Below, one piece after another: positions 1 to 64,000 of a stretch of 64,000 nt of DNA. This DNA is from Gemmatimonadota bacterium (GTDB taxonomy: Bacteria; Gemmatimonadota; Gemmatimonadetes; Gemmatimonadales; Gemmatimonadaceae): contig JACPFW010000037.1 of the NCBI GenBank assembly GCA_016182795.1, forward strand, positions 1 to 64,000, read 5' to 3'. The translations under genes and the position numbers were made by a program. The notes beneath the pieces are model-generated. The model searched no databases, had not been told where the DNA came from, and saw nothing but the letters and a program-made list of their open reading frames with translations. The stretch's first letter is position 1, and each line of letters starts with the position of its first letter.

Positions 1-90
1 GTCGTCGTGCGCGGCAGCGAGCGCGCGATGAAGGTGACCGACGCCAGCGATTTCGCCCGCGCGGAGGCCATGTATGGGCTCTCCGACTGA
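1..90 (+). CDS. ispD: 2-C-methyl-D-erythritol 4-phosphate cytidylyltransferase, C-terminal end (partial)
   Basis: Only the last 29 codons are inside the window, ending at TGA 88-90. The tail reads VVVRGSERAMKVTDASDFAR and then AEAMYGLSD. This fits the IspD C-terminus, where a Gly-rich stretch is followed by K-(V/I)-T, an acidic loop and an AEA helix. IspD makes CDP-methylerythritol in the MEP isoprenoid pathway. The frame overlaps the next gene by 17 bases, which suggests an operon. ispF lies about 60 kb away in this window. The call rests on a short tail, so another nucleotidyltransferase is possible. Confidence 0.6.
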   Translation, partial: VVVRGSERAMKVTDASDFARAEAMYGLSD

Positions 91-751
91 CCTGCGCCCC
101 GTCCCGTTCTGGTCGCCCGCGGAAATTGACGCGGCGATCCCGCGCGCCATAGCGCACGTGCAGGACGGCGGCCTGCTGGCGTATCCCACGGAGACCATTT
201 ACGGTTTTGGTGGCGCCATCGACACCGACGCGGTGGGCGCGTTGGTCGCGCTCAAGCACCGCCCGCCGGGCAAGCCGTTTCTGTTGCTTGTGTCGAGCAG
301 CGCCATGATTGGCCGGCTCGGGCTGCATATGACCAATGCGGCGTCGATGCTGGCGGCGCGCTTCTGGCCCGGACCGCTGACGCTGGTGTTGCGGGGCGCC
401 GAGAAACGCGTGCCCGCGCGGTTGCGGGGACCCGAGGGCGGGGTGGCGGTCCGTTGGACGTCGCATCCGGCGCTGCAGCGGCTCATCGCCTCGCTCGGCG
501 ATCCGCTGACGTCGACGAGCGCCAACGTGCCGCGCCAACCCGCGGCGCTCTCGGCCTCAGAGGTGATCATGAACTTTCCGCAGCAGATTGCGTCAGGCAG
601 AGTGATGGTGCTCGACGGCGGTCGCCTGGAGCCGTCGGATCCGTCCACGGTCGTGGACTGCACCGGAGCGCACCTGCGCGTCATCCGGCCAGGCGCGCTC
701 GCCGCCAGCACGCTGCGCGCCGTCGTCCCCGACCTCGTGGGTGATCAATGA
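74..751 (+). CDS. tsaC: L-threonylcarbamoyladenylate synthase (TsaC/Sua5/YrdC family)
   Basis: 225 residues forming one YrdC-like domain. It makes threonylcarbamoyl-AMP from Thr, bicarbonate and ATP for t6A37 tRNA modification. The family signature is present: AYPTETIYGFGG near residues 35-46, then KHRPPGKPF, WPGPLTL and TSTSAN. The extra Sua5 C-terminal domain is absent, so this is the short TsaC-like form. The ATG at 74 follows GGAGG at 63-67. The gene overlaps the upstream ispD end by 17 bases and the next gene by 4 (ATGA). Pairing with an LMW phosphatase gene matches the ywlC-ywlE neighbourhood of Bacillus. Confidence 0.92.
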   Translation: MGSPTDLRPVPFWSPAEIDAAIPRAIAHVQDGGLLAYPTETIYGFGGAIDTDAVGALVALKHRPPGKPFLLLVSSSAMIGRLGLHMTNAASMLAARFWPGPLTLVLRGAEKRVPARLRGPEGGVAVRWTSHPALQRLIASLGDPLTSTSANVPRQPAALSASEVIMNFPQQIASGRVMVLDGGRLEPSDPSTVVDCTGAHLRVIRPGALAASTLRAVVPDLVGDQ

Positions 752-1230
752 GTCGCAGCGTCCTGTTCGTGTGCACGGGCAACACCTGCCGCAGTCCGCT
801 GGCCGAGGCCATGGCCCGTCATCTCGCGGCAGAACGCGGATTGGCCGTGCGAATGTCCAGCGCTGGCACCAGCGCGCTTGGCGGGTCGCCGGCGTCGGAC
901 GGGTCGGTGCTGGTCGGGCTCGAACGCCGGCTCGACTTGTCCACGCATCGCGCCCGGTTGCTTACGGCGGGATTGGTGGACGAGGCGACGATCATTCTCT
1001 GCATGGCCCCCAGTCACGTGGCGGTCGCCGAGGCGCTGGGCGGCGGAGGGAAGACGCATCTGCTCACCGCGTTTGCGGACGAGTCCGCGAGCGGCAAGTC
1101 GGTGCACGATCCGTTCGGATCCGGGCTGAACTCCTACCGGCAGATGGCCGCCGAGCTGGACGTCGCGCTTCCCAAGGTCATCGCGCGCCTCGCCGGCGAT
1201 TCGAGAGGAATGACATCGGGGGCGCCGTGA
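748..1230 (+). CDS. ywlE: Low-molecular-weight phosphatase, probable protein-arginine phosphatase (YwlE-like)
   Basis: 160 residues, LMW-PTP fold. The P-loop is C9-TGNT-C14-R15-S16 with nucleophile Cys9 and Arg15. The general acid is Asp121 in a DPFGSG motif. Thr13 sits where Bacillus YwlE has Thr11, the residue known to favour phospho-arginine; phosphotyrosine LMW-PTPs usually have Ile or Leu there. The DPFG motif and the following SYRQMAAELD also resemble YwlE. Arginine-phosphatase activity is therefore inferred from one residue plus overall similarity; an arsenate reductase or tyrosine phosphatase remains possible. The start overlaps tsaC (ATGA) and the end overlaps aroE (GTGA). Confidence 0.8.
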   Translation: MSRSVLFVCTGNTCRSPLAEAMARHLAAERGLAVRMSSAGTSALGGSPASDGSVLVGLERRLDLSTHRARLLTAGLVDEATIILCMAPSHVAVAEALGGGGKTHLLTAFADESASGKSVHDPFGSGLNSYRQMAAELDVALPKVIARLAGDSRGMTSGAP

Positions 1231-2036
1231 ACCGACTGCCCGGACGCCTCGTGCTGCTCGGCCATCCGGTGGCCCACTCGCTCTCTCCGACGTTTCAGAA
1301 TGCGGCGCTGCAGCGCGCCGAGTTGCCGCTCACGTACGAGGCATTTGATATCGAGCCACGCCGGCTCGCCGAGGCGGTCGCGCGTCTTCGGGCCATTGCC
1401 GCCGCCGGCAACGTGACGGTGCCGCACAAGGAGGCGTTCGCCGCGCATTGCGACCGGCTGACGCCAATCGCCGAGCGTGTGGGGGCGGTGAACACGTTTT
1501 GGACGGAGGACGACGTCCTCGTCGGCGACAACACTGACGTCGGCGGCTTCGTGGAGGCGGTGAGTGACGCCTTCGGCGCGTCACGCGCGTGGCGAAAGGT
1601 GGCGCTCCTCGGGGCCGGCGGCGCCGCGGCCGCGGTGGCGGCAGCAGTCGAGCGCTGGCCCGCGTGCCAGCTCAGCGTCTGGTCGCGGACAGCTCAGCGC
1701 GGCCAACGCCTCAAGGCGCGGTTCCCCGAGACCGTGGTCGCCGCGCGTGTCGAGGCGGCGCTCGACGGCGCCGACCTGGTGGTCAACGCGACGCCGCTCG
1801 GACTGCACGCCGGCGACGAGCTGCCGGCGCCCGTGCATCTGCTCCCGCCGCGCTCGTGCGTGTACGACCTCACTTATGGCCAGCTCGAGACCGCGTGGAT
1901 TCTCGCGGCGCGGGCCGCCGGCCATCCGGCGGTGGACGGTCTGGGCATGCTGATTCATCAGGGCGCGCTCGCCTTTGAACGCTGGTTCGGAATCGCCCCT
2001 GACCGGAAAGCGATGTGGGCGTCAGTCCGGAGCTAA
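1227..2036 (+). CDS. aroE: Shikimate dehydrogenase
   Basis: 269 residues from a GTG start that overlaps the previous stop (GTGA). It reduces 3-dehydroshikimate with NADPH in chorismate synthesis. Visible motifs are the shikimate-binding HSLSP (17-21), catalytic Lys68 in NVTVPHKEA, Asn/Asp in NTDVGGF, the NADP loop GAGGAAAAV, NATPLGL, and the C-terminal Gln in MLIHQGALAFE. The open frame continues upstream to 741, but that part is antisense-like filler overlapping the phosphatase gene. Length is normal for AroE. The product feeds chorismate, which MqnA (58.3 kb) also uses. Confidence 0.93.
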   Translation: MNRLPGRLVLLGHPVAHSLSPTFQNAALQRAELPLTYEAFDIEPRRLAEAVARLRAIAAAGNVTVPHKEAFAAHCDRLTPIAERVGAVNTFWTEDDVLVGDNTDVGGFVEAVSDAFGASRAWRKVALLGAGGAAAAVAAAVERWPACQLSVWSRTAQRGQRLKARFPETVVAARVEAALDGADLVVNATPLGLHAGDELPAPVHLLPPRSCVYDLTYGQLETAWILAARAAGHPAVDGLGMLIHQGALAFERWFGIAPDRKAMWASVRS

Positions 2037-2836
2037 AGCCGGGCTGGCGCTCCACGCTGCGCGGCACCGTTGGCGCCGCGGCGCGTAGTGCGTGGCACGC
2101 GGGTCTCGCGCTTGCCGTGCCGCGCGCGTGCATCGTTTGCGGCGCGGCGATGCCCCTGCGCCCGGCGCGCCTTGTCTGCGGCGCGTGCGTCACGCGCGTC
2201 CCCGTGCTGCCGAAGCCGTGGTGCGCGCGCTGCGGCCATCCGCTGCAGCCGCGCGCCGCGGATGGCGCGCTGCCCGACTGTCCGCTCTGTCCGCTGCTCG
2301 ATTCTCGCTGCACACGGGCCCGCTCGGTCTGCTGGGTGCCGCACCTCCACAGCACGCCGCTGCTGGCGGCGCTCAAGTATCAGGGATGGTGGGGCATGGC
2401 CGACACCTTGGCTGACCTCATGGCTCGCGCGGGGCGGGACGTCGTGGCCGGGCTGCGCAATCCCGTGCTCGTCCCGGTGCCGCTCGCCCCGTCGCGCCTC
2501 CGCGAACGCGGCTACAACCAGAGCCTCCATCTCGCGCGCGCCCTCGGCCGTCGCGTCGGCGCACGCGTGCGTGACGATCTCATCGCGCGGACGCGTGCCA
2601 CCGTTTCACAGACGCAATTGACACCCGTTGAGCGCAGGGCGAACGTTCATAACGCGTTCGTCGTGCCGGCGCAGCGATCAGCCGCGGTTCGGGGGCTGTC
2701 GGTGGTGCTGGTCGACGACGTGCTCACCACGGGCGCCACGCTCAACGCGTGTGCTGAGGCACTGCTGGGGCAGGGCGCATCCGACATCAGGTACTGGACC
2801 TTCGGGCGGGCGCGCAGTGACGCCGACCGCCCGTGA
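2015..2836 (+). CDS. ComF family phosphoribosyltransferase-like protein
   Basis: 273 residues. The N-terminal third carries a cysteine-rich, zinc-ribbon-like region (CIVCG, CGAC, CARCG, CPLC). The C-terminal half is a type I phosphoribosyltransferase fold with the PRPP-binding loop [14 protein letters not shown]. ComF proteins take part in DNA uptake in naturally competent bacteria, but the molecular role is unsettled and no other competence gene is visible here. The start at 2015 overlaps aroE by 22 bases. A start at a later codon is possible, since the first 20 or so residues are not conserved-looking. Confidence 0.85.
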
Positions 2837-2856
2837 TCCCTACGGGAGCATCACAG

Positions 2857-3864
<1,008 letters not shown>

Positions 3865-3872
3865 GAGACGCC

Positions 3873-5072
3873 ATGGACAAGCGTACCGTCGCCGACCTGG
3901 CGCCGGCGGAGATGAAGGGGCGGCGTGCCCTCGTGCGAGTGGACTTCAATGTCCCGCTCGGCGAGGGCGGCGCAGTCACCGACGACACCCGCATTCGCGC
4001 CGCGTTGCCCACGCTCCAGCTGCTGATCAAGGGCGGCGCGCGCGTGGTGCTCTGCTCGCACCTCGGCCGCCCCAAGGGCGGTCCCGACCCCAAGTATTCG
4101 CTCGCGCCGGTCGCCAAGCGGCTGCAGGAACTGCTCGGCAAGCCGGTCGCGTTCTGCCCGGCCGTCGTCGGTCCGGAGGCCGAAGCCGCCTCCCGCGCCT
4201 TGAAGGATGGCGACGTGCTGCTGGTCGAGAACACCCGTTTTGAGAAGGGCGAAGAGAAGAACGACGCCGCGCTCGTCGAGGCGATGGCCAAGCTCGGCGA
4301 TTTCTACGTCAACGATGCGTTCGGCTCGGCGCATCGGGCGCATGCGAGCACTGAGGCAGTCGCCAAGCTGCTGCGTCCCGCGGTCGCCGGCCTGCTGATG
4401 CAGAAGGAACTGGACTATCTCGGCGGTGCGCTCGACAAGCCCAAGCGTCCGTTCGTCGCCGTGCTCGGCGGTTCAAAGATCTCCGGCAAGATCGACGTTA
4501 TCGAGGCGCTGCTGCCTAAAGTCGACGCCCTGCTCGTGGGCGGTGCCATGGCATGCACGTTCTACAAGGCGATGGGCCTCGAGACGGGGACGTCGCTCGT
4601 GGAGCCCGACCGAGTGGACATGGCCAAGGCGTTGGTGGAGCGCGCCGGCACCGTGTTGATTCTCCCGCACGACGCGGTGGTCGCGCCGGCGATTGCCGAG
4701 GGGGCCAAGGCCCACCAGGTGAAGCGCGATGCCATTCCCGCCTCCGAGGCGATGCTCGACATCGGGCCGGACACGGCACAGTCGTACGCGCGCGCGATTC
4801 TGAGCGCCAAGACGGTGGTGTGGAACGGACCAATGGGCGTCTTCGAGACGCCGCCGTTCGACAACGGCACCAACGTTGTCGCGCGCGCGATGGCCGAGGC
4901 GACGGCGAAGGGCTGCACGACGGTGGTGGGCGGCGGTGATTCGGCCGCGGCAGTGGAAGGCGCGGGATTGGCCGCGAAGATGAGTCACGTCTCGACGGGC
5001 GGCGGCGCCTCTCTCGAATTCCTCGAGGGAAAGGTGCTGCCCGGCGTCGCGGCCCTGGATGACCGAAAATGA
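3873..5072 (+). CDS. pgk: Phosphoglycerate kinase
   Basis: 399 residues, the usual monomeric length. It transfers phosphate between 1,3-bisphosphoglycerate and ADP. Visible motifs are RVDFNVPL near the N-terminus, the basic substrate region [23 protein letters not shown], the nucleotide-domain [11 protein letters not shown] and the C-terminal [13 protein letters not shown] 3873 has AGGAG at 3863-3867. An in-frame upstream extension to 3792 lies inside gap and is rejected. The stop overlaps tpiA by 4 bases. Confidence 0.97.
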
Positions 5073-5818
5073 AACAGCCGATCTTTGCCGCCAATTGGAA
5101 GATGAATCACGCGCCGGCCGACGCGACCGCGTTCATGCGCGCGTTTCTCGCGCACTTCGGCAAGCGCCAGGATCGCAGCGTGATCTTCTTCCCTCCGGCG
5201 CTCTCGTTTGGCGCCGTGGTTGGCGCGCTCAAGGATCGGCCCGACATTCAGCTCGGCGTGCAGAACATCTACTGGGAAGACAAGGGCGCGTTCACGGGTG
5301 AGAACTCGGCGACGATCGCGCGCAGCTCGGGGGCCAAGTACGTGCTCGTCGGGCACTCGGAGCGGCGCCACATCTTTGGCGAAACCGACGAGGAGACGGG
5401 CAAGAAAGTAGCTGCGGCAACGCGCGCCGGCCTGACGCCCATCGTCTGCGTCGGCGAGACGCTGGCGCAGCGCGAGGCTGGCGAGACCGAGCAGGTGGTG
5501 TTGCGCCAACTGCGGGCCGCGCTGGCCGGCGTGAAGAGCGCCGACGCGGGCAACGCGATTGTCGCCTACGAGCCGGTTTGGGCCATTGGCACCGGCAAGA
5601 CCGCGACGCCCGCTGACGCCAACGCCGTGCATCAGGCGATTCGCGCGGAACTGCACGCGTTACTCGACAGCGGCAGCCTCGCCGTCCCGATTCTCTACGG
5701 CGGATCCGTGAATCGCGGCAATGCGGCTGACCTGCTGGCCGTCCCAGACGTTGATGGACTGCTGGTTGGAGGCGCGAGTCTGGACGCCGAAGGGTGGGCG
5801 TCCATCGTCCTCACTTGA
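5069..5818 (+). CDS. tpiA: Triosephosphate isomerase
   Basis: 249 residues, full length. It interconverts dihydroxyacetone phosphate and glyceraldehyde-3-phosphate. The active-site set is visible: Asn and Lys in ANWKMN, His in VGHSERR, Glu in [14 protein letters not shown], and the phosphate loop YGGSVN near the end. It starts inside the pgk stop (ATGA overlap), which indicates translational coupling. About 60 bases separate it from secG. Confidence 0.97.
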
Positions 5819-5877
5819 TTCGGAGCGCTAAGTCGCTTACGATTCAAGGCTTACCTACAGATTCACCCGGGACCTCG

Positions 5878-6276
5878 ATGTTCACAAGATTTCTCGTCAT
5901 TCTGCTGATTCTCGACAGCGTCGTGCTCGTCGCGGCCATCCTGCTCCAGAGCGGGAAGGGCGGCGGACTGGCCGCGAGCTTCGGCGGGGCGTCTTCATCC
6001 GCTGACTCGCTGCTCGGCACGCGTCAGGCCGGCAACCTGCTGACCAAGACCAGCTGGTGGGCGGGCGGCATCTTCATTCTGCTCGCGTTCATTCTCCAGG
6101 TCGCGTCGGCCCGCGGTCGCACGCCGACCTCGGTGCTCGATCAGGCTGTTGCGGTGCCGCCGCCGGCCCCGACGGCGCCTGCCACGCAGCAGGGCGGCGC
6201 GTCGCAGTCGGTCGTCCCGCTGCAGTCGGCTCCCGCCGCGCCGGCACCAGCGGCGCCCGCTCCGACCAAGCCCTGA
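5878..6276 (+). CDS. secG: Preprotein translocase subunit SecG
   Basis: 132 residues. Two transmembrane helices (about residues 3-22 and 58-76) flank the conserved SecG loop LLQSGKGGGLAASFGG and LLGTR. SecG assists SecYE during Sec export. The tail from about residue 85 is Pro/Ala/Gln-rich and low in complexity, as in many SecG proteins. I used ATG 5878; the in-frame ATG at 5794 lies within tpiA. The tpiA-secG adjacency is typical. Confidence 0.93.
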   Translation: MFTRFLVILLILDSVVLVAAILLQSGKGGGLAASFGGASSSADSLLGTRQAGNLLTKTSWWAGGIFILLAFILQVASARGRTPTSVLDQAVAVPPPAPTAPATQQGGASQSVVPLQSAPAAPAPAAPAPTKP

Positions 6277-6283
6277 CGGCGAA

Positions 6284-7393
6284 GTGACGAATCTTCTCGA
6301 TGAGAAGCCGGGGTTCCTCCTCCTCGAGGATGGAACCCTTTTTCGTGGGCGGCTCGCGGCGCCGGTCACGGCCCCGTCGGTCGCCGAGGTGGTGTTCACC
6401 ACGAATATGAGCGGCTATCAGGAGGTCTTCACCGACCCCTCGTTCCGCGGTCAGATCGTGGTGATGACGGCCCCGATGATCGGCAACTACGGCATCAACC
6501 TCGACGACCCCGAGTCTGAGCGCCCGCAGATCAATGGCATCGTGGTGCGGGAGCTGTCGCCGACCTTCTCCAACTGGCGCGCCTCAGGGAGTCTCTTGGA
6601 TTACCTTGCTAGCGCCCAAGTGCCTATCCTCACTGATGTTGACACGCGTCGGTTGACACGGCACTTGAGGACCGTCGGCGTTCTTCGCGGCGTTATTGCC
6701 GCAGGCCACGACATCGGGAAGGACGTCCTCGCGGCGCTCGACTCCTGCCCGCCGATGACTGGGCTCGACTTGGCGTCGGTGGTGACCACCGAGAAGCCGT
6801 ATGAGTGGTGCGCCGGCGCCGGACCGCACATCGTGGCGATCGATTACGGCGTCAAGCGCAATATCCTGCGTCTGTTCGAGGAGCGTGGCTGCCGAGTCAC
6901 CGTGGTGCCGTCAACGACCACGCCTGACGCAGTGCTCGCGCTGCGGCCGGATGGCGTGTTCCTCTCCAACGGGCCAGGGGATCCGGAGGCGGTGACGTAC
7001 GCGCCCGCGATCATCAAGTCGTTGGCGGAGCGCCGGATTCCGATTTTCGGCATCTGCCTTGGGCACCAGTTGCTGGGTCTCACCTTTGGCGGCCGCACGA
7101 CGAAACTGCCGTACGGACATCGCGGCGGGAACCATCCGGTCAAGGATCTTGCCACCGGCAAGGTCTTGATCACGGCGCAGAACCACGGGTTCGCGGTTGA
7201 GGGCGGGGTGGACGGCATTCCCGGCGCCCCGGACCTCGAAGTGACGCACGTCAACCTCAACGACGGTACAATTGAGGGGCTGCGCCACAAGTCGTTGCCA
7301 ATCTTCGCGGTGCAGTATCACCCCGAGGCGGCACCCGGGCCGCACGACGCAAGGCCGCTCTTTGACGACTTCATGAAGGCTGTGCACGCGTAA
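6284..7393 (+). CDS. carA: Carbamoyl-phosphate synthase small subunit (glutaminase)
   Basis: 369 residues from GTG 6284, seven bases after secG. It hydrolyses glutamine and channels ammonia to CarB for pyrimidine and arginine synthesis. The N-terminal CarA domain starts with FLLLEDGTLFRGR and includes FTTNMSGYQEVFTDPSF. The class I amidotransferase domain has the nucleophile in FGICLGHQLLGL and the His/Glu pair in YHPEAAPGPHD. The frame is open back to 6149 within secG, but homology-like sequence begins only at 6284. carB is not adjacent in this window. Confidence 0.95.
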   Translation: MTNLLDEKPGFLLLEDGTLFRGRLAAPVTAPSVAEVVFTTNMSGYQEVFTDPSFRGQIVVMTAPMIGNYGINLDDPESERPQINGIVVRELSPTFSNWRASGSLLDYLASAQVPILTDVDTRRLTRHLRTVGVLRGVIAAGHDIGKDVLAALDSCPPMTGLDLASVVTTEKPYEWCAGAGPHIVAIDYGVKRNILRLFEERGCRVTVVPSTTTPDAVLALRPDGVFLSNGPGDPEAVTYAPAIIKSLAERRIPIFGICLGHQLLGLTFGGRTTKLPYGHRGGNHPVKDLATGKVLITAQNHGFAVEGGVDGIPGAPDLEVTHVNLNDGTIEGLRHKSLPIFAVQYHPEAAPGPHDARPLFDDFMKAVHA

Positions 7394-7422
7394 GCGACGC
7401 CCAGTATTTGTGTTAGCGACAG

Positions 7423-7456
7423 CGCCCGGTTTCCAGTGTTTTCTGGATGCCGGGCG
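7423..7456 (+). terminator. Hairpin after carA, possible terminator
   Basis: CGCCCGG (7423-7429) pairs with CCGGGCG (7450-7456), and an inner TCCAG/CTGGA stem sits across a small internal loop. Only a weak T-rich stretch follows, so termination may be partial. It separates carA from the HU promoter. Confidence 0.5.
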
Positions 7457-7465
7457 TCTTGATGC

Positions 7466-7494
7466 TTGACACAATCGACGTAACATCCTACGTT
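7466..7494 (+). promoter_or_regulatory. Promoter of the HU gene
   Basis: A perfect TTGACA (7466-7471) is followed after 17 bases by TACGTT (7489-7494). The same -10-like hexamer at the same spacing occurs before the S9 peptidase and yceD genes, which supports it as a real element in this genome. Transcription would start near 7501, leaving a short leader with AGGAAGG before ATG 7536. Confidence 0.6.
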
Positions 7495-7509
7495 TTCATC
7501 AGTTACGTC
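7477..7509. repeat. 8-bp inverted repeat around the hup promoter -10
   Basis: GACGTAAC (7477-7484) and its exact complement GTTACGTC (7502-7509) are separated by 17 bases that contain the -10-like element. It could be an operator or a leader hairpin; the sequence alone cannot decide. Confidence 0.5.
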
Positions 7510-7535
7510 ATGCCGAGCCCCTTCCGAGGAAGGAA

Positions 7536-7856
7536 ATGACCAAAGCTGATCTCGTCGAGCGTGTCACCGAGGCGATCGAACAGACGTCCGGGCCGATGAT
7601 TTCCAAGAAGGACTGCGCCCGCGTGGTGGACGCGTTCCTCGACGCCATCAAGGATGCGCTCAAGGAGCAGCGCAACATCGAGGTGCGCGGGTTCGGCACC
7701 TTCAAGATCCGTCAGCGCAAGACCCGGATGGCGCGCAATCCGCGCACCGGCGCGCCGGTTGAAGTCTCGGCGCGTCCCGTTCCGGTGTTCAAGCCGTCCA
7801 AGGAGCTGCGCGCGATGGTCGCCGGTGTGGACGAGTCGGAACTCACTGACGACTAA
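7536..7856 (+). CDS. hup: HU/IHF-family DNA-binding protein
   Basis: 106 residues, a little longer than the usual 90. It is a histone-like protein that bends and compacts DNA as a dimer. MTKADLVERV opens the dimerisation helices. The beta-arm signature VEVRGFGTFKIRQRK, then RNPRTG and PVFKPSKEL, is intact. An acidic tail (DESELTDD) extends the C-terminus. AGGAAGG directly before the ATG is a strong ribosome site. The gene stands alone, with its own promoter and a clear terminator. HU versus IHF subunit cannot be settled from sequence. Confidence 0.94.
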   Translation: MTKADLVERVTEAIEQTSGPMISKKDCARVVDAFLDAIKDALKEQRNIEVRGFGTFKIRQRKTRMARNPRTGAPVEVSARPVPVFKPSKELRAMVAGVDESELTDD

Positions 7857-7875
7857 CGGGATAGCCAGTTGTTCG

Positions 7876-7916
7876 CGGCCTCGGAGGCGTTCTACGCGCT
7901 CCGAGGCCGTTTGATT
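7876..7916 (+). terminator. Rho-independent terminator after hup
   Basis: An 11-bp stem pairs CGGCCTCGGAG (7876-7886) with CTCCGAGGCCG (7899-7909). It is followed by TTTGATTTT, twenty bases after the hup stop. Confidence 0.85.
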
Positions 7917-7962
7917 TTGCGTAGCACACGGCGCTATCCGCTGGCCGTGCCTCCCCGTTAGA

Positions 7963-8217
7963 ATGCAGACTATGCTCACCTTTGACGTTCTGCTCTTCGC
8001 GTCCTACGCCGATGCGGCCGGTTCGTCGAGCATTCGGGTGACGGTTCCTCCCGGCGCGGCGGTGCAGGACGTGCTCGACGCGGTACGCGTGGCCGCGCCC
8101 GCGCTGTCACTGCCCACGCGCCCCCTCGTGGCTGTGAACCATCGCTACGCGAAGGCAGACGTCGCGGTGGCCGCCGGCGACGAGTTGGCGCTCATTCCGC
8201 CGGTCGCGGGGGGCTGA
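7963..8217 (+). CDS. moaD: Molybdopterin synthase sulfur carrier subunit
   Basis: 84 residues, ubiquitin-like beta-grasp fold. It carries the C-terminal thiocarboxylate used by MoaE to make molybdopterin. The required Gly-Gly end is present (IPPVAGG), as is the family core FASYADAAG and VNHRYA. ATG 7972 would give the more typical MLTF start; neither ATG has a clear ribosome site. The stop overlaps the moaE start (TGATG). moaD, moaE and moaA form a coupled set; moaC and the later cofactor genes are not in the window. Confidence 0.88.
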   Translation: MQTMLTFDVLLFASYADAAGSSSIRVTVPPGAAVQDVLDAVRVAAPALSLPTRPLVAVNHRYAKADVAVAAGDELALIPPVAGG

Positions 8218-8645
8218 TGCGCACGGCGCTCGTCGGCAAGCCCATCGACGTGGCGGCGATCGCCGCCGAGGTCGTCTCGCCGGAGGATGGCGCGCTGTCG
8301 CTGTTCATCGGCACGGTGCGCAACAGCAATCAGGGCCGGGCGGTGGACGCCATCGAGTACAACGTCTACGCGCCGATGGCCGAGCGCGAGATGACGGCGC
8401 TCGCGCACGAAGCGGCGGCGCAGTTTGGCACGTCGCATATCGTCATCGAGCATCGCACCGGCTACGTGGCGCTCGGCGAGGCCAGCGTGGCCATTGCCGT
8501 GGCGCATCCGCACCGCGCGAACGCCATGGACGCGTCGCGCTGGATCATCGAGGCGCTCAAGACGCGGGTGCCGATCTGGAAACTCGAGCACTACACCGAC
8601 GGGACGCGCGAGTGGGTGGAACACGGGCAGGTGCCCCATGCGTGA
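8217..8645 (+). CDS. moaE: Molybdopterin synthase catalytic subunit
   Basis: 142 residues, about the family length. With MoaD it inserts two sulfurs into precursor Z (cPMP). Conserved features are FIGTVRNSNQGR, the central YNVYAPMAE, GYVALGEASVAIAVAHPHR and the active-site Lys region KTRVPIWKLEHY. It starts within the moaD stop and overlaps moaA by eight bases. Confidence 0.95.
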   Translation: MRTALVGKPIDVAAIAAEVVSPEDGALSLFIGTVRNSNQGRAVDAIEYNVYAPMAEREMTALAHEAAAQFGTSHIVIEHRTGYVALGEASVAIAVAHPHRANAMDASRWIIEALKTRVPIWKLEHYTDGTREWVEHGQVPHA

Positions 8646-9612
8646 CCAGTTCGGGCGGAGCATCGAGTACCTGCGCATCTCGGTCACCGACCGCTGCAAT
8701 TTCCGGTGCGTGTACTGCATGCCCGAGCAGGGGCTGGCGTGGCTTCCCAAGCAACAGATCCTCTCGTACGAGGAGATTGCCGACGTGGTGCGTCAGCTCG
8801 CGCCGCTCGGCCTGCGGCGCCTGCGCATCACGGGCGGCGAGCCCACGGTGCGACCGGAGCTGCCTGAGCTGATCCGCATGCTGCGGGTGATTCCCGGCAT
8901 CGAGGACATTGCGCTGTCCACGAACGGCGTGAAGCTGCCGCAGATGGCGGCGACGTTGCGCGAGGCGGGGCTCGACCGCGTGAACATGAGCGCCGACTCG
9001 CTGCGCACGGAGCGCATCGCGGCGATCGCACGCCGCAACCTGGCGTTCGACCCCATCGTCGCCGCCCGCGCGGCGTCGGACGTTGGACTGGATCCGATCA
9101 AGTTGAATGTGGTGATGATTCGCGGCGAGAATGACGATGAAGTCGAGGACTTCGCCGCACTCACGCGGGAGCACGCGTGGCACGTGCGCTTCATCGAGCT
9201 GATGCCGGTCGGTGATCTCGCGGATACGGAGTTCGCCCGCGTGGTGCCCAGCGACGAGGTGCTGGCCCGCATCGAGGCGCGCTTTGGGGCGCTGGAGCCG
9301 AGCGACGGGCCGGCGAAGGGCAACGGCCCCGCGCGGTACCGACGCATTCCGGGTGCGCGCGGCACGATTGGCGTGATCACGCCGCTGACGCACACCTACT
9401 GCGACTCGTGCAATCGGGTGCGCCTCACGGCCGACGGGCGCCTGCGCACCTGTCTGTACGGCGATCACGAGGTCAACCTGCGCGACGCGTTGCGTGCCGG
9501 CGAGCCGTTGCGTCCGCTGTTTGAGCGCGCACTCGCCGAGAAGCCGCGGGAGCACGAGCTGTTGAAGCTGCGCGTGGGAGGGTTGAAGGCGCTGAGTGAG
9601 GTTGGCGGGTAA
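8638..9612 (+). CDS. moaA: GTP 3',8-cyclase (radical SAM)
   Basis: 324 residues. It performs the first step of molybdenum cofactor synthesis, converting GTP to 3',8-cyclo-GTP. The radical-SAM cluster is C20-X3-C24-X2-C27 (TDRCNFRCVYC). The second cluster is in CDSCNRVRLTADGRLRTC. The ITGGEPTVR motif binds SAM. The protein ends in the conserved Gly-Gly tail (SEVGG). ATG 8638 was chosen because the protein then begins just before the typical GRSIEYLRISVTDRC; the longer frame to 8425 lies inside moaE. Confidence 0.96.
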   Translation: MRDQFGRSIEYLRISVTDRCNFRCVYCMPEQGLAWLPKQQILSYEEIADVVRQLAPLGLRRLRITGGEPTVRPELPELIRMLRVIPGIEDIALSTNGVKLPQMAATLREAGLDRVNMSADSLRTERIAAIARRNLAFDPIVAARAASDVGLDPIKLNVVMIRGENDDEVEDFAALTREHAWHVRFIELMPVGDLADTEFARVVPSDEVLARIEARFGALEPSDGPAKGNGPARYRRIPGARGTIGVITPLTHTYCDSCNRVRLTADGRLRTCLYGDHEVNLRDALRAGEPLRPLFERALAEKPREHELLKLRVGGLKALSEVGG

Positions 9613-9639
9613 GGGTTTTTGACCGCCAGCGTCAGGTAA

Positions 9640-10674
<1,035 letters not shown>

Positions 10675-10683
10675 GGTGGTGCG

Positions 10684-10718
10684 GCGGGGTCGGCCTGATG
10701 CCGACCCCGCGATTTTTT
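10684..10718 (+). terminator. Strong Rho-independent terminator after mdh
   Basis: GCGGGGTCGGC (10684-10694) and GCCGACCCCGC (10700-10710) form a perfect 11-bp stem with a 5-base loop, followed by six T (10713-10718). It lies inside the long open frame upstream of sdhC, so sdhC must start downstream of it. Confidence 0.95.
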
Positions 10719-10789
10719 CGGTCCACGAGCAGCGGACCGCGGCCGCGGAGGGCCGCAGCGCGTCCGTCATAGCTCCCAACCTCTGGAAC

Positions 10790-11446
10790 ATGCTCAAGTT
10801 CTGGAACACCTCGGTCGGCAAGAAGGTCGTGATGGGGGTCACGGGGTTGATCCTCGTCGGCTTCGTCATCGGCCACATGGTCGGCAACCTGCAGATCTTC
10901 ATGGGCGTGGAGCGCTACAACGCGTACGCCAGGCTCCTGCAGGAAGACATCATCGAACTCACCTGGGCGGTGCGGGTCACGCTGCTGGTCTCCGTGATCC
11001 TGCACGCGCTCTCGGCCTGGCAACTGACGCGGCGGAGCTGGGCGGCGCGCCCAGTGGACTACGCGCTTCGCGAGGCCCAGGTGAGCACGTACGCGTCGCG
11101 CACGATGCGCTGGGGCGGCGTGTTCCTTTTCGTCTTCATCCTCGTACACCTCGGGCAGTTCACCCTGGGCTGGACGTGGCTCCTCCCCGAGTACGCCAAG
11201 GGAGCGGCCTACGGCAACGTCGTGCTCGCGTTCGAGCGCCCGTTCTGGGTCCTGTTCTATCTGGTGGCGATGTTCTTTTTGCTGCTGCACCTGCTCCACG
11301 GAACGTGGGCGGTGCTGCGCACGCTGGGCGTGGCGAAGAATGCGGCGGAGCCGTTGGCGCGCCGCATTCCGGTGATCATCGCCCTCCTCGTGACCGTGGG
11401 CTTCAGTCTCGTGCCGCTGGGCGTTGCGCTCGGCGTCGTGCGCTGA
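10790..11446 (+). CDS. sdhC: Succinate dehydrogenase cytochrome b subunit (b558 type)
   Basis: 218 residues with about five transmembrane helices, typical of the single-anchor, menaquinone-linked b558 family rather than the SdhC+SdhD pair. Candidate haem ligands include His29 (VIGHM) and His in [15 protein letters not shown] and LLHLLHG. The family start [15 protein letters not shown] supports ATG 10790. The open frame reaches back to 10676 but would cross the mdh terminator, so the longer start is rejected. sdhA begins 14 bases downstream. Confidence 0.9.
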
Positions 11447-11459
11447 GGCGGAGACGCAT

Positions 11460-13369
<1,910 letters not shown>

Positions 13370-13373
<4 letters not shown>

Positions 13374-14170
13374 GCGACCGACCTATGACTGGAACCATGA
13401 ACATCACACTCAAGGTCTGGCGGCAAGCCGGCCCGACGGCGCCTGGAAAGTTCGAGACGTACACGGCGCGCGACGTCAGCCCGGAAAGCTCGTTCCTCGA
13501 GATGCTCGACGTCGTCAACGAGAAGCTGGTCCTCGAGGGCAAGGAACCCATTGCGTTCGATCATGACTGCCGCGAGGGGATCTGCGGCATGTGCGGCATG
13601 ATGATCAACGGCGTGGCTCACGGGCCGAGCAAGCTGACCACCACGTGCCAGCTGCACATGCGCTCGTTCAAGGACGGCGACTCCATTACGCTGGAACCGT
13701 GGCGTGCGAACGCGTTCCCGGTGATCCGCGACCTGGTCGTCGACCGTTCGCCGCTCGATCGCATCATTCAGGCGGGCGGCTTCATCAGCGTCCCCACTGG
13801 CGCGCCTCAGGATGCCAACGCGCTGCCCATCGGCAAGCCCGAGGCCGACGAGGCGATGGACGCCGCCGCCTGCATCGGCTGCGGCGCCTGCGTGGCGGCA
13901 TGCCCCAACGCCTCGGCGTCGCTCTTCACGGCGGCCAAGATCAGCCATCTGGGCCTGCTCCCGCAGGGGCAGCCGGAGCGCTATCGCCGCGCCCTGAGCA
14001 TGGTGACGCAGATGGATCTCGAAGGGTTCGGCGGATGCTCGCTGTTCGGCGAGTGCATGGCCGCGTGCCCCAAGGGCATCAGCATCGACTTCATCAAGCG
14101 CATGAACGGCGACTACGTCTGGGGTTCCGTCTCTGCGCGCCCGGAGAAGACCGTCCTCACTTCCGGATAG
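13370..14170 (+). CDS. sdhB: Succinate dehydrogenase iron-sulfur subunit
   Basis: 266 residues from a GTG overlapping the sdhA stop; ATG at 13385 or 13397 are alternatives. The [2Fe-2S] ligands are Cys67, Cys72, Cys75 and Cys93 (CREGICGMC). The [4Fe-4S] site is [12 protein letters not shown] and the [3Fe-4S] site starts [12 protein letters not shown]. It links SdhA flavin to quinone in the membrane anchor. The sdhC-A-B order and spacing mark one operon. No sdhD is present, as expected for this type. Confidence 0.95.
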
Positions 14171-14217
14171 CGCGTCCGAACCGTCGTTGCGGCTTCACCA
14201 CCGCATGCACCGCCGGG

Positions 14218-14246
14218 CTGACGCGTCAGCTCGGCGGTGCTACGTT
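14218..14246 (+). promoter_or_regulatory. Putative promoter of the S9 peptidase gene
   Basis: CTGACG (14218-14223), 17 bases, then TACGTT (14241-14246). The -35 is imperfect, but the -10-like hexamer and spacing equal those before hup and yceD. The start codon used is 39 bases downstream. Confidence 0.4.
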
Positions 14247-14285
14247 ATGCCCCAATCGTCCACCCCGTCACTGGAGCTGGCCCCG

Positions 14286-16385
14286 ATGCGCCTTGCCCTC
14301 ACTGTTCTGACCGTCGTCAGCGCCGCACTTGTGGGCCTGCCGTCCGCGCACGCGCAGCAGCGCGACATTCCCATCGAGCGGTTGATGGCCGCGCCGTACC
14401 CGGGTGCGATGACGGCGGCGCCGAGCGGTGGGCTCGTTGCGTGGGTGCTCAACGACAAGGGCGTTCGCAATCTGTGGGTCGCGGCGCCCCCCGCGTATCG
14501 CGGGCGACCGCTCACCGCCTACACGAAGGCGGATGGGCAGGAGATCGGGAACCTGGTCTGGTCGAAGGACGCGGGCACCATCTTCTTCACGCGCGGCTCG
14601 GGACCTAACCGCGTCGGCGAGATCGCGAACCCGACGAGCGATCCGGCCGGCGCCGAGCAGGCCGTCTGGCGCATCGCCGTCAGCGGAGGCGCGCCGGTGC
14701 GAGTGGGCGCGGCCTCGTCGCTGGTGATGTCGCCGGATGGCGCGACCATGGCCTTCGTGCGCCGCGGCGGCATCTGGACCGCGCCGGTCGCCGAGGGGGG
14801 CACGCCGGTGCAGGTCGCGTCAATCCGCGGGGCGTTGAGTTCACTCGTGTGGTCGCCCGACGGTGGTCGGCTGCTCTTTGCGAGCAACCGCGGCACGCAT
14901 GCACTCATTGGCGTGCTCGACCTCGCCGCCAAGTCAATCCGGTGGATGGCGCCGAGCGTGGACACCGACGGCAGCCCCGTCTGGTCGCCGGATGGGCGTC
15001 AGGTCGCGTTCATCCGCGAGGCGGCCACGACCAAGCGCCTGATCTTCACGCCCGATCGCAGCGGGCAGCCGTTCTCGATTCTCGTCGCTGACGCCGCCAC
15101 GGGGACGGGGCGCGTCGCGTTTCGCGCCGACACGGGGCGCGGTTCGCTCTTCCGTGACATCGTCGGTCCGCAGCTCACGTGGGTAGCCGGTGATCGGCTA
15201 ATCTTCCCGTGGGAAAAGACGGGGTGGACGTCGCTGTATGCGGTGCCCGCAGCGGGCGGCGCGCCGACGCTGCTGACGCCGGGCGCGTTTGAGGTGGAGT
15301 ACGTCACGTTCACGCCCGACCGGCGTGAGATCATCTTCAACTCCAACCAGGGCGACATCGACCGGCGCGACATCTGGCGCGTTAGTGTCGCCGGCGGTCC
15401 GCCGAAGGCGGTGACGAGCGGCGCCGACATCGAATGGCAGCCGGCCGTGACGAGCGACGGCGCGTCCATTGCGTTCCTGAAGTCGGGCACCCGCACGCCA
15501 GCCCACGCCGTGATTCAGGTGGGGAGCGCGGCGCCGCGCGAACTGGCGCCGGGCGTGATTCCGGCCGATTTCCCAGTCGCCGGTATGGTGGACCCGCAGC
15601 CGGTGATCATCACCTCCACCGACGGTCTGCCCATTCACGCGCAGCTCTTTCTGCCCGTCGACGCGAAGCCGGGCGACAAGCGGCCGGCCGCGATCTTCTT
15701 CCACGGTGGCTCCAAGCGGCAGATGCTCCTCGGCTGGAACTACTCCAGCTACTACGCCAATGCGTACGCCATGAACCAGCATCTGGCGAGCAAGGGCTAC
15801 GTCGTGCTCTCGGTGAATTATCGCAGCGGCATTGGCTACGGCCTCGATTTTCGTGAGGCGCTAAACTATGGCGCGTCGGGCGGGAGCGAATACCAGGATG
15901 TGATGGCCGCCGGACTCTACCTCGCCGGCCGCCCCGATGTCGACGCCAAAAAGATTGCGCTGTGGGGCGGATCGTACGGCGGCTACCTGACCGCCATGGG
16001 GCTCTCACGCGCGTCCAACCTGTTTGCCGCCGGCGTGGACATCCACGGCGTGCACGACTGGAATGTCGGCATCAAGAACTTCGTGCCCTCGTACAATCCG
16101 CTCGAGAACCCCGAGCGCACGCGCCGCGCGTTCAACGCGTCGCCGATGGCGAGTGTCGACGGATGGCGGTCGCCGGTACTCGTCATCCACGGCGACGACG
16201 ATCGCAACGTGCAGTTCGTCGAGACGGTCACGCTGGTGGAGGCGCTGCGCGACCGCGGCGTCGAGGTGGAGCAGTTGATCTTCCCGGACGAGATCCACGG
16301 GTTCCTGCGATGGGACCGCTGGGTCCAGGCGTTCAAGGCGGCGGCCGAGTTCCTCGACCGGCGACTTGGGGTGGCAACGCGATAG
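14286..16385 (+). CDS. Secreted S9-family prolyl oligopeptidase-like peptidase
   Basis: 699 residues. A Sec signal peptide (MRLALTVLTVVSAALVGLPS, cut near AHA-QQ) precedes a beta-propeller region built of WSPDG-type repeats (about residues 45-430). The alpha/beta-hydrolase domain follows. The catalytic triad is Ser563 in GGSYGGY, Asp639 in HGDDDRNV and His671 in EIHGF. The likely role is periplasmic or extracellular cleavage of peptides. ATG 14286 gives the signal peptide; the frame from 14187 adds an Arg/His-rich lead with no export signal. It follows sdhB by 115 bases and appears to have its own promoter. Exact substrate class (DPP-IV, acylaminoacyl or other) is unresolved. Confidence 0.9.
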   Translation: MRLALTVLTVVSAALVGLPSAHAQQRDIPIERLMAAPYPGAMTAAPSGGLVAWVLNDKGVRNLWVAAPPAYRGRPLTAYTKADGQEIGNLVWSKDAGTIFFTRGSGPNRVGEIANPTSDPAGAEQAVWRIAVSGGAPVRVGAASSLVMSPDGATMAFVRRGGIWTAPVAEGGTPVQVASIRGALSSLVWSPDGGRLLFASNRGTHALIGVLDLAAKSIRWMAPSVDTDGSPVWSPDGRQVAFIREAATTKRLIFTPDRSGQPFSILVADAATGTGRVAFRADTGRGSLFRDIVGPQLTWVAGDRLIFPWEKTGWTSLYAVPAAGGAPTLLTPGAFEVEYVTFTPDRREIIFNSNQGDIDRRDIWRVSVAGGPPKAVTSGADIEWQPAVTSDGASIAFLKSGTRTPAHAVIQVGSAAPRELAPGVIPADFPVAGMVDPQPVIITSTDGLPIHAQLFLPVDAKPGDKRPAAIFFHGGSKRQMLLGWNYSSYYANAYAMNQHLASKGYVVLSVNYRSGIGYGLDFREALNYGASGGSEYQDVMAAGLYLAGRPDVDAKKIALWGGSYGGYLTAMGLSRASNLFAAGVDIHGVHDWNVGIKNFVPSYNPLENPERTRRAFNASPMASVDGWRSPVLVIHGDDDRNVQFVETVTLVEALRDRGVEVEQLIFPDEIHGFLRWDRWVQAFKAAAEFLDRRLGVATR

Positions 16386-16447
16386 GCGGCGTCGGCTTGC
16401 GGGCGCGCCTCGGAAACGCGGCGCGCGGTGGCGGGGTACTCTAGGGT

Positions 16448-17734
16448 ATGAAACCGTCCACACGATCTGCCTCGCATGGCGCGGTGGTGAGCGCGCTGGC
16501 CGCCGCGTTGGTGCTCGCGGCCTGTGCCTCGTCGCCGACTGACGCCACGTCGCAACGCCCATCCGCCGTCCTCACCGCGTTGCCGCGGGCACTGACGGCC
16601 AGCGAAGTGAAGGTGCGCGATGCCTCCACGGCATTCGCCTTTGCGCTGTGGGGCGCGGTCAACGCCGCTCAGCGCGACTCCAATGTGTTCGTGTCGCCGC
16701 TCAGCGCGTCGTTCGCCCTTGGCATGACGCTCAATGGCGCTGCGGGGACGACCGCGGATCAGCTGCGCGCGGCGCTGCAGTTCGGCAACGCCTCCCAGGC
16801 GGAGATCAACGGCGGGTACAAGTCGCTGATGGCCCTGCTGATGTCGCTCGACCCGGCCACCCAGATGCTCGTCGCCAACTCCGTCTGGTACCGGCAGGGA
16901 TTTCCGTTTCGCCAGGCCTTCTTCGATACGACGCGGGCGAACTTCAACGCGACGGTGCAGGGGCTCGATTTTGCCAACACGGCGGCGTCGCTTGCGGCCA
17001 TCAACGGGTGGGTCAGCGAGCAGACGAAAGGGAAGATCCCGACGGTGCTCAACACCATCACGCCGCAGCAAGTGATGTTCCTGATCAATGCCATCTACTT
17101 CAAGGGGCAGTGGCGCTCCAAGTTCGACCCTGCCAAGACGACGGCCGCGACGTTCACGACGGCGGGTGGCGCGACCCAGCCGGTGCAGTTGATGCATCGC
17201 TTTGACACGCTGTCGTACGCTGAGGGCACTACGTATCAGGCGGCCGAGCTGCCCTACGGAAACACGGCGTTTGCGATGACTGTGCTGCTGCCGAAGAGCG
17301 GCACGGACGTGGAGACGCTTGCCGCCTCGCTGACGCCGGCGTCGTGGCAGGCGATAACGGCCGGATTGCGCACCCAGCGCGTTGATTTTGCCATGCCGAA
17401 GCTGACGCTCAAATACGAGCGCAAGCTGAACGACGATCTCAAGGCGCTGGGTATGGTTGTGCCGTTTGCTGCGGGCGGGGCCGACTTCACGCTGATGGCC
17501 CCCGACCCGGCCGGCCACGAACTCTTCATTGACTTCGTGAAGCAGAACACGTTCGTGGACATCAACGAAGAGGGGACGGAGGCGGCGGCGGTGACTACCG
17601 TTGGCGTTGGCGTCACGTCGATGCCGTCGTATCCCGTGATGCGCGTGGACCGCCCGTATCTGCTGGTGCTGCGCGAGCGCCTGACCGGCACCGTGCTGTT
17701 TATGGGAAAGATCGCACGGGTGCCGTCGGCCTAG
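16448..17734 (+). CDS. Lipoprotein serpin (serine protease inhibitor family)
   Basis: 428 residues. A lipoprotein signal ends at LAAC with Cys26. The rest is a full serpin domain, from SPLSASFALGMTLNGAAG to the final FMGKIARV. The hinge EEGTEAAA begins at Glu374. It matches the consensus of inhibitory serpins, with Thr at P14 and small residues at P12-P10. Counting from P17 places P1-P1' near Thr390-Ser391, though the following loop is about two residues longer than in alpha-1-antitrypsin, so the scissile bond may shift. Small aliphatic residues around P4-P1 suggest an elastase-like target. It follows the S9 peptidase gene by 62 bases, but no co-regulation is shown. Confidence 0.93.
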   Translation: MKPSTRSASHGAVVSALAAALVLAACASSPTDATSQRPSAVLTALPRALTASEVKVRDASTAFAFALWGAVNAAQRDSNVFVSPLSASFALGMTLNGAAGTTADQLRAALQFGNASQAEINGGYKSLMALLMSLDPATQMLVANSVWYRQGFPFRQAFFDTTRANFNATVQGLDFANTAASLAAINGWVSEQTKGKIPTVLNTITPQQVMFLINAIYFKGQWRSKFDPAKTTAATFTTAGGATQPVQLMHRFDTLSYAEGTTYQAAELPYGNTAFAMTVLLPKSGTDVETLAASLTPASWQAITAGLRTQRVDFAMPKLTLKYERKLNDDLKALGMVVPFAAGGADFTLMAPDPAGHELFIDFVKQNTFVDINEEGTEAAAVTTVGVGVTSMPSYPVMRVDRPYLLVLRERLTGTVLFMGKIARVPSA

Positions 17735-17750
17735 CACACCGTCCACGCTG

Positions 17751-18230
17751 TCAGCGCGGCGCGTTCGTTCCGTGCGCCGCGCGCGCCACCGTGCGCACGA
17801 TCGGGTAACCCACAAAGCACATGTGGCCGGCGAACTGGATCAGCCAGCGTCCGGTGATCGCCGGCGCTGGGTTACCGGTGCGCAGCGGAATGAAGACGAG
17901 CGACATCAGCGTCCAGATGAGCGGCCCATAGACCATGGCGACGAGCGCCACGCCGAGCGGTGAGCGCGTGGCGCGCTGCAGGGCGGGTGAACTGGCGTGG
18001 GCCGCGAGAAAGACCGCCGACCAGAAGAACGCCACGCCAAAGTGCACCATGAGCCCGACGAACACCGCCGAGGTGCCCCCGGTGAGCATCGACTGGCCGA
18101 ACGGCACCGACGCCACGCCCTGCCACAGCGCGGCCTGACTGCGCCCGTAGGCGGCGGTCAGCACCACCGCCCACAGCGCATCGATCACGCCGACGGTCAG
18201 GCCCGTGCGCGCCCACACGGAGAGCTTCAT
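17751..18230 (-). CDS. Small integral membrane protein, function unknown
   Basis: 159 residues from MKLSVWARTG, with about four hydrophobic helices (residues 8-28, 48-76, 90-110 and 125-145). I do not recognise the family. Conserved-looking points are GVIDALWA, the HFGVAFFWSAVF helix and YGPLIW. The stop lies 16 bases from the end of the convergent serpin gene. The start overlaps the stop of the NTF2-like gene (ATGA), so the two are probably translated together. The open frame extends upstream to 18407 but that part overlaps the neighbour and is not membrane-like. Confidence 0.75.
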   Translation of the reverse strand: MKLSVWARTGLTVGVIDALWAVVLTAAYGRSQAALWQGVASVPFGQSMLTGGTSAVFVGLMVHFGVAFFWSAVFLAAHASSPALQRATRSPLGVALVAMVYGPLIWTLMSLVFIPLRTGNPAPAITGRWLIQFAGHMCFVGYPIVRTVARAAHGTNAPR

Positions 18231-18733
18231 GGCGTCGGCGGCCCAAGCGGGTGCTTGGCGCACGCGGGCGGCTGCTCGATGGTGTAGAGCAGGGAGCCCG
18301 CGCGCCACGCACCGTTCACGTTCATGAGCGTGAAGGTGTCGATGCCGCAATGCGACCACTCGCCTCCGCGATACAGGTCGTAGGGCATCCAGACCACTGC
18401 GATCCAACCGTTGACGAGTGCGGTCGGATGGAAGCCCCGCTCGACGAAACTGGGCAGCCCGCGCGCGATGTCGGAGCGCATGGTGCGAAGGGACAGCACC
18501 TCCTGCGCGCCGCGCATCCCGACGCCGCCGACCACGGTGGAGTCGAGCGACAGGCGCCGCAGGGTGGCGGTGTCGTTGGTTGACAACGCACGGAGCAGGG
18601 AATCGGCCACGGCGATGACGGCCAGACTGTCGCTAGCGCGCGTCCCCTGGGCCTGTATCGGTGTCGCGGAAGCGGCAAGCACCGCGAACGCGGCGGCCCT
18701 GCGCGCCAGCCCGGCAATCCGTCGGGACGCCAT
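18227..18733 (-). CDS. Secreted NTF2-like/SnoaL-like protein
   Basis: 168 residues. A Sec signal (arginine-rich start, then AAAFAVLAASATPIQA) is followed by a compact alpha+beta domain. Its opening helix VIAVADSLLRALSTNDTATL resembles NTF2-like proteins, and later WIAVVWMPYDLYRGGEW and GAWRAGSLLY fit the beta-sheet of that fold. No catalytic residues can be assigned. ATG 18733 overlaps the dcd stop by one base (TGATG), which fixes the start. Function unknown. Confidence 0.7.
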   Translation of the reverse strand: MASRRIAGLARRAAAFAVLAASATPIQAQGTRASDSLAVIAVADSLLRALSTNDTATLRRLSLDSTVVGGVGMRGAQEVLSLRTMRSDIARGLPSFVERGFHPTALVNGWIAVVWMPYDLYRGGEWSHCGIDTFTLMNVNGAWRAGSLLYTIEQPPACAKHPLGPPTP

Positions 18734-19287
18734 CAGATCTTCGGCAGCGTGACGCCCACCTGCCCCTGATACTTGCCCTTCTTGTCCTTGTAGCTCGTGA
18801 CCGGCGGTTCGTTGCCTTGGAAGAACAGCACCTGGGCAATGCCTTCGTTGGCGTAGATCTTGGCGGGCAACGGTGTCGTGTTGCTGATCTCCAGCGTCAC
18901 GTAGCCTTCCCACTCCGGCTCGAAGGGCGTGACGTTGGTGATCACGCCGCAGCGCGCGTAGGTGCTCTTGCCGACGGTGATGGTCATGATGTCGCGCGGA
19001 ATGCGGAAGTACTCCACGCTGCGCGCGAGCGCGAACGAGTTGGGTGGCACGATGCAGACGTCCCCTTCGAACTCGACGAAGCTCTTGGGGTCGAAGTTCT
19101 TGGGGTCGACGATGCTGTTCAGCACGTTCGTGAAGATCTTGAACTCGCGCGCCACCCGCATGTCGTAGCCGTAGGCGCTGACGCCGTATGAAATGACCCC
19201 CGAGCGCACCTGGGAGTTCTCGTACGGTTCGATCATCCCGTGCTTCGTGGCCATCTCCGTGATCCAGCGGTCGTTCATGATGCTCAT
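18733..19287 (-). CDS. dcd: dCTP deaminase
   Basis: 184 residues, the normal length. It deaminates dCTP to dUTP for thymidylate synthesis. The Ser/Arg active-site motif is [10 protein letters not shown], and the catalytic Glu lies in [15 protein letters not shown] near the N-terminus is family-typical. The protein begins MSIMNDRWI, a standard Dcd start, so the long upstream frame to 19953 is rejected. It heads a three-gene minus-strand unit with overlapping starts and stops. Whether the E. coli dUMP-independent form or the bifunctional DCD-DUT form is meant cannot be told from sequence. Confidence 0.93.
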
Positions 19288-19355
19288 CGTGCGCCGTGGG
19301 GTTGGGGTTGCCGATAAGATAGGCGAGGCGTTTGGGCGAGGGCTAGCGCCGCCCC

Positions 19356-21197
19356 CTACGGCTCGACCCGCACGCCGGCGCGAATCATCCACCCCGTCAC
19401 CGGGATGTCGCGCGGCGATGGCGCGTCGTGGAAGTGGCCCGACACGTAGTCCACCCCCAACTCGCCGAGCAGGACCCGCCCGAGCGGATGCGTGGCGGTC
19501 ACCTGCGGCACCACGAGATCCGCCGCGTTGCCGCCGCTGGCCACCTGCCGTTTGACTTCGACGCCCGCGTCGAGCGTCCACGCCCGCCAGTGCGACCGCG
19601 TATTCGCGAACACCGCGCTGATCGTCGACGGCGGCCGCAGTGTGACGCCACCCGACTGCACGGGCGCCGCATGGAGCATCCACGCTCCGGCCTCGATGTC
19701 GGCGTTCCCCGCGGGGCGCGCGTAGCTGACGCGCATCATGCTGCGAGAGCCGCCCCGCAGCGAGGCGCCGTCGCGCGTCGCGGGGGAGAGCGCCATGTAG
19801 GATGACGCGACGGCGAGACGCCCGATGCCGACGGGGCGAGTGGCGTCGGCGCGCACGCGCCAGCGCACGCCGGGTGCCACCGCAATCGTGTGTAGCGAGG
19901 GCGCCGCCTCGTGGTACGATGCGCTCCACTCCGCTCCACCGGCGGCGCCCCACGACCAGGCACCCGCCGGTCGGGTGAAGAAGAGTCCGCCGGACAGCGA
20001 CGGCGCGTTGCGACGGCGGTACATTGCGGACGGCAGCAGGTCCGGCGAGATCGGCACGCGCCGAATATCATCGTCCGCGCCGTGCGCGTCGCGCGTTGGA
20101 AACGCCCCGCCGACGGTCCACGAGACGCCGGACGCGCCGAGCGGCTGCGTGTATCGCGCATGCAGGTCGGTGAAGCCCCAGGCGTGGAAGACGTCGTTGG
20201 CCGGCGTATCGGCGCGGTTCGAGGCCCACAGCGTCGACAGGTCGAGCCGACCGCGGCCGAGCGGCAGGCTGGTGCTGAACGGCACGGAGAGCTCATACAG
20301 ACTGAGCGACCTGTCGCCGGTCCCTTCAAACCAGGCCTCGCCGTACTCGCTTTCGTTGCCCTCGGTCGCCAGCCCGGCTTCGGTTGGATCATCCCCGGCG
20401 CCGGACGACCAGCCGGGGACGGGGACGATGCCACCGAGAGACGTGGCGAGTCCGGCCGACGCGAGCTGACCGGCGTCGAACGCGGCATTGATGCCGACGT
20501 CGAGGTCCATCGCCCTTCGCAAGAGGCGATCCGCCTGCGGGGCGTCGCCGCCCTCCAGTGCGTCCATCGCCGCCGCATACGAGAGAAACGCATCGAGACT
20601 GATGAGCGGCCGGTCCGTCAGCGCGCGGCGCTCCGCCGCCGTCGGTTCAACGCCGAGCACGCGCAGGACGTCCGTCGCCAGACCGCGTGCGAGGCTGAAC
20701 AGGTTGGCGACCGCGCCGGACTGCGCGACGGTGGCCTCGACGCGGCGATTCGTCACGTCCACCACGCGCGCGGTCAAATGCAGCATCGACCCCGACTGTT
20801 GCGCGTCCACCACGACAATGTCCGCGGCGCCGAGCAGATGCCACGCCCGCGGCCGTCCGAGTTCATCGGTGGCACCCAGCGCCGCTTCGCGCACGATCGC
20901 CTGCGCCTGCATACGTTCCACGAGGCGCAGGGCGTGCATGCGCGCGAGGTCGGTGGTGAGCAGGTCGGCGAGCCCCGGACCGAGTCCGCGGATGTCGGAG
21001 CCCTCCACGCGCCCGGCGATCACGGCGACCGTGCCGCGGCGCGGGCGCTGGCTCGTCGCCGCGCGCTCGGCCGCAATCGCCTCGCTCACCGCCCGGCGGG
21101 CATCGGCGCGGCGCTGATCGAGGCGCCGAATGACGGATGAGGGCGACTGCGCAAGGAGGCTGGTGGCGACGCAGAGCAGCAGGGCGACGGCTTTCAT
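19356..21197 (-). CDS. Exported CsgG/FlgO-like protein with C-terminal beta-barrel-like region
   Basis: 613 residues. A Sec signal ([18 protein letters not shown]) precedes a CsgG/FlgO-like domain at about 54-185, with [35 protein letters not shown] and [17 protein letters not shown]-like segment (about 190-235) carries [19 protein letters not shown]. From about 275 to the end the sequence alternates hydrophobic and polar residues with many Gly, Trp and Tyr, like outer-membrane strands. No terminal Phe is present; it ends RVEP. CsgG proteins form export pores, but the residues for that are not recognisable here. It is divergent from nuoA. Confidence 0.7.
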
Positions 21198-21333
21198 GGC
21201 TGCGGGGGAAGCTGGGTCAGCGTGCGAGCGAAACCACTTGCGGGATTGGAGCACGGGCGACGGAATGGCAAGAGGCCAAAACCCTCACACTGTTTCGGGT
21301 AAATCCTTATGTGCCTTCTATAACATGTTGCGT

Positions 21334-21362
21334 TGACACTACTCACGCACGATACCTAGTTT
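21334..21362 (+). promoter_or_regulatory. Putative nuo operon promoter
   Basis: TTGACA (21334-21339), then 17 bases, then CTAGTT (21357-21362); TAGTTT at 18 bases is an alternative. It lies in the 215-base divergent gap between the CsgG-like gene and nuoA. The leader to ATG 21413 is about 45 bases. I see no other clear element in this gap. Confidence 0.5.
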
Positions 21363-21412
21363 TCACACTTGTTCCACGCTCGTGATTTCCTTCACGAAGG
21401 CGGACTTAAGGC

Positions 21413-21817
21413 ATGGATCGCAACTACATACCCGTCCTGTTCCTGCTGGCGATTGCGGTGCTCACCGCGGTCGCCATCATCGGACTCTCTCAACTCGTGA
21501 TGCGGATCCGGCCGACGCCGGTGAAGCAGCAGGCATACGAATCCGGCATGCCTCCGCTGGGCGATGCCCGCGAGCGGTTTTCGGTGAAGTTTTACATGGT
21601 GGCGATGCTGTTCATCGTGTTCGACATCGAAACCGTGTTCATGATCCCGTGGGCGGCGTACTATCGCCAGCTCTCGTGCGCCGTCCCGCTTGTCAACGGC
21701 GCGTGCCCTGCGGGGCAGATCTCGTTCTTCGGGCTCGGCGAAATGCTGGTTTTCATGGCCATTCTCCTCGCCGGGTTTGCTTACGTCTGGAAGAAGGGAG
21801 CTCTCCAATGGGATTGA
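21413..21817 (+). CDS. nuoA: NADH-quinone oxidoreductase subunit A
   Basis: 134 residues with three transmembrane helices. It is a small membrane subunit near the quinone site of complex I. Family motifs are YESGMPPLGDARERFSVKFY and the acidic helix FIVFDIETVF. It is the first gene of the nuo cluster; only a weak AAGG precedes the ATG. It overlaps nuoB by 10 bases. Confidence 0.96.
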   Translation: MDRNYIPVLFLLAIAVLTAVAIIGLSQLVMRIRPTPVKQQAYESGMPPLGDARERFSVKFYMVAMLFIVFDIETVFMIPWAAYYRQLSCAVPLVNGACPAGQISFFGLGEMLVFMAILLAGFAYVWKKGALQWD

Positions 21818-22431
21818 TCGACGCACCCGCTCCGGGTGTGGTTTCGCTCGACGCCGGCCAGGGCGACGGGTGGATCACGACCCGGCTCGACTTTCTGGTG
21901 AACTGGGGCCGCGCCAATTCGCTGTGGCCGATGCCATTCGGCACCGCCTGCTGCGCGATCGAGTTCATGGCCACCGCGGCCTCCAAGTTCGATCTTGCGC
22001 GCTTCGGCATGGAACGCATGGGATTCTCGCCCCGCCAGGCTGACGTCCTCATCTGCGCGGGGCGCGTTCCATTCAAGCTGGCTCCCGTGCTCCGCCGCAT
22101 CTGGCAGCAGATGCCGCAGCCCAAGTGGGCCATCTCCATGGGCGCCTGTGCCTCCACAGGCGGCATGTTCGACACCTACGCGGTCGCGCAGGGCATCGAC
22201 ACGATCATCCCCGTGGACGTCTACGTGCCCGGCTGCCCGCCGCGCCCCGAAGCGCTGATCTACGCGATCATGATGCTGCAGAAGCAGGTGATGAAGGAGC
22301 GGATGTCGGGCACGTCGCGCGACGAAATGACGCCCGATCCGCTCAGCCAGCTCTACATCCCGCCGTCGCGCATCGACAAGCTCTCGGAAGCGTTCGGGAA
22401 CTCCATCCCCCAGACGCGGAGCGGACAGTGA
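21808..22431 (+). CDS. nuoB: NADH-quinone oxidoreductase subunit B
   Basis: 207 residues. It holds cluster N2, the last iron-sulfur centre before quinone. The ligands are the tandem CysCys in [10 protein letters not shown], the Cys in GACASTGG and the Cys in [13 protein letters not shown] 21808 lies in the nuoA end; the open frame to 21382 is rejected because it overlaps nuoA. The C-terminal tail past [15 protein letters not shown] adds about 55 residues. The stop overlaps nuoC (GTGA). Confidence 0.96.
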
Positions 22432-23123
22432 GCGAGTTCACCGTCATTCGCGCGGGATCGGCGCCGGGCCTGCCCGTGCCGGCGACGCCGCGGAACGTGC
22501 CGCATCGCGGCGGCGAGGCCAACCCGTCGGCCGCGACGCTGAAGGCCAAGTTTGGCGACGCGATTGTTCGCGTCGACGTCGTGTGGGGCGAGACCAACGT
22601 CGTCGTCGCCATGGACAAGGCGCTCGAGATCATCACCTGGCTGCACGACGAGCCCACCGAGAGCTACGAGTACCTCTCCGACGTGACGGCCGTCGAGTTC
22701 CGTGACCGCGGCCTGCCGATCGAGATTATCTGGCACCTGCGCTCGCTCAAGCATCGCCGCTTTCTGCGCCTCAAGGGGCTCATCGAGAAGGGACGGCCAC
22801 TCTCGGCCCCGTCCGTCTACGGCGTGTACAAGGGCGCCGATTGGCTGGAACGGGAGTGCTACGACATGTTCGGCGTCACGTTCGAGGGGCACCCCGACCT
22901 TCGCCGCATCCTGCTCTGGGAGCAGTACGCGGAGGGATACCCGCTGCGCAAGGACTTTCCGCTGCGCGGGCGGTTCAGCCGCGCGGAGCAGCTCGAGCAG
23001 GCGCTCGCCGCCAACCCCGAGGCCCGCTACTCGATGGAGGAGCTCTCCGTCGCCGACGCGTACGCCGACCTGCCGCAGGACATGCGCGCCCGCATCAAGG
23101 GCGGCGAGTCCACGGGAGAATAG
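22428..23123 (+). CDS. nuoC: NADH-quinone oxidoreductase subunit C
   Basis: 231 residues from a GTG overlapping the nuoB stop. The 30-kDa subunit signature [20 protein letters not shown] is present, followed by [12 protein letters not shown]. NuoC and NuoD are separate here, not fused as in E. coli. The first 35 residues are Pro/Gly-rich and poorly conserved. nuoD starts four bases after the stop. Confidence 0.95.
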
Positions 23124-23126
23124 CCG

Positions 23127-24434
23127 ATGGCCACCAAGCGAACGATCGAAGTCGAACTCTCGACCACCGGCATCGGCCCCGATGGCAAGCCGCAGCGCGT
23201 GCCGCTGGTGGCCGGCGAGTCGGGCGGAGTCGCCCTGCAGGCGCCGCCGGGCATCGAGCCCGATCTCGAAGGCGAGCACATGCTCATCAACATCGGGCCG
23301 CAGCATCCGGCGACGCACGGCGTGCTGCGCCTGGTGCTCGAACTCGACGGCGAGACGGTGGTGCGGTGCATTCCGCACATCGGCTACCTGCACTGCGGGT
23401 TCGAGAAGATTGGCGAGTACCGCCAGTACAACCAGATTATCCCGTGGACGGACCGCGACGACTACCTGAACTGCGTCGGCAACAACATCGCGTTCGCGAT
23501 GGGGGCCGAGAAGCTGTTCGGCATCGAGATCACGCCGCGCTGCACCGTGCTGCGCGTGATCGGCATGGAGCTGTCGCGCATCATCTCGCACCTCGTGTGG
23601 ATGGGCACGACCTGCATCGATATCGGCGCCTACACGCCGTTCCTCTGGTCGTTCCAGGAGCGCGAGAACGTCTACAACCTCTTCGAAGGGTGGGTTGGCG
23701 CTCGCCTCACGACCAGCGCGTCGCGCGTTGGCGGCATGGCGGCCGACATTCCCGACGGCTGGCTCGACGGGCTCAAGGCGTGGGTTCGCACTTTCCCGAA
23801 GACGCTCAGCGAGTGCGACCGCGTCGTCACCAAGAACGGCATCTGGGTTGGACGCACCGTCGGCATCGGCGCGATGTCGCCGGACGAAGCCATCAACTAC
23901 GGCCTGTCCGGCCCGATGCTCCGCGCCTCGGGCGTGGACTACGACGTCCGCAAGGACTTCCCGTATCTCGACTACGAGACGTACGACTGGGAAGTCCCGA
24001 TCGGCGTGAACGGCGACGTGTACGATCGCTACCTCGTGCGCATGGAGGAGATGCGGCAGTCGGTGCGCATTCTCGAGCAGGCCATCGCGCGGCTGCCCGA
24101 CGGCCCGGTGAACGTCGACGATCCGCGCGTCATCCTGCCGCCCAAGCACAAGGCGACGAGCGAGATGGAAAGCATGATCCATCACTTCAAGAACGTGATG
24201 GAGGGGCCGCGTCCGGCGATCGGCGAGGCGTATGTCGCCGTCGAGGCGCCGAAGGGCGAGAAGGGCTACTACATGGTGTCCGACGGCTCGTCGAAGCCGG
24301 TGCGGTGGCGCATCCGTCCGCCGTCCTTTGTGAACCTCTCGGCCATCCCGAAGATGGTCGAAGGGCACCTCTTGTCGGACGTGATTGCCATCAACGCGTC
24401 GATTGACATCGTGATGGGAGAGATTGACAGATGA
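23127..24434 (+). CDS. nuoD: NADH-quinone oxidoreductase subunit D
   Basis: 435 residues, 49-kDa subunit related to hydrogenase large subunits. Quinone-site motifs are visible: NIGPQHPATHGVLR near residue 55, IGYLHCGFEK, and the C-terminal region up to ASIDIVMGEIDR. About 45 N-terminal residues are non-conserved. The stop overlaps nuoE by four bases. It works with NuoB at the quinone-binding end of the peripheral arm. Confidence 0.97.
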   Translation: MATKRTIEVELSTTGIGPDGKPQRVPLVAGESGGVALQAPPGIEPDLEGEHMLINIGPQHPATHGVLRLVLELDGETVVRCIPHIGYLHCGFEKIGEYRQYNQIIPWTDRDDYLNCVGNNIAFAMGAEKLFGIEITPRCTVLRVIGMELSRIISHLVWMGTTCIDIGAYTPFLWSFQERENVYNLFEGWVGARLTTSASRVGGMAADIPDGWLDGLKAWVRTFPKTLSECDRVVTKNGIWVGRTVGIGAMSPDEAINYGLSGPMLRASGVDYDVRKDFPYLDYETYDWEVPIGVNGDVYDRYLVRMEEMRQSVRILEQAIARLPDGPVNVDDPRVILPPKHKATSEMESMIHHFKNVMEGPRPAIGEAYVAVEAPKGEKGYYMVSDGSSKPVRWRIRPPSFVNLSAIPKMVEGHLLSDVIAINASIDIVMGEIDR

Positions 24435-24982
24435 GCCACGGTCCATCCGCGTCCGGCGGGGCGGCAGCCATGCCCGCGCACGGCCACCACGACGAACCCT
24501 ACGTGCCGGTCTTCACGCCCGGCTCGGCGGCGCGCGCCAAGCTCGACGACATCCTCACACGCTATCCCTCCAAGCAGGCCGGCCTGCTGCCGGGGCTGTG
24601 GATCATCCAGGCCGAGCGCGGCTGGATCAGCGAGCACGCCATGAAGGAGATCGGCGAGGTGCTTGGCGTGACCGCCGCGTACGTCAAGGGCGTGGTCTCG
24701 TTCTACACCATGTACCACCAGCACCCGGTCGGGAAGCACTTCATCCAGGTCTGCACGACGTCCTGCTGCAATTGCATGGGCGCCGAGGATGTGGTGAAGG
24801 CGTTCCTCGAGCAGACGGGCTGCGGCGAACTCGGTCTGACGTCGCCGGACGGCAAGTACACGGTGATTGAAGTCGAATGCCTCGGTGCCTGCGGGTTCGC
24901 GACGCCGATCATGGTGAACGACGACTTCATTGACAGTGTGAGTGTGGCGAAGGTGCCGGAGATTCTGAAGAAGTATTGCTGA
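24431..24982 (+). CDS. nuoE: NADH-quinone oxidoreductase subunit E
   Basis: 183 residues, thioredoxin-like fold carrying [2Fe-2S] cluster N1a. Ligands lie in CTTSCCNCMG (C-X4-C) and CLGACGFA (C-X3-C). The helix motif YPSKQAGLLPGLWIIQ is typical. The first 30 residues are His/Gly/Ala-rich and variable. It pairs with NuoF in the NADH-oxidising module. A 115-base gap with two tandem repeats separates it from nuoF, the only sizeable gap in the operon. Confidence 0.95.
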   Translation: MSHGPSASGGAAAMPAHGHHDEPYVPVFTPGSAARAKLDDILTRYPSKQAGLLPGLWIIQAERGWISEHAMKEIGEVLGVTAAYVKGVVSFYTMYHQHPVGKHFIQVCTTSCCNCMGAEDVVKAFLEQTGCGELGLTSPDGKYTVIEVECLGACGFATPIMVNDDFIDSVSVAKVPEILKKYC

Positions 24983-24990
24983 GAGAAGCA

Positions 24991-25091
24991 CAGCCTGGCA
25001 CAGAGCAGCACGGAGTAACACAGAGAGGCACCGAAGCACGACAGTGTAGGACAGGCGGGTCTACCGTCTACCGTCCACCGTCTACCGTCTA
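24991..25091 (+). repeat. Two adjacent short tandem repeats in the nuoE-nuoF gap
   Basis: From 24991 to about 25038 a degenerate 10-base unit repeats (CAGAGnnnCA-like, about five copies). From 25060 to 25091 a 7-base unit TCTACCG repeats four times (third copy TCCACCG) plus part of a fifth. The block ends seven bases before nuoF, leaving no clear ribosome site except weak AGAGAAA. Confidence 0.85.
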
Positions 25092-25097
25092 GAGAAA

Positions 25098-26275
25098 ATG
25101 GGCTATCCTCACAAGAGCCATCCGCGCGAAACCCCGATCCTCAGCAAGTACTTCGGCGACCCCGAAGCACGCACGCTGGAGGGATGGAAGGCGCGCGGCG
25201 GCTACAAGGCGCTGCCACAGGCGCTGGCCACCGATCCGGTGGCGATCCAGAACGTCGTCAAGGAGTCGGGGCTGCGCGGTCGCGGCGGCGCCGGCTTCCC
25301 GACCGGCCTCAAGTGGTCGTTCATGAAGCTCACCGACGGCAAGCCGCACTACCTGTGCTGCAACGCCGACGAGTCCGAGCCGGGCACGTTCAAGGACCGC
25401 GAGATCATGCGGTGGACGCCGCACGCCCTCAGCGAGGGCTGTGCGATCGCCGCGCACGCGATTGGCGCCGAGACGTGCTACATCTACATTCGCGGCGAGT
25501 TCACCGAGCCCATCAACGTGATGGAAGCGGCGCTGGATGGCGCGGCAACCCGCGCATCAAGCCGCCGTTCCCGGCCGTCGCCGGCGTCTTCGGGATGCCG
25601 ACGACCGTCAACAATGTCGAGACGCTGACCGCGGTGCCGCACATCCTCAATAACGGCCCCGAGTGGTACAAGGCGATGTGCCTCAGCAGTCCGAAGAGCA
25701 CGGGCAGCAAGCTGTTCTCGGTTTGCGGCAACGTCGCGCGCCCCGGCAACTACGAAGTGCCGATGGGGTTCCCGTTCAAGGAATTCCTGTACGACCTGTG
25801 CGGCGGCCCGCTGCCCGGCCGGAAGTTCAAGGCGATCATCCCCGGCGGCTCGTCGGTGCCGGTGATCACGATCGAGGAAGCCGAGCAGGTGAAGATGGAC
25901 TACGAGGGCTTCCTTGAGTTCGGCACGATGCTCGGCTCGGGCGGCGTCATCATCTTCGACGACGCGCAGTCGATGCCCAAGCAGCTGGCGCGCCTCGCGC
26001 GGTTCTACGCGCATGAGAGCTGTGCCCAGTGCACGCAGTGCCGCGAGGGCACGGCGTGGATGACCAAGATTCTCGAGCGCATCGTGGCCGGGCAGGGAAC
26101 GTTCGAAGACCTCGACACGATCTTCGAACTCACCGAGAACATGACCGGCAAGACGATCTGCGTGCTCAGCGACTCGTGCGGCGCGCCGGTCACCAGCGGG
26201 ATCACGCGCTTCCGCGGCGAGTTCGAGGCGCTGATCACCGGTCGGCGCTCGTCGACCGTGGCGGTGGGGGGCTGA
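25098..26275 (+). pseudogene. nuoF: NADH-quinone oxidoreductase subunit F, internal deletion and frameshift
   Basis: NuoF is the NADH- and FMN-binding subunit with [4Fe-4S] cluster N3. The reading frame from ATG 25098 encodes normal NuoF through [27 protein letters not shown] and [20 protein letters not shown] (to about residue 147), then runs out of register and stops at 25628. Homology resumes in another frame with [20 protein letters not shown] at about 25544 and continues to the N3 ligands CAQCTQCREG and the stop at 26275. Compared with known NuoF, about 45-50 residues between these points are missing, including the GAGAYICGEETAL flavin motif. One deletion of length 1 mod 3 near 25538-25545 explains both. 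It may be a real lesion or an assembly error; all other nuo genes look intact. Confidence 0.85.
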
Positions 26276-27804
26276 TGGCCGACCAGAAACTCGTCAACCT
26301 GACCATCGAGGGGCGCGCTGTCAGCGTCCCCGAGGGCATGAGCATCCTCGAAGCGGCCAAGACCGCCGGGGTGCTCATTCCGCACTACTGCTACCATCCG
26401 GGGCTCAAGGTTGCGGGCGTTTGCCGCATGTGCCTCGTGGAAGTGGAGAAGATGCCCAAGCTGGCCCCGTCGTGCGCCACTGCCGTCGCCGACGGGCAGG
26501 TGGTGCACGTCTATAGCCAGAAGGCGCTCGACGCGCGCAAGGGCGTGCTCGAACTGCTGCTCATCAACCATCCGCTCGACTGCCCGATCTGCGACCAGGC
26601 AGGCGAGTGCGAATTGCAGGACTACACGTTCCAGGAAGGGCGCGCCGAGTCGCGGTTCCGCGAGCCGAAGCGCTTCAATGCGGCCGAGGATTTCGGCGGC
26701 GACGTCATGTACGTCACCAACCGCTGCATCCTCTGCACCCGCTGCGTCCGGTACATGGGCGACGTGGCCGGCGACCGGGCGCTGTGCGTCGAGGAGCGCG
26801 GCGACCGCGCGCGCATCGGCATTGCCCCCGATCACGACCTGTCGCACCCGTGGGCGGCGAACGTCGTTGACCTGTGCCCGGTGGGCGCGCTCATCAGCAA
26901 GGACTTCGCCAATAAGGCCCGCGCGTGGGAGCTCGACCGCACGGCCTCCATCTGCCCGAACTGCTCGCAGGGATGCAACATCACCCTCGAGACGCGCGAC
27001 GGCGAACTGGTGCGCATGAAGCCGCGTTCAAACACCGACGTCAACCATTTCTACCTCTGTGACGAAGGGCGCCTGAACTATCGGTGGGTCAACCGCGACG
27101 ACCGGCTGGAAACGCCGGTCGTGGCCGGGAAGCCCGCCTCGTGGGACGCGGCGCTCGCCGCGGCGGGCACCGCGCTCAAGGGCGGCGCCGCGCACGTGGT
27201 GGCCAGCGCCTCACTGAGCAACGAAGCACTCTGGTTGCTGAAGCAGGCGGTCGGCACTGGCAAGTTCCGCGTCGCCAAGGGCACCGAGGCGCCGCTGCCT
27301 GGTGTGCCGGACCTCGCGCTGCGCGCGGATCGTGCGCCCAACGCGACGGGCGCCGAGCTGCTTGGCTTCGCTCGCGCCGAGAACCCGCTCGCCGGCGCCG
27401 GCAAGACAGTGGTGATCGCCGGCGACGATTGCGCCGGGCTTGACCTGTCGGCAATCGCGGGCGCGGAAACGGTCATCGTCATTGGCACGGTCGTTCCGGC
27501 CGGGCTTCCCGCCAACGCGATTCTCCTTCCGATGGCGAACTTCGCTGAGGAAGAAGGGACCTTCACCAATCTTCGCGGGCGCGTGCAGCGGTACCTGCAG
27601 GCTCGGCCCACGCCTGGCTTTGCGCGCGCCAGTTGGAAGGCCCTCGCCGGGCTCGCCGCCGCGGCTGGAAAGCCCGGCGCGTACACCTCGGCCGAAGCGG
27701 TCTTCGCGGCGATGGCGCAGAGCGAGGGCGCATTCAGCGGAATGAGCTACGACACCCTCGGACTCAAGGGCCAGGTGGCGCCCGGCGCGAAGGTGAACGC
27801 ATGA
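26275..27804 (+). CDS. nuoG: NADH-quinone oxidoreductase subunit G (short form)
   Basis: 509 residues, shorter than the roughly 780-900 of many NuoG proteins because the molybdopterin-like C-terminal domain is reduced. The N-terminal [2Fe-2S] site is in CYHPGLKVAGVCRMC. His-Cys cluster N5 lies in HPLDCPICDQAGEC, and N4 starts CILCTRC. A complete N7 motif is present: Cys227-X2-Cys230-X3-Cys234-X27-Cys262. The ATG overlaps the nuoF stop by one base. Role: carries electrons from NuoF/NuoE to NuoI. Confidence 0.93.
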   Translation: MADQKLVNLTIEGRAVSVPEGMSILEAAKTAGVLIPHYCYHPGLKVAGVCRMCLVEVEKMPKLAPSCATAVADGQVVHVYSQKALDARKGVLELLLINHPLDCPICDQAGECELQDYTFQEGRAESRFREPKRFNAAEDFGGDVMYVTNRCILCTRCVRYMGDVAGDRALCVEERGDRARIGIAPDHDLSHPWAANVVDLCPVGALISKDFANKARAWELDRTASICPNCSQGCNITLETRDGELVRMKPRSNTDVNHFYLCDEGRLNYRWVNRDDRLETPVVAGKPASWDAALAAAGTALKGGAAHVVASASLSNEALWLLKQAVGTGKFRVAKGTEAPLPGVPDLALRADRAPNATGAELLGFARAENPLAGAGKTVVIAGDDCAGLDLSAIAGAETVIVIGTVVPAGLPANAILLPMANFAEEEGTFTNLRGRVQRYLQARPTPGFARASWKALAGLAAAAGKPGAYTSAEAVFAAMAQSEGAFSGMSYDTLGLKGQVAPGAKVNA

Positions 27805-29087
27805 CACACCTCATGGCACTTCTTCTTCAAGTCGCCGACCCACAGCTGCCGCCGTCCGCCGGGATGTTCATCCTGTTTGGGGCGATCAAGGCGGGCGTGG
27901 CGTTCGGCATCTATATGTTGTGCGTCGCCTACACCACGCTGCTCGAGCGCTGGTTGGCGGCGTGGATTCAGGACCGCCTCGGTCCGAACCGCGCGGGTCC
28001 CAAGGGGATCCTGCAGCCGATCGCCGACGGCATCAAGAACTTCATGAAGGAAGAGACGCTGCCGGCAGCCGCCAGCAAGACGCTCTTCGTGCTGGCGCCG
28101 GCCATCGCCTTCATTCCCGCGATGCTCACGTGGGCGGTGATTCCCTTTGCCGCGCCGCTCCCCATTCCGGGCGTCGGGCTGGTCAGCATGGCGGTGGCTG
28201 ACCTGCCAATCGGGTTCCTGTTCACGCTCGCCGTCGGGTCGCTGGGTGTGTACGGCATCACGATCGCCGGCTGGTCGTCGAACAACAAGTATGCGCTGCT
28301 CGGCGCCATGCGCGCCTCGGCCCAGATGATCTCGTACGAGATCGCGATGGGCATGAGCACCGTCTGCGTCTTGCTGCTCGCCGGCAACGTGAATCTCAAC
28401 GAGATCGTGGCGCAGCAGCAGGGACAGGGGTGGAACGTCGTGATGCTGACGCTCGCCTTCTTCATCTTCGCTGTCTCCGCGCTTGCCGAGACCAACCGCG
28501 TGCCGTTCGACCTCCCGGAGTCGGAGTCCGAACTGGTCGCCGGGTACCACGCCGAGTACAGCTCGATGCGGTACTCGATGTTCCCGCTCGCCGAATACGC
28601 GAACATCATCACGTCGAGCGGCCTGATGGTCACGCTGTTCTTCGGCGGATGGGACATTCCGTTCACGCAGTGGGACAACATGGCGCCGTGGTCGGTGGCC
28701 AAGACGCTGCTCACGCTTGGTGCGTACTTCGCCAAGGTGTTCTTCTTCGTCTTCTCGTTCATCTGGATCCGCTGGACGGTGCCGCGCTTCCGGTATGACC
28801 AGCTCATGGCGCTGGGGTGGAAGGTTCTCCTCCCGATGGCGCTGCTGTACATCACGACGGTCGCCAGTCTGGTGCTGGCGCTCGACGCGGCCGGGCTCGG
28901 CCGCACCAGCTACGGATTCCGCGGCGCGTTCCTGGCCATGAACGTGGTCTTCGTGATCCTGGTGTTCTGGATCCTCGATCGCGGCCGGACGATCAGTCCG
29001 TCGTACTCGCGGGTCACGAAGGAGCGCATCGCCCGCCTGCAGACCGGCGCGCAGCGCAGCGATCTCCTCAATGAGAAGGGGGCCTAA
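27801..29087 (+). CDS. nuoH: NADH-quinone oxidoreductase subunit H
   Basis: 428 residues with about nine helices. It links the quinone chamber to the membrane arm. Signature segments are LLERWLAAWIQDRLGPNRAG, the acidic ETNRVPFDLPE loop and ESELVAGYHAEYSSM. It is longer than E. coli NuoH (325), with extra N- and C-terminal sequence. ATG 27801 overlaps the nuoG stop (ATGA). The stop shares one base with the nuoI start. Confidence 0.96.
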   Translation: MTHLMALLLQVADPQLPPSAGMFILFGAIKAGVAFGIYMLCVAYTTLLERWLAAWIQDRLGPNRAGPKGILQPIADGIKNFMKEETLPAAASKTLFVLAPAIAFIPAMLTWAVIPFAAPLPIPGVGLVSMAVADLPIGFLFTLAVGSLGVYGITIAGWSSNNKYALLGAMRASAQMISYEIAMGMSTVCVLLLAGNVNLNEIVAQQQGQGWNVVMLTLAFFIFAVSALAETNRVPFDLPESESELVAGYHAEYSSMRYSMFPLAEYANIITSSGLMVTLFFGGWDIPFTQWDNMAPWSVAKTLLTLGAYFAKVFFFVFSFIWIRWTVPRFRYDQLMALGWKVLLPMALLYITTVASLVLALDAAGLGRTSYGFRGAFLAMNVVFVILVFWILDRGRTISPSYSRVTKERIARLQTGAQRSDLLNEKGA

Positions 29088-29584
29088 TGGCCATCACAAC
29101 GCGGGTCGTGGACCGGCCCACGGACCAGTCGAGCTACGTGCGCGCGACCTTCCAGGGTCTGGCGCTCACGTTCAAGCACTTGGTGGACCCCCACAAGGTC
29201 ACGGTGCAGTATCCCGAGGAGAAGTGGGACATCGGACCGCGCTGGCGCGGGACGCACCGCATGCTCACCACCGAGGACGGCAAGGCCAAGTGCGTGGCCT
29301 GCGGCCTGTGCCCGACGGTCTGCCCCGCCAACTGCATCAAGCTGGTGCCGGGCGAGGATGAGCAGGGGAACCGCTATCCGGTGGTGTTCGACATCGACGA
29401 GTTCCGCTGCATCTTCTGCGGTTACTGCCAGGAAGTCTGTCCCGAAGAGGCCATTCACCTCGGCCGGCACTACGAAAACGCCGAGTACGAGCGCAAGGAT
29501 TTTGTGTACGATCTCAAGCGGCTGACGTCGCAGACGCATCCGGTCTGCGAGATGTGGGATCCGGCCGACCCGAAGGGGGAGTGA
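29087..29584 (+). CDS. nuoI: NADH-quinone oxidoreductase subunit I
   Basis: 165 residues with two ferredoxin-type [4Fe-4S] sites (N6a and N6b): CVACGLCPTVCP and CIFCGYCQEVCP. It passes electrons from NuoG to NuoB. HRMLTTEDGKAKC and the C-terminal Tyr-rich region are typical. It shares one base with the stop of nuoH and one with the start of nuoJ. Confidence 0.96.
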   Translation: MAITTRVVDRPTDQSSYVRATFQGLALTFKHLVDPHKVTVQYPEEKWDIGPRWRGTHRMLTTEDGKAKCVACGLCPTVCPANCIKLVPGEDEQGNRYPVVFDIDEFRCIFCGYCQEVCPEEAIHLGRHYENAEYERKDFVYDLKRLTSQTHPVCEMWDPADPKGE

Positions 29585-30153
29585 TGCAACCGAACCTGTT
29601 CCACCCCCTCGCCTACACCTTCACGTTCTATTTCTTCGGGCTGACGGCGCTCGCGAGCGCGGTGGCGTTCGTGACGCGCAAGAGCCCGGTGGCGGCGGCG
29701 ATGTGGCTGGTGAATGTGATGTTCTGCCTCGCCGGGCTGTACGTTATGCTGGACGCGCAGTTCATCGGCGCCATCCAGGTGCTCGTCTACACCGGCGCCA
29801 TCATGGTCGTCTTCCTGTTCGTGATCATGCTCCTGAACCTGGGGCATGTGTCCGACCTGCTGGACGCGCGCGGCAAGTGGGGCCAGCTCATCGGCCTGTT
29901 CCTCGGGCTGGGCCTGCTCGCTGAAGTCATGGCGCTGAACCGGCACAACACGATCGAGCGCATGATCCCGCCGGACCTCGCCGCCAAGGCCGCCGAGGCG
30001 GCGTCGCGCAGCGCTGCCGGCGGCGTGATCGGCCCGATCGCGGCGCCGCTCTTCAAGGAGTACCTGCTGGCCTTCGAGCTGACGAGCATCCTGCTGCTCG
30101 CCGCCATCGTCGGCGCGGTGGTGCTCGGCAAGCGGAGGACCAATGCTCGTTGA
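29584..30153 (+). CDS. nuoJ: NADH-quinone oxidoreductase subunit J
   Basis: 189 residues, five predicted helices. It is a membrane subunit beside NuoA and NuoK. The conserved helix [20 protein letters not shown] is present. I used ATG 29584, which shares a base with the nuoI stop; the in-frame ATG at 29554 would lengthen the overlap without adding family sequence. It overlaps nuoK by 11 bases. Confidence 0.94.
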
Positions 30154-30432
30154 GGCCCTGGCCCTCTCGGCCGTCCTGTTCTCGATTGGCGTCGTCGGCG
30201 TGCTCACACGCCGCAACGCCATCATCCTCTTCATGTGCGTTGAGCTGATGCTCAACGCCGTGAACCTGTCCTTCGTGGCGCTGAGCACGCTGTACGGCGC
30301 AGCCGGCCAGGTGTTCGTGGTCTTCACGATGACGGTCGCGGCCGCGGAGGCCGCGGTCGGGCTGGCGATCATCATCGCCATCTTCCGCCACGTGAAGACC
30401 GTCAACCTCCAGAACATCAACCTCCTCAAGGG

Positions 30433-30436
<4 letters not shown>
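30143..30436 (+). CDS. nuoK: NADH-quinone oxidoreductase subunit K
   Basis: 97 residues with three helices, MrpC-like. The conserved buried Glu residues are in [13 protein letters not shown] and [11 protein letters not shown]. It is part of the proton channel next to NuoN. Both ends overlap neighbours (11 bases with nuoJ, 4 with nuoL). Confidence 0.96.
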
Positions 30437-32613
<2,177 letters not shown>

Positions 32614-32616
32614 CCC

Positions 32617-34200
32617 ATGAACGCGTTCCTGTCGTCCATCAATTACAACGCCTGGATCGTTCCAGTCCTGCTGCTGCTGCCGGCTATCGGCGCGGTAGGA
32701 CTGTGGGCGCACGCGCTGCTGACGGCCAAGGACCCGGCCGAGAAGCGGTGGCGGGAAGTGCGGGTTCTGGCGTTCAGCTTCTTCGTGGTCGAGGCGATAC
32801 TCTCGCTCGGTCTGTGGTGGTCTCTCGATCCGGCGGCCGCCGGCTGGCAGGCGATGGTCGACCTGCCCTGGATTCCGCAGTGGGGCGTCCGCTTCGCGGT
32901 CGGGCTCGACGGCATCGCCATGGTGCTGGTGCTCCTCACCACGCTCATGATGCCGCTGGCGGTGCTCGGCAGCTGGACCAGCATCCGCACCAAGCCCCAC
33001 GCCTACTATGCCAACCTGCTGATCCTCACGGTCGGCATGCTGGGCGTCTTCTGCGCGCTCGACCTCGTGCTCTTCTACGTGATGTGGGAGATCATGCTGG
33101 TGCCGATGTATCTCATCATCGGCGTCTGGGGCGGGGAACGGCGGCTGTACGCGGCCATCAAGTTCTTCATCTATACGATGATCGGCTCGCTGCTGATGCT
33201 CGTCGCCATCCTGTACCTCGGCGCCGAGGCGTCGCGGGTCGGCGGCGCGCCGAACTTCAGCTATGACTTCATCCTGAACAACGTCCACCTCGACCCGACG
33301 ACCACGCTGTGGCTGTTCGGCGCGTTCGCGCTCGCGTTCGCGGTCAAGGTGCCGATGTTCCCGTTCCATACGTGGCTGCCCGATGCCCACGTTGAGGCGC
33401 CCACGGCCGGTTCGGTGATCCTGGCCGCGATCATGCTGAAGATGGGCACCTTCGGTTTCATCCGCTTCGCGCTCCCGTTGTTCCCGGGCGCCGCCATGAA
33501 TCCCTCGGTGCGCACGCTGATCGTGGCGCTGGCCGTCATCGGCATCGTGTACGGGGCGCTCGTCGCCATGGTGCAGCCTGACTTCAAGAAACTCGTGGCG
33601 TACTCGTCGGTCAGCCACCTGGGCTTTGTGATGCTGGGCGTCTTCGCGCTGACCACCGAGTCCATGCAGGGTGCGCTGATCGTCAACGTGAGCCACGGCG
33701 TGTCCACGGGCGCGCTGTTCCTCCTCATCGGCATGATCTACGAACGGCGCCACACGCGCATGATCGAGGACTACGGCGGTATCGCCAAGGTCGTGCCGAT
33801 CTTCGCGACGCTCCTGACCATCGTGTCGCTCAGCAGCATCGGCTTGCCGGGGACCAACGGGTTCATTGGCGAGTTCCTTGTGCTGGTCGGGTCGTATAAG
33901 ACCCAGCCCGTAGCGGCGGTGATCTCGGCCACGGTGGTCATCATCGCGGCCGTGTACCTGCTGTGGGCGGTACAGCGCATCATCTACCAGAAGCTGGCCA
34001 AGCCGGAGAACGAGTCCATGCAGGATCTCAACTGGCGTGAGATCGGCCTGCTGGTCCCGCTGGTCGCCGCCATCTTCTGGATTGGCATCTATCCCAAGCC
34101 CCTGCTCGAAAAGACTGAACCGGCCGCGCGCCGCCTCGTGACGTACGTTGAGTCCGCGGCGGGGAAGGCTCCGGTGACCGCCTCCAACCAGGCGCGATAA
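32617..34200 (+). CDS. nuoM: NADH-quinone oxidoreductase subunit M
   Basis: 527 residues with about 14 helices, antiporter-like. Proton-path residues are visible: Glu in VMWEIMLVPMYLIIG, Lys in FAVKVPMFPFHTWLPDAHVE, and Lys/His in KLVAYSSVSHLGFVMLG. It pumps protons within the membrane arm. The stop codon directly abuts the nuoN ATG. Confidence 0.97.
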   Translation: MNAFLSSINYNAWIVPVLLLLPAIGAVGLWAHALLTAKDPAEKRWREVRVLAFSFFVVEAILSLGLWWSLDPAAAGWQAMVDLPWIPQWGVRFAVGLDGIAMVLVLLTTLMMPLAVLGSWTSIRTKPHAYYANLLILTVGMLGVFCALDLVLFYVMWEIMLVPMYLIIGVWGGERRLYAAIKFFIYTMIGSLLMLVAILYLGAEASRVGGAPNFSYDFILNNVHLDPTTTLWLFGAFALAFAVKVPMFPFHTWLPDAHVEAPTAGSVILAAIMLKMGTFGFIRFALPLFPGAAMNPSVRTLIVALAVIGIVYGALVAMVQPDFKKLVAYSSVSHLGFVMLGVFALTTESMQGALIVNVSHGVSTGALFLLIGMIYERRHTRMIEDYGGIAKVVPIFATLLTIVSLSSIGLPGTNGFIGEFLVLVGSYKTQPVAAVISATVVIIAAVYLLWAVQRIIYQKLAKPENESMQDLNWREIGLLVPLVAAIFWIGIYPKPLLEKTEPAARRLVTYVESAAGKAPVTASNQAR

Positions 34201-35718
34201 ATGATCTTTGATCTTGCGAATCCCTCGCAGCTGATGCAGGCCCTCGGGCCTGACCTGCTGCTCATTGTCGGGGCCATGGTCCTGATGCTCTGGGCCGCCT
34301 GGCGGCCAGACTCCGACGAGCATCAGCGCACCATCGGCGTCGCCTCGCTCGCCCTCGTCGCGGCCACGATTGCGCTGGCCATCTTCTACGCCTCGCGCGG
34401 ATTGTCGTCGAGCCCGGGCGTCATTGCCGTCGACAACTTCCGCTGGGCCACCGATATCGTCTGCCTCCTGGGGGCGTTCGGCGCGATTGCGCTTGGCATG
34501 GAGTACAATCCGCGCGAGCGCATCCTGCCGGCGGAGTCGCACGTCCTCGTGCTGTTCGCCACGGCTGGCATGATGATGATGGCCGCCGCCCGCGACTTGA
34601 TGATCGTCTTCCTCGGCATCGAACTGATGTCGGTGGCCGTCTACGTGCTGGCCGGGTTGAACCGGAGCAGCAACAAGTCGGCGGAAGGCGCGCTGAAGTA
34701 CTTCCTGCTCGGCGCCTTCGCCAGCGCGTTCCTGCTGTACGGCATCGCGCTCATCTACGGGGCGACCGGATCGACGAACCTGAATGAGATCGGCATCCGG
34801 ATCATTCAGGGGAACTTCGTCGCCCACCCGATGGCGCTGGTTGGCACCGGCCTGCTGCTCGTCGGCTTCGGCTTCAAGGTCGCGGCGGCGCCGTTCCATA
34901 TGTGGGCGCCTGATGTGTACGAGGGGGCGCCGACGCCGATTACGGCGTATATGGCCACGGCGGTCAAGGCGGCAGCGTTTGCGACGTTTGTGCGCGTCTG
35001 GCTCGAGGCGCTCCCCGGCATGGGTGAGGCCTGGTTCACCCCCGTCTGGTGGCTCGCCGCCGTCGCGATGTTTGTCGGCAACACGGTGGCGCTGTCGCAG
35101 CGCAATCTCAAGCGGCTGCTGGCTTACTCGTCGATCGCGCACTCCGGCTACCTGATCATGGCGGTCGCCACGGGAACGCTGGCCGGATCGGCGGCGTTTC
35201 TCTTCTACATCGTGGCGTACACGCTGACGTCGTTCGGCGCGTTCGCGGTCGTCATCGCCGTGGGCACCAAGGGCGACGCGAACAACGAGATGGTGGACTA
35301 TGAAGGGCTCTGGCACGTGCGGCCGGGGCTGGCCGCGGCCATGGCGGTGTTCATGCTCTCCTTCATGGGCTTCCCGATCTTCGGCGGTATGGGCTTCTTC
35401 GCGAAGTGGTATCTCCTGATGGCGGCCATCGAGGCGCCTCGCCCGCTGACGACGCTCGCGGTCTTCCTGGTGCTGACCTCGGTGGTGTCCGCGGGCTACT
35501 ATTTGAATGTGGTGCGCGTGATGTTCATGAAGCCGCGCCCCGAAGGGGCGGTGGAGCCCGAGCGCTCGGGCCCACTGACGCGAGGCGTCATCTTCGCGAC
35601 GGCGTTGGCGATCCTCGTGCTCGGCCTCGTGCCGTCCCAACTGATCGGGTGGAGCCGCAACGGCGTTCCGCGAGCGCCGACGCAACAGGCGGCTTCGGCC
35701 GACTTGCCCGCGAAGTAA
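34201..35718 (+). CDS. nuoN: NADH-quinone oxidoreductase subunit N
   Basis: 505 residues with about 14 helices, antiporter-like. Key motifs are FLGIELMSVAVYVLAG, KYFLLGAFASAFLLYG, FKVAAAPFHMWAPDVYEGAP and RLLAYSSIAHSGYLIM. It is the last gene of the nuoA-N cluster and starts right after the nuoM stop. A hairpin follows nine bases beyond its stop. Confidence 0.97.
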   Translation: MIFDLANPSQLMQALGPDLLLIVGAMVLMLWAAWRPDSDEHQRTIGVASLALVAATIALAIFYASRGLSSSPGVIAVDNFRWATDIVCLLGAFGAIALGMEYNPRERILPAESHVLVLFATAGMMMMAAARDLMIVFLGIELMSVAVYVLAGLNRSSNKSAEGALKYFLLGAFASAFLLYGIALIYGATGSTNLNEIGIRIIQGNFVAHPMALVGTGLLLVGFGFKVAAAPFHMWAPDVYEGAPTPITAYMATAVKAAAFATFVRVWLEALPGMGEAWFTPVWWLAAVAMFVGNTVALSQRNLKRLLAYSSIAHSGYLIMAVATGTLAGSAAFLFYIVAYTLTSFGAFAVVIAVGTKGDANNEMVDYEGLWHVRPGLAAAMAVFMLSFMGFPIFGGMGFFAKWYLLMAAIEAPRPLTTLAVFLVLTSVVSAGYYLNVVRVMFMKPRPEGAVEPERSGPLTRGVIFATALAILVLGLVPSQLIGWSRNGVPRAPTQQAASADLPAK

Positions 35719-35726
35719 CCGCCGCC

Positions 35727-35751
35727 AACGCCTCGCTCTCCGCGAGGCGTT
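35727..35751 (+). terminator. Hairpin after nuoN, probable terminator
   Basis: AACGCCTCGC (35727-35736) pairs perfectly with GCGAGGCGTT (35742-35751) around a 5-base loop. No proper T-run follows, so it may act with Rho or only protect the 3' end. Confidence 0.55.
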
Positions 35752-35801
35752 GACGTCTCCGGCAGACTAAGTTTGACTCGTCCTCGACTCCTCATCCATC
35801 T

Positions 35802-37166
35802 ATGATCAACGCAGGCATCTTCCGCCAGTACGATATCCGCGGCGTCGTCGGTGACGACCTCACCATCGAGGCCGCCGAAGGGATCGGCCGTGGGTATGCC
35901 GCGGTGCTCGCCGAGAGAGGCATCAGCGGCGCCGTGGCCGTGGGCCGCGACAACCGCCACAGCGGCGCCTCCCTGCGCGACGCGCTCGTCAAAGGGCTCA
36001 CCGATTGCGGCGTCGATGTGGTGGACATCGGCATCGCGCCGACCCCGGTGCTGTACTGGAGCCTGCATCACGCCGGCGTCGTAGGCGGCATCCAGGTAAC
36101 CGGCTCGCACAACCCACCTGAGTTCAACGGCTTCAAGCTGAGCGTCGGGTCCACCTCGCTTCATGGCGACGGGATCCAACGGTTGTACCAGCTCATCGCC
36201 GGCAGCCGCAACGCCGCCACCAAGGGCACAGTGCGCACCATCGCGCCGATCAACGACTACGTGGCCGACATCGCCGCCCGCATTGGGCCGATCAAGCGGC
36301 CGATCAAGGTGGTGGTGGATTGCGGCAACGGGGTGGGCGCGCTCACCGCGCCGCAGGTGTGCAAGGCGCTTGGCGTCAACGCGGAGCTGCTGTTCGCCGA
36401 GAGCGACGGCAACTTTCCGAACCACCATCCCGATCCGACAGTCGTCGAGAATCTGCAGGATCTGATTGCCGCCGTCCGTCGCAGCGGCGCCGAACTCGGC
36501 ATCGGGTTTGACGGCGACGCCGACCGCATTGGCATCGTGGACGGGCAGGGGACCATCATCTGGGGCGACTACCTGCTGCTGCTGTATGCCCGCGATGTGC
36601 TGGAGCGGACCGGCAAGGGCCAGTCGATCATCTTTGACGTCAAGTGCTCGCAGGCGCTCCCCGATGCCATCCGCAAGGCGGGCGGCGAGCCATTGATGTG
36701 GAAGACCGGGCACTCGCTCATCAAGGAGAAGATGAAGGAGTTGCACGCGCCACTCGCCGGCGAGATGTCGGGGCACATGTTCTTCACGGAAGGCTTCTAC
36801 GGACACGATGACGCCGTCTACGGGGCCGCGCGACTGTTGCGCATCCTCGGCGACAGCGGCAAGCGCGTGGATGAACTGTTGGCCGACGTGCCGCGGTTCT
36901 TCAGCACGCCGGAGCTGCGCGTCGATTGCCCCGACGACCGCAAGTTCGAGATTGTCAGGGCGGCGCAGGAGCACTTCGCGAAGCAGCGCGAGGTCATTGC
37001 CGTGGACGGCGCTCGCATCTTGTACGGCGACGGGTGGGGGCTGATTCGGGCGTCCAACACGCAGCCCATTCTCGTCTGCCGGTTCGAGGCGCTCACCGAA
37101 GCGCGCCTCGCCGCGATTCGCGCCGAGGTGGAAGGGTGGCTGAAGACGCAGGGCGTCGGGGCGTAG
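35802..37166 (+). CDS. Phosphomannomutase/phosphoglucomutase
   Basis: 454 residues of the alpha-D-phosphohexomutase family. It interconverts hexose 1- and 6-phosphates for surface polysaccharide precursors. Active-site features are VTGSHNPPEFNGFK (phosphoserine loop), GFDGDADRIGI (metal), EMSGHMFF (sugar specificity) and RASNTQPILVCRFEA (phosphate). The domain start GIFRQYDIRGVVG resembles AlgC-type enzymes, so dual mannose/glucose use is likely but not provable. A possible TTGACT -35 lies at 35773. The next gene follows after one base. Confidence 0.92.
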   Translation: MINAGIFRQYDIRGVVGDDLTIEAAEGIGRGYAAVLAERGISGAVAVGRDNRHSGASLRDALVKGLTDCGVDVVDIGIAPTPVLYWSLHHAGVVGGIQVTGSHNPPEFNGFKLSVGSTSLHGDGIQRLYQLIAGSRNAATKGTVRTIAPINDYVADIAARIGPIKRPIKVVVDCGNGVGALTAPQVCKALGVNAELLFAESDGNFPNHHPDPTVVENLQDLIAAVRRSGAELGIGFDGDADRIGIVDGQGTIIWGDYLLLLYARDVLERTGKGQSIIFDVKCSQALPDAIRKAGGEPLMWKTGHSLIKEKMKELHAPLAGEMSGHMFFTEGFYGHDDAVYGAARLLRILGDSGKRVDELLADVPRFFSTPELRVDCPDDRKFEIVRAAQEHFAKQREVIAVDGARILYGDGWGLIRASNTQPILVCRFEALTEARLAAIRAEVEGWLKTQGVGA

Positions 37167-37167
37167 C

Positions 37168-39615
37168 GTGAGCACACGGCGGGCTCTCGCGCTTCTTGGC
37201 GCGGCGCTCGCCGTCGCGCTGGTGGCTGGCCGCCTGCTCGCCGGCGCCTACGCCGAGTGGGCGTGGCTCGACGCGCTCGGCGCCGGCGCGCTGTATCGGG
37301 CTCGGTTCACGGCGCTGACCCTGCTGCGCGGCGGGTTCTTCGTCTTCGCGTTCGTGTTCGCGTTTGCCAACCTGCTTGCCATGCGGCGATCCATTGTGTC
37401 GCTGGTGCTGCCGCGGCGCGTGGCCAATCTGCACATTGGTGAAGTGGTCCCGGCACGGGCGCTGACGCTCACCGCGGCCGTGCTGAGCGCGTTGATCGCC
37501 GCGGCCGTCGCCTTGCCGCAGAACGACTGGGTGGCGGTGCTGCGCGGGCGTTGGGCCACACCGGTTGGCGAGATTGACCCGTACCTCGGACGCGACATCG
37601 CGTTCTGGACCGCCTGGCTGCCGCTCGAGCGCGCGCTGCACGCCTGGACCGTGATGCTCGCCGCGGCCGTCGGGCTCACGGTGATCCTCCTCTACGCGCT
37701 GACCCCATCGGTGCAGTTTGCCCACGGCCGTCTGCACGTAAGCACGTGGGTACGGCGTCACTTCGCCGTCTACTCGGCGGTGCTGCTGCTCATCATCGCG
37801 TGGGGGTATCGCCTCAACGCGTTCGAGTTGCTGCTCAGCGGCACCGGCGCGCGGGAGGCGTTCACCGCGTTCGATCATCAGGTGCTGTATCCCTATCTCG
37901 TCGCCCTGAGCTTTGGCACCGCCGCCGTCGGCGTGATTGTCGCGTGGACCGGGTGGATTGGTCATCAGCGCGCCATGCTTGGCGCGTTGCTTGCAGTGCT
38001 GGTCGCCGGGCCGGTTGGGCGCGTGGCGCTGCCCCTCCTTGAGTGGCGCGTGGTGAATGACCGCGAGCGCGACGCCATCGAGCGACCGTACCGCAATTCC
38101 CGGCTGCTGTTCACACGTCGGGCGTTTGGGGTCGACGAGATCGTGCGCGGCGCGGCGGCCGATAGCCTGCGGCTCGCCGATTCGACCATCGCGCATCGGG
38201 TCAGCGGCTGGGATCCCGCGGCGCTCACGGTCGCGGCGCAAGATGAACCCGATTTCGTGGCGGCCACCAACGCGTTGTCGTGGATCGTGGTCGGCGGCGA
38301 TTCGCTGCGTGCGGTAATTCCGTTCAGCGGCGGCGTCGCTTCGGCGCCGCCGCACCGGTTGACGGTGCAGGAGGTGGATCCCGCCGACGCCGATGAGCGG
38401 GGCGCTCCGTGGCCCGCGGGCGCGAGCGCGTACGCAACGCTCGCACCGCTGGCGGTCGGGTTTGACGTTGAGCCCGTGAAGCTGATCGCCGACACGCTCG
38501 GTCATGTCGCCGCCCCGCCGTTTACGGACGGTTGGCGGCGGTTCGCGCTGGCGTGGGGCGTGCGACGCCTGCGTCTGGTGTTCGGGAATCCTCCCTTGCC
38601 GCACGAGCGGCTGCTGACGCGGCGCGACGTGCGTCAGCGGGTGCGGGCGCTGCTGCCGTTTTTCACCGCCGGCGCCACGCCGCAGGCGCTGGTGGCCCAC
38701 GACTCCCTCTGGTGGGCGGTGGAGCTGTTCAACGCCAGCTCAGATTATCCGCTCGCCGAGCCATTTGTACTCGGTGGGATGACACGCCGCTTGGCGCGCC
38801 CGGCCGGCACCGCCCTCGTCAACGCGCACAGCGGACGCGTGCAGGTGATCGTGCCGCGCCGCCCCGACGCCATGACGCGCTGGTGGCGCGACAAGCTGCC
38901 CGCGCTGTTTGTGACGCGCGAGGGCATTGACGCCGACGTGCTAGGCGCGCTGCCTCCACCCGTGGACCGAGCGGTGGTGCAGGGGAGCGTACTCGCGCGC
39001 ACCGGCTTCCGGGCGGACACGCTCTCCACGCGCCCGCTCTTCAAGGCTGACGATGCCGACGTGGAACTCCTCCCCGGGGCGCCGACGCCGTTCGTAAGCG
39101 CGGCGGCCGGCCATCCGCTGGCCTGGGGCGTGCCCGCCGTGGACGGCGTTGACCGCATGCGCGGCGTCTTTGTGGCGGTGGGCGGCGCGTATCCGCGCGT
39201 GGCGCTCGTCGAGCAACCCGATTCCGTGCGGTGGGCGTCGCTGCTGGACCGACTCCAGCGCGTGGCCGACTCGGCGGGCATCAGCCGCGGCAAGCGGCAT
39301 CCGCGGCGTGGTCGGGTGCAGGTGATTCCCACCGAACGCGGCGCGCTGGTCGTTCAATCGTTCTACGAGTGGGTGCCTGATCGGCCACCCACGCTCACGG
39401 GAAGCGTGAGTTGGCTGCGCGGTGCAACACGGGTCGGCGCGTCGCTTGCGGCCGTACAGGGTGAGGCGCCTCGCGTTGCGGAACCCGAGGGAAGACTGCG
39501 ACTGAGAATCGCTCGCATCTACGCCGCGCTTCAGGACGCGCTCCGCCGCGGCGATTGGAACGCGTTCGGCCACGCGATGACAGAGCTCCGCCGGGTCGCC
39601 GGCGACAGGAAGTGA
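37168..39615 (+). CDS. UPF0182 family membrane protein
   Basis: 815 residues from GTG 37168, one base after the mutase stop. The N-terminal 310 residues contain about seven transmembrane helices. The remainder is a large soluble domain. Family-like landmarks are EWAWLDALGAGALY, DPYLGRDIAFWTAWLPLE, and ERPYRNSRLLFTRRAFGVDE. UPF0182 proteins have no assigned function. The C-terminal part carries FYEWVPDRPPTLTGS and a charged tail. I see no catalytic motif. Confidence 0.75.
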   Translation: MSTRRALALLGAALAVALVAGRLLAGAYAEWAWLDALGAGALYRARFTALTLLRGGFFVFAFVFAFANLLAMRRSIVSLVLPRRVANLHIGEVVPARALTLTAAVLSALIAAAVALPQNDWVAVLRGRWATPVGEIDPYLGRDIAFWTAWLPLERALHAWTVMLAAAVGLTVILLYALTPSVQFAHGRLHVSTWVRRHFAVYSAVLLLIIAWGYRLNAFELLLSGTGAREAFTAFDHQVLYPYLVALSFGTAAVGVIVAWTGWIGHQRAMLGALLAVLVAGPVGRVALPLLEWRVVNDRERDAIERPYRNSRLLFTRRAFGVDEIVRGAAADSLRLADSTIAHRVSGWDPAALTVAAQDEPDFVAATNALSWIVVGGDSLRAVIPFSGGVASAPPHRLTVQEVDPADADERGAPWPAGASAYATLAPLAVGFDVEPVKLIADTLGHVAAPPFTDGWRRFALAWGVRRLRLVFGNPPLPHERLLTRRDVRQRVRALLPFFTAGATPQALVAHDSLWWAVELFNASSDYPLAEPFVLGGMTRRLARPAGTALVNAHSGRVQVIVPRRPDAMTRWWRDKLPALFVTREGIDADVLGALPPPVDRAVVQGSVLARTGFRADTLSTRPLFKADDADVELLPGAPTPFVSAAAGHPLAWGVPAVDGVDRMRGVFVAVGGAYPRVALVEQPDSVRWASLLDRLQRVADSAGISRGKRHPRRGRVQVIPTERGALVVQSFYEWVPDRPPTLTGSVSWLRGATRVGASLAAVQGEAPRVAEPEGRLRLRIARIYAALQDALRRGDWNAFGHAMTELRRVAGDRK

Positions 39616-39672
39616 CAGTCTTTCCCGAACTGTGACGCTGACCGTTGCGGCGTAGGAGTTTCTCCGATGTAC

Positions 39673-39682
39673 TGTCCGGACA
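39673..39682. promoter_or_regulatory. Palindrome upstream of the multihaem locus, possible operator
   Basis: TGTCCGGACA is a perfect 10-bp palindrome, followed two bases later by a related half-site GTCCGAC (39684-39690). It lies in the 167-base gap before the five-gene redox operon, about 100 bases from its first codon. No regulator can be named, and I see no convincing -35/-10 pair in the gap. Confidence 0.35.
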
Positions 39683-39782
39683 AGTCCGACTAAGATTGCG
39701 CCATCGGCCATCGCAGTTAAACGCTCCACTGCCGGGTGCCTCTGGTGCGCGACGCAGACGCATCACTCGGTGAACCAAGTGG

Positions 39783-40781
39783 ATGACCTCCAATCGGACG
39801 CGGATGAACCCGCGAAACGTCGCCCGCAAAGCGTTGCAGGGATTTCCACGCCGGGTCGCGCACGCGCCGGCGAGGCCTCGCGTCGTTATCACCACGCCGC
39901 GCGCGGCGCGCGCTGATCGAGCACGGAGCGTCAGGCTTCTGACGCTGACGCTGCCGCTGGTCGGCATCAACATCTGGGGGGCCTCGTACTACCTCAGTTC
40001 GCTGGCCGCGCGTGCGCGCCATCCTCTGCATCCGCTACTTCGCCCGTCGGGAACGATCGGCCAGAGCGCTGGCATCGCCGCGTTCGCCATATTCGTCTTC
40101 CTCTGGCTCTACCCGGCGCGCAAGAAATTCAAGCGCCTTGCCTTTACCGGCTCCGTTGGCAAGTGGCTCGACGTGCATGTCGCGTCTGCGCTGATGCTGC
40201 CGTTGCTGCTCGCCGTCCACGCGGCGTGGCGCTCCGATGGCGTGATCGGACTCGGACTCGTCGCCATGCTCGTCGTCATCGCCAGTGGCGTCGTTGGTCG
40301 CTACCTGTATACGCGCATTCCGCGCGCCAAGTCCGGCGTGGAGTTGACGCGGGATGAAGTCGCCTCAACCCGCGCCGAGCTGCTGTGCCGCCTCTCCGAG
40401 ACGACGGGTATAGCGGCACCGACGCTGGAGTCGACGCTCACGGCGGATGCCGAACGCGAGTCGCGCGGCCTGTTGGCCTCCGTCGCAGCCATGCTGCGCA
40501 ACGATCTCACCCGCCACCGTCGGCGGCACGAGCTGCGGCAGAAGTGGACCGCGCTGTCGACGGGCGACGGGCACACGTTGGCCGGGCGCGCCCTCGACGA
40601 GGCAGTGGCATTGGCCGACCGGGAAATGGCGCTGGACCAGCAGGTACGAATGCTCGAGGCGACGCACCGCGTGTTCAAGTTCTGGCACGTTGCCCATCGG
40701 CCGTTTGCCATCACCGCCCTCGTCGCCGTGCTCATCCACGTCGCGGTAGTGGTTTCGCTCGGTGCCACCTGGTTCTGGTAA
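39783..40781 (+). CDS. Putative diheme b-type cytochrome membrane protein
   Basis: 332 residues. About five hydrophobic segments (50-72, 92-110, 131-148, 154-172 and 306-328) surround a charged, helical cytoplasmic or periplasmic stretch (185-295). Two helices carry His pairs 14 residues apart: His132/His146 and His305/His319. Such spacing is what is seen in ferric-reductase-like and b-type cytochromes that bind two haems by bis-His ligation. GRYLYTRIP follows the fourth helix. It is the first gene of the redox locus, five bases before the flavoprotein gene. The role as quinol-linked electron entry is inferred. The first 45 residues are Arg-rich, so a later start is possible. Confidence 0.65.
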   Translation: MTSNRTRMNPRNVARKALQGFPRRVAHAPARPRVVITTPRAARADRARSVRLLTLTLPLVGINIWGASYYLSSLAARARHPLHPLLRPSGTIGQSAGIAAFAIFVFLWLYPARKKFKRLAFTGSVGKWLDVHVASALMLPLLLAVHAAWRSDGVIGLGLVAMLVVIASGVVGRYLYTRIPRAKSGVELTRDEVASTRAELLCRLSETTGIAAPTLESTLTADAERESRGLLASVAAMLRNDLTRHRRRHELRQKWTALSTGDGHTLAGRALDEAVALADREMALDQQVRMLEATHRVFKFWHVAHRPFAITALVAVLIHVAVVVSLGATWFW

Positions 40782-40786
40782 GCGCC

Positions 40787-42211
40787 ATGCTCTGGACGAC
40801 GCTCGGGTTCTTCGTGCTGACGGCCGTGATGATTCGGCTGCACCTGCGTGACGCGGGCGCGACGCGCTCGAGCGCGCCGGCCGCGAAGCCCACGCAACCG
40901 TGTCCGCGCTGTCAGGCACCGGCCGCGATCGGCAGCGCTTTCTGCCCCGGGTGCGGCGTGCCGCTCCAGACGTTTGAAGTGGTGCAGGCTCGCGTCGCGA
41001 CCGGCCCGGCACCGGTCGGTGGCGTTCCCAAGGCCGCCGTGCGCGCCGACATGTGCGTGGGGTGCGGAACCTGCGTGGCCGCGTGTCCGGAGGCGGGCGC
41101 TATTGCCCTCGTCGGCAAGCTGGCAACGGTGAACGACGCCCTCTGCCGTGGCCACGGCGAATGCGTGCGAGCCTGCCCAGTGGGTGCGATCAGCGTCACC
41201 ACGGGTCAGGCCGTGAACCGCGTGCGCGTGCCGTTGGTCAATGCAAACTTCGAGACGAATGTCCCCGGGCTGTACATCGTCGGCGAACTGGGCGGGCGTG
41301 GGCTAATCAAGAATGCGATCAACGAGGGCAAGCTCGCCGTCGAGCATGTGGCCGCTGTTCTGAGTGGCGCCGAGCCGCCGGACAGCGCGGAGCCGTACGT
41401 CGATGTGGCAGTCGTCGGGTCGGGGCCAGCCGGACTGAGCGCCGGCCTCGAGGCCATGCGTCGCGGGCTTTCGTGCGTGGTCATTGAGCAGGGATCGCTC
41501 TCCGACACGGTGCGCAAATACCCGCGTCACAAGCTGCTCCTCGCCGAACCGGTCCAGATTCCGCTGTACGGCGACCTGTGGATCGCGGATGCATCCAAGG
41601 AGACGCTGCTGCAAGTGTGGGAAACGATTGTCGCGAACACGGGTCTCCCCGTCCGCACGGGCGAGCGCGTGGATAGCGTGGTGCGTGACGGCGCATTCCT
41701 GCGCGTGCAGAGCGCGATCGGCTCGCAGCTCGCGCGCAAGGTGGTGCTGGCCGTCGGACGGCGCGGCACGCCGCGGCGTCTGGGCGTGTCGGGTGAGGAA
41801 CTCGACAAGGTCTTCTACGACATAGTGGAGATGGAGGCCTTCGCCGGCCAGCGCGTGTTGGTGGTCGGCGGGGGCGACAGCGCCATCGAGTCGGTGCTTG
41901 GACTGGCGAACCAGCCAGGTACCACGGTGACGCTATCGTACCGCGGGGCCGCGTTCGACCGCGTCAAGCCGCGCAATCAGGAGAAACTCGCACGGGCCAT
42001 CGAGGCCGGGAAGGTGACGTCGCTGCTCGGGAGCACCGTACGCGAGATCCGCTCGGACGTGGCCCTGCTCGACCTCAACGGCGAGACGACCATCCTGCCC
42101 AACGATTTTGTGGTGATTCGCATCGGAGGGGAGGCGCCTTACGCGATGCTAGAGCGGCTTGGCGTTCGCATCGTCGAGAAGGAACTCAGCACAGGCGCCA
42201 AGGCGGGATAG
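40787..42211 (+). CDS. Membrane-anchored [4Fe-4S] flavoprotein oxidoreductase, TrxB-like fold
   Basis: 474 residues. Order: one helix (1-20), zinc ribbon (Cys39, 42, 53, 56), a two-cluster ferredoxin (Cys90-X2-93-X2-96-X3-100; Cys120, His123, Cys126, Cys130), then TNVPGLYIVGELGGRG (158-173), then the FAD motif GSGPAGLSAG (211-220), and an NAD(P) motif [11 protein letters not shown]. In thioredoxin-reductase-like proteins the NVPGLY-GD block is at the C-terminus; here it precedes the FAD motif and the chain ends at the point where that block would follow. That implies circular permutation. No redox CxxC of thioredoxin reductase is seen. ATG 40787 was chosen because it gives the membrane helix. 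It likely connects NAD(P)H and haem proteins. Confidence 0.8.
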   Translation: MLWTTLGFFVLTAVMIRLHLRDAGATRSSAPAAKPTQPCPRCQAPAAIGSAFCPGCGVPLQTFEVVQARVATGPAPVGGVPKAAVRADMCVGCGTCVAACPEAGAIALVGKLATVNDALCRGHGECVRACPVGAISVTTGQAVNRVRVPLVNANFETNVPGLYIVGELGGRGLIKNAINEGKLAVEHVAAVLSGAEPPDSAEPYVDVAVVGSGPAGLSAGLEAMRRGLSCVVIEQGSLSDTVRKYPRHKLLLAEPVQIPLYGDLWIADASKETLLQVWETIVANTGLPVRTGERVDSVVRDGAFLRVQSAIGSQLARKVVLAVGRRGTPRRLGVSGEELDKVFYDIVEMEAFAGQRVLVVGGGDSAIESVLGLANQPGTTVTLSYRGAAFDRVKPRNQEKLARAIEAGKVTSLLGSTVREIRSDVALLDLNGETTILPNDFVVIRIGGEAPYAMLERLGVRIVEKELSTGAKAG

Positions 42212-44245
42212 GTGCGACTCACGCGCCTCGCGCGCTTCGTGATCACCGCCGCCGGGATCGCGTCGCCCCTGGCGGCGCAGATATCGCCGGGGCCGCTGGC
42301 CAAGGCACACGCGTCGTTGGAAGGCGCCGCGAACTGCGTGCAGTGCCATGGGCTGCGGAAGGAACCGATGGCGCAACGCTGCCTGGCCTGCCACAAGGAG
42401 GTGGCGTGGCTCATCGACCGGGGTCGCGGACTGCATGCGAAATCGCGGACGGCGTCGACGCGCCCCTGTGCGGCGTGCCACCCCGATCACGCGGGCGAGG
42501 ACTTTGCCCTCATCGACTGGGGGCCGGGCGGGTCGGCGGGCTTTGACCATGCGCGCGCGGGCTGGGCGCTCGAGGGCAAGCACGCGCGCGCGAAATGCAC
42601 GGCCTGTCACGACGTGAAATTCCGAAAGTCGGCCGCGGCGGCGCTGTCGCCACGGCGCGGAACCGCCGGCTGGATGGGGTTGGAGACGAGCTGCATCAGC
42701 TGTCATGCCCGCGATGATGTGCACCGCGAAACTCTCGGCGCGTCGTGCGAGCGTTGCCATGACGCCGTCGACTGGACAAAGCCCGTGCGCTTTGACCATG
42801 ACAAGTCGAAATACCCTCTGACGGGGAAGCACGCGGACGTGGCGTGCGACCGCTGCCACAAGGCGGCGCGCCTTCGGCTTCGTGCCGAACCGGACGGCCG
42901 CATCATCGGGCGCTACAAACCGCTCCCCGCCGCCGAGTGCTCGGCGTGTCATGCGAATCCGCACCGCGACCGGGTGTCGGCAAAGTGCAGCACTTGCCAC
43001 ACCACGCGCGATTTCAAAGAAGTCAATCGCCGCGAGTTCAACCACGGGGCGACGCGCTATGCGCTGACCGGGCGTCACGCCGCCGTTGCCTGCGAGGGTT
43101 GCCACGGCGTCGGCCTGACGCATCGCACCCCGGCGTTTGCGCGCTGCGACAACTGCCACAAGGACGCGCACTATGGGCGCGCCACCCTCAAGAATCAGCC
43201 CGCGGATTGTGCCGCGTGCCATCAGGTTGAAGGCTTCGCGCCATCCACGTACACCGCCGAGCAGCATCGCGCTGCGCCATACGCGCTCGCCGGACGCCAT
43301 CAGACGGTCGCCTGCGTCAAGTGCCACGTCGCAGCCGACTCCGTGGTGCGCGTCGCGCCCCGACAGGTGCGTCGATGGGTGCAACTGCGTCCCGCGGCGA
43401 CAACGTGCGAGTCGTGCCATGAGAATCCACACCGCGGCGATCGTGCGCTGAAAGAACGTGATGCGCGTTGTGTGGCCTGCCACGACGAGCGCGGATGGGC
43501 ACCCAGTGCGTTCACCGCGGCGCGGCACGCGGCGCTGGGATGGCCTTTGGACGGATCGCATGCGCCGCTCTCATGCGCCCGATGTCACGTACGCCGGATG
43601 GCCCCCGCTACCCCGCCGGCCGCTGCGGGGCGCGTGACCTCGGCGCAGGTTGCGCTGCAGCTCGACGGAGGGTGCGGCGCGTGCCACCTCGACCCGCACG
43701 ACGGGCGATATTCGCCCGGCGTTGCCACGGCCCCGGCTCGTGGGTGCGTGGCCTGCCATGACGCCCGCCGCTTCGCCCCCGCCACGCTGGCGGTCGCCAG
43801 CCACACCGAGTTCGGTTTTGCGCTGGACGGTGCGCATCGCGCGGTACCGTGTCGAGACTGTCACCGTGAGTTGCGCGGCACGCCGTCGCCTCGAACGTTG
43901 CGCACGCTGAGCGACGCCCGCGTGGTGCGCCTCGCCTTTGCGGAGACGCGGCGCGGCACCTGCGCCTCATGCCACGCGGACATTCACGGCGGACAGTTCG
44001 CGGCTCGCCCGCACGCGGGTGGCTGTGACGGCTGCCACACAACGGCGCAGTGGGCCGGCGCCGCCCGATTTGTTCATGATCGCGATACGTCCTTTCCGCT
44101 GGCCGGCGCGCATTCGCGCGTTCCCTGTGCGGCGTGCCATCCGGCCGCTGCACAGTCCGGTGGAGGGACTCGCGTACAGTACCGGCCGCGGCCGACCGCG
44201 TGCGAAGGCTGCCACGCGGCAGCAGCGCTGAGGAACCGTTCATGA
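42212..44245 (+). CDS. Exported multihaem c-type cytochrome, 23 CxxCH motifs
   Basis: 677 residues from a GTG that directly abuts the previous stop. A Sec signal (RFVITAAGIASPLAAQ) leads to a chain with 23 CxxCH haem-attachment sites, from CVQCH near residue 42 to CEGCH near the end. Recurring strings such as KYPLTGKHADVACDRCH and FNHGATRYALTGRHAAVACE place extra His between haems, expected for bis-His ligation. Unlike the next gene, the spacing is irregular. It is related to the doubled-CXXCH cytochromes of anaerobic respiration and extracellular electron transfer. The location should be periplasm or outer membrane. Stop overlaps the next start (ATGA). Confidence 0.92.
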   Translation: MRLTRLARFVITAAGIASPLAAQISPGPLAKAHASLEGAANCVQCHGLRKEPMAQRCLACHKEVAWLIDRGRGLHAKSRTASTRPCAACHPDHAGEDFALIDWGPGGSAGFDHARAGWALEGKHARAKCTACHDVKFRKSAAAALSPRRGTAGWMGLETSCISCHARDDVHRETLGASCERCHDAVDWTKPVRFDHDKSKYPLTGKHADVACDRCHKAARLRLRAEPDGRIIGRYKPLPAAECSACHANPHRDRVSAKCSTCHTTRDFKEVNRREFNHGATRYALTGRHAAVACEGCHGVGLTHRTPAFARCDNCHKDAHYGRATLKNQPADCAACHQVEGFAPSTYTAEQHRAAPYALAGRHQTVACVKCHVAADSVVRVAPRQVRRWVQLRPAATTCESCHENPHRGDRALKERDARCVACHDERGWAPSAFTAARHAALGWPLDGSHAPLSCARCHVRRMAPATPPAAAGRVTSAQVALQLDGGCGACHLDPHDGRYSPGVATAPARGCVACHDARRFAPATLAVASHTEFGFALDGAHRAVPCRDCHRELRGTPSPRTLRTLSDARVVRLAFAETRRGTCASCHADIHGGQFAARPHAGGCDGCHTTAQWAGAARFVHDRDTSFPLAGAHSRVPCAACHPAAAQSGGGTRVQYRPRPTACEGCHAAAALRNRS

Positions 44246-46809
44246 CGTGGAGGACCGTCGGTGCGCTAGCCTCGCTCGTCGTCGCGTTCGCACTGCCCGC
44301 GCAGCAGCCCACGGGTGCCGCGAATCCGCACGGCCCGAACGTGGGCGCCTGCGCGCAGTGCCACAGCGCGAAGGGCTGGCGCCCCGCGCGCATCAGCCGC
44401 GCATTTGCGCACGCGCCATCGGTGTTTCCGTTGTCCGGCGCGCACGAGCGCACGGCGTGCACCGCCTGCCACGCGTCCCTCGAGTTCGGCAAGGCGCCCG
44501 TGGCCTGCGCCGAATGCCACCGCGACGTGCACAAGGCCGAGATGGGACGTGACTGTGCGCAGTGCCACACGACGCGCAGCTTCGTCGACGAAACCAATCT
44601 TCGCCGCACGCATGAACTCACGCGATTCCCCCTGCGCGGCGCACACGCCACGCTGGAGTGCGCGGCATGCCACCCGGCCGCGTCGCCAGGGCAGTCGCAG
44701 TATCGCCGGCGGCCAACCGCTTGCATTGGGTGCCATGCCAGTGCCTATCGCGCCGCCAAGGCGCCCGATCATCAGGCGGCGGGCTTCCCGCAGGACTGCA
44801 GTCAGTGCCATCGCGTCAGCACGTGGTCCGGCGGGACTTTCAACCATGCGGCGACCCGCTTTCCCCTGACGGACGCGCACGCGGCGGTGTCGTGCGACCG
44901 CTGCCATGCCGACGGCCGCTTCAAGGGGCGCCCCACCGACTGCGTCGCCTGCCACCAGACGGACTATACGTGGACCAAGACGCCGCCGCATGCGGTCTCC
45001 GGCTTCCCGACCACGTGCGCGCTCTGCCACTCGATGAAGTCGTGGACACGCGGCGTATTCAACCACGACGCCACGGCGTTCGCGCTCACCGGGGCACATC
45101 GTGCGGCGTCGTGCGCCCGCTGCCACGCCGACAACGTGTACCGCGGCAAGTCGACGGAATGTCGCAGTTGTCATCAGCCGCAGTACGCGGCGGCCGCCAA
45201 CCCGCCGCATGCGACGCTCGCGTTTCCGACCGCCTGCCTCTCCTGCCACACCACCACGGCGTGGACGGGCGGAGCCTTTGACCACTCGACCACCGCATTT
45301 GCCCTGACCGGCGCCCATCGCGCCGGGCCGTGCGCGTCGTGTCATGCCAATGGCCAGTGGCGCGGCATCGCCTCGACGTGCGCCAACTGTCACCAGGCGC
45401 AGTACGCCGCCGCCGTCAATCCGCCACATGCGAGTGCCGGCTATCCCACGACGTGCCAGCAGTGCCATTCCACGACGGCCTGGCAGGGGGCATCGTTCGA
45501 CCACAGCGCGACCGCGTTCGCCCTCACCGGCGCGCACCGCGCGGCGCAGTGCAATGACTGTCACGCCGACCGCGTCTACAAGGGCAAGAGCACCGCATGC
45601 GTGTCGTGCCACCAGGCGGCCTACGCGGCGACCACGAAACCGGCGCACGCGGCCAGCGGCATCGGTACGAACTGCACGCAGTGCCACGGCACCGCCGGGT
45701 GGGCGGGCTCGGCGTTCGACCACTCTGTCACGTCGTTTGCGCTCACCGGCGCCCATCGCGCGGTGGCGTGCGCAGGGTGCCACGGCGATGGCGTGTACAA
45801 GGGAAAGCCGTCGCTGTGCGAGAGTTGCCATCGCGCCCGGTACGACGCCACCAGCACGCCGGCGCACGCAGCGGCCGGCTTTCCGACGTCGTGCCAGTCG
45901 TGCCACACGACCACCGCGTGGGTGCCGTCGCCGTTTGACCACTCGGCCACGCAGTTCCCCCTGACCGGCGCGCACCGGGCGTCCCCCTGCGCACGCTGTC
46001 ACGGCGACAATGTGTACAAGGGAAAGAACACGGCGTGCGTGTCCTGCCACCAGCCGCAGTACGTCGCCTCGGTGCGGCCGCCGCATGCCACGCTCGCGTT
46101 CCCGACGGTGTGCGCCACGTGTCATACGACCACCGCCTGGACCGGCGCGACCTTCGATCACGCGGTGACGCGCTTTGCCCTGACCGGTGCGCACCGCGCC
46201 GTCAGCTGTGCCGGCTGCCACGGCGATGGCATCTATCGCGGCAAGCCGCTGACCTGCGCGGGCTGCCATCAGGCGCGCTTCGACGCGACGACGACCCCCA
46301 ATCACCGGTCGGCGGCCTTCCCGACGACGTGCGAGGTCTGTCACAGCACCACCGCGTGGATTCCCGGAACGTTCAACCACGCGAACACGCTCTTCCCGCT
46401 GACCGGCGCGCACACCACGCAGTCCTGCGCCTCGTGCCATGGCGACGGCGTGTATCGCGGCAAGTCGACGCTCTGCGTGAGCTGCCATCAGGCGCGATAC
46501 GACGCGACGACCAATCCCAACCATCGCGCGGCCATGTTCCCGACGGCGTGCGCGTCGTGCCACACGACGCTCCGGTGGACGGGAGCCACCTTCAACCACG
46601 ACGGCTCGTACTTCCCCATATACAGCGGCAAGCACAAGGGGCGGTGGAGCACGTGCGCCGATTGCCACACTGTCTCCACCAACTTCTCGGTGTTCTCCTG
46701 CTTTTCGTGCCACCGCCAAACGGATATGGACAAAGAGCACAAGGGACGCACCGGCTATCGCTACGACAGCGCGTTGTGCTATCAGTGCCATCCGCGAGGG
46801 ACGTCGTGA
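44242..46809 (+). CDS. Exported multihaem c-type cytochrome, 34 CxxCH motifs in a tandem tri-haem array
   Basis: 855 residues. Signal peptide TVGALASLVVAFALPAQQ. Of 34 CxxCH sites, 24 lie in eight consecutive 73-residue units (residues 186-769). Each unit has haem motifs at unit positions 1-5, 33-37 and 49-53 and single His at 17 (F-N/D-H), mostly 28 (GAH) and 65 (P-H). These three His could be the distal ligands of three bis-His haems. Six motifs precede and four follow the array. I used ATG 44242, overlapping the upstream stop. The regular array suggests an elongated haem wire; that is inference. No axial Met pattern or catalytic haem site is apparent. Confidence 0.93.
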   Translation: MTWRTVGALASLVVAFALPAQQPTGAANPHGPNVGACAQCHSAKGWRPARISRAFAHAPSVFPLSGAHERTACTACHASLEFGKAPVACAECHRDVHKAEMGRDCAQCHTTRSFVDETNLRRTHELTRFPLRGAHATLECAACHPAASPGQSQYRRRPTACIGCHASAYRAAKAPDHQAAGFPQDCSQCHRVSTWSGGTFNHAATRFPLTDAHAAVSCDRCHADGRFKGRPTDCVACHQTDYTWTKTPPHAVSGFPTTCALCHSMKSWTRGVFNHDATAFALTGAHRAASCARCHADNVYRGKSTECRSCHQPQYAAAANPPHATLAFPTACLSCHTTTAWTGGAFDHSTTAFALTGAHRAGPCASCHANGQWRGIASTCANCHQAQYAAAVNPPHASAGYPTTCQQCHSTTAWQGASFDHSATAFALTGAHRAAQCNDCHADRVYKGKSTACVSCHQAAYAATTKPAHAASGIGTNCTQCHGTAGWAGSAFDHSVTSFALTGAHRAVACAGCHGDGVYKGKPSLCESCHRARYDATSTPAHAAAGFPTSCQSCHTTTAWVPSPFDHSATQFPLTGAHRASPCARCHGDNVYKGKNTACVSCHQPQYVASVRPPHATLAFPTVCATCHTTTAWTGATFDHAVTRFALTGAHRAVSCAGCHGDGIYRGKPLTCAGCHQARFDATTTPNHRSAAFPTTCEVCHSTTAWIPGTFNHANTLFPLTGAHTTQSCASCHGDGVYRGKSTLCVSCHQARYDATTNPNHRAAMFPTACASCHTTLRWTGATFNHDGSYFPIYSGKHKGRWSTCADCHTVSTNFSVFSCFSCHRQTDMDKEHKGRTGYRYDSALCYQCHPRGTS
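44797..46548 (+). repeat. Eight tandem 219-bp units encoding tri-haem modules
   Basis: Unit starts at 44797, 45016, 45235, 45454, 45673, 45892, 46111 and 46330 each begin with a CxxCH codon set, and a partial ninth starts at 46549. The period is constant at 73 codons, with no insertions or deletions. The protein consensus is CxxCHxxxxW, F(D/N)H, FxLTGAHRA, CxxCH, Y(K/R)GK, CxxCH, PxH, FPT. Confidence 0.95.
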
Positions 46810-48398
46810 TGCGTCTCCCGTTGCCGAACCCATACGCGCGCGCAGTCCTGACCCTGATCTCCGCCATCGCGGCGCTGACGGGACCAGCCAGGGCACAGGA
46901 GACCGACACGTCCGCGTGGACCCGCATCAGTTACATCAGCGGCGCGACCATCTACCTGGAGGTCGGCCGACAACAGGGCCTCACCGAGGGGAGCACGCTC
47001 GACGTCGTCCGCGCCGGGGCAACAGTGGCGCGCGTGCGCGTCACCGCGCTGGCTTCGACGAGGGCGGCCTGTGAACTGCTTCCACCCGTCGTCGACCTGA
47101 TCGTGGGAGATTCGGTGCGCTACGTCGCACGCGTGATCCCCGCCGCTGCCACAGCGCCAAGCGCGTCGGCAAGCGCGCGCCCGACACGTCGCAGCGGATT
47201 GCGGGGCCGCATTGGAGTGCGCTACCTCGTGATCGCGCCGGAGGGCGGGGTGGGAGGGCTCACGCAGCCTGCCTACGATCTCCGGCTCGAGGGCTCCCCG
47301 ATGGTCGGCACGCCGCTTGGCGTCACCGTCGATGCCCGCGCGCAGCGCACTCGATACACCACCACGGGGGCTGCGGCGCCACGCCCGGCGCTCAACTCCA
47401 CGCGCGTCTACCAAGCGGCGCTCTCGTGGAGCCACGCCGCAAGCGGCATCCGTGTCGCCGCCGGGCGACAGCTGGCGGGGGCGCTCACATCCGTCGGACT
47501 GTTCGATGGACTTTCCGTCGATCTCGGTCGGCGACAGTGGGCGACGGGACTCTTCGTCGGCAGTCAGCCGGACGCCGTCGACTTCGGCCTTTCGAGCCAG
47601 ATTCGCGAATACGGCGCCTACGGCGAATGGCATACCGCACCCGGCGTGCGCACCATGGCTTCCGTGACGATGGGCGGTGTTGGCTCGTACGTCGGCACGA
47701 CCATTGACCGGGAATATGGATTCACGCGCGTCACGCTGACCTCGCCGCTCGTGTCGCTGTATGCGACGCAAGAACTCGACGTGAATCGCGGCTGGCGACG
47801 CGCCGCCGAGCGCGTGCCGATCACGGCAACCGCCTCGTTCGCCAGCGTGCAGGTGACGCCGACGCCGCGCTTCATCCTCTCTGGAGGCATTGACCATCGA
47901 CGCAACGCGCGCTTGTATCGCGACTACGTCGATCCAGAACAGTCGTTCGACGACGCCTTCCGTGAGGGATCGTGGGCGGGGCTCACATTCGTTGCGCCGC
48001 GTTACGCGCGCCTGAGCGTCGACCGACGCGACAGTCGCGGAGGCGGCGCCGGCAATGCCAGCTCGAACACCGTCATGGCCAGTGCCAGCGGCCTCACGCG
48101 CTGGCGCGTCGGCCTGCGCACGCGCGTCACCGCCTTTGACGGTGCGCTTGCGTCGGGACAGCTCGCGTCCGGTGCCGTGGAGATCGATCCATGGGGCGTC
48201 GTTCGCATCGAAGGCAACGGCGGCGTGCGCACTACACGCGCGACGGGATCTGTCGGCGCGGCGAATGTGTCGTGGTGGGGGGTAGATGCTGACATCACTA
48301 TCAGGCGTTCCCTGTATTTGATGCTCTCCACCTACCGTGAACGCGAGGCGGGTGCGTCGTCCATGCAGACGTACGCCGCACTCAGTTGGCGTTTCTAG
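46809..48398 (+). CDS. Probable outer-membrane beta-barrel protein of the multihaem locus
   Basis: 529 residues, starting within the previous stop (TGATG). A signal peptide (VLTLISAIAALTGPARAQ) precedes a small domain (about 35-110) with SGATIYLEVGRQQGLTEGS and a glycine-anchored beta pattern, then an Ala/Ser linker. From about residue 130 on, alternating strands with Tyr, Trp and Arg girdles continue to the terminal Phe (ALSWRF), as in outer-membrane proteins. The strand count cannot be fixed by eye. Position last in an operon of two multihaem cytochromes suggests a porin that houses or anchors them, as MtrB does for MtrA. That role is inferred. Confidence 0.72.
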   Translation: MRLPLPNPYARAVLTLISAIAALTGPARAQETDTSAWTRISYISGATIYLEVGRQQGLTEGSTLDVVRAGATVARVRVTALASTRAACELLPPVVDLIVGDSVRYVARVIPAAATAPSASASARPTRRSGLRGRIGVRYLVIAPEGGVGGLTQPAYDLRLEGSPMVGTPLGVTVDARAQRTRYTTTGAAAPRPALNSTRVYQAALSWSHAASGIRVAAGRQLAGALTSVGLFDGLSVDLGRRQWATGLFVGSQPDAVDFGLSSQIREYGAYGEWHTAPGVRTMASVTMGGVGSYVGTTIDREYGFTRVTLTSPLVSLYATQELDVNRGWRRAAERVPITATASFASVQVTPTPRFILSGGIDHRRNARLYRDYVDPEQSFDDAFREGSWAGLTFVAPRYARLSVDRRDSRGGGAGNASSNTVMASASGLTRWRVGLRTRVTAFDGALASGQLASGAVEIDPWGVVRIEGNGGVRTTRATGSVGAANVSWWGVDADITIRRSLYLMLSTYREREAGASSMQTYAALSWRF

Positions 48399-48425
48399 CA
48401 CCGCCCATCTCCCGTCATCATGCGC

Positions 48426-48474
48426 TTCACGATAAATTCCGAGCGTTGTATTTCGACGGGCGCCGTACGGCGCC
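48426..48474 (+). promoter_or_regulatory. Putative sucCD promoter with palindromic operator
   Basis: TTCACG (48426-48431), 17 bases, TATTTC (48449-48454). The expected start site falls at the left end of the perfect 16-bp palindrome GGCGCCGTACGGCGCC (48459-48474). A repressor site or a 5' hairpin would both fit. The hexamers are imperfect. Confidence 0.4.
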
Positions 48475-48498
48475 GCGAACATCTCCCTCGGAGTTCCC

Positions 48499-49644
48499 GT
48501 GAACATCCACGAATACCAGGCGAAGGAGATCCTGCACGGATTCGGCGTGCCGATTCCGGCTGGCAAGGTTGCCACAACGCCTGCAGAAGCTGAAGCGATC
48601 GCGAAGGAGTTCGGCGTCGCGGTCATGGTCAAGGCCCAGGTGCATGCCGGTGGGCGCGGCAAGGCGGGCGGCGTGAAATTCTGCAAGACGCCGGCCGAAG
48701 CCAAAGAGAAGGCCACCGCCATCCTTGGCATGCAGATCAAGGGGCTGACCGTCGAGAAGGTGCTCGTCACCGTCGCCGCCGATATCGGCAGCGAGGCGTA
48801 CGTCGGCATCATCGTCGACCGCCAGCGCAAGAAGCCGGTCTTCATGGTGTCGGCGGCCGGCGGCATCGACATCGAGCAGGTGGCGGCCACGACGCCGGAG
48901 AAGATTCTCTACCTCCCAGTGGACACCCGCTACGGCCTGCGCGGCTACGAAGCGATGCGCATGGGATTCTTCCTCTATCCCGATGCCAAGCTCGCCAAGC
49001 AGGCGGCCAAGATCATGCGGCAGCTTTACACCGCGTTCATGGCCAGCGGCTGCTCGCTCGCCGAAATCAACCCGCTCGTCGCGACGCCGACGGGTGAGCT
49101 GATCGCGGTGGACGGCAAGATGGTCATCGATGACAACGAACTCGACCGCCACGCCGACATCGAGGCGCTGCGTGACGTGTCGTCCGAGGCGGCGTCGGAG
49201 GTGGACGCCCGCAACTGCAACCTCACGTTCATCAAGCTCGACGGCAACGTCGGCTGCGTGGTCAACGGCGCCGGACTGGCGATGGCGACCATGGATCTCG
49301 TGAAGTACTACGGCGGCGAGCCGGCCAACTTCCTCGACATCGGCGGGTCGTCGAATCCGGAGAAGGTGGTGAACGCGCTGCGCATCATCACCGCCGACCC
49401 GAACGTGAAGTGCATCCTGTTCAACATTTTCGGCGGCATCACGCGCACCGATGACGTGGCCAACGGCATCGTCACGGCCACCAAGGCGAACCCGCTGAAG
49501 GTGCCGATCGTGATCCGTCTTACCGGCACCAACGAAGAGATCGCCATGAAGATCCTCACCGAGAACGGTTTCTCGGCGTCGGCTGACATGGATGAAGCCG
49601 TCGTGAAGGCCGTGGCGATGGCGAAGGGAGGACAGGCCGCGTGA
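48499..49644 (+). CDS. sucC: Succinyl-CoA synthetase (ADP/GDP-forming) subunit beta
   Basis: 381 residues, GTG start. It binds nucleotide and succinate in the TCA cycle enzyme. The protein opens with [11 protein letters not shown], continues with [16 protein letters not shown] (ATP grasp), EINPLV, and ends with [15 protein letters not shown] and [15 protein letters not shown] lies before the GTG. The stop overlaps sucD by four bases (GTGA). Confidence 0.96.
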
Positions 49645-50513
49645 GCATCTTCATCAATAAGGACACCAAGCTGGTGGTGCAGGGGATCACGGGCCGCGAC
49701 GGCTCGTTCCACACCAAGCAGGCCATCGAATACGGCACGCAGGTCGTCGCCGGCGTCACGCCGGGCAAGGGCGGCCAGATGTTCGAGGGCACGATCCCGA
49801 TCTTCAACAACGTGTATGACGCGGTCGCCAAGACCGGCGCCAACACGTCCGTGATCTACGTGCCGCCGATGGGCGCGGCTGATGCGATCATGGAGGCGGT
49901 GGACGCCGGCTGCGCGACGGTCGTGTGCATCACCGAAGGCGTGCCCGTGCTCGACATGACGAAGGTTTACCCCTTCGTGAAGGAGAAGGGCGCGCGCCTC
50001 ATTGGCCCCAACTGCCCGGGCGTCATCTCGCCAGGGGAAGCGAAGGTCGGCATCATTCCCGGACGCATCTGCATTCCGGGCAACGTCGGCGTCGTCAGCC
50101 GCTCGGGGACGCTCACCTACGAAGTCGTGTATCAGCTCACCCGCGCCGGCATCGGTCAGACGACCTGCGTCGGCATCGGCGGCGATCCGATCAACGGCAC
50201 GAACTTCATCGATTGCCTCTCGGCCTTCGAGAAGGATCCGAAGCCCAAGGCCGTGGCGATGATGGGCGAGATCGGCGGCACCGACGAGCAGGAAGCGGCG
50301 GACTTCGTCAAGAACCACATGACCAAGCCGGTCGTCGGCTTCATCGCGGGCCAGACGGCGCCTCCGGGCCGCCGGATGGGGCACGCGGGCGCGATCATTT
50401 CGGGTTCGGCGGGCACCGCCGCCGAGAAGATCGAGGCCTTCAAGGCCGCGGGCATCGGCGTCGCCGTGCGCCCGATGGACTTTGTGGAGCTGATCAAGGC
50501 GAAGCTCAAGTAG
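49641..50513 (+). CDS. sucD: Succinyl-CoA synthetase subunit alpha
   Basis: 290 residues from GTG 49641, overlapping sucC. It binds CoA and carries the phosphohistidine. Motifs are [26 protein letters not shown], the [12 protein letters not shown] region and the active-site His in [15 protein letters not shown]. With SucC it makes succinate, the substrate of the SdhCAB complex encoded at 10.8-14.2 kb. Confidence 0.97.
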
Positions 50514-50542
50514 TCGATCGACGCAGGACACGAGAGGGTGCT

Positions 50543-50601
50543 GTCGGCTGGCGAGGGCACGTTCCGCCTTCGCCACCGACGGTGCCCTCTGTATCTTTCT
50601 T
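50543..50601 (+). promoter_or_regulatory. Competing hairpins between sucD and ndk
   Basis: Hairpin A pairs GTCGG-c-TGGCGA (50543-50554) with TCGCCACCGAC (50570-50580). Hairpin B pairs GAGGGCAC (50553-50560) with GTGCCCTC (50582-50589) and is followed by TGTATCTTTCTT. The two share 50553-50554 and interlock, so they cannot both form as simple stems. It may be a terminator of sucCD or an attenuator for ndk. Confidence 0.4.
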
Positions 50602-50641
50602 GCTGCACGATTCCAACGACCCTCATTCCGACCGACAGACC

Positions 50642-51061
50642 ATGGCTGGCAATCGCACGCTCGCAATCATCAAGCCCGACGCCTTTGGCGCGGGGAAGGC
50701 AGGCAAGATTATCGCCCACCTCGAGGCCCAGGGATTCAAGATTATCTGCGCCCGGGTGCTGCACATGACCACCGCCGAAGCCGGCGCGTTCTACGCGGTG
50801 CACAAGGGGCGCCCGTTCTACGATGAACTCGTGACGTTCATGAGTTCCGGCCCGTGCATGCCGCTCGTGCTCGAGAAGGCCGACGCCGTCGCCGCCTACC
50901 GGGCCGCGATTGGCGCCACCGATCCCGCCGAAGCCGCCGAGGGAACGGTGCGCAAGCTGTACGCCGAGTCGAAGGGTCGGAATGCGGTCCACGGCTCCGA
51001 CTCCGACGACAACGCCCGTCACGAAGGGATGTTCTTCTTTGGTGCCGCGGCCCTGATCTAG
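50642..51061 (+). CDS. ndk: Nucleoside diphosphate kinase
   Basis: 139 residues, full length. It equilibrates NTP and NDP pools through a phosphohistidine. The active-site motif is NAVHGSDS, with LAIIKPDAFG at the N-terminus and the conserved HKGRPFYDEL. ATG 50642 was chosen since the family start follows at once; the frame open from 49925 lies in sucD. It could take the GTP or ATP made by SucCD, a known functional pairing. Confidence 0.97.
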   Translation: MAGNRTLAIIKPDAFGAGKAGKIIAHLEAQGFKIICARVLHMTTAEAGAFYAVHKGRPFYDELVTFMSSGPCMPLVLEKADAVAAYRAAIGATDPAEAAEGTVRKLYAESKGRNAVHGSDSDDNARHEGMFFFGAAALI

Positions 51062-51118
51062 CGCGAGACGGTGTAAATTGAGGGCTGCAATTGGCCTAAG
51101 TATCGGTCATTCCAGAAC

Positions 51119-51147
51119 TTGACTCACTGGCGAACACAGAGTACGTT
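51119..51147 (+). promoter_or_regulatory. Promoter of the yceD-rpmF-fab cluster
   Basis: TTGACT (51119-51124), 17 bases, TACGTT (51142-51147). The -10 ends two bases before the first ATG (51150) and eight before the second (51156). Expected initiation near 51154-51156 would give a leaderless mRNA starting at or beside ATG 51156. Confidence 0.6.
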
Positions 51148-51149
51148 AC

Positions 51150-51674
51150 ATGGCTATGCTGTCGTTTGACACCCGATCGCTGGACAACGGCGCGGTAACC
51201 GTGGAAGCGGTGCTGCCGCCGTCCGACGGCGTTTGGTTGGACGAAGACATTCTGCGCCCGATTGGTGAGGGGCTCCGGGTCACCGGACGCCTCTCGGCGG
51301 CTGGCGCGGGACGGTACTACTTCAGCGGACACCTCTCCGGTGCCACGCAGCAGGAGTGCCGGCGGTGCCTGGTGCCGGTGGAGAGGGACGTGACTGCCGA
51401 TGTGCACGTGCTCTTCGCCGAAGCTGGGGGAGAGGATGACGACGATCCGGACGTCTTCCCGTTGGAAGGCGCTCAGGGCGACGTGATTGACCTGCGGCCC
51501 GCGGTGCGGGAGCAGTGGCTGCTGGAGGTTCCGCCGTTTCTCGAGTGCCGCCCGGACTGCAAGGGGCTGTGCCCGAAGTGCGGCGCCGACCTCAACGCCG
51601 GCGCGTGCACCTGCGCGCCGGAGATTGACCCCCGATGGGATGCGCTGCGGAAGACCCGCAACGCGTCCGAATGA
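51150..51674 (+). CDS. yceD: YceD family protein (DUF177)
   Basis: 174 residues. YceD genes sit before rpmF in many bacteria, and their products are linked to 23S rRNA or ribosome biogenesis; the exact role is not settled. The family Cys motif near the N-terminal half is CRRCLVPVERD. A C-terminal zinc-ribbon-like segment reads CRPDCKGLCPKCGADLN and CTC. Met-3 (51156) is the likelier start given the promoter position, which would remove two residues. rpmF begins 23 bases downstream. Confidence 0.88.
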   Translation: MAMLSFDTRSLDNGAVTVEAVLPPSDGVWLDEDILRPIGEGLRVTGRLSAAGAGRYYFSGHLSGATQQECRRCLVPVERDVTADVHVLFAEAGGEDDDDPDVFPLEGAQGDVIDLRPAVREQWLLEVPPFLECRPDCKGLCPKCGADLNAGACTCAPEIDPRWDALRKTRNASE

Positions 51675-51697
51675 CCTGACCCTGTCACGAGACGACG

Positions 51698-51880
51698 ATG
51701 GCCGTCCCGAAGAGAAAGACCTCGAAGCGCAAGAAGCGGGCCCGCAACACGCACAAGAAGGCCCCGGCGATCAACATTCAGGCCTGCCCGAAGTGCGGCG
51801 CGATGAAGCAGCCGCATAAGGTGTGCCCAGAGTGCGGCTTCTACGCCGGCGAGCAGCGGGTTACCAAGAAGGGCAGCTGA
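51698..51880 (+). CDS. rpmF: 50S ribosomal protein L32
   Basis: 60 residues. It starts MAVPKRKTSKRKKRARN, the standard L32 opening. Two CxxC pairs (CPKC and CPEC) form the zinc-binding version, so this is not a zinc-independent paralogue. The gene stands between yceD and plsX, the common arrangement that couples ribosome and fatty-acid synthesis genes. Confidence 0.96.
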   Translation: MAVPKRKTSKRKKRARNTHKKAPAINIQACPKCGAMKQPHKVCPECGFYAGEQRVTKKGS

Positions 51881-51882
51881 CG

Positions 51883-52911
51883 TTGGCGCGCATCGCGTTG
51901 GACGCCATGGGCGGCGATCACGCTCCCACGGCGACGATTGCGGGCGCGCTTCTCGCCCTCCAGGAACTCGCCCCGGAACACGGCATCCAGCTGGTTGGCC
52001 GTCCCGACGTCATCCGCGCTGAACTCGAGGCGCAGTTGGCCGGGGCGGCGCCTGCCGTGCGCGATGCCGCGGCGCAACGCCTGACCGTCGTCGAGGCCGC
52101 CGAAGTGATCGAGATGACGGACAAGCCGTCGGTCGCGATCCGCGGCAAGCCCAACAGCTCAATGGCCGTCGGCCTTCGCCTGCAGGCCGAGGGGCAGTCC
52201 GATGCGTTCGTCAGCGCCGGCAACACCGGGGCGCAGATGGCGGCGTCGACCTTCATTCTTCGACTGCATGCGGGGCTCAACCGCCCCGCCATCGCCACGC
52301 TCTTTCCGAGCGCGCGCGAGCCCGTCGTCGTGCTCGACAGCGGCGCCAACGTCGACTGCGCGGCCGAAGAACTCGTGCAGTTCGCGCGGCTCGGTGCCGT
52401 GTACGCCGAGGACATCCTCGGCCGCTCTAATCCCGCGGTCGCGCTCCTCTCCGTCGGCGAAGAGCCGGAGAAGGGGAATGCCGCGGTCAAGGATGCGCAC
52501 CAGACGCTCGCCGCCGCCGGCGGCCTGAACTTCGTCGGCAATGTCGAAGGACGCGACGTGCCGATGGGCGCTTGCGACCGCGGCCCCGTGGACGTGGTGG
52601 TCTGCGACGGCTTCGTGGGCAACGTGCTCCTCAAGTTCTACGAGAGCGTGCCCAAGCTGATCTTCGGCCTGCTCGCCAAGAGCGGCGTGACCAAGGAGCA
52701 GCTGAGCGGCGCGCTCAAGAATCTCGACTACGCCGCGCATGGCGGCGCCCCGCTGCTGGGTCTCAAGGGCGTCTCGATCATCTGCCACGGCAAGTCGTCC
52801 CCTGAAGCAATCAAGAACGGCATTCTCGTCGGACTGCGCGCCGCGCAGTCGCGAATGAGCGACCATATCGGACAGCGACTCGCGTCCACGGCCGAAGGAG
52901 CCACTCGATGA
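51883..52911 (+). CDS. plsX: Phosphate acyltransferase PlsX
   Basis: 342 residues from an unusual TTG at 51883, two bases after rpmF; no ATG or GTG fits, as the typical N-terminus ARIALDAMGGDHAP follows at once. It makes acyl-phosphate from acyl-ACP for phospholipid synthesis. Landmarks are IRGKPNSSMAVGL, SAGNTGAQMA and CDGFVGNVLLK. The stop overlaps fabH (ATGA). The TTG start may keep expression low. Confidence 0.94.
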   Translation: MARIALDAMGGDHAPTATIAGALLALQELAPEHGIQLVGRPDVIRAELEAQLAGAAPAVRDAAAQRLTVVEAAEVIEMTDKPSVAIRGKPNSSMAVGLRLQAEGQSDAFVSAGNTGAQMAASTFILRLHAGLNRPAIATLFPSAREPVVVLDSGANVDCAAEELVQFARLGAVYAEDILGRSNPAVALLSVGEEPEKGNAAVKDAHQTLAAAGGLNFVGNVEGRDVPMGACDRGPVDVVVCDGFVGNVLLKFYESVPKLIFGLLAKSGVTKEQLSGALKNLDYAAHGGAPLLGLKGVSIICHGKSSPEAIKNGILVGLRAAQSRMSDHIGQRLASTAEGATR

Positions 52912-53897
52912 AGCGCCCCATCGCGATGATCGCGGGCACCGGCCACGCCGTGCCAAAGAAAGTCCTCACCAACCACGACTTCGCGGCCCTCGGCATCGAT
53001 ACGAATGACGAGTGGATCACCGACCGCACCGGCATCAAGCAGCGCTACATTGCCGGCGAGGGCGAGTCGCTGACGTCGCTCTCGGCGGATGCCGCGCGCC
53101 AGGCCATGAAGGCGGCCGGCGTGACCGCGTCGGAACTCGACATCATCGTGCTGGGCACCGCGTCGCCCGACCGGCTGCTGCCAGCCACCGCCGTCGAGGT
53201 GCAGGCCGCGCTCGGCGCGTCGCGCGCCGCGGCCTTCGACATCTCGGCGGCGTGCAGCGGCTGGGTGTACGGCGTGCAGATCGCCGAAGGGTTGATGGCC
53301 CTGCAGAGCGCCGAAACGGTGCTCGTCATCGGCGCCGAGACGCTGTCGCGCATCGTGAACTGGAAGGACCGCAACACCTGCGTGCTGTTTGGCGACGGCG
53401 CCGGCGCCACCGTGCTGCGCCGCTCCACCAAGGGGCGCGGCATTCTCTCGGCGTACATGCGCAGCGACGGTACGCTCGCCGATCTGCTGCATCGTCCCGC
53501 CGGCGGCGCGCTGCGCCCCGTGACGCCCGAGGTGCTCGCCGAGGGCTCCAACTGCATCACGATGGCCGGACGCGAGGTGTTCAAGAACGCCGTGCGCTCG
53601 ATGGCCGAGGCGTGCGACCGCGCGCTCGATGGCGCCAAGTTGTCGTCCGCCGACATCGACCTGCTGATCCCGCACCAAGCGAATATCCGCATCATCGAAG
53701 CGACCGCCAAGCACGCCAACATCCCGATGGAGAAGGTCTACGTCAACGTGGACCGCTACGGCAATACGTCGGCGGCGTCGGTGCCGATCGCGCTGGATGA
53801 AGCGCTGCGCGCCGGACGCATCCGCGAGGGGATGACCGTGATGTTCGTCGCGTTCGGCGCCGGCTTCACGTGGGGCAGTCTGGTGGTGCGGTTCTAA
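52908..53897 (+). CDS. fabH: Beta-ketoacyl-ACP synthase III
   Basis: 329 residues. It starts fatty-acid chains by joining acyl-CoA with malonyl-ACP. The triad is Cys in DISAACSGWVYG, His in LIPHQANIRI and Asn in YGNTSAAS. The N-terminal DEWITDRTGIKQR is typical. Translation is coupled to plsX by a 4-base overlap; fabD follows after ten bases. Confidence 0.96.
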   Translation: MKRPIAMIAGTGHAVPKKVLTNHDFAALGIDTNDEWITDRTGIKQRYIAGEGESLTSLSADAARQAMKAAGVTASELDIIVLGTASPDRLLPATAVEVQAALGASRAAAFDISAACSGWVYGVQIAEGLMALQSAETVLVIGAETLSRIVNWKDRNTCVLFGDGAGATVLRRSTKGRGILSAYMRSDGTLADLLHRPAGGALRPVTPEVLAEGSNCITMAGREVFKNAVRSMAEACDRALDGAKLSSADIDLLIPHQANIRIIEATAKHANIPMEKVYVNVDRYGNTSAASVPIALDEALRAGRIREGMTVMFVAFGAGFTWGSLVVRF

Positions 53898-53907
53898 CGA
53901 GCGGCGC

Positions 53908-54840
53908 ATGCAACTTCTTCTCCTGTTCCCCGGCCAGGGATCCCAGAAGCCCGGGATGGCCAAGGATCTCGCGGCGCAGCTTCCGGCCGCGCGCGACGTG
54001 TTCGCGGCGGCCGACGCCGCCCTTGGCACGCCGCTGTCGACGCTCTGCTTTGAGGGGCCGGCTGGCGAGCTGACGCGCACGCACAATGCGCAACCCGCGC
54101 TGTTGGCCCATGGCGCCGCGGTGTGGGCGGTCGTGCGCGAACGCGCGGCGAAGCACGTGGCGGCGGCGGCCGGGCACTCGCTCGGCGAGTTCTCGGCGTA
54201 TCACGCGGCCGGCGCTCTGCCGTTGGCCGATGCCGTCCGACTAGTGCGCCGGCGCGGCGAACTGATGTACGAGACCGGCATGCAGCGACCGGGGGCGATG
54301 GCGGCCATTCTCGGTGAACTGCAGCGCCCGATCGACGACATTTGCGCGGAGGCCAGTGCGGCCGGCGCGGTGGTCCCCGCCAACTACAATGCACTCGAGC
54401 AGGTGGTGATTTCGGGCGAGGTGGCGGGTGTGGAGCGGGGCATGGAACTGGCCAAGGCGGCGGGAGCCAAGCGGGCGGTGCGCTTGCAGGTCAGTGGCGC
54501 GTTCCATTCGCCGCTGATGGAGCCCGCGCAGTCCGGATTGGCCGATGCGCTCGGCGTCGCGTCGTGGGGCCAGCCTTCGTGGCCGGTTTTCTCCAACGTC
54601 ACCGCCGGCCCCGTCACTGACGCGGGCGTGGCTCGCGACCTTCTGTTGCGCCAGCTCACGTCGCCGGTACGCTGGGTGGCCGTGATCCAGGCGATGGCCG
54701 CCGCGTATCCCGAGGGAACGTTCGTGGAGATGGGCCCGGGCAATGTGCTCACCGGCCTGCTCAAGCGCCTCGCTCCCAACCACGCGGCCAGGACGTGCGG
54801 CACGGTGCCGGAAGTCGAAGCGCTTCTCTCAAGTCTGTAG
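53908..54840 (+). CDS. fabD: Malonyl-CoA:ACP transacylase
   Basis: 310 residues. It moves malonyl groups from CoA to ACP. FPGQGSQKPGM opens the protein, the nucleophile Ser is in GHSLGEFSAY, the catalytic His in SGAFHSPLM, and QPALLAHGAA is present. Ribosome site before ATG 53908 is weak (GAGCGG). Confidence 0.96.
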   Translation: MQLLLLFPGQGSQKPGMAKDLAAQLPAARDVFAAADAALGTPLSTLCFEGPAGELTRTHNAQPALLAHGAAVWAVVRERAAKHVAAAAGHSLGEFSAYHAAGALPLADAVRLVRRRGELMYETGMQRPGAMAAILGELQRPIDDICAEASAAGAVVPANYNALEQVVISGEVAGVERGMELAKAAGAKRAVRLQVSGAFHSPLMEPAQSGLADALGVASWGQPSWPVFSNVTAGPVTDAGVARDLLLRQLTSPVRWVAVIQAMAAAYPEGTFVEMGPGNVLTGLLKRLAPNHAARTCGTVPEVEALLSSL

Positions 54841-54865
54841 ATCTCTTCCTTCTCCCATCTCCCCC

Positions 54866-55597
54866 ATGATCTCTCTTCAGGGTAGAGTCGCCCTCGTCAC
54901 CGGTTCCACCCGGGGCATTGGCCGCGCGATTGCCGAGACGCTGGTGAAGTGCGGGGCGCGCGTGGCGGTGGTGGGACGTGACCTCGCCGGCGCCGAGAAA
55001 GTGGCGGCTGAGCTCGTGGAGGCGCGCGGGTTCGCCTGCGACGTGTCGGACCCCGCGTCGGTGACGATGCTGGTCCAGTCGGTGGAAGACGCTTTTGGTC
55101 AGCTCGACATCCTGGTCAACAACGCGGGGATCACGAAGGACAACCTGATGGCCCGCATGAAGGACGACGACTGGGACGCCGTGCTGGCGACCAACCTGCG
55201 CTCGGCGTTCGTGGCCACGCGTGCCGCCCAGCGCGGCATGATGAAGCGCCGCTGGGGGCGGATTATCAACATCACCAGCGTTGTCGGCCTCATCGGCAAC
55301 AAGGGGCAGGCCAACTATGCGGCGTCCAAGGCGGGGCTGATCGGGTTCACCAAGGCGGCGGCCAAGGAGCTGTCGTCGCGGAACATTCTGGTGAACGCCG
55401 TGGCCCCCGGATACATCCAGACCGATATGACGGCGCAGCTCAACGAGGAGGCCAAATCCGCACTCTCCTCGCAGATCCCCCTCGGCCGCCTGGGTGAACC
55501 CGGCGACATTGCCGAGGCGGTGGCCTTTTTGGCCTCGGATCTGGCCGCCTACATCACCGGGCAGGTCCTGGTGGTGGATGGCGGGATGGTGATGTAG
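54866..55597 (+). CDS. fabG: 3-oxoacyl-ACP reductase
   Basis: 243 residues, SDR fold. It reduces 3-ketoacyl-ACP with NADPH. The cofactor motif is [21 protein letters not shown] is FabG-typical, and the Ser/Tyr/Lys set lies in NITSVVG and YAASKAG. ATG 54866 was used; the frame from 54743 lies inside fabD. The upstream gap is pyrimidine-rich (CTCCCATCTCCCCC) and lacks a purine ribosome site. Confidence 0.95.
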
Positions 55598-55659
55598 CGG
55601 AACGCGACATCAACTATATTAAGTCTTCACCCCACTCCAACGTTCGAGAGGATCGCGGT

Positions 55660-55896
55660 ATGGCCGACCATGGCAACAAGGTAAAGGACATCATCGAGAA
55701 GGAACTTGGCGTCGAGCGCGAGAAGCTGACCGCCGAAGCCAGCTTCATCGAAGATCTGGGCGCTGACAGTCTCGACATCGTCGAACTGGTGATGGAGTTC
55801 GAGAAGGAATTCAACATCGACATTCCGGACGAGGATGCCGAGAAGCTGCGCACGGTGGGCGACGCAATCGCGTACCTGAACCAGAAGCTCGGTTGA
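55660..55896 (+). CDS. acpP: Acyl carrier protein
   Basis: 78 residues, acidic. The phosphopantetheine Ser is Ser37 in [23 protein letters not shown] precedes the ATG at a good distance. A TATATT box at 55615-55620 may be an internal promoter, but no -35 is evident. fabF starts four bases downstream; the acpP-fabF pairing is nearly universal. Confidence 0.97.
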
Positions 55897-55900
55897 GTCG

Positions 55901-57145
55901 ATGAAGCGCCGGGTTGTCATTACAGGTCTGGGATGCGTGACCCCCGTTGGCAACGACGTGGGGAGTTCGTGGCGCGCGCTGCTCGACGGGAAGTCGGGGG
56001 GCGCCCCGATCACGCACTTTGACGCCACGCAGCACAAGGTGCGCTTCGCGTGCGAACTGAAGGGCTTCGACCCGGCGCTGTATATGGACCGCAAGGAGAT
56101 CAAGCGGTCCGACCTGTACACGCAGTACGCGATGGCGGCGGCGGTGCAGGCGATGACCGACGCCGGCTTCGGCGATGGCACGGGCTACGACCCCCTGCAG
56201 ACGGGCGTGGTGATTGCCAGCGGCATTGGCGGCATCACGACGTTTGAGGATCAGCATACCGTGCTCATGAACTCGGGACCGGGACGCATTTCGCCGTTCT
56301 TCATCCCGATGTTCATTAGCGACATCGCCTCGGGCGTGGTCTCGATGCGTTTTGGCGCGAAGGGGCCGAACTTCACGACCGTGTCGGCCTGCGCGTCCTC
56401 CGGGCACGGCATTGGCATGTCGTTCCGCGCCATTCAGTATGGCGATGCGGACATCATGATCGCCGGCGGGGCCGAGGCGTCGGTGACGGCGATGTCGATG
56501 GCCGGCTTTGCCAACATGCAGGCGCTGTCGACGCGCAACGACGACCCGGCGCGCGCGTCGCGCCCGTTCGACGCAACGCGCGACGGCTTCGTGCTGGGCG
56601 AGGGTTCCGGCGTGGTGATTCTCGAGGAGCTTGAGCATGCCCGCGCGCGCGGCGCCCGCATTTACGGCGAGCTGGCCGGCTTCGGCATGACCGGCGACGC
56701 GTATCATCTCACGGGCCAGCCCGAGGACCACGAGGGCTTGCAGCGCGCGATGCGCCGCGCATTGCAGGATGGCGGACTCACCCCCGCCGAACTGCACTAC
56801 GTCAACGCGCACGGCACCTCGACGCCGCTGAACGACCCCAATGAGATCCGGGCTATCAAGAAGGTGCTGGGCTCGCACGCGTCGGCGGTGAACGTCAGCT
56901 CGACCAAGTCGTCCACCGGGCACATGCTCGGCGCGGCCGGCGCCGTGGAGACTATCTTCACGACGCTCGCCATTCACCACGGGATCGTGCCGCCGACGAT
57001 CAACCTGCAGTCGCCCGATCCCGAGTGCGACCTCGACTGCACGGCCAACGTGCCGGTCACGCGCACGGTGAGCGCGGCGCTCAACAACTCGTCCGGCTTC
57101 GGCGGGCATAACACGTCGCTTGCGCTCGTCCGGTTGCGGGACTGA
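55901..57145 (+). CDS. fabF: Beta-ketoacyl-ACP synthase II
   Basis: 414 residues. It elongates acyl-ACP with malonyl-ACP. The catalytic Cys is in VSACASSGHGIG, and the two His are in NAHGTSTPLND and STGHMLGAAGA. The N-terminal RRVVITGLGCVTPVGNDV and C-terminal NNSSGFGGHN are typical. It ends the fab run; mqnE begins four bases later, so fatty-acid and menaquinone genes may share a transcript. Confidence 0.96.
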   Translation: MKRRVVITGLGCVTPVGNDVGSSWRALLDGKSGGAPITHFDATQHKVRFACELKGFDPALYMDRKEIKRSDLYTQYAMAAAVQAMTDAGFGDGTGYDPLQTGVVIASGIGGITTFEDQHTVLMNSGPGRISPFFIPMFISDIASGVVSMRFGAKGPNFTTVSACASSGHGIGMSFRAIQYGDADIMIAGGAEASVTAMSMAGFANMQALSTRNDDPARASRPFDATRDGFVLGEGSGVVILEELEHARARGARIYGELAGFGMTGDAYHLTGQPEDHEGLQRAMRRALQDGGLTPAELHYVNAHGTSTPLNDPNEIRAIKKVLGSHASAVNVSSTKSSTGHMLGAAGAVETIFTTLAIHHGIVPPTINLQSPDPECDLDCTANVPVTRTVSAALNNSSGFGGHNTSLALVRLRD

Positions 57146-57148
57146 GCG

Positions 57149-58321
57149 ATGGCCACCCTACCGACGATTCCGCTTGACCGGATTCACGATCCGGCCCTTC
57201 GCCGCATCGGCGAGAAGGTCGCCGCCGGCGAGCGGCTCAGCGTTGACGAAGGACTCGCGCTGTACCGCACCGGCGACCTGACCGGGCTGGGGCTGCTGGC
57301 CGACGCGGTCAACCGCGCCAAGAACGGCGACGTCGTGACGTTCGCGTCGAACCAGCACATCAATCCGACGAACATCTGCGTCCTGCGGAAGACGTGCGTC
57401 TTCTGCGGTTACGCGCGCCTACCCAAGGAAGAGGGCGCCTACCGGTACACGATGGAGCAGGTGCTCGGCGAGGCAGCGCACGCCGCCGACGGGCTGACGC
57501 GCGAGTTCCACATCGTGGGCGGCCTCGACATGAAAGCCGGGCTGGCCTACTACCAGGAGATGTTCCGCACCCTGAAGGCGAACTTCCCGCACGTGCATAT
57601 CAAGGCGCTGACGGCGGTGGAGATTGCGCACATCGCGCGCATCGAGAAGATGCCATGGCGTGACGTGCTGGTCGCGCTGAAGGAAGCGGGGCTCGACACG
57701 ATGCCCGGCGGCGGCGCCGAGACGTTCAGCGCCGCGGTGCGCGAGCGCATCTCCGACAAGAAGCTCGCCGGCGCCGAGTACATCGGCGTGCATCGCACGG
57801 CGCACGAGGTGGGGGTTCGCACCAACTGCACGATGCTCTACGGGCACGTCGAGACGCTCGAGGACCGCATGGAGCACCTCGTGATGCTGCGCACCCTGCA
57901 GGACGAGACGGGCGGGTTCCTCGCCTACGTGCCGCTGGCGTATCACCCGGACGACAACGAGCTCGGCAAGGAGCTCGGTCGGCAGGGGACGGCGACGACC
58001 GGGTGGGATGACCTGAAGCAGCTGGCCGTCGGGCGGCTGTTCCTCGACAACTTCCAGCACATCAAGTCGCACTGGATCATGGTCACGCCGTTCCTGTCGC
58101 AGGTCGCGCTGCACTACGGCGTCAACGACCTCGAGGGGACGGTGGTGCGCGAGAAGATCTACCACGCCGTCGGGGCGCACACGCCGCAGGCGATGTCGCT
58201 CGATGCGATCCTGCACCTCATCCGCGGCGCCTCGCGCGTGCCGGCGGAGCGCGACTCGTTCTATAAGATCCTGCGCACGACGTTCGACGCCTCGCCGGTG
58301 GCGGCGGCCGGGGCCATCTGA
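57149..58321 (+). CDS. mqnE: Aminofutalosine synthase (radical SAM)
   Basis: 390 residues. It joins the MqnA product to the SAM adenosyl radical in the futalosine menaquinone pathway. The cluster motif reads NICVLRKTCVFC: Cys77, Cys83 and Cys86. That is CX5CX2C instead of the canonical CX3CX2C seen in MqnC here. The rest of the family pattern is present: REFHIVGGLDMK and LKEAGLDTMPGGGAETF. It overlaps mqnA by one base. Because the neighbours are mqnA and mqnC, the assignment is firm despite the motif. Confidence 0.93.
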   Translation: MATLPTIPLDRIHDPALRRIGEKVAAGERLSVDEGLALYRTGDLTGLGLLADAVNRAKNGDVVTFASNQHINPTNICVLRKTCVFCGYARLPKEEGAYRYTMEQVLGEAAHAADGLTREFHIVGGLDMKAGLAYYQEMFRTLKANFPHVHIKALTAVEIAHIARIEKMPWRDVLVALKEAGLDTMPGGGAETFSAAVRERISDKKLAGAEYIGVHRTAHEVGVRTNCTMLYGHVETLEDRMEHLVMLRTLQDETGGFLAYVPLAYHPDDNELGKELGRQGTATTGWDDLKQLAVGRLFLDNFQHIKSHWIMVTPFLSQVALHYGVNDLEGTVVREKIYHAVGAHTPQAMSLDAILHLIRGASRVPAERDSFYKILRTTFDASPVAAAGAI

Positions 58322-59166
58322 TGCGCGTCGGTCGCATCCGCTATCTGAACTGCGCCCCGGTGTACGGTGCAGTCGACCGCGGTGTGGTCACGCTCGACGC
58401 TGATCTTGTCACCGGCATTCCCTCGGAGCTAAACCGGGGCATGGCCGAAGGCAGCATTGACGTCTCGGTGGTGTCGGCCGTGGCCTACGCGCGCGATGCC
58501 GCCAAGTACCTCCTGCTGCCTGACCTCGCCATCTCGTGCAACGGCGAGGTGCGCAGCGTCATGCTGTTCTCCACGCGCCCGGTGCAGGAGCTGGGCGGAC
58601 AGCAGGTGCTCGTCACGCGCAGTTCCATGACGTCGGTGGCGCTGCTCGACCTGTTGTTTGAGCAGGTGTGGAAGGCGAAGCCGACCTTTGTGCCCGGCGA
58701 CGCCGAGGCCGATGACCTGCGCCGCGATCAGGCGCCAGTGGCGGCGCGGCTCGTGATCGGCGACGCGGCGCTGATGCTTCGTCACAAGGAACACCCCGTC
58801 GCCGCGGCCCACGGGCGCGACTACCCGTATGTGTACGACCTCGGCGTCGAGTGGAAGAAGTGGACTGGTCTGCCGTTTGTCTTCGCGGTCTGGGTGGCCC
58901 GCCGTGACGTCCGCCTGCGCGACGCGCTGCAGGTGCACGGCGCCCTGATGGAGAGCCGCGACTGGGGCCTCGCCAACCTGCCGCTGATCTCCAGCGAGGC
59001 GTCGGCCGCCTGCCAGCTGCCGCCCGCCGTCATTCACGAATACCTGGCCGGCCTCGACTACGGCCTCGGGCTCGAGTACCTGGAAGGGTTGTCGGAGTTC
59101 CTCCGCCGTCTCGAGCTCGCCGGCAAGGTGCCGCAGGGCAAGCTCGTCTTCCTGCCGGCCGCATGA
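58321..59166 (+). CDS. mqnA: Chorismate dehydratase
   Basis: 281 residues, periplasmic-binding-protein-like fold. It dehydrates chorismate to 3-enolpyruvylbenzoate, the first futalosine step. Family features are RVGRIRYLNCAPVY at the N-terminus, SVVSAVAYARDAAKYLLLP, and the RSSMTSVALLDLL loop. The start shares a base with the mqnE stop. mqnC follows after 36 bases. MqnB and MqnD are not in the window. Confidence 0.93.
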   Translation: MRVGRIRYLNCAPVYGAVDRGVVTLDADLVTGIPSELNRGMAEGSIDVSVVSAVAYARDAAKYLLLPDLAISCNGEVRSVMLFSTRPVQELGGQQVLVTRSSMTSVALLDLLFEQVWKAKPTFVPGDAEADDLRRDQAPVAARLVIGDAALMLRHKEHPVAAAHGRDYPYVYDLGVEWKKWTGLPFVFAVWVARRDVRLRDALQVHGALMESRDWGLANLPLISSEASAACQLPPAVIHEYLAGLDYGLGLEYLEGLSEFLRRLELAGKVPQGKLVFLPAA

Positions 59167-59202
59167 TTTACGAACCGCACGCCTCCCTTTTCCGCTCTGC
59201 CG

Positions 59203-60237
59203 ATGTCTGAACTCTCGAACCTCCTCGATCTCTACAAGCACGCGCCGCTCCTCGAGCTCGGCGCGCTCGCCGACGCCAGGCGGCGCGCGCTGCACCCCGA
59301 GGGTGTCGTGACGTACATCGTGGACCGCAACATCAACTACACGAACGTCTGTGTGGCCGACTGCGGCTTCTGCGCGTTCTACCGGCGCCCCAAGCACGGC
59401 GAAGGCTATACGCTGTCGTACGAGGAGATCGGCGCCAAGATCGAGGAGACCAAGGCCCTCGGCGGCGTGCAGATTCTCATTCAGGGCGGGCACAACCCGT
59501 ACATCCCGTTCGAGTGGTATCTCGAGCTCATCAGGTACATCAAGCGCCATCACCCGATCCACGTGCACGGCTTCTCGCCGAGCGAGGTGGATTTCTGGGC
59601 GACGCTGTACCGCATGGATGCCCGCGAGGTGGTGCGGCAGCTAATCGCGGCCGGGCTGGATTCCATTCCCGGCGGCGGCGGCGAGATTCTCGTGCAGCGC
59701 GTGCGCGACATCGTCGCGCCCAAGAAGGCCGGCGCCGACCGCTGGCTGGAGATCATGGAGATCGCGCACCAAGAGGGGCTCAAGACCTCGTGCACGATGA
59801 TGTACGGCATCGGCGAGACGCTGGAAGAGCGGATGGAGCACCTCCTTCGCCTGCGCGACGTGCAGTCGCGCACCAACGGGTTCACCGCGTTCATCACGTG
59901 GCCGCTGCAGCCCGAGAACACGCCGCAGTTGAGCCACCAGCCGAAGACCGACGCCGTGGAGTACCTGCGTACGGTGGCCTTCGCCAGGCTCGTCCTCGAC
60001 AACATTCCGAACATCCAGGCGAGCTGGGTGACGATGGGGCTCAAGATTGGGCAAATTGCCTTGTCGTATGGCTGCAACGATTTCGGCTCGCTGATGATCG
60101 AGGAGAACGTGGTGTCGGCGGCGAACACGACGTACCACACGACGACCGACGAGATGGAGCGGCTCATCGCCGACGCGGGCTTCACGCCGCGCCGGCGCCG
60201 GCAGGATTACCAGCTGATCGCCCCCGCAGCGGCATAG
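59203..60237 (+). CDS. mqnC: Cyclic dehypoxanthinyl futalosine synthase (radical SAM)
   Basis: 344 residues. It cyclises dehypoxanthinyl futalosine. The canonical radical-SAM cluster is Cys50-X3-Cys54-X2-Cys57 (NVCVADCGFCAFYR). Other landmarks are VQILIQGGHNP, LDSIPGGGGEILV, and TSCTMMYGIGETLEERMEH. It resembles MqnE in fold but has the normal spacing. Confidence 0.95.
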   Translation: MSELSNLLDLYKHAPLLELGALADARRRALHPEGVVTYIVDRNINYTNVCVADCGFCAFYRRPKHGEGYTLSYEEIGAKIEETKALGGVQILIQGGHNPYIPFEWYLELIRYIKRHHPIHVHGFSPSEVDFWATLYRMDAREVVRQLIAAGLDSIPGGGGEILVQRVRDIVAPKKAGADRWLEIMEIAHQEGLKTSCTMMYGIGETLEERMEHLLRLRDVQSRTNGFTAFITWPLQPENTPQLSHQPKTDAVEYLRTVAFARLVLDNIPNIQASWVTMGLKIGQIALSYGCNDFGSLMIEENVVSAANTTYHTTTDEMERLIADAGFTPRRRRQDYQLIAPAAA

Positions 60238-60251
60238 GAGAGGGCAGACCA

Positions 60252-61202
60252 ATGGGAGTGCGGTTCGGGTCTGGCGCACGCAAGGCGATCGACGCCGCGA
60301 TGGTCGAGGCGGAACGTCACGGCCTTGACCTGCCAAACTCCCTGCATCTCCTCCTCGGCATGCTGCGCGCGCCGCTCGGCACGGCGAGCCAGATGCTGGC
60401 GATGCTCGGAATGCCCGTAGACCTGCTGGTGCGCGCCGTGGAGTCGCGCCTGTCGGGCGCCGGCGCGGCCGCGATGGCCGAGAGCGAGGACGCCGCCGAG
60501 GCGATTCTGCGCGCGGCGGGCGAACAGGCGGAACGGCGCGGTGGCGGTGTGGTGACCGAGGGCGACATCATGCGGGCCATGGGGCACAGCCCGCACAGCG
60601 GCGCCGGACGCGTGTTGCTGGAGGCCGGCATCTCCGCCGAGCGCCTCGACCAGTTGCCCCTGGAGGCCACGCACGATGGACCAGTCGCTGGCGGCACGCG
60701 AAACGTGACGCGGGTACACACGGGCATCGGATACGATTCGCATCGATTCGGTCCGGGCGACGGCATTGTGCTGGGCGGTGTGATGATCCCGTCGCAGCAG
60801 CGACTGGTGGGGCACAGCGACGGCGACGCCGTGGCGCACGCCGTGACCGATGCCGTGCTGGGCGGCGCCGGCGTCGGAGACATTGGTGAGATGTTCTCCG
60901 ACCTCGATGTCGCCAACAAGGGGCGCGATTCCATCGAGATGCTGCATCTTGCCGTGGAGCGCGTGCGGCTGGCCGGCTGGACGCCGGCGCAGGTGGATGT
61001 CACGGTCATCGCCGAGACACCGCGCATTGGCCCGTATCGCGGTCCGATGCGTGAACGGCTGGCGCATGCGCTGGGCGTGAACGTCACCGATGTGATGGTC
61101 AAGGGCAAGAGCAACGAGGGCATGGGGTGGATCGGACGCGGCGAGGGGATTGCCGCGATCGCGGTGGCGACGCTTCACTCGTTTGAATTGGAGCGACGGT
61201 GA
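60252..61202 (+). CDS. ispF: Fusion of a Clp_N-like domain and IspF (MECDP synthase)
   Basis: 316 residues, about twice the usual IspF. Residues 152-316 are a full IspF: metal ligands Asp162, His164 (GYDSHRF) and His188 (GHSDGDAVAHAVTDA), then DIGEMFSD and KGKSNEGMGWIGRGEG. It makes methylerythritol 2,4-cyclodiphosphate in the MEP pathway. Residues 1-145 look like the paired-helical-repeat Clp N-domain: AERHGLDLPNSLHLLLGML, then a second repeat AEAILRAAGEQAERRGGGVV. No AAA ATPase follows. An in-frame GTG at 60705 could start a stand-alone IspF of 165 residues, but I see no ribosome site for it. Confidence 0.85.
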   Translation: MGVRFGSGARKAIDAAMVEAERHGLDLPNSLHLLLGMLRAPLGTASQMLAMLGMPVDLLVRAVESRLSGAGAAAMAESEDAAEAILRAAGEQAERRGGGVVTEGDIMRAMGHSPHSGAGRVLLEAGISAERLDQLPLEATHDGPVAGGTRNVTRVHTGIGYDSHRFGPGDGIVLGGVMIPSQQRLVGHSDGDAVAHAVTDAVLGGAGVGDIGEMFSDLDVANKGRDSIEMLHLAVERVRLAGWTPAQVDVTVIAETPRIGPYRGPMRERLAHALGVNVTDVMVKGKSNEGMGWIGRGEGIAAIAVATLHSFELERR

Positions 61203-61840
61203 ACGCACTGCTGGACTGGGTGAACGCGCTCGACGTGAACACCCTGTACGTACTGCTCGGCGCCGTCGCGTTCATCGAGAGCATCTTCCCGCCAGCGCCC
61301 GCAGACGTTGTCGTGGCGTTCGGCGCTTTCTATGCGGCCCGTCGCGGCGCGAGCATGGGGCCGGTAGTGGCCGCGATCGTCGCCGGCAGCGTGCTGGGCT
61401 CGCTGGTGGTCTACGCCGTGGCCCGACGCTTCGGCGCTGAGTGGATGCACTCCAATCTCAAGCGTCTGCACCTGCTGAACGCCGAAGAGCGGCTCGAAGG
61501 GCTGTACGCGCACTACGGCCTCGCCGCGCTCTTCGTCAGCCGCTTTGTGCCGGGACTCCGCGCGGTCGTGTCGCCAATGGCCGGAGCCCTGCGCGTGAAC
61601 GTGCTGCGCTACGCGCTGGTGATCTTCGTGGCGAGCACCATCTGGTATGGCCTGATCATCTGGCTCGCGTTCCAGGTTGGGGCCGACTGGGAGCAGGTCA
61701 AGGAATCGCTGCACGTGGTGGGGCGTCGGGTTGGCATTACCGCCGCCATCCTCATCGCGGTGCTGGCCGTCCTCGGCTGGGAGCTGTGGCGCCGCCACAA
61801 AGCCAAGCACCCGCACCTGCAGCATCCGCCGTCGGAGTGA
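61199..61840 (+). CDS. DedA family membrane protein
   Basis: 213 residues from a GTG overlapping the IspF stop. Four to five helices. DedA proteins are flippase-like and involved in lipid carrier recycling and envelope integrity. Family motifs are FIESIFPPAPADVVV and the FVSRFVPGLRAVVSPMAG stretch with conserved Arg and Gly. The tail is His/Lys-rich (RRHKAKHPHLQH). The stop overlaps the recombinase gene (GTGA). Confidence 0.9.
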   Translation: MNALLDWVNALDVNTLYVLLGAVAFIESIFPPAPADVVVAFGAFYAARRGASMGPVVAAIVAGSVLGSLVVYAVARRFGAEWMHSNLKRLHLLNAEERLEGLYAHYGLAALFVSRFVPGLRAVVSPMAGALRVNVLRYALVIFVASTIWYGLIIWLAFQVGADWEQVKESLHVVGRRVGITAAILIAVLAVLGWELWRRHKAKHPHLQHPPSE

Positions 61841-62748
61841 GCGGCCCCGCCGATCTCCTCCGTCCGTTCCTGCTCGAGCGATTCGCCGAGTTTCTGACGC
61901 TCGAACAGGGGAGTTCCGCGCGCACGAACGACAGCTACGGCCGCGACCTGCAACGGCTGGCCGAATGGGCCGTCGCGCACGGGGTGGTCTCACCGGAGGC
62001 GCTGACGGCCGCGCAGTTGCGCGAGTTCGTGTACTTCCTCAAGGACCTCGGCCTCTCGCCCGCGTCAATTCGCCGCAGCATCTCGGCCATGCGCACCTGG
62101 TATCGGTTCCTGATGGCCGAGGGGGCGGTGACGGGGGACCCCAGCGAGCGGCTCGAGACGCCGAAGAAATGGCGGACCCTGCCCGAGGTGCTCACCGCGC
62201 ACGAGGTCGAGCTGCTGCTCTCGTCCATTCCAATCGAAGAGCCGCTCGCCTTTCGCGACCGCGCGATGCTCGAGCTGGCGTACGGCGCCGGACTGCGCGT
62301 GGGCGAGTGGATCACCATCAAAGTGAAGGACCTGATGCTCGACGAGGGTGTCGTGCGCGTGTTCGGCAAGGGCGGCAAGGAGCGGCTCGTGCCGGTGGGC
62401 GGCAAGGCGACCGGCGCCGTGGCGATCTATCTGCGCGAGCTGCGCCCGCGCCTCGAGCGCGGCAAAGGGGCAGGGGTGCTCTTCCTGAACGCGCGGGGCG
62501 CGCCGCTCAGCCGCATGGGCGCGTGGAAGATCCTCCGCAAATACGTGCAGCTCGCTGGCATCAGCAAGCCGGTCACGCCGCACACCCTGCGCCATTCCTT
62601 CGCGACCCACCTGCTCGAGGGCGGGGCCGACCTGCGGTCGGTGCAGGAGATGCTCGGCCACGCGGACATCAGCACCACGCAGATCTACACGCACATCGAC
62701 CGCGAATTCCTCCGGTCGGTGCACCGGCAGTTCCACCCCCGCGGGTAG
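61837..62748 (+). CDS. xerD: Tyrosine recombinase, XerC/XerD type
   Basis: 303 residues from a GTG within the DedA stop. It resolves chromosome dimers by site-specific recombination at dif. The N-terminal SAM-like domain covers about 15-100. Catalytic residues are Arg154 (GAGLRVGE), His249 and Arg252 (HTLRHSF), His275 (LGHADI) and nucleophile Tyr284 (QIYTH). The Lys is in FGKGGKERLVP. Nothing links it to a mobile element. Whether it is the XerC or XerD partner is not resolved; MLGHADISTTQIYTH is closer to XerD. Confidence 0.9.
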   Translation: MSGPADLLRPFLLERFAEFLTLEQGSSARTNDSYGRDLQRLAEWAVAHGVVSPEALTAAQLREFVYFLKDLGLSPASIRRSISAMRTWYRFLMAEGAVTGDPSERLETPKKWRTLPEVLTAHEVELLLSSIPIEEPLAFRDRAMLELAYGAGLRVGEWITIKVKDLMLDEGVVRVFGKGGKERLVPVGGKATGAVAIYLRELRPRLERGKGAGVLFLNARGAPLSRMGAWKILRKYVQLAGISKPVTPHTLRHSFATHLLEGGADLRSVQEMLGHADISTTQIYTHIDREFLRSVHRQFHPRG

Positions 62749-62790
62749 TGCAGGGGACAGGGAACTCCGCTCGCGATTACATTCCCCACC

Positions 62791-63380
<590 letters not shown>

Positions 63381-63384
<4 letters not shown>

Positions 63385-64000
63385 GTCTGGCGCGGCGGCG
63401 GCTCCTCGGCCTGGCCGCGCTCGTCGGGCTGGCGACGCCGGCCTTCTTCTTTGTCGTGCCGCGTGTCGTGGGCGCGCGGATGAACCGCGTGGACGACACA
63501 CGGGCGATCGCCGTCTCGGCGCGCGCGGAGACGCTGCACAAGACGCTGTTCGTGGCCGACCTCCACAACGACCTGCTCCTGTGGGACCGCGACCCCGTAC
63601 AGCCCGGCTGGTGGGGCCACACCGACGTGCAGCGACTCGTTGACGGGAACGTGGCGTTTGAGGTCTTTTCCACCGTCACCAAGACACCCAAGGGGCAGAA
63701 CTACCTCCGCAACAGCGCGGCGACCGACAACATCACCCTGCTCGCCATCACCTCGCGCTGGCCGCGCCGCACCTGGGGCAGCCGTCTGCAGCGTGCGCTG
63801 TATCAGGCCGACAAGCTGGAGCATGCGGCGGCGATCTCCGAGGGGCGGCTGGTCGTTGTGCATACGGCGCGGGAGCTGCAAACGGCGCTCGAATTCCGCG
63901 AGCGCACCCCCGTCATCAAGCCGGTCATCGGGATTCTGAACACCGAGGGTCTGCAGGCGATCGACGGCGAACTGGCCAATGTCGACACCCTCTTTGCGCA
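63381..64000 (+). CDS. Membrane dipeptidase (peptidase M19 family), partial
   Basis: About 206 codons are visible before the window ends; the gene continues beyond 64000. The N-terminus has a hydrophobic helix (RRRLLGLAALVGLATPAFFF), a signal or anchor. The M19 metal motif H-x-D is in FVADLHNDLLL, and GHTDVQRLVDGNVAFEVFS and GILNTEGLQAIDG match later conserved blocks. It hydrolyses dipeptides, including D-amino acid forms. The ATG overlaps the preceding stop. Confidence 0.88.

Follow-up and report, generated by a model that had tools for sequence, protein, structure and literature searches.

Electron transfer at the outer membrane by a barrel and multihaem cytochromes (MHC) is known from the MtrCAB, MtoAB and PioAB systems, and the Geobacter Pcc (OmbB-OmaB-OmcB) and Ext clusters also join a porin to periplasmic and outer cytochromes. 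To our knowledge, the Geobacter clusters contain no pair of an inner-membrane protein (IMP) and a flavoprotein. PCC3, described from Alpha-, Beta- and Gammaproteobacteria, consists of a porin, an extracellular MHC, a periplasmic MHC and an IMP (He et al. 2017, PMC5566968), with examples in Sideroxydans lithotrophicus (Slit_0867-0870 and Slit_1446-1449). The median haem number is 34 for the extracellular and 21 for the periplasmic cytochrome, and the IMP of ~300 aa features five transmembrane (TM) helices, an SGXXG motif on TM4 and WX3HX13H motifs on TM3 and TM5 (PMC5566968). Gallionellaceae PCC3 carry 10–35 extracellular and 21–27 periplasmic haems (PMC10734462). Activity with quinones was proposed for the IMP, in an inward model drawn from iron oxidisers (PMC5566968), and PCC3 has been called functionally untested (PMC12442390).

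Five consecutive genes, A to E, at positions 39783–48398 of the window (the whole stretch of 64,000 nucleotides analysed) are best read as a PCC3 variant, matched through published PCC3 descriptions and motifs. Gene A corresponds to the IMP in size, in its five TM helices, in SGXXG and in two WX3HX13H motifs. The product of gene C, with 23 haems (20 or 23 in relatives), agrees in haem count with the periplasmic MHC, and that of gene D, with 34 haems and three-haem repeats, agrees with the extracellular MHC, both locations being predicted. Gene E adjoins D and, with a Sec-type N-terminus and a 22-strand model, takes the place of the porin in the cluster. However, published PCC3 descriptions list four genes, none of them for a flavoprotein, whereas here a fifth gene, B, lies in the block; PCC3 hosts are Proteobacteria, while the hosts here belong to Gemmatimonadota, FCB phyla and Acidobacteriota; many PCC3 porins are predicted to have more strands (up to 42) than the 22 of the E model; and D differs from the PCC3 description in being built as 4+3n haem units. 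The original prediction had proposed a new type of conduit. The trans-envelope redox locus with a barrel was retained, but the A-C-D-E core corresponds to the PCC3 description and the novelty of the type was not upheld. Searches of the open-access literature found no mention of a flavoprotein in PCC3, nor of PCC3 in Bacteroidota or Gemmatimonadota. What these searches did not find described is a built-in NAD(P)H-type flavoprotein, a wide spread outside Proteobacteria and the plan of a fixed C and a D variable by units.

MtrCAB, MtoAB and PioAB use 10-haem cytochromes, compared with 23 and 34 haems here, and in the Geobacter Pcc and Ext systems periplasmic cytochromes have 5–14 haems and outer ones 1–15. 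No MtrB/PioB-family barrel (PF11854) was found in the locus, the host genome matches lying on contigs C8 and C12, which agrees with the earlier statement that E has no recognisable MtrB features. The scores of C and D against the DmsE family (decahaem MtrA) are 45 and 50 bits, under the cut-off of 192 bits. Membership of MtrCAB was rejected on the absence of a PF11854 match for E and on these DmsE scores. On contigs C8 (66006–69232) and C12 (149508–156500), genes with 10 CxxCH motifs stand beside MtrB/PioB-family barrels (loci L197 and L198), and one barrel copy on C12 contains internal stops.

Gene content and predicted products

The five open reading frames were found where they had been predicted, all in the forward direction, and the junctions were likewise as described: a 5-base gap between A and B, direct abutment of B and C, a 4-base overlap of C and D and a 1-base overlap of D and E. 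The frames of 608 aa for B and 787 aa for E in the ORF list are over-extended, with likely starts at 40787 and 46809. Inspection and hydropathy indicate Sec-type N-termini on C, D and E. Upstream of A, a perfect palindrome, TGTCCGGACA, is located at 39673–39682. Its surroundings are unique in the genome and absent from relatives, and it was rejected as a conserved regulatory site; two relatives have TGTGA-N6-TCAC sites upstream of A in its place.

Gene A (39783–40781, + strand, ATG start) encodes a 332 aa inner-membrane protein of the PCC3 IMP type, assigned by its motifs and a weak match to Pfam cytochrome b561. AlphaFold2 (AF2) model helices and hydropathy give five predicted TM helices, arranged as published for PCC3. 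The diheme-b ligand pattern comprises two WX3HX13H motifs, W128-H132-H146 and W301-H305-H319, and the SGXXG motif is S168GVVG172. SGXXG is present in 79/79 relatives of A and both WX3HX13H motifs in 74 of them, while none of 20,000 shuffled A sequences contained two WX3HX13H. Histidines 132, 146, 302, 305 and 319 are invariant among 14 Gemmatimonadota and 17 multi-phylum sequences. The spacing 132–146 and 305–319 is the HX13H pattern of two putative stacked b haems, and positive charge suggests that the loops TM2-3 and TM4-5 are cytosolic. The AF2 model is weak (pTM 0.56), which was counted against the conduit reading, and a fold search with it returned no meaningful structural relative.

Gene B (40787–42211, + strand, ATG start) encodes an anchored Fe-S flavoprotein of 474 aa, recognised by motifs and family matches. 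It comprises an N-terminal TM anchor, a zinc ribbon, two Fe-S motifs (C90/C93/C96/C100 and C120/H123/C126/C130) and FAD and NAD(P) Rossmann domains, the motifs of which are intact and kept in two deep clades. The second Fe-S motif (window positions 41144–41179) has the invariant form CxGHGxCxxxCP, with H123 replacing Cys, and in Bacteroidota B proteins Ser or Thr substitutes for one Cys of the first motif. Such substitutions may mean 3Fe-4S or His-ligated clusters. The catalytic domain is closest to YpdA (bacillithiol) and thioredoxin-reductase-like proteins; B resembles YpdA (PDB 7a7b) in the FAD and NAD(P) domains, whereas the anchor, the zinc ribbon and the two Fe-S motifs are extra in B. 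With 159 bits against the YpdA cut-off of 339.9 and 59 bits against the thioredoxin reductase cut-off of 343, B was rejected as a member of either family. Together, A and B recall NOX/FRE enzymes, in which a flavin NAD(P)H module feeds two b haems on HX13H pairs of TM3 and TM5 and electrons leave the cytosol; the likeness of the IMP to NADPH oxidase and ferric reductase was noted by He et al. (PMC5566968). Here, however, B is of the thioredoxin reductase type with Fe-S clusters predicted on a separate chain, and the electrons would pass to multihaem c cytochromes.

Gene C (42212–44245, + strand, GTG start) encodes a 23-haem cytochrome, predicted to be exported and periplasmic, and gene D (44242–46809, + strand, ATG start) a 34-haem cytochrome, predicted to be exported and to lie through or outside the outer membrane. 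Both are identified by CxxCH motifs, the total of 57 being that originally counted, and by Pfam, where they fall in cytochrome c7/c3 families far over the cut-off. No CX3-4CH motifs were found in C or D, and neither has a Cys outside CxxCH. Beyond these motifs, C has 25 further His and D exactly 34, so every haem could have a second His ligand (bis-His). The regular 32-16-25 spacing in D (a 73-residue, three-haem unit), the supply of His and the lack of spare Cys argue that the haem motifs are not due to chance. A match of D to an MtrC/MtrF domain (Pfam PF22113) was put down to haem-motif repeats and not to homology, and a PDB sequence search with C and D gave no match.

The D protein is divided into a four-haem N-terminal cap (44350–44568, + strand) with a haem spacing of 36-16-16, kept across phyla, and ten three-haem units (44659–46791, + strand). 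The first unit has a spacing of 35-21-25, the next eight exactly 32-16-25 and the last 35-15-26. The D haem number follows 4+3n in 44 of 47 complete fingerprint-typed copies, which range from 13 to 73 haems; the exceptions are two split ORFs and one copy apparently minus one motif. C has 20 or 23 haems in 58 of 63 complete copies. The loci are related, and therefore 4+3n and synteny are reported as counts with no probability attached. Known haem wires extend by ~0.8 nm per haem, which by arithmetic would give spans of 16–20 nm for C and 27–29 nm for the D encoded here. The near-fixed C would fit a periplasm-spanning rod, as already proposed for the PCC3 periplasmic cytochrome, and the variable D would fit an outer part without a set distance. 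A distant form of the locus in the third family of the order (L054, L055 and L056) has two-haem D units with a spacing of 33–43 (read in L055), as if one haem had been lost per unit. Gain and loss of CxxCH units next to an OmbB-like porin has been seen in Burkholderiales (PMC7399161), and giant Saprospiraceae cytochromes have been noted as undescribed (PMC11495043).

Gene E (46809–48398, + strand, ATG start) encodes a predicted outer-membrane beta barrel of 529 aa, recognised by the Sec-type N-terminus and the AlphaFold2 model. The model (mean pLDDT 75) has a small N-terminal beta domain (residues about 35–106) followed by 22 strands (132–528), which by standard barrel geometry corresponds to a backbone diameter of about 40 Å; Pcc porins have been predicted to have 18–22 strands (PMC4245776). 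E is homologous across phyla and has no match to any Pfam or NCBIfam family. The fold search returned many unrelated barrels with Z of 14–16, which says only that E is a barrel, and MtrB was not among the matches listed, to which no weight was given.

Conservation, spread and loss of the block

As the original prediction had asked for in support of a conduit, the five genes recur together: where 8.2 kb or more is available downstream of A, 37 of 41 named loci contain all five, and the barrel gene is kept in unrelated genomes. The block occurs in Gemmatimonadota, Eisenbacteria, Acidobacteriota, KSB1, Ignavibacteriota and Bacteroidota. Among the other four loci, three have no recognised E in the available stretch, one of these lacking the second large MHC too. 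The fourth, L114 (Calditrichota), has an A homologue with B, D and E not recognised nearby. The two genome collections overlap, several loci being the same genome. A set of 99 related genomes, the host's own among them, contains 15 with a match to A and 15 with a match to E; the same ten non-self genomes are strong for A and have a substantial E, the genes being adjacent where contigs allow. These loci have the order A-B-C-D-E, with contig-end breaks within the repetitive cytochromes, or rearranged forms of it: some have B divergent and D-E convergent, and in the third family of the order (L054-L056) the order is E-A-C-D with B convergent.

A profile search of named genomes with A found 448 relatives, the best 80 of which belong to Gemmatimonadota, Eisenbacteria, Acidobacteria, KSB1, Calditrichota, Ignavibacteria and Bacteroidota. 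The A tree has two deep groups, Gemmatimonadota/Eisenbacteria/Acidobacteria versus Bacteroidota and kin. Full-length A is present in about 33 of 345 genomes drawn evenly from the phylum of a Saprospiraceae member. Of the 68 loci with 2 kb of downstream sequence, 65 have B accompanying A, in both deep clades. Clustering of flanking ORFs found only A–E to recur across many loci; a GW-domain lipoprotein gene and a ccsA-like gene lie beside the block in 5–6 loci. The cultured spring-water isolate Emticicia oligotrophica DSM 17448 carries ccsA-A-B-C-D-E, with 23 haems in C and 40 in D, on the 100-kb plasmid pEMTOL02 (L139, EMTOL_RS21085-21110). There, the block faces a divergent operon of sigma factor, Rieske, YceI and DUF5777 genes.

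No conduit was found on viral contigs, only weak partial matches to A, and plasmid searches for proteobacterial PCC3 returned only shorter, porin-less relatives. In plasmids of Acetobacter, Methylophaga and Alteromonas (L140, L195 and L196), a FAD/NAD/2Fe-2S oxidoreductase is followed by a distant A-like protein and a 7-haem cytochrome; the Alteromonas module adjoins a hydrogenase cluster. These three-gene modules have no porin annotated and their oxidoreductase is unrelated to B. Hence, membrane proteins of the A kind appear to pair repeatedly with NAD(P)H-type flavo-iron-sulfur enzymes.

The host assembly (3.13 Mb, 50 contigs, 93% complete; nearest named relatives Gemmatimonadota) contains genes for c-type cytochrome assembly and gives two strong matches to haem-copper oxidases. 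The locus is flanked by a UPF0182 gene and sucC. The UPF0182 gene is present in 11/11 genomes of the genus, with A adjoining it in four and sucC directly after it in seven. In two of these seven losers, G002 (L057) and G009 (L182), a scar of the E C-terminus precedes sucC, comprising in G002 about 43 in-frame residues within a 278-base gap. The scars and the patchy presence indicate that ancestors of these lineages, at least, had the locus and that it was then deleted. The locus is thus accessory and has been lost repeatedly in the genus.

Candidate electron route and competing explanations

The five genes very probably encode a lead by which electrons from intracellular enzymes cross both membranes and leave the cell. 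The reading that we favour, and hold to be probable, is a PCC3-kind conduit with a built-in cytosolic input, running from NAD(P)H through B, A, C and D/E outwards. If the products assemble into a complex with loaded haems at the predicted locations, B would sit on the inner membrane facing the cytosol and pass NAD(P)H electrons over FAD and two Fe-S clusters to A. In A, two stacked b haems would take electrons across the inner membrane, with H132/H305 on the cytosolic and H146/H319 on the periplasmic side. C would bridge the periplasm as a 23-haem rod of roughly fixed length, and D would enter or pass the 22-strand barrel E and extend outside as a wire, longer or shorter according to its count of three-haem units. 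For NAD(P)H input, the best indirect evidence is the presence of B beside A in two deep clades, together with the plasmid pairing of A-like proteins and flavo-iron-sulfur enzymes. B is divergent or downstream in some loci, which was counted against this reading, and proteobacterial PCC3 are described without a flavoprotein, so B is not essential to a PCC3-like conduit. More specifically, and tentatively, we propose a transmembrane dehydrogenase split between B and A, resembling NADPH oxidase and permanently wired to the conduit, by which organisms of at least six phyla would oxidise cytosolic NAD(P)H directly with acceptors outside the cell, without passing through the quinone pool.

Only energetic considerations favour outward flow. 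Reduction of NAD(P)+ across an energised membrane would be uphill in both redox and charge, as general bioenergetics holds, and this weighs on the reverse reading, in which D/E would receive electrons from Fe(II), Mn(II), reduced humics or other cells and pass them by C and A to the quinone pool, with B using some of them to reduce NAD(P)+. That reading can draw on the iron-oxidiser origin of the inward PCC3 model (PMC5566968) and on the possible reversibility of Mto/Mtr-class conduits; however, expression of PCC3 genes drops on Fe(II) in S. lithotrophicus ES-1 (PMC8788666), and the MtrAB-type loci elsewhere in the host could serve uptake, and we consider it unlikely. The quinone-active IMP of the PCC3 proposal (PMC5566968) would also allow A to exchange electrons with quinones, B being an accessory, such as a thiol or redox-balance enzyme that helps to mature cytochrome cysteines. 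The resemblance of the B catalytic domain to bacillithiol/thioredoxin reductase-like proteins and the ccsA-like genes near some loci point this way, but outside its YpdA-like region B also carries a TM anchor and two Fe-S motifs, it reaches 159 bits against a cut-off of 340, and distant A-like proteins are paired with unrelated flavo-Fe-S oxidoreductases; this explanation appears distinctly unlikely. A main role of D in storing charge or as a cell–cell wire, the set not being a respiratory route, seems very improbable. A capacitor role has been suggested for giant Bacteroidota cytochromes and PCC3, the range of 13 to 73 haems among complete fingerprint-typed D copies is in keeping with it, and so are the accessory nature and repeated loss of the locus; on the other side, the constant input module and the outer-membrane barrel suggest through-flow and not storage alone.

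C keeps its length whereas D grows in three-haem steps, which gives a clear, checkable prediction: C would span the periplasm and D would reach outward. The cultured Emticicia host, with its block on a plasmid, makes the function directly testable. Some of the giant "undescribed" Bacteroidota cytochromes (PMC11495043) may be explained by the block, which occurs in phyla where extracellular electron transfer has hardly been studied. For PCC3, proposed in 2017, the five-gene block with its electron-input enzyme gives a testable donor side.
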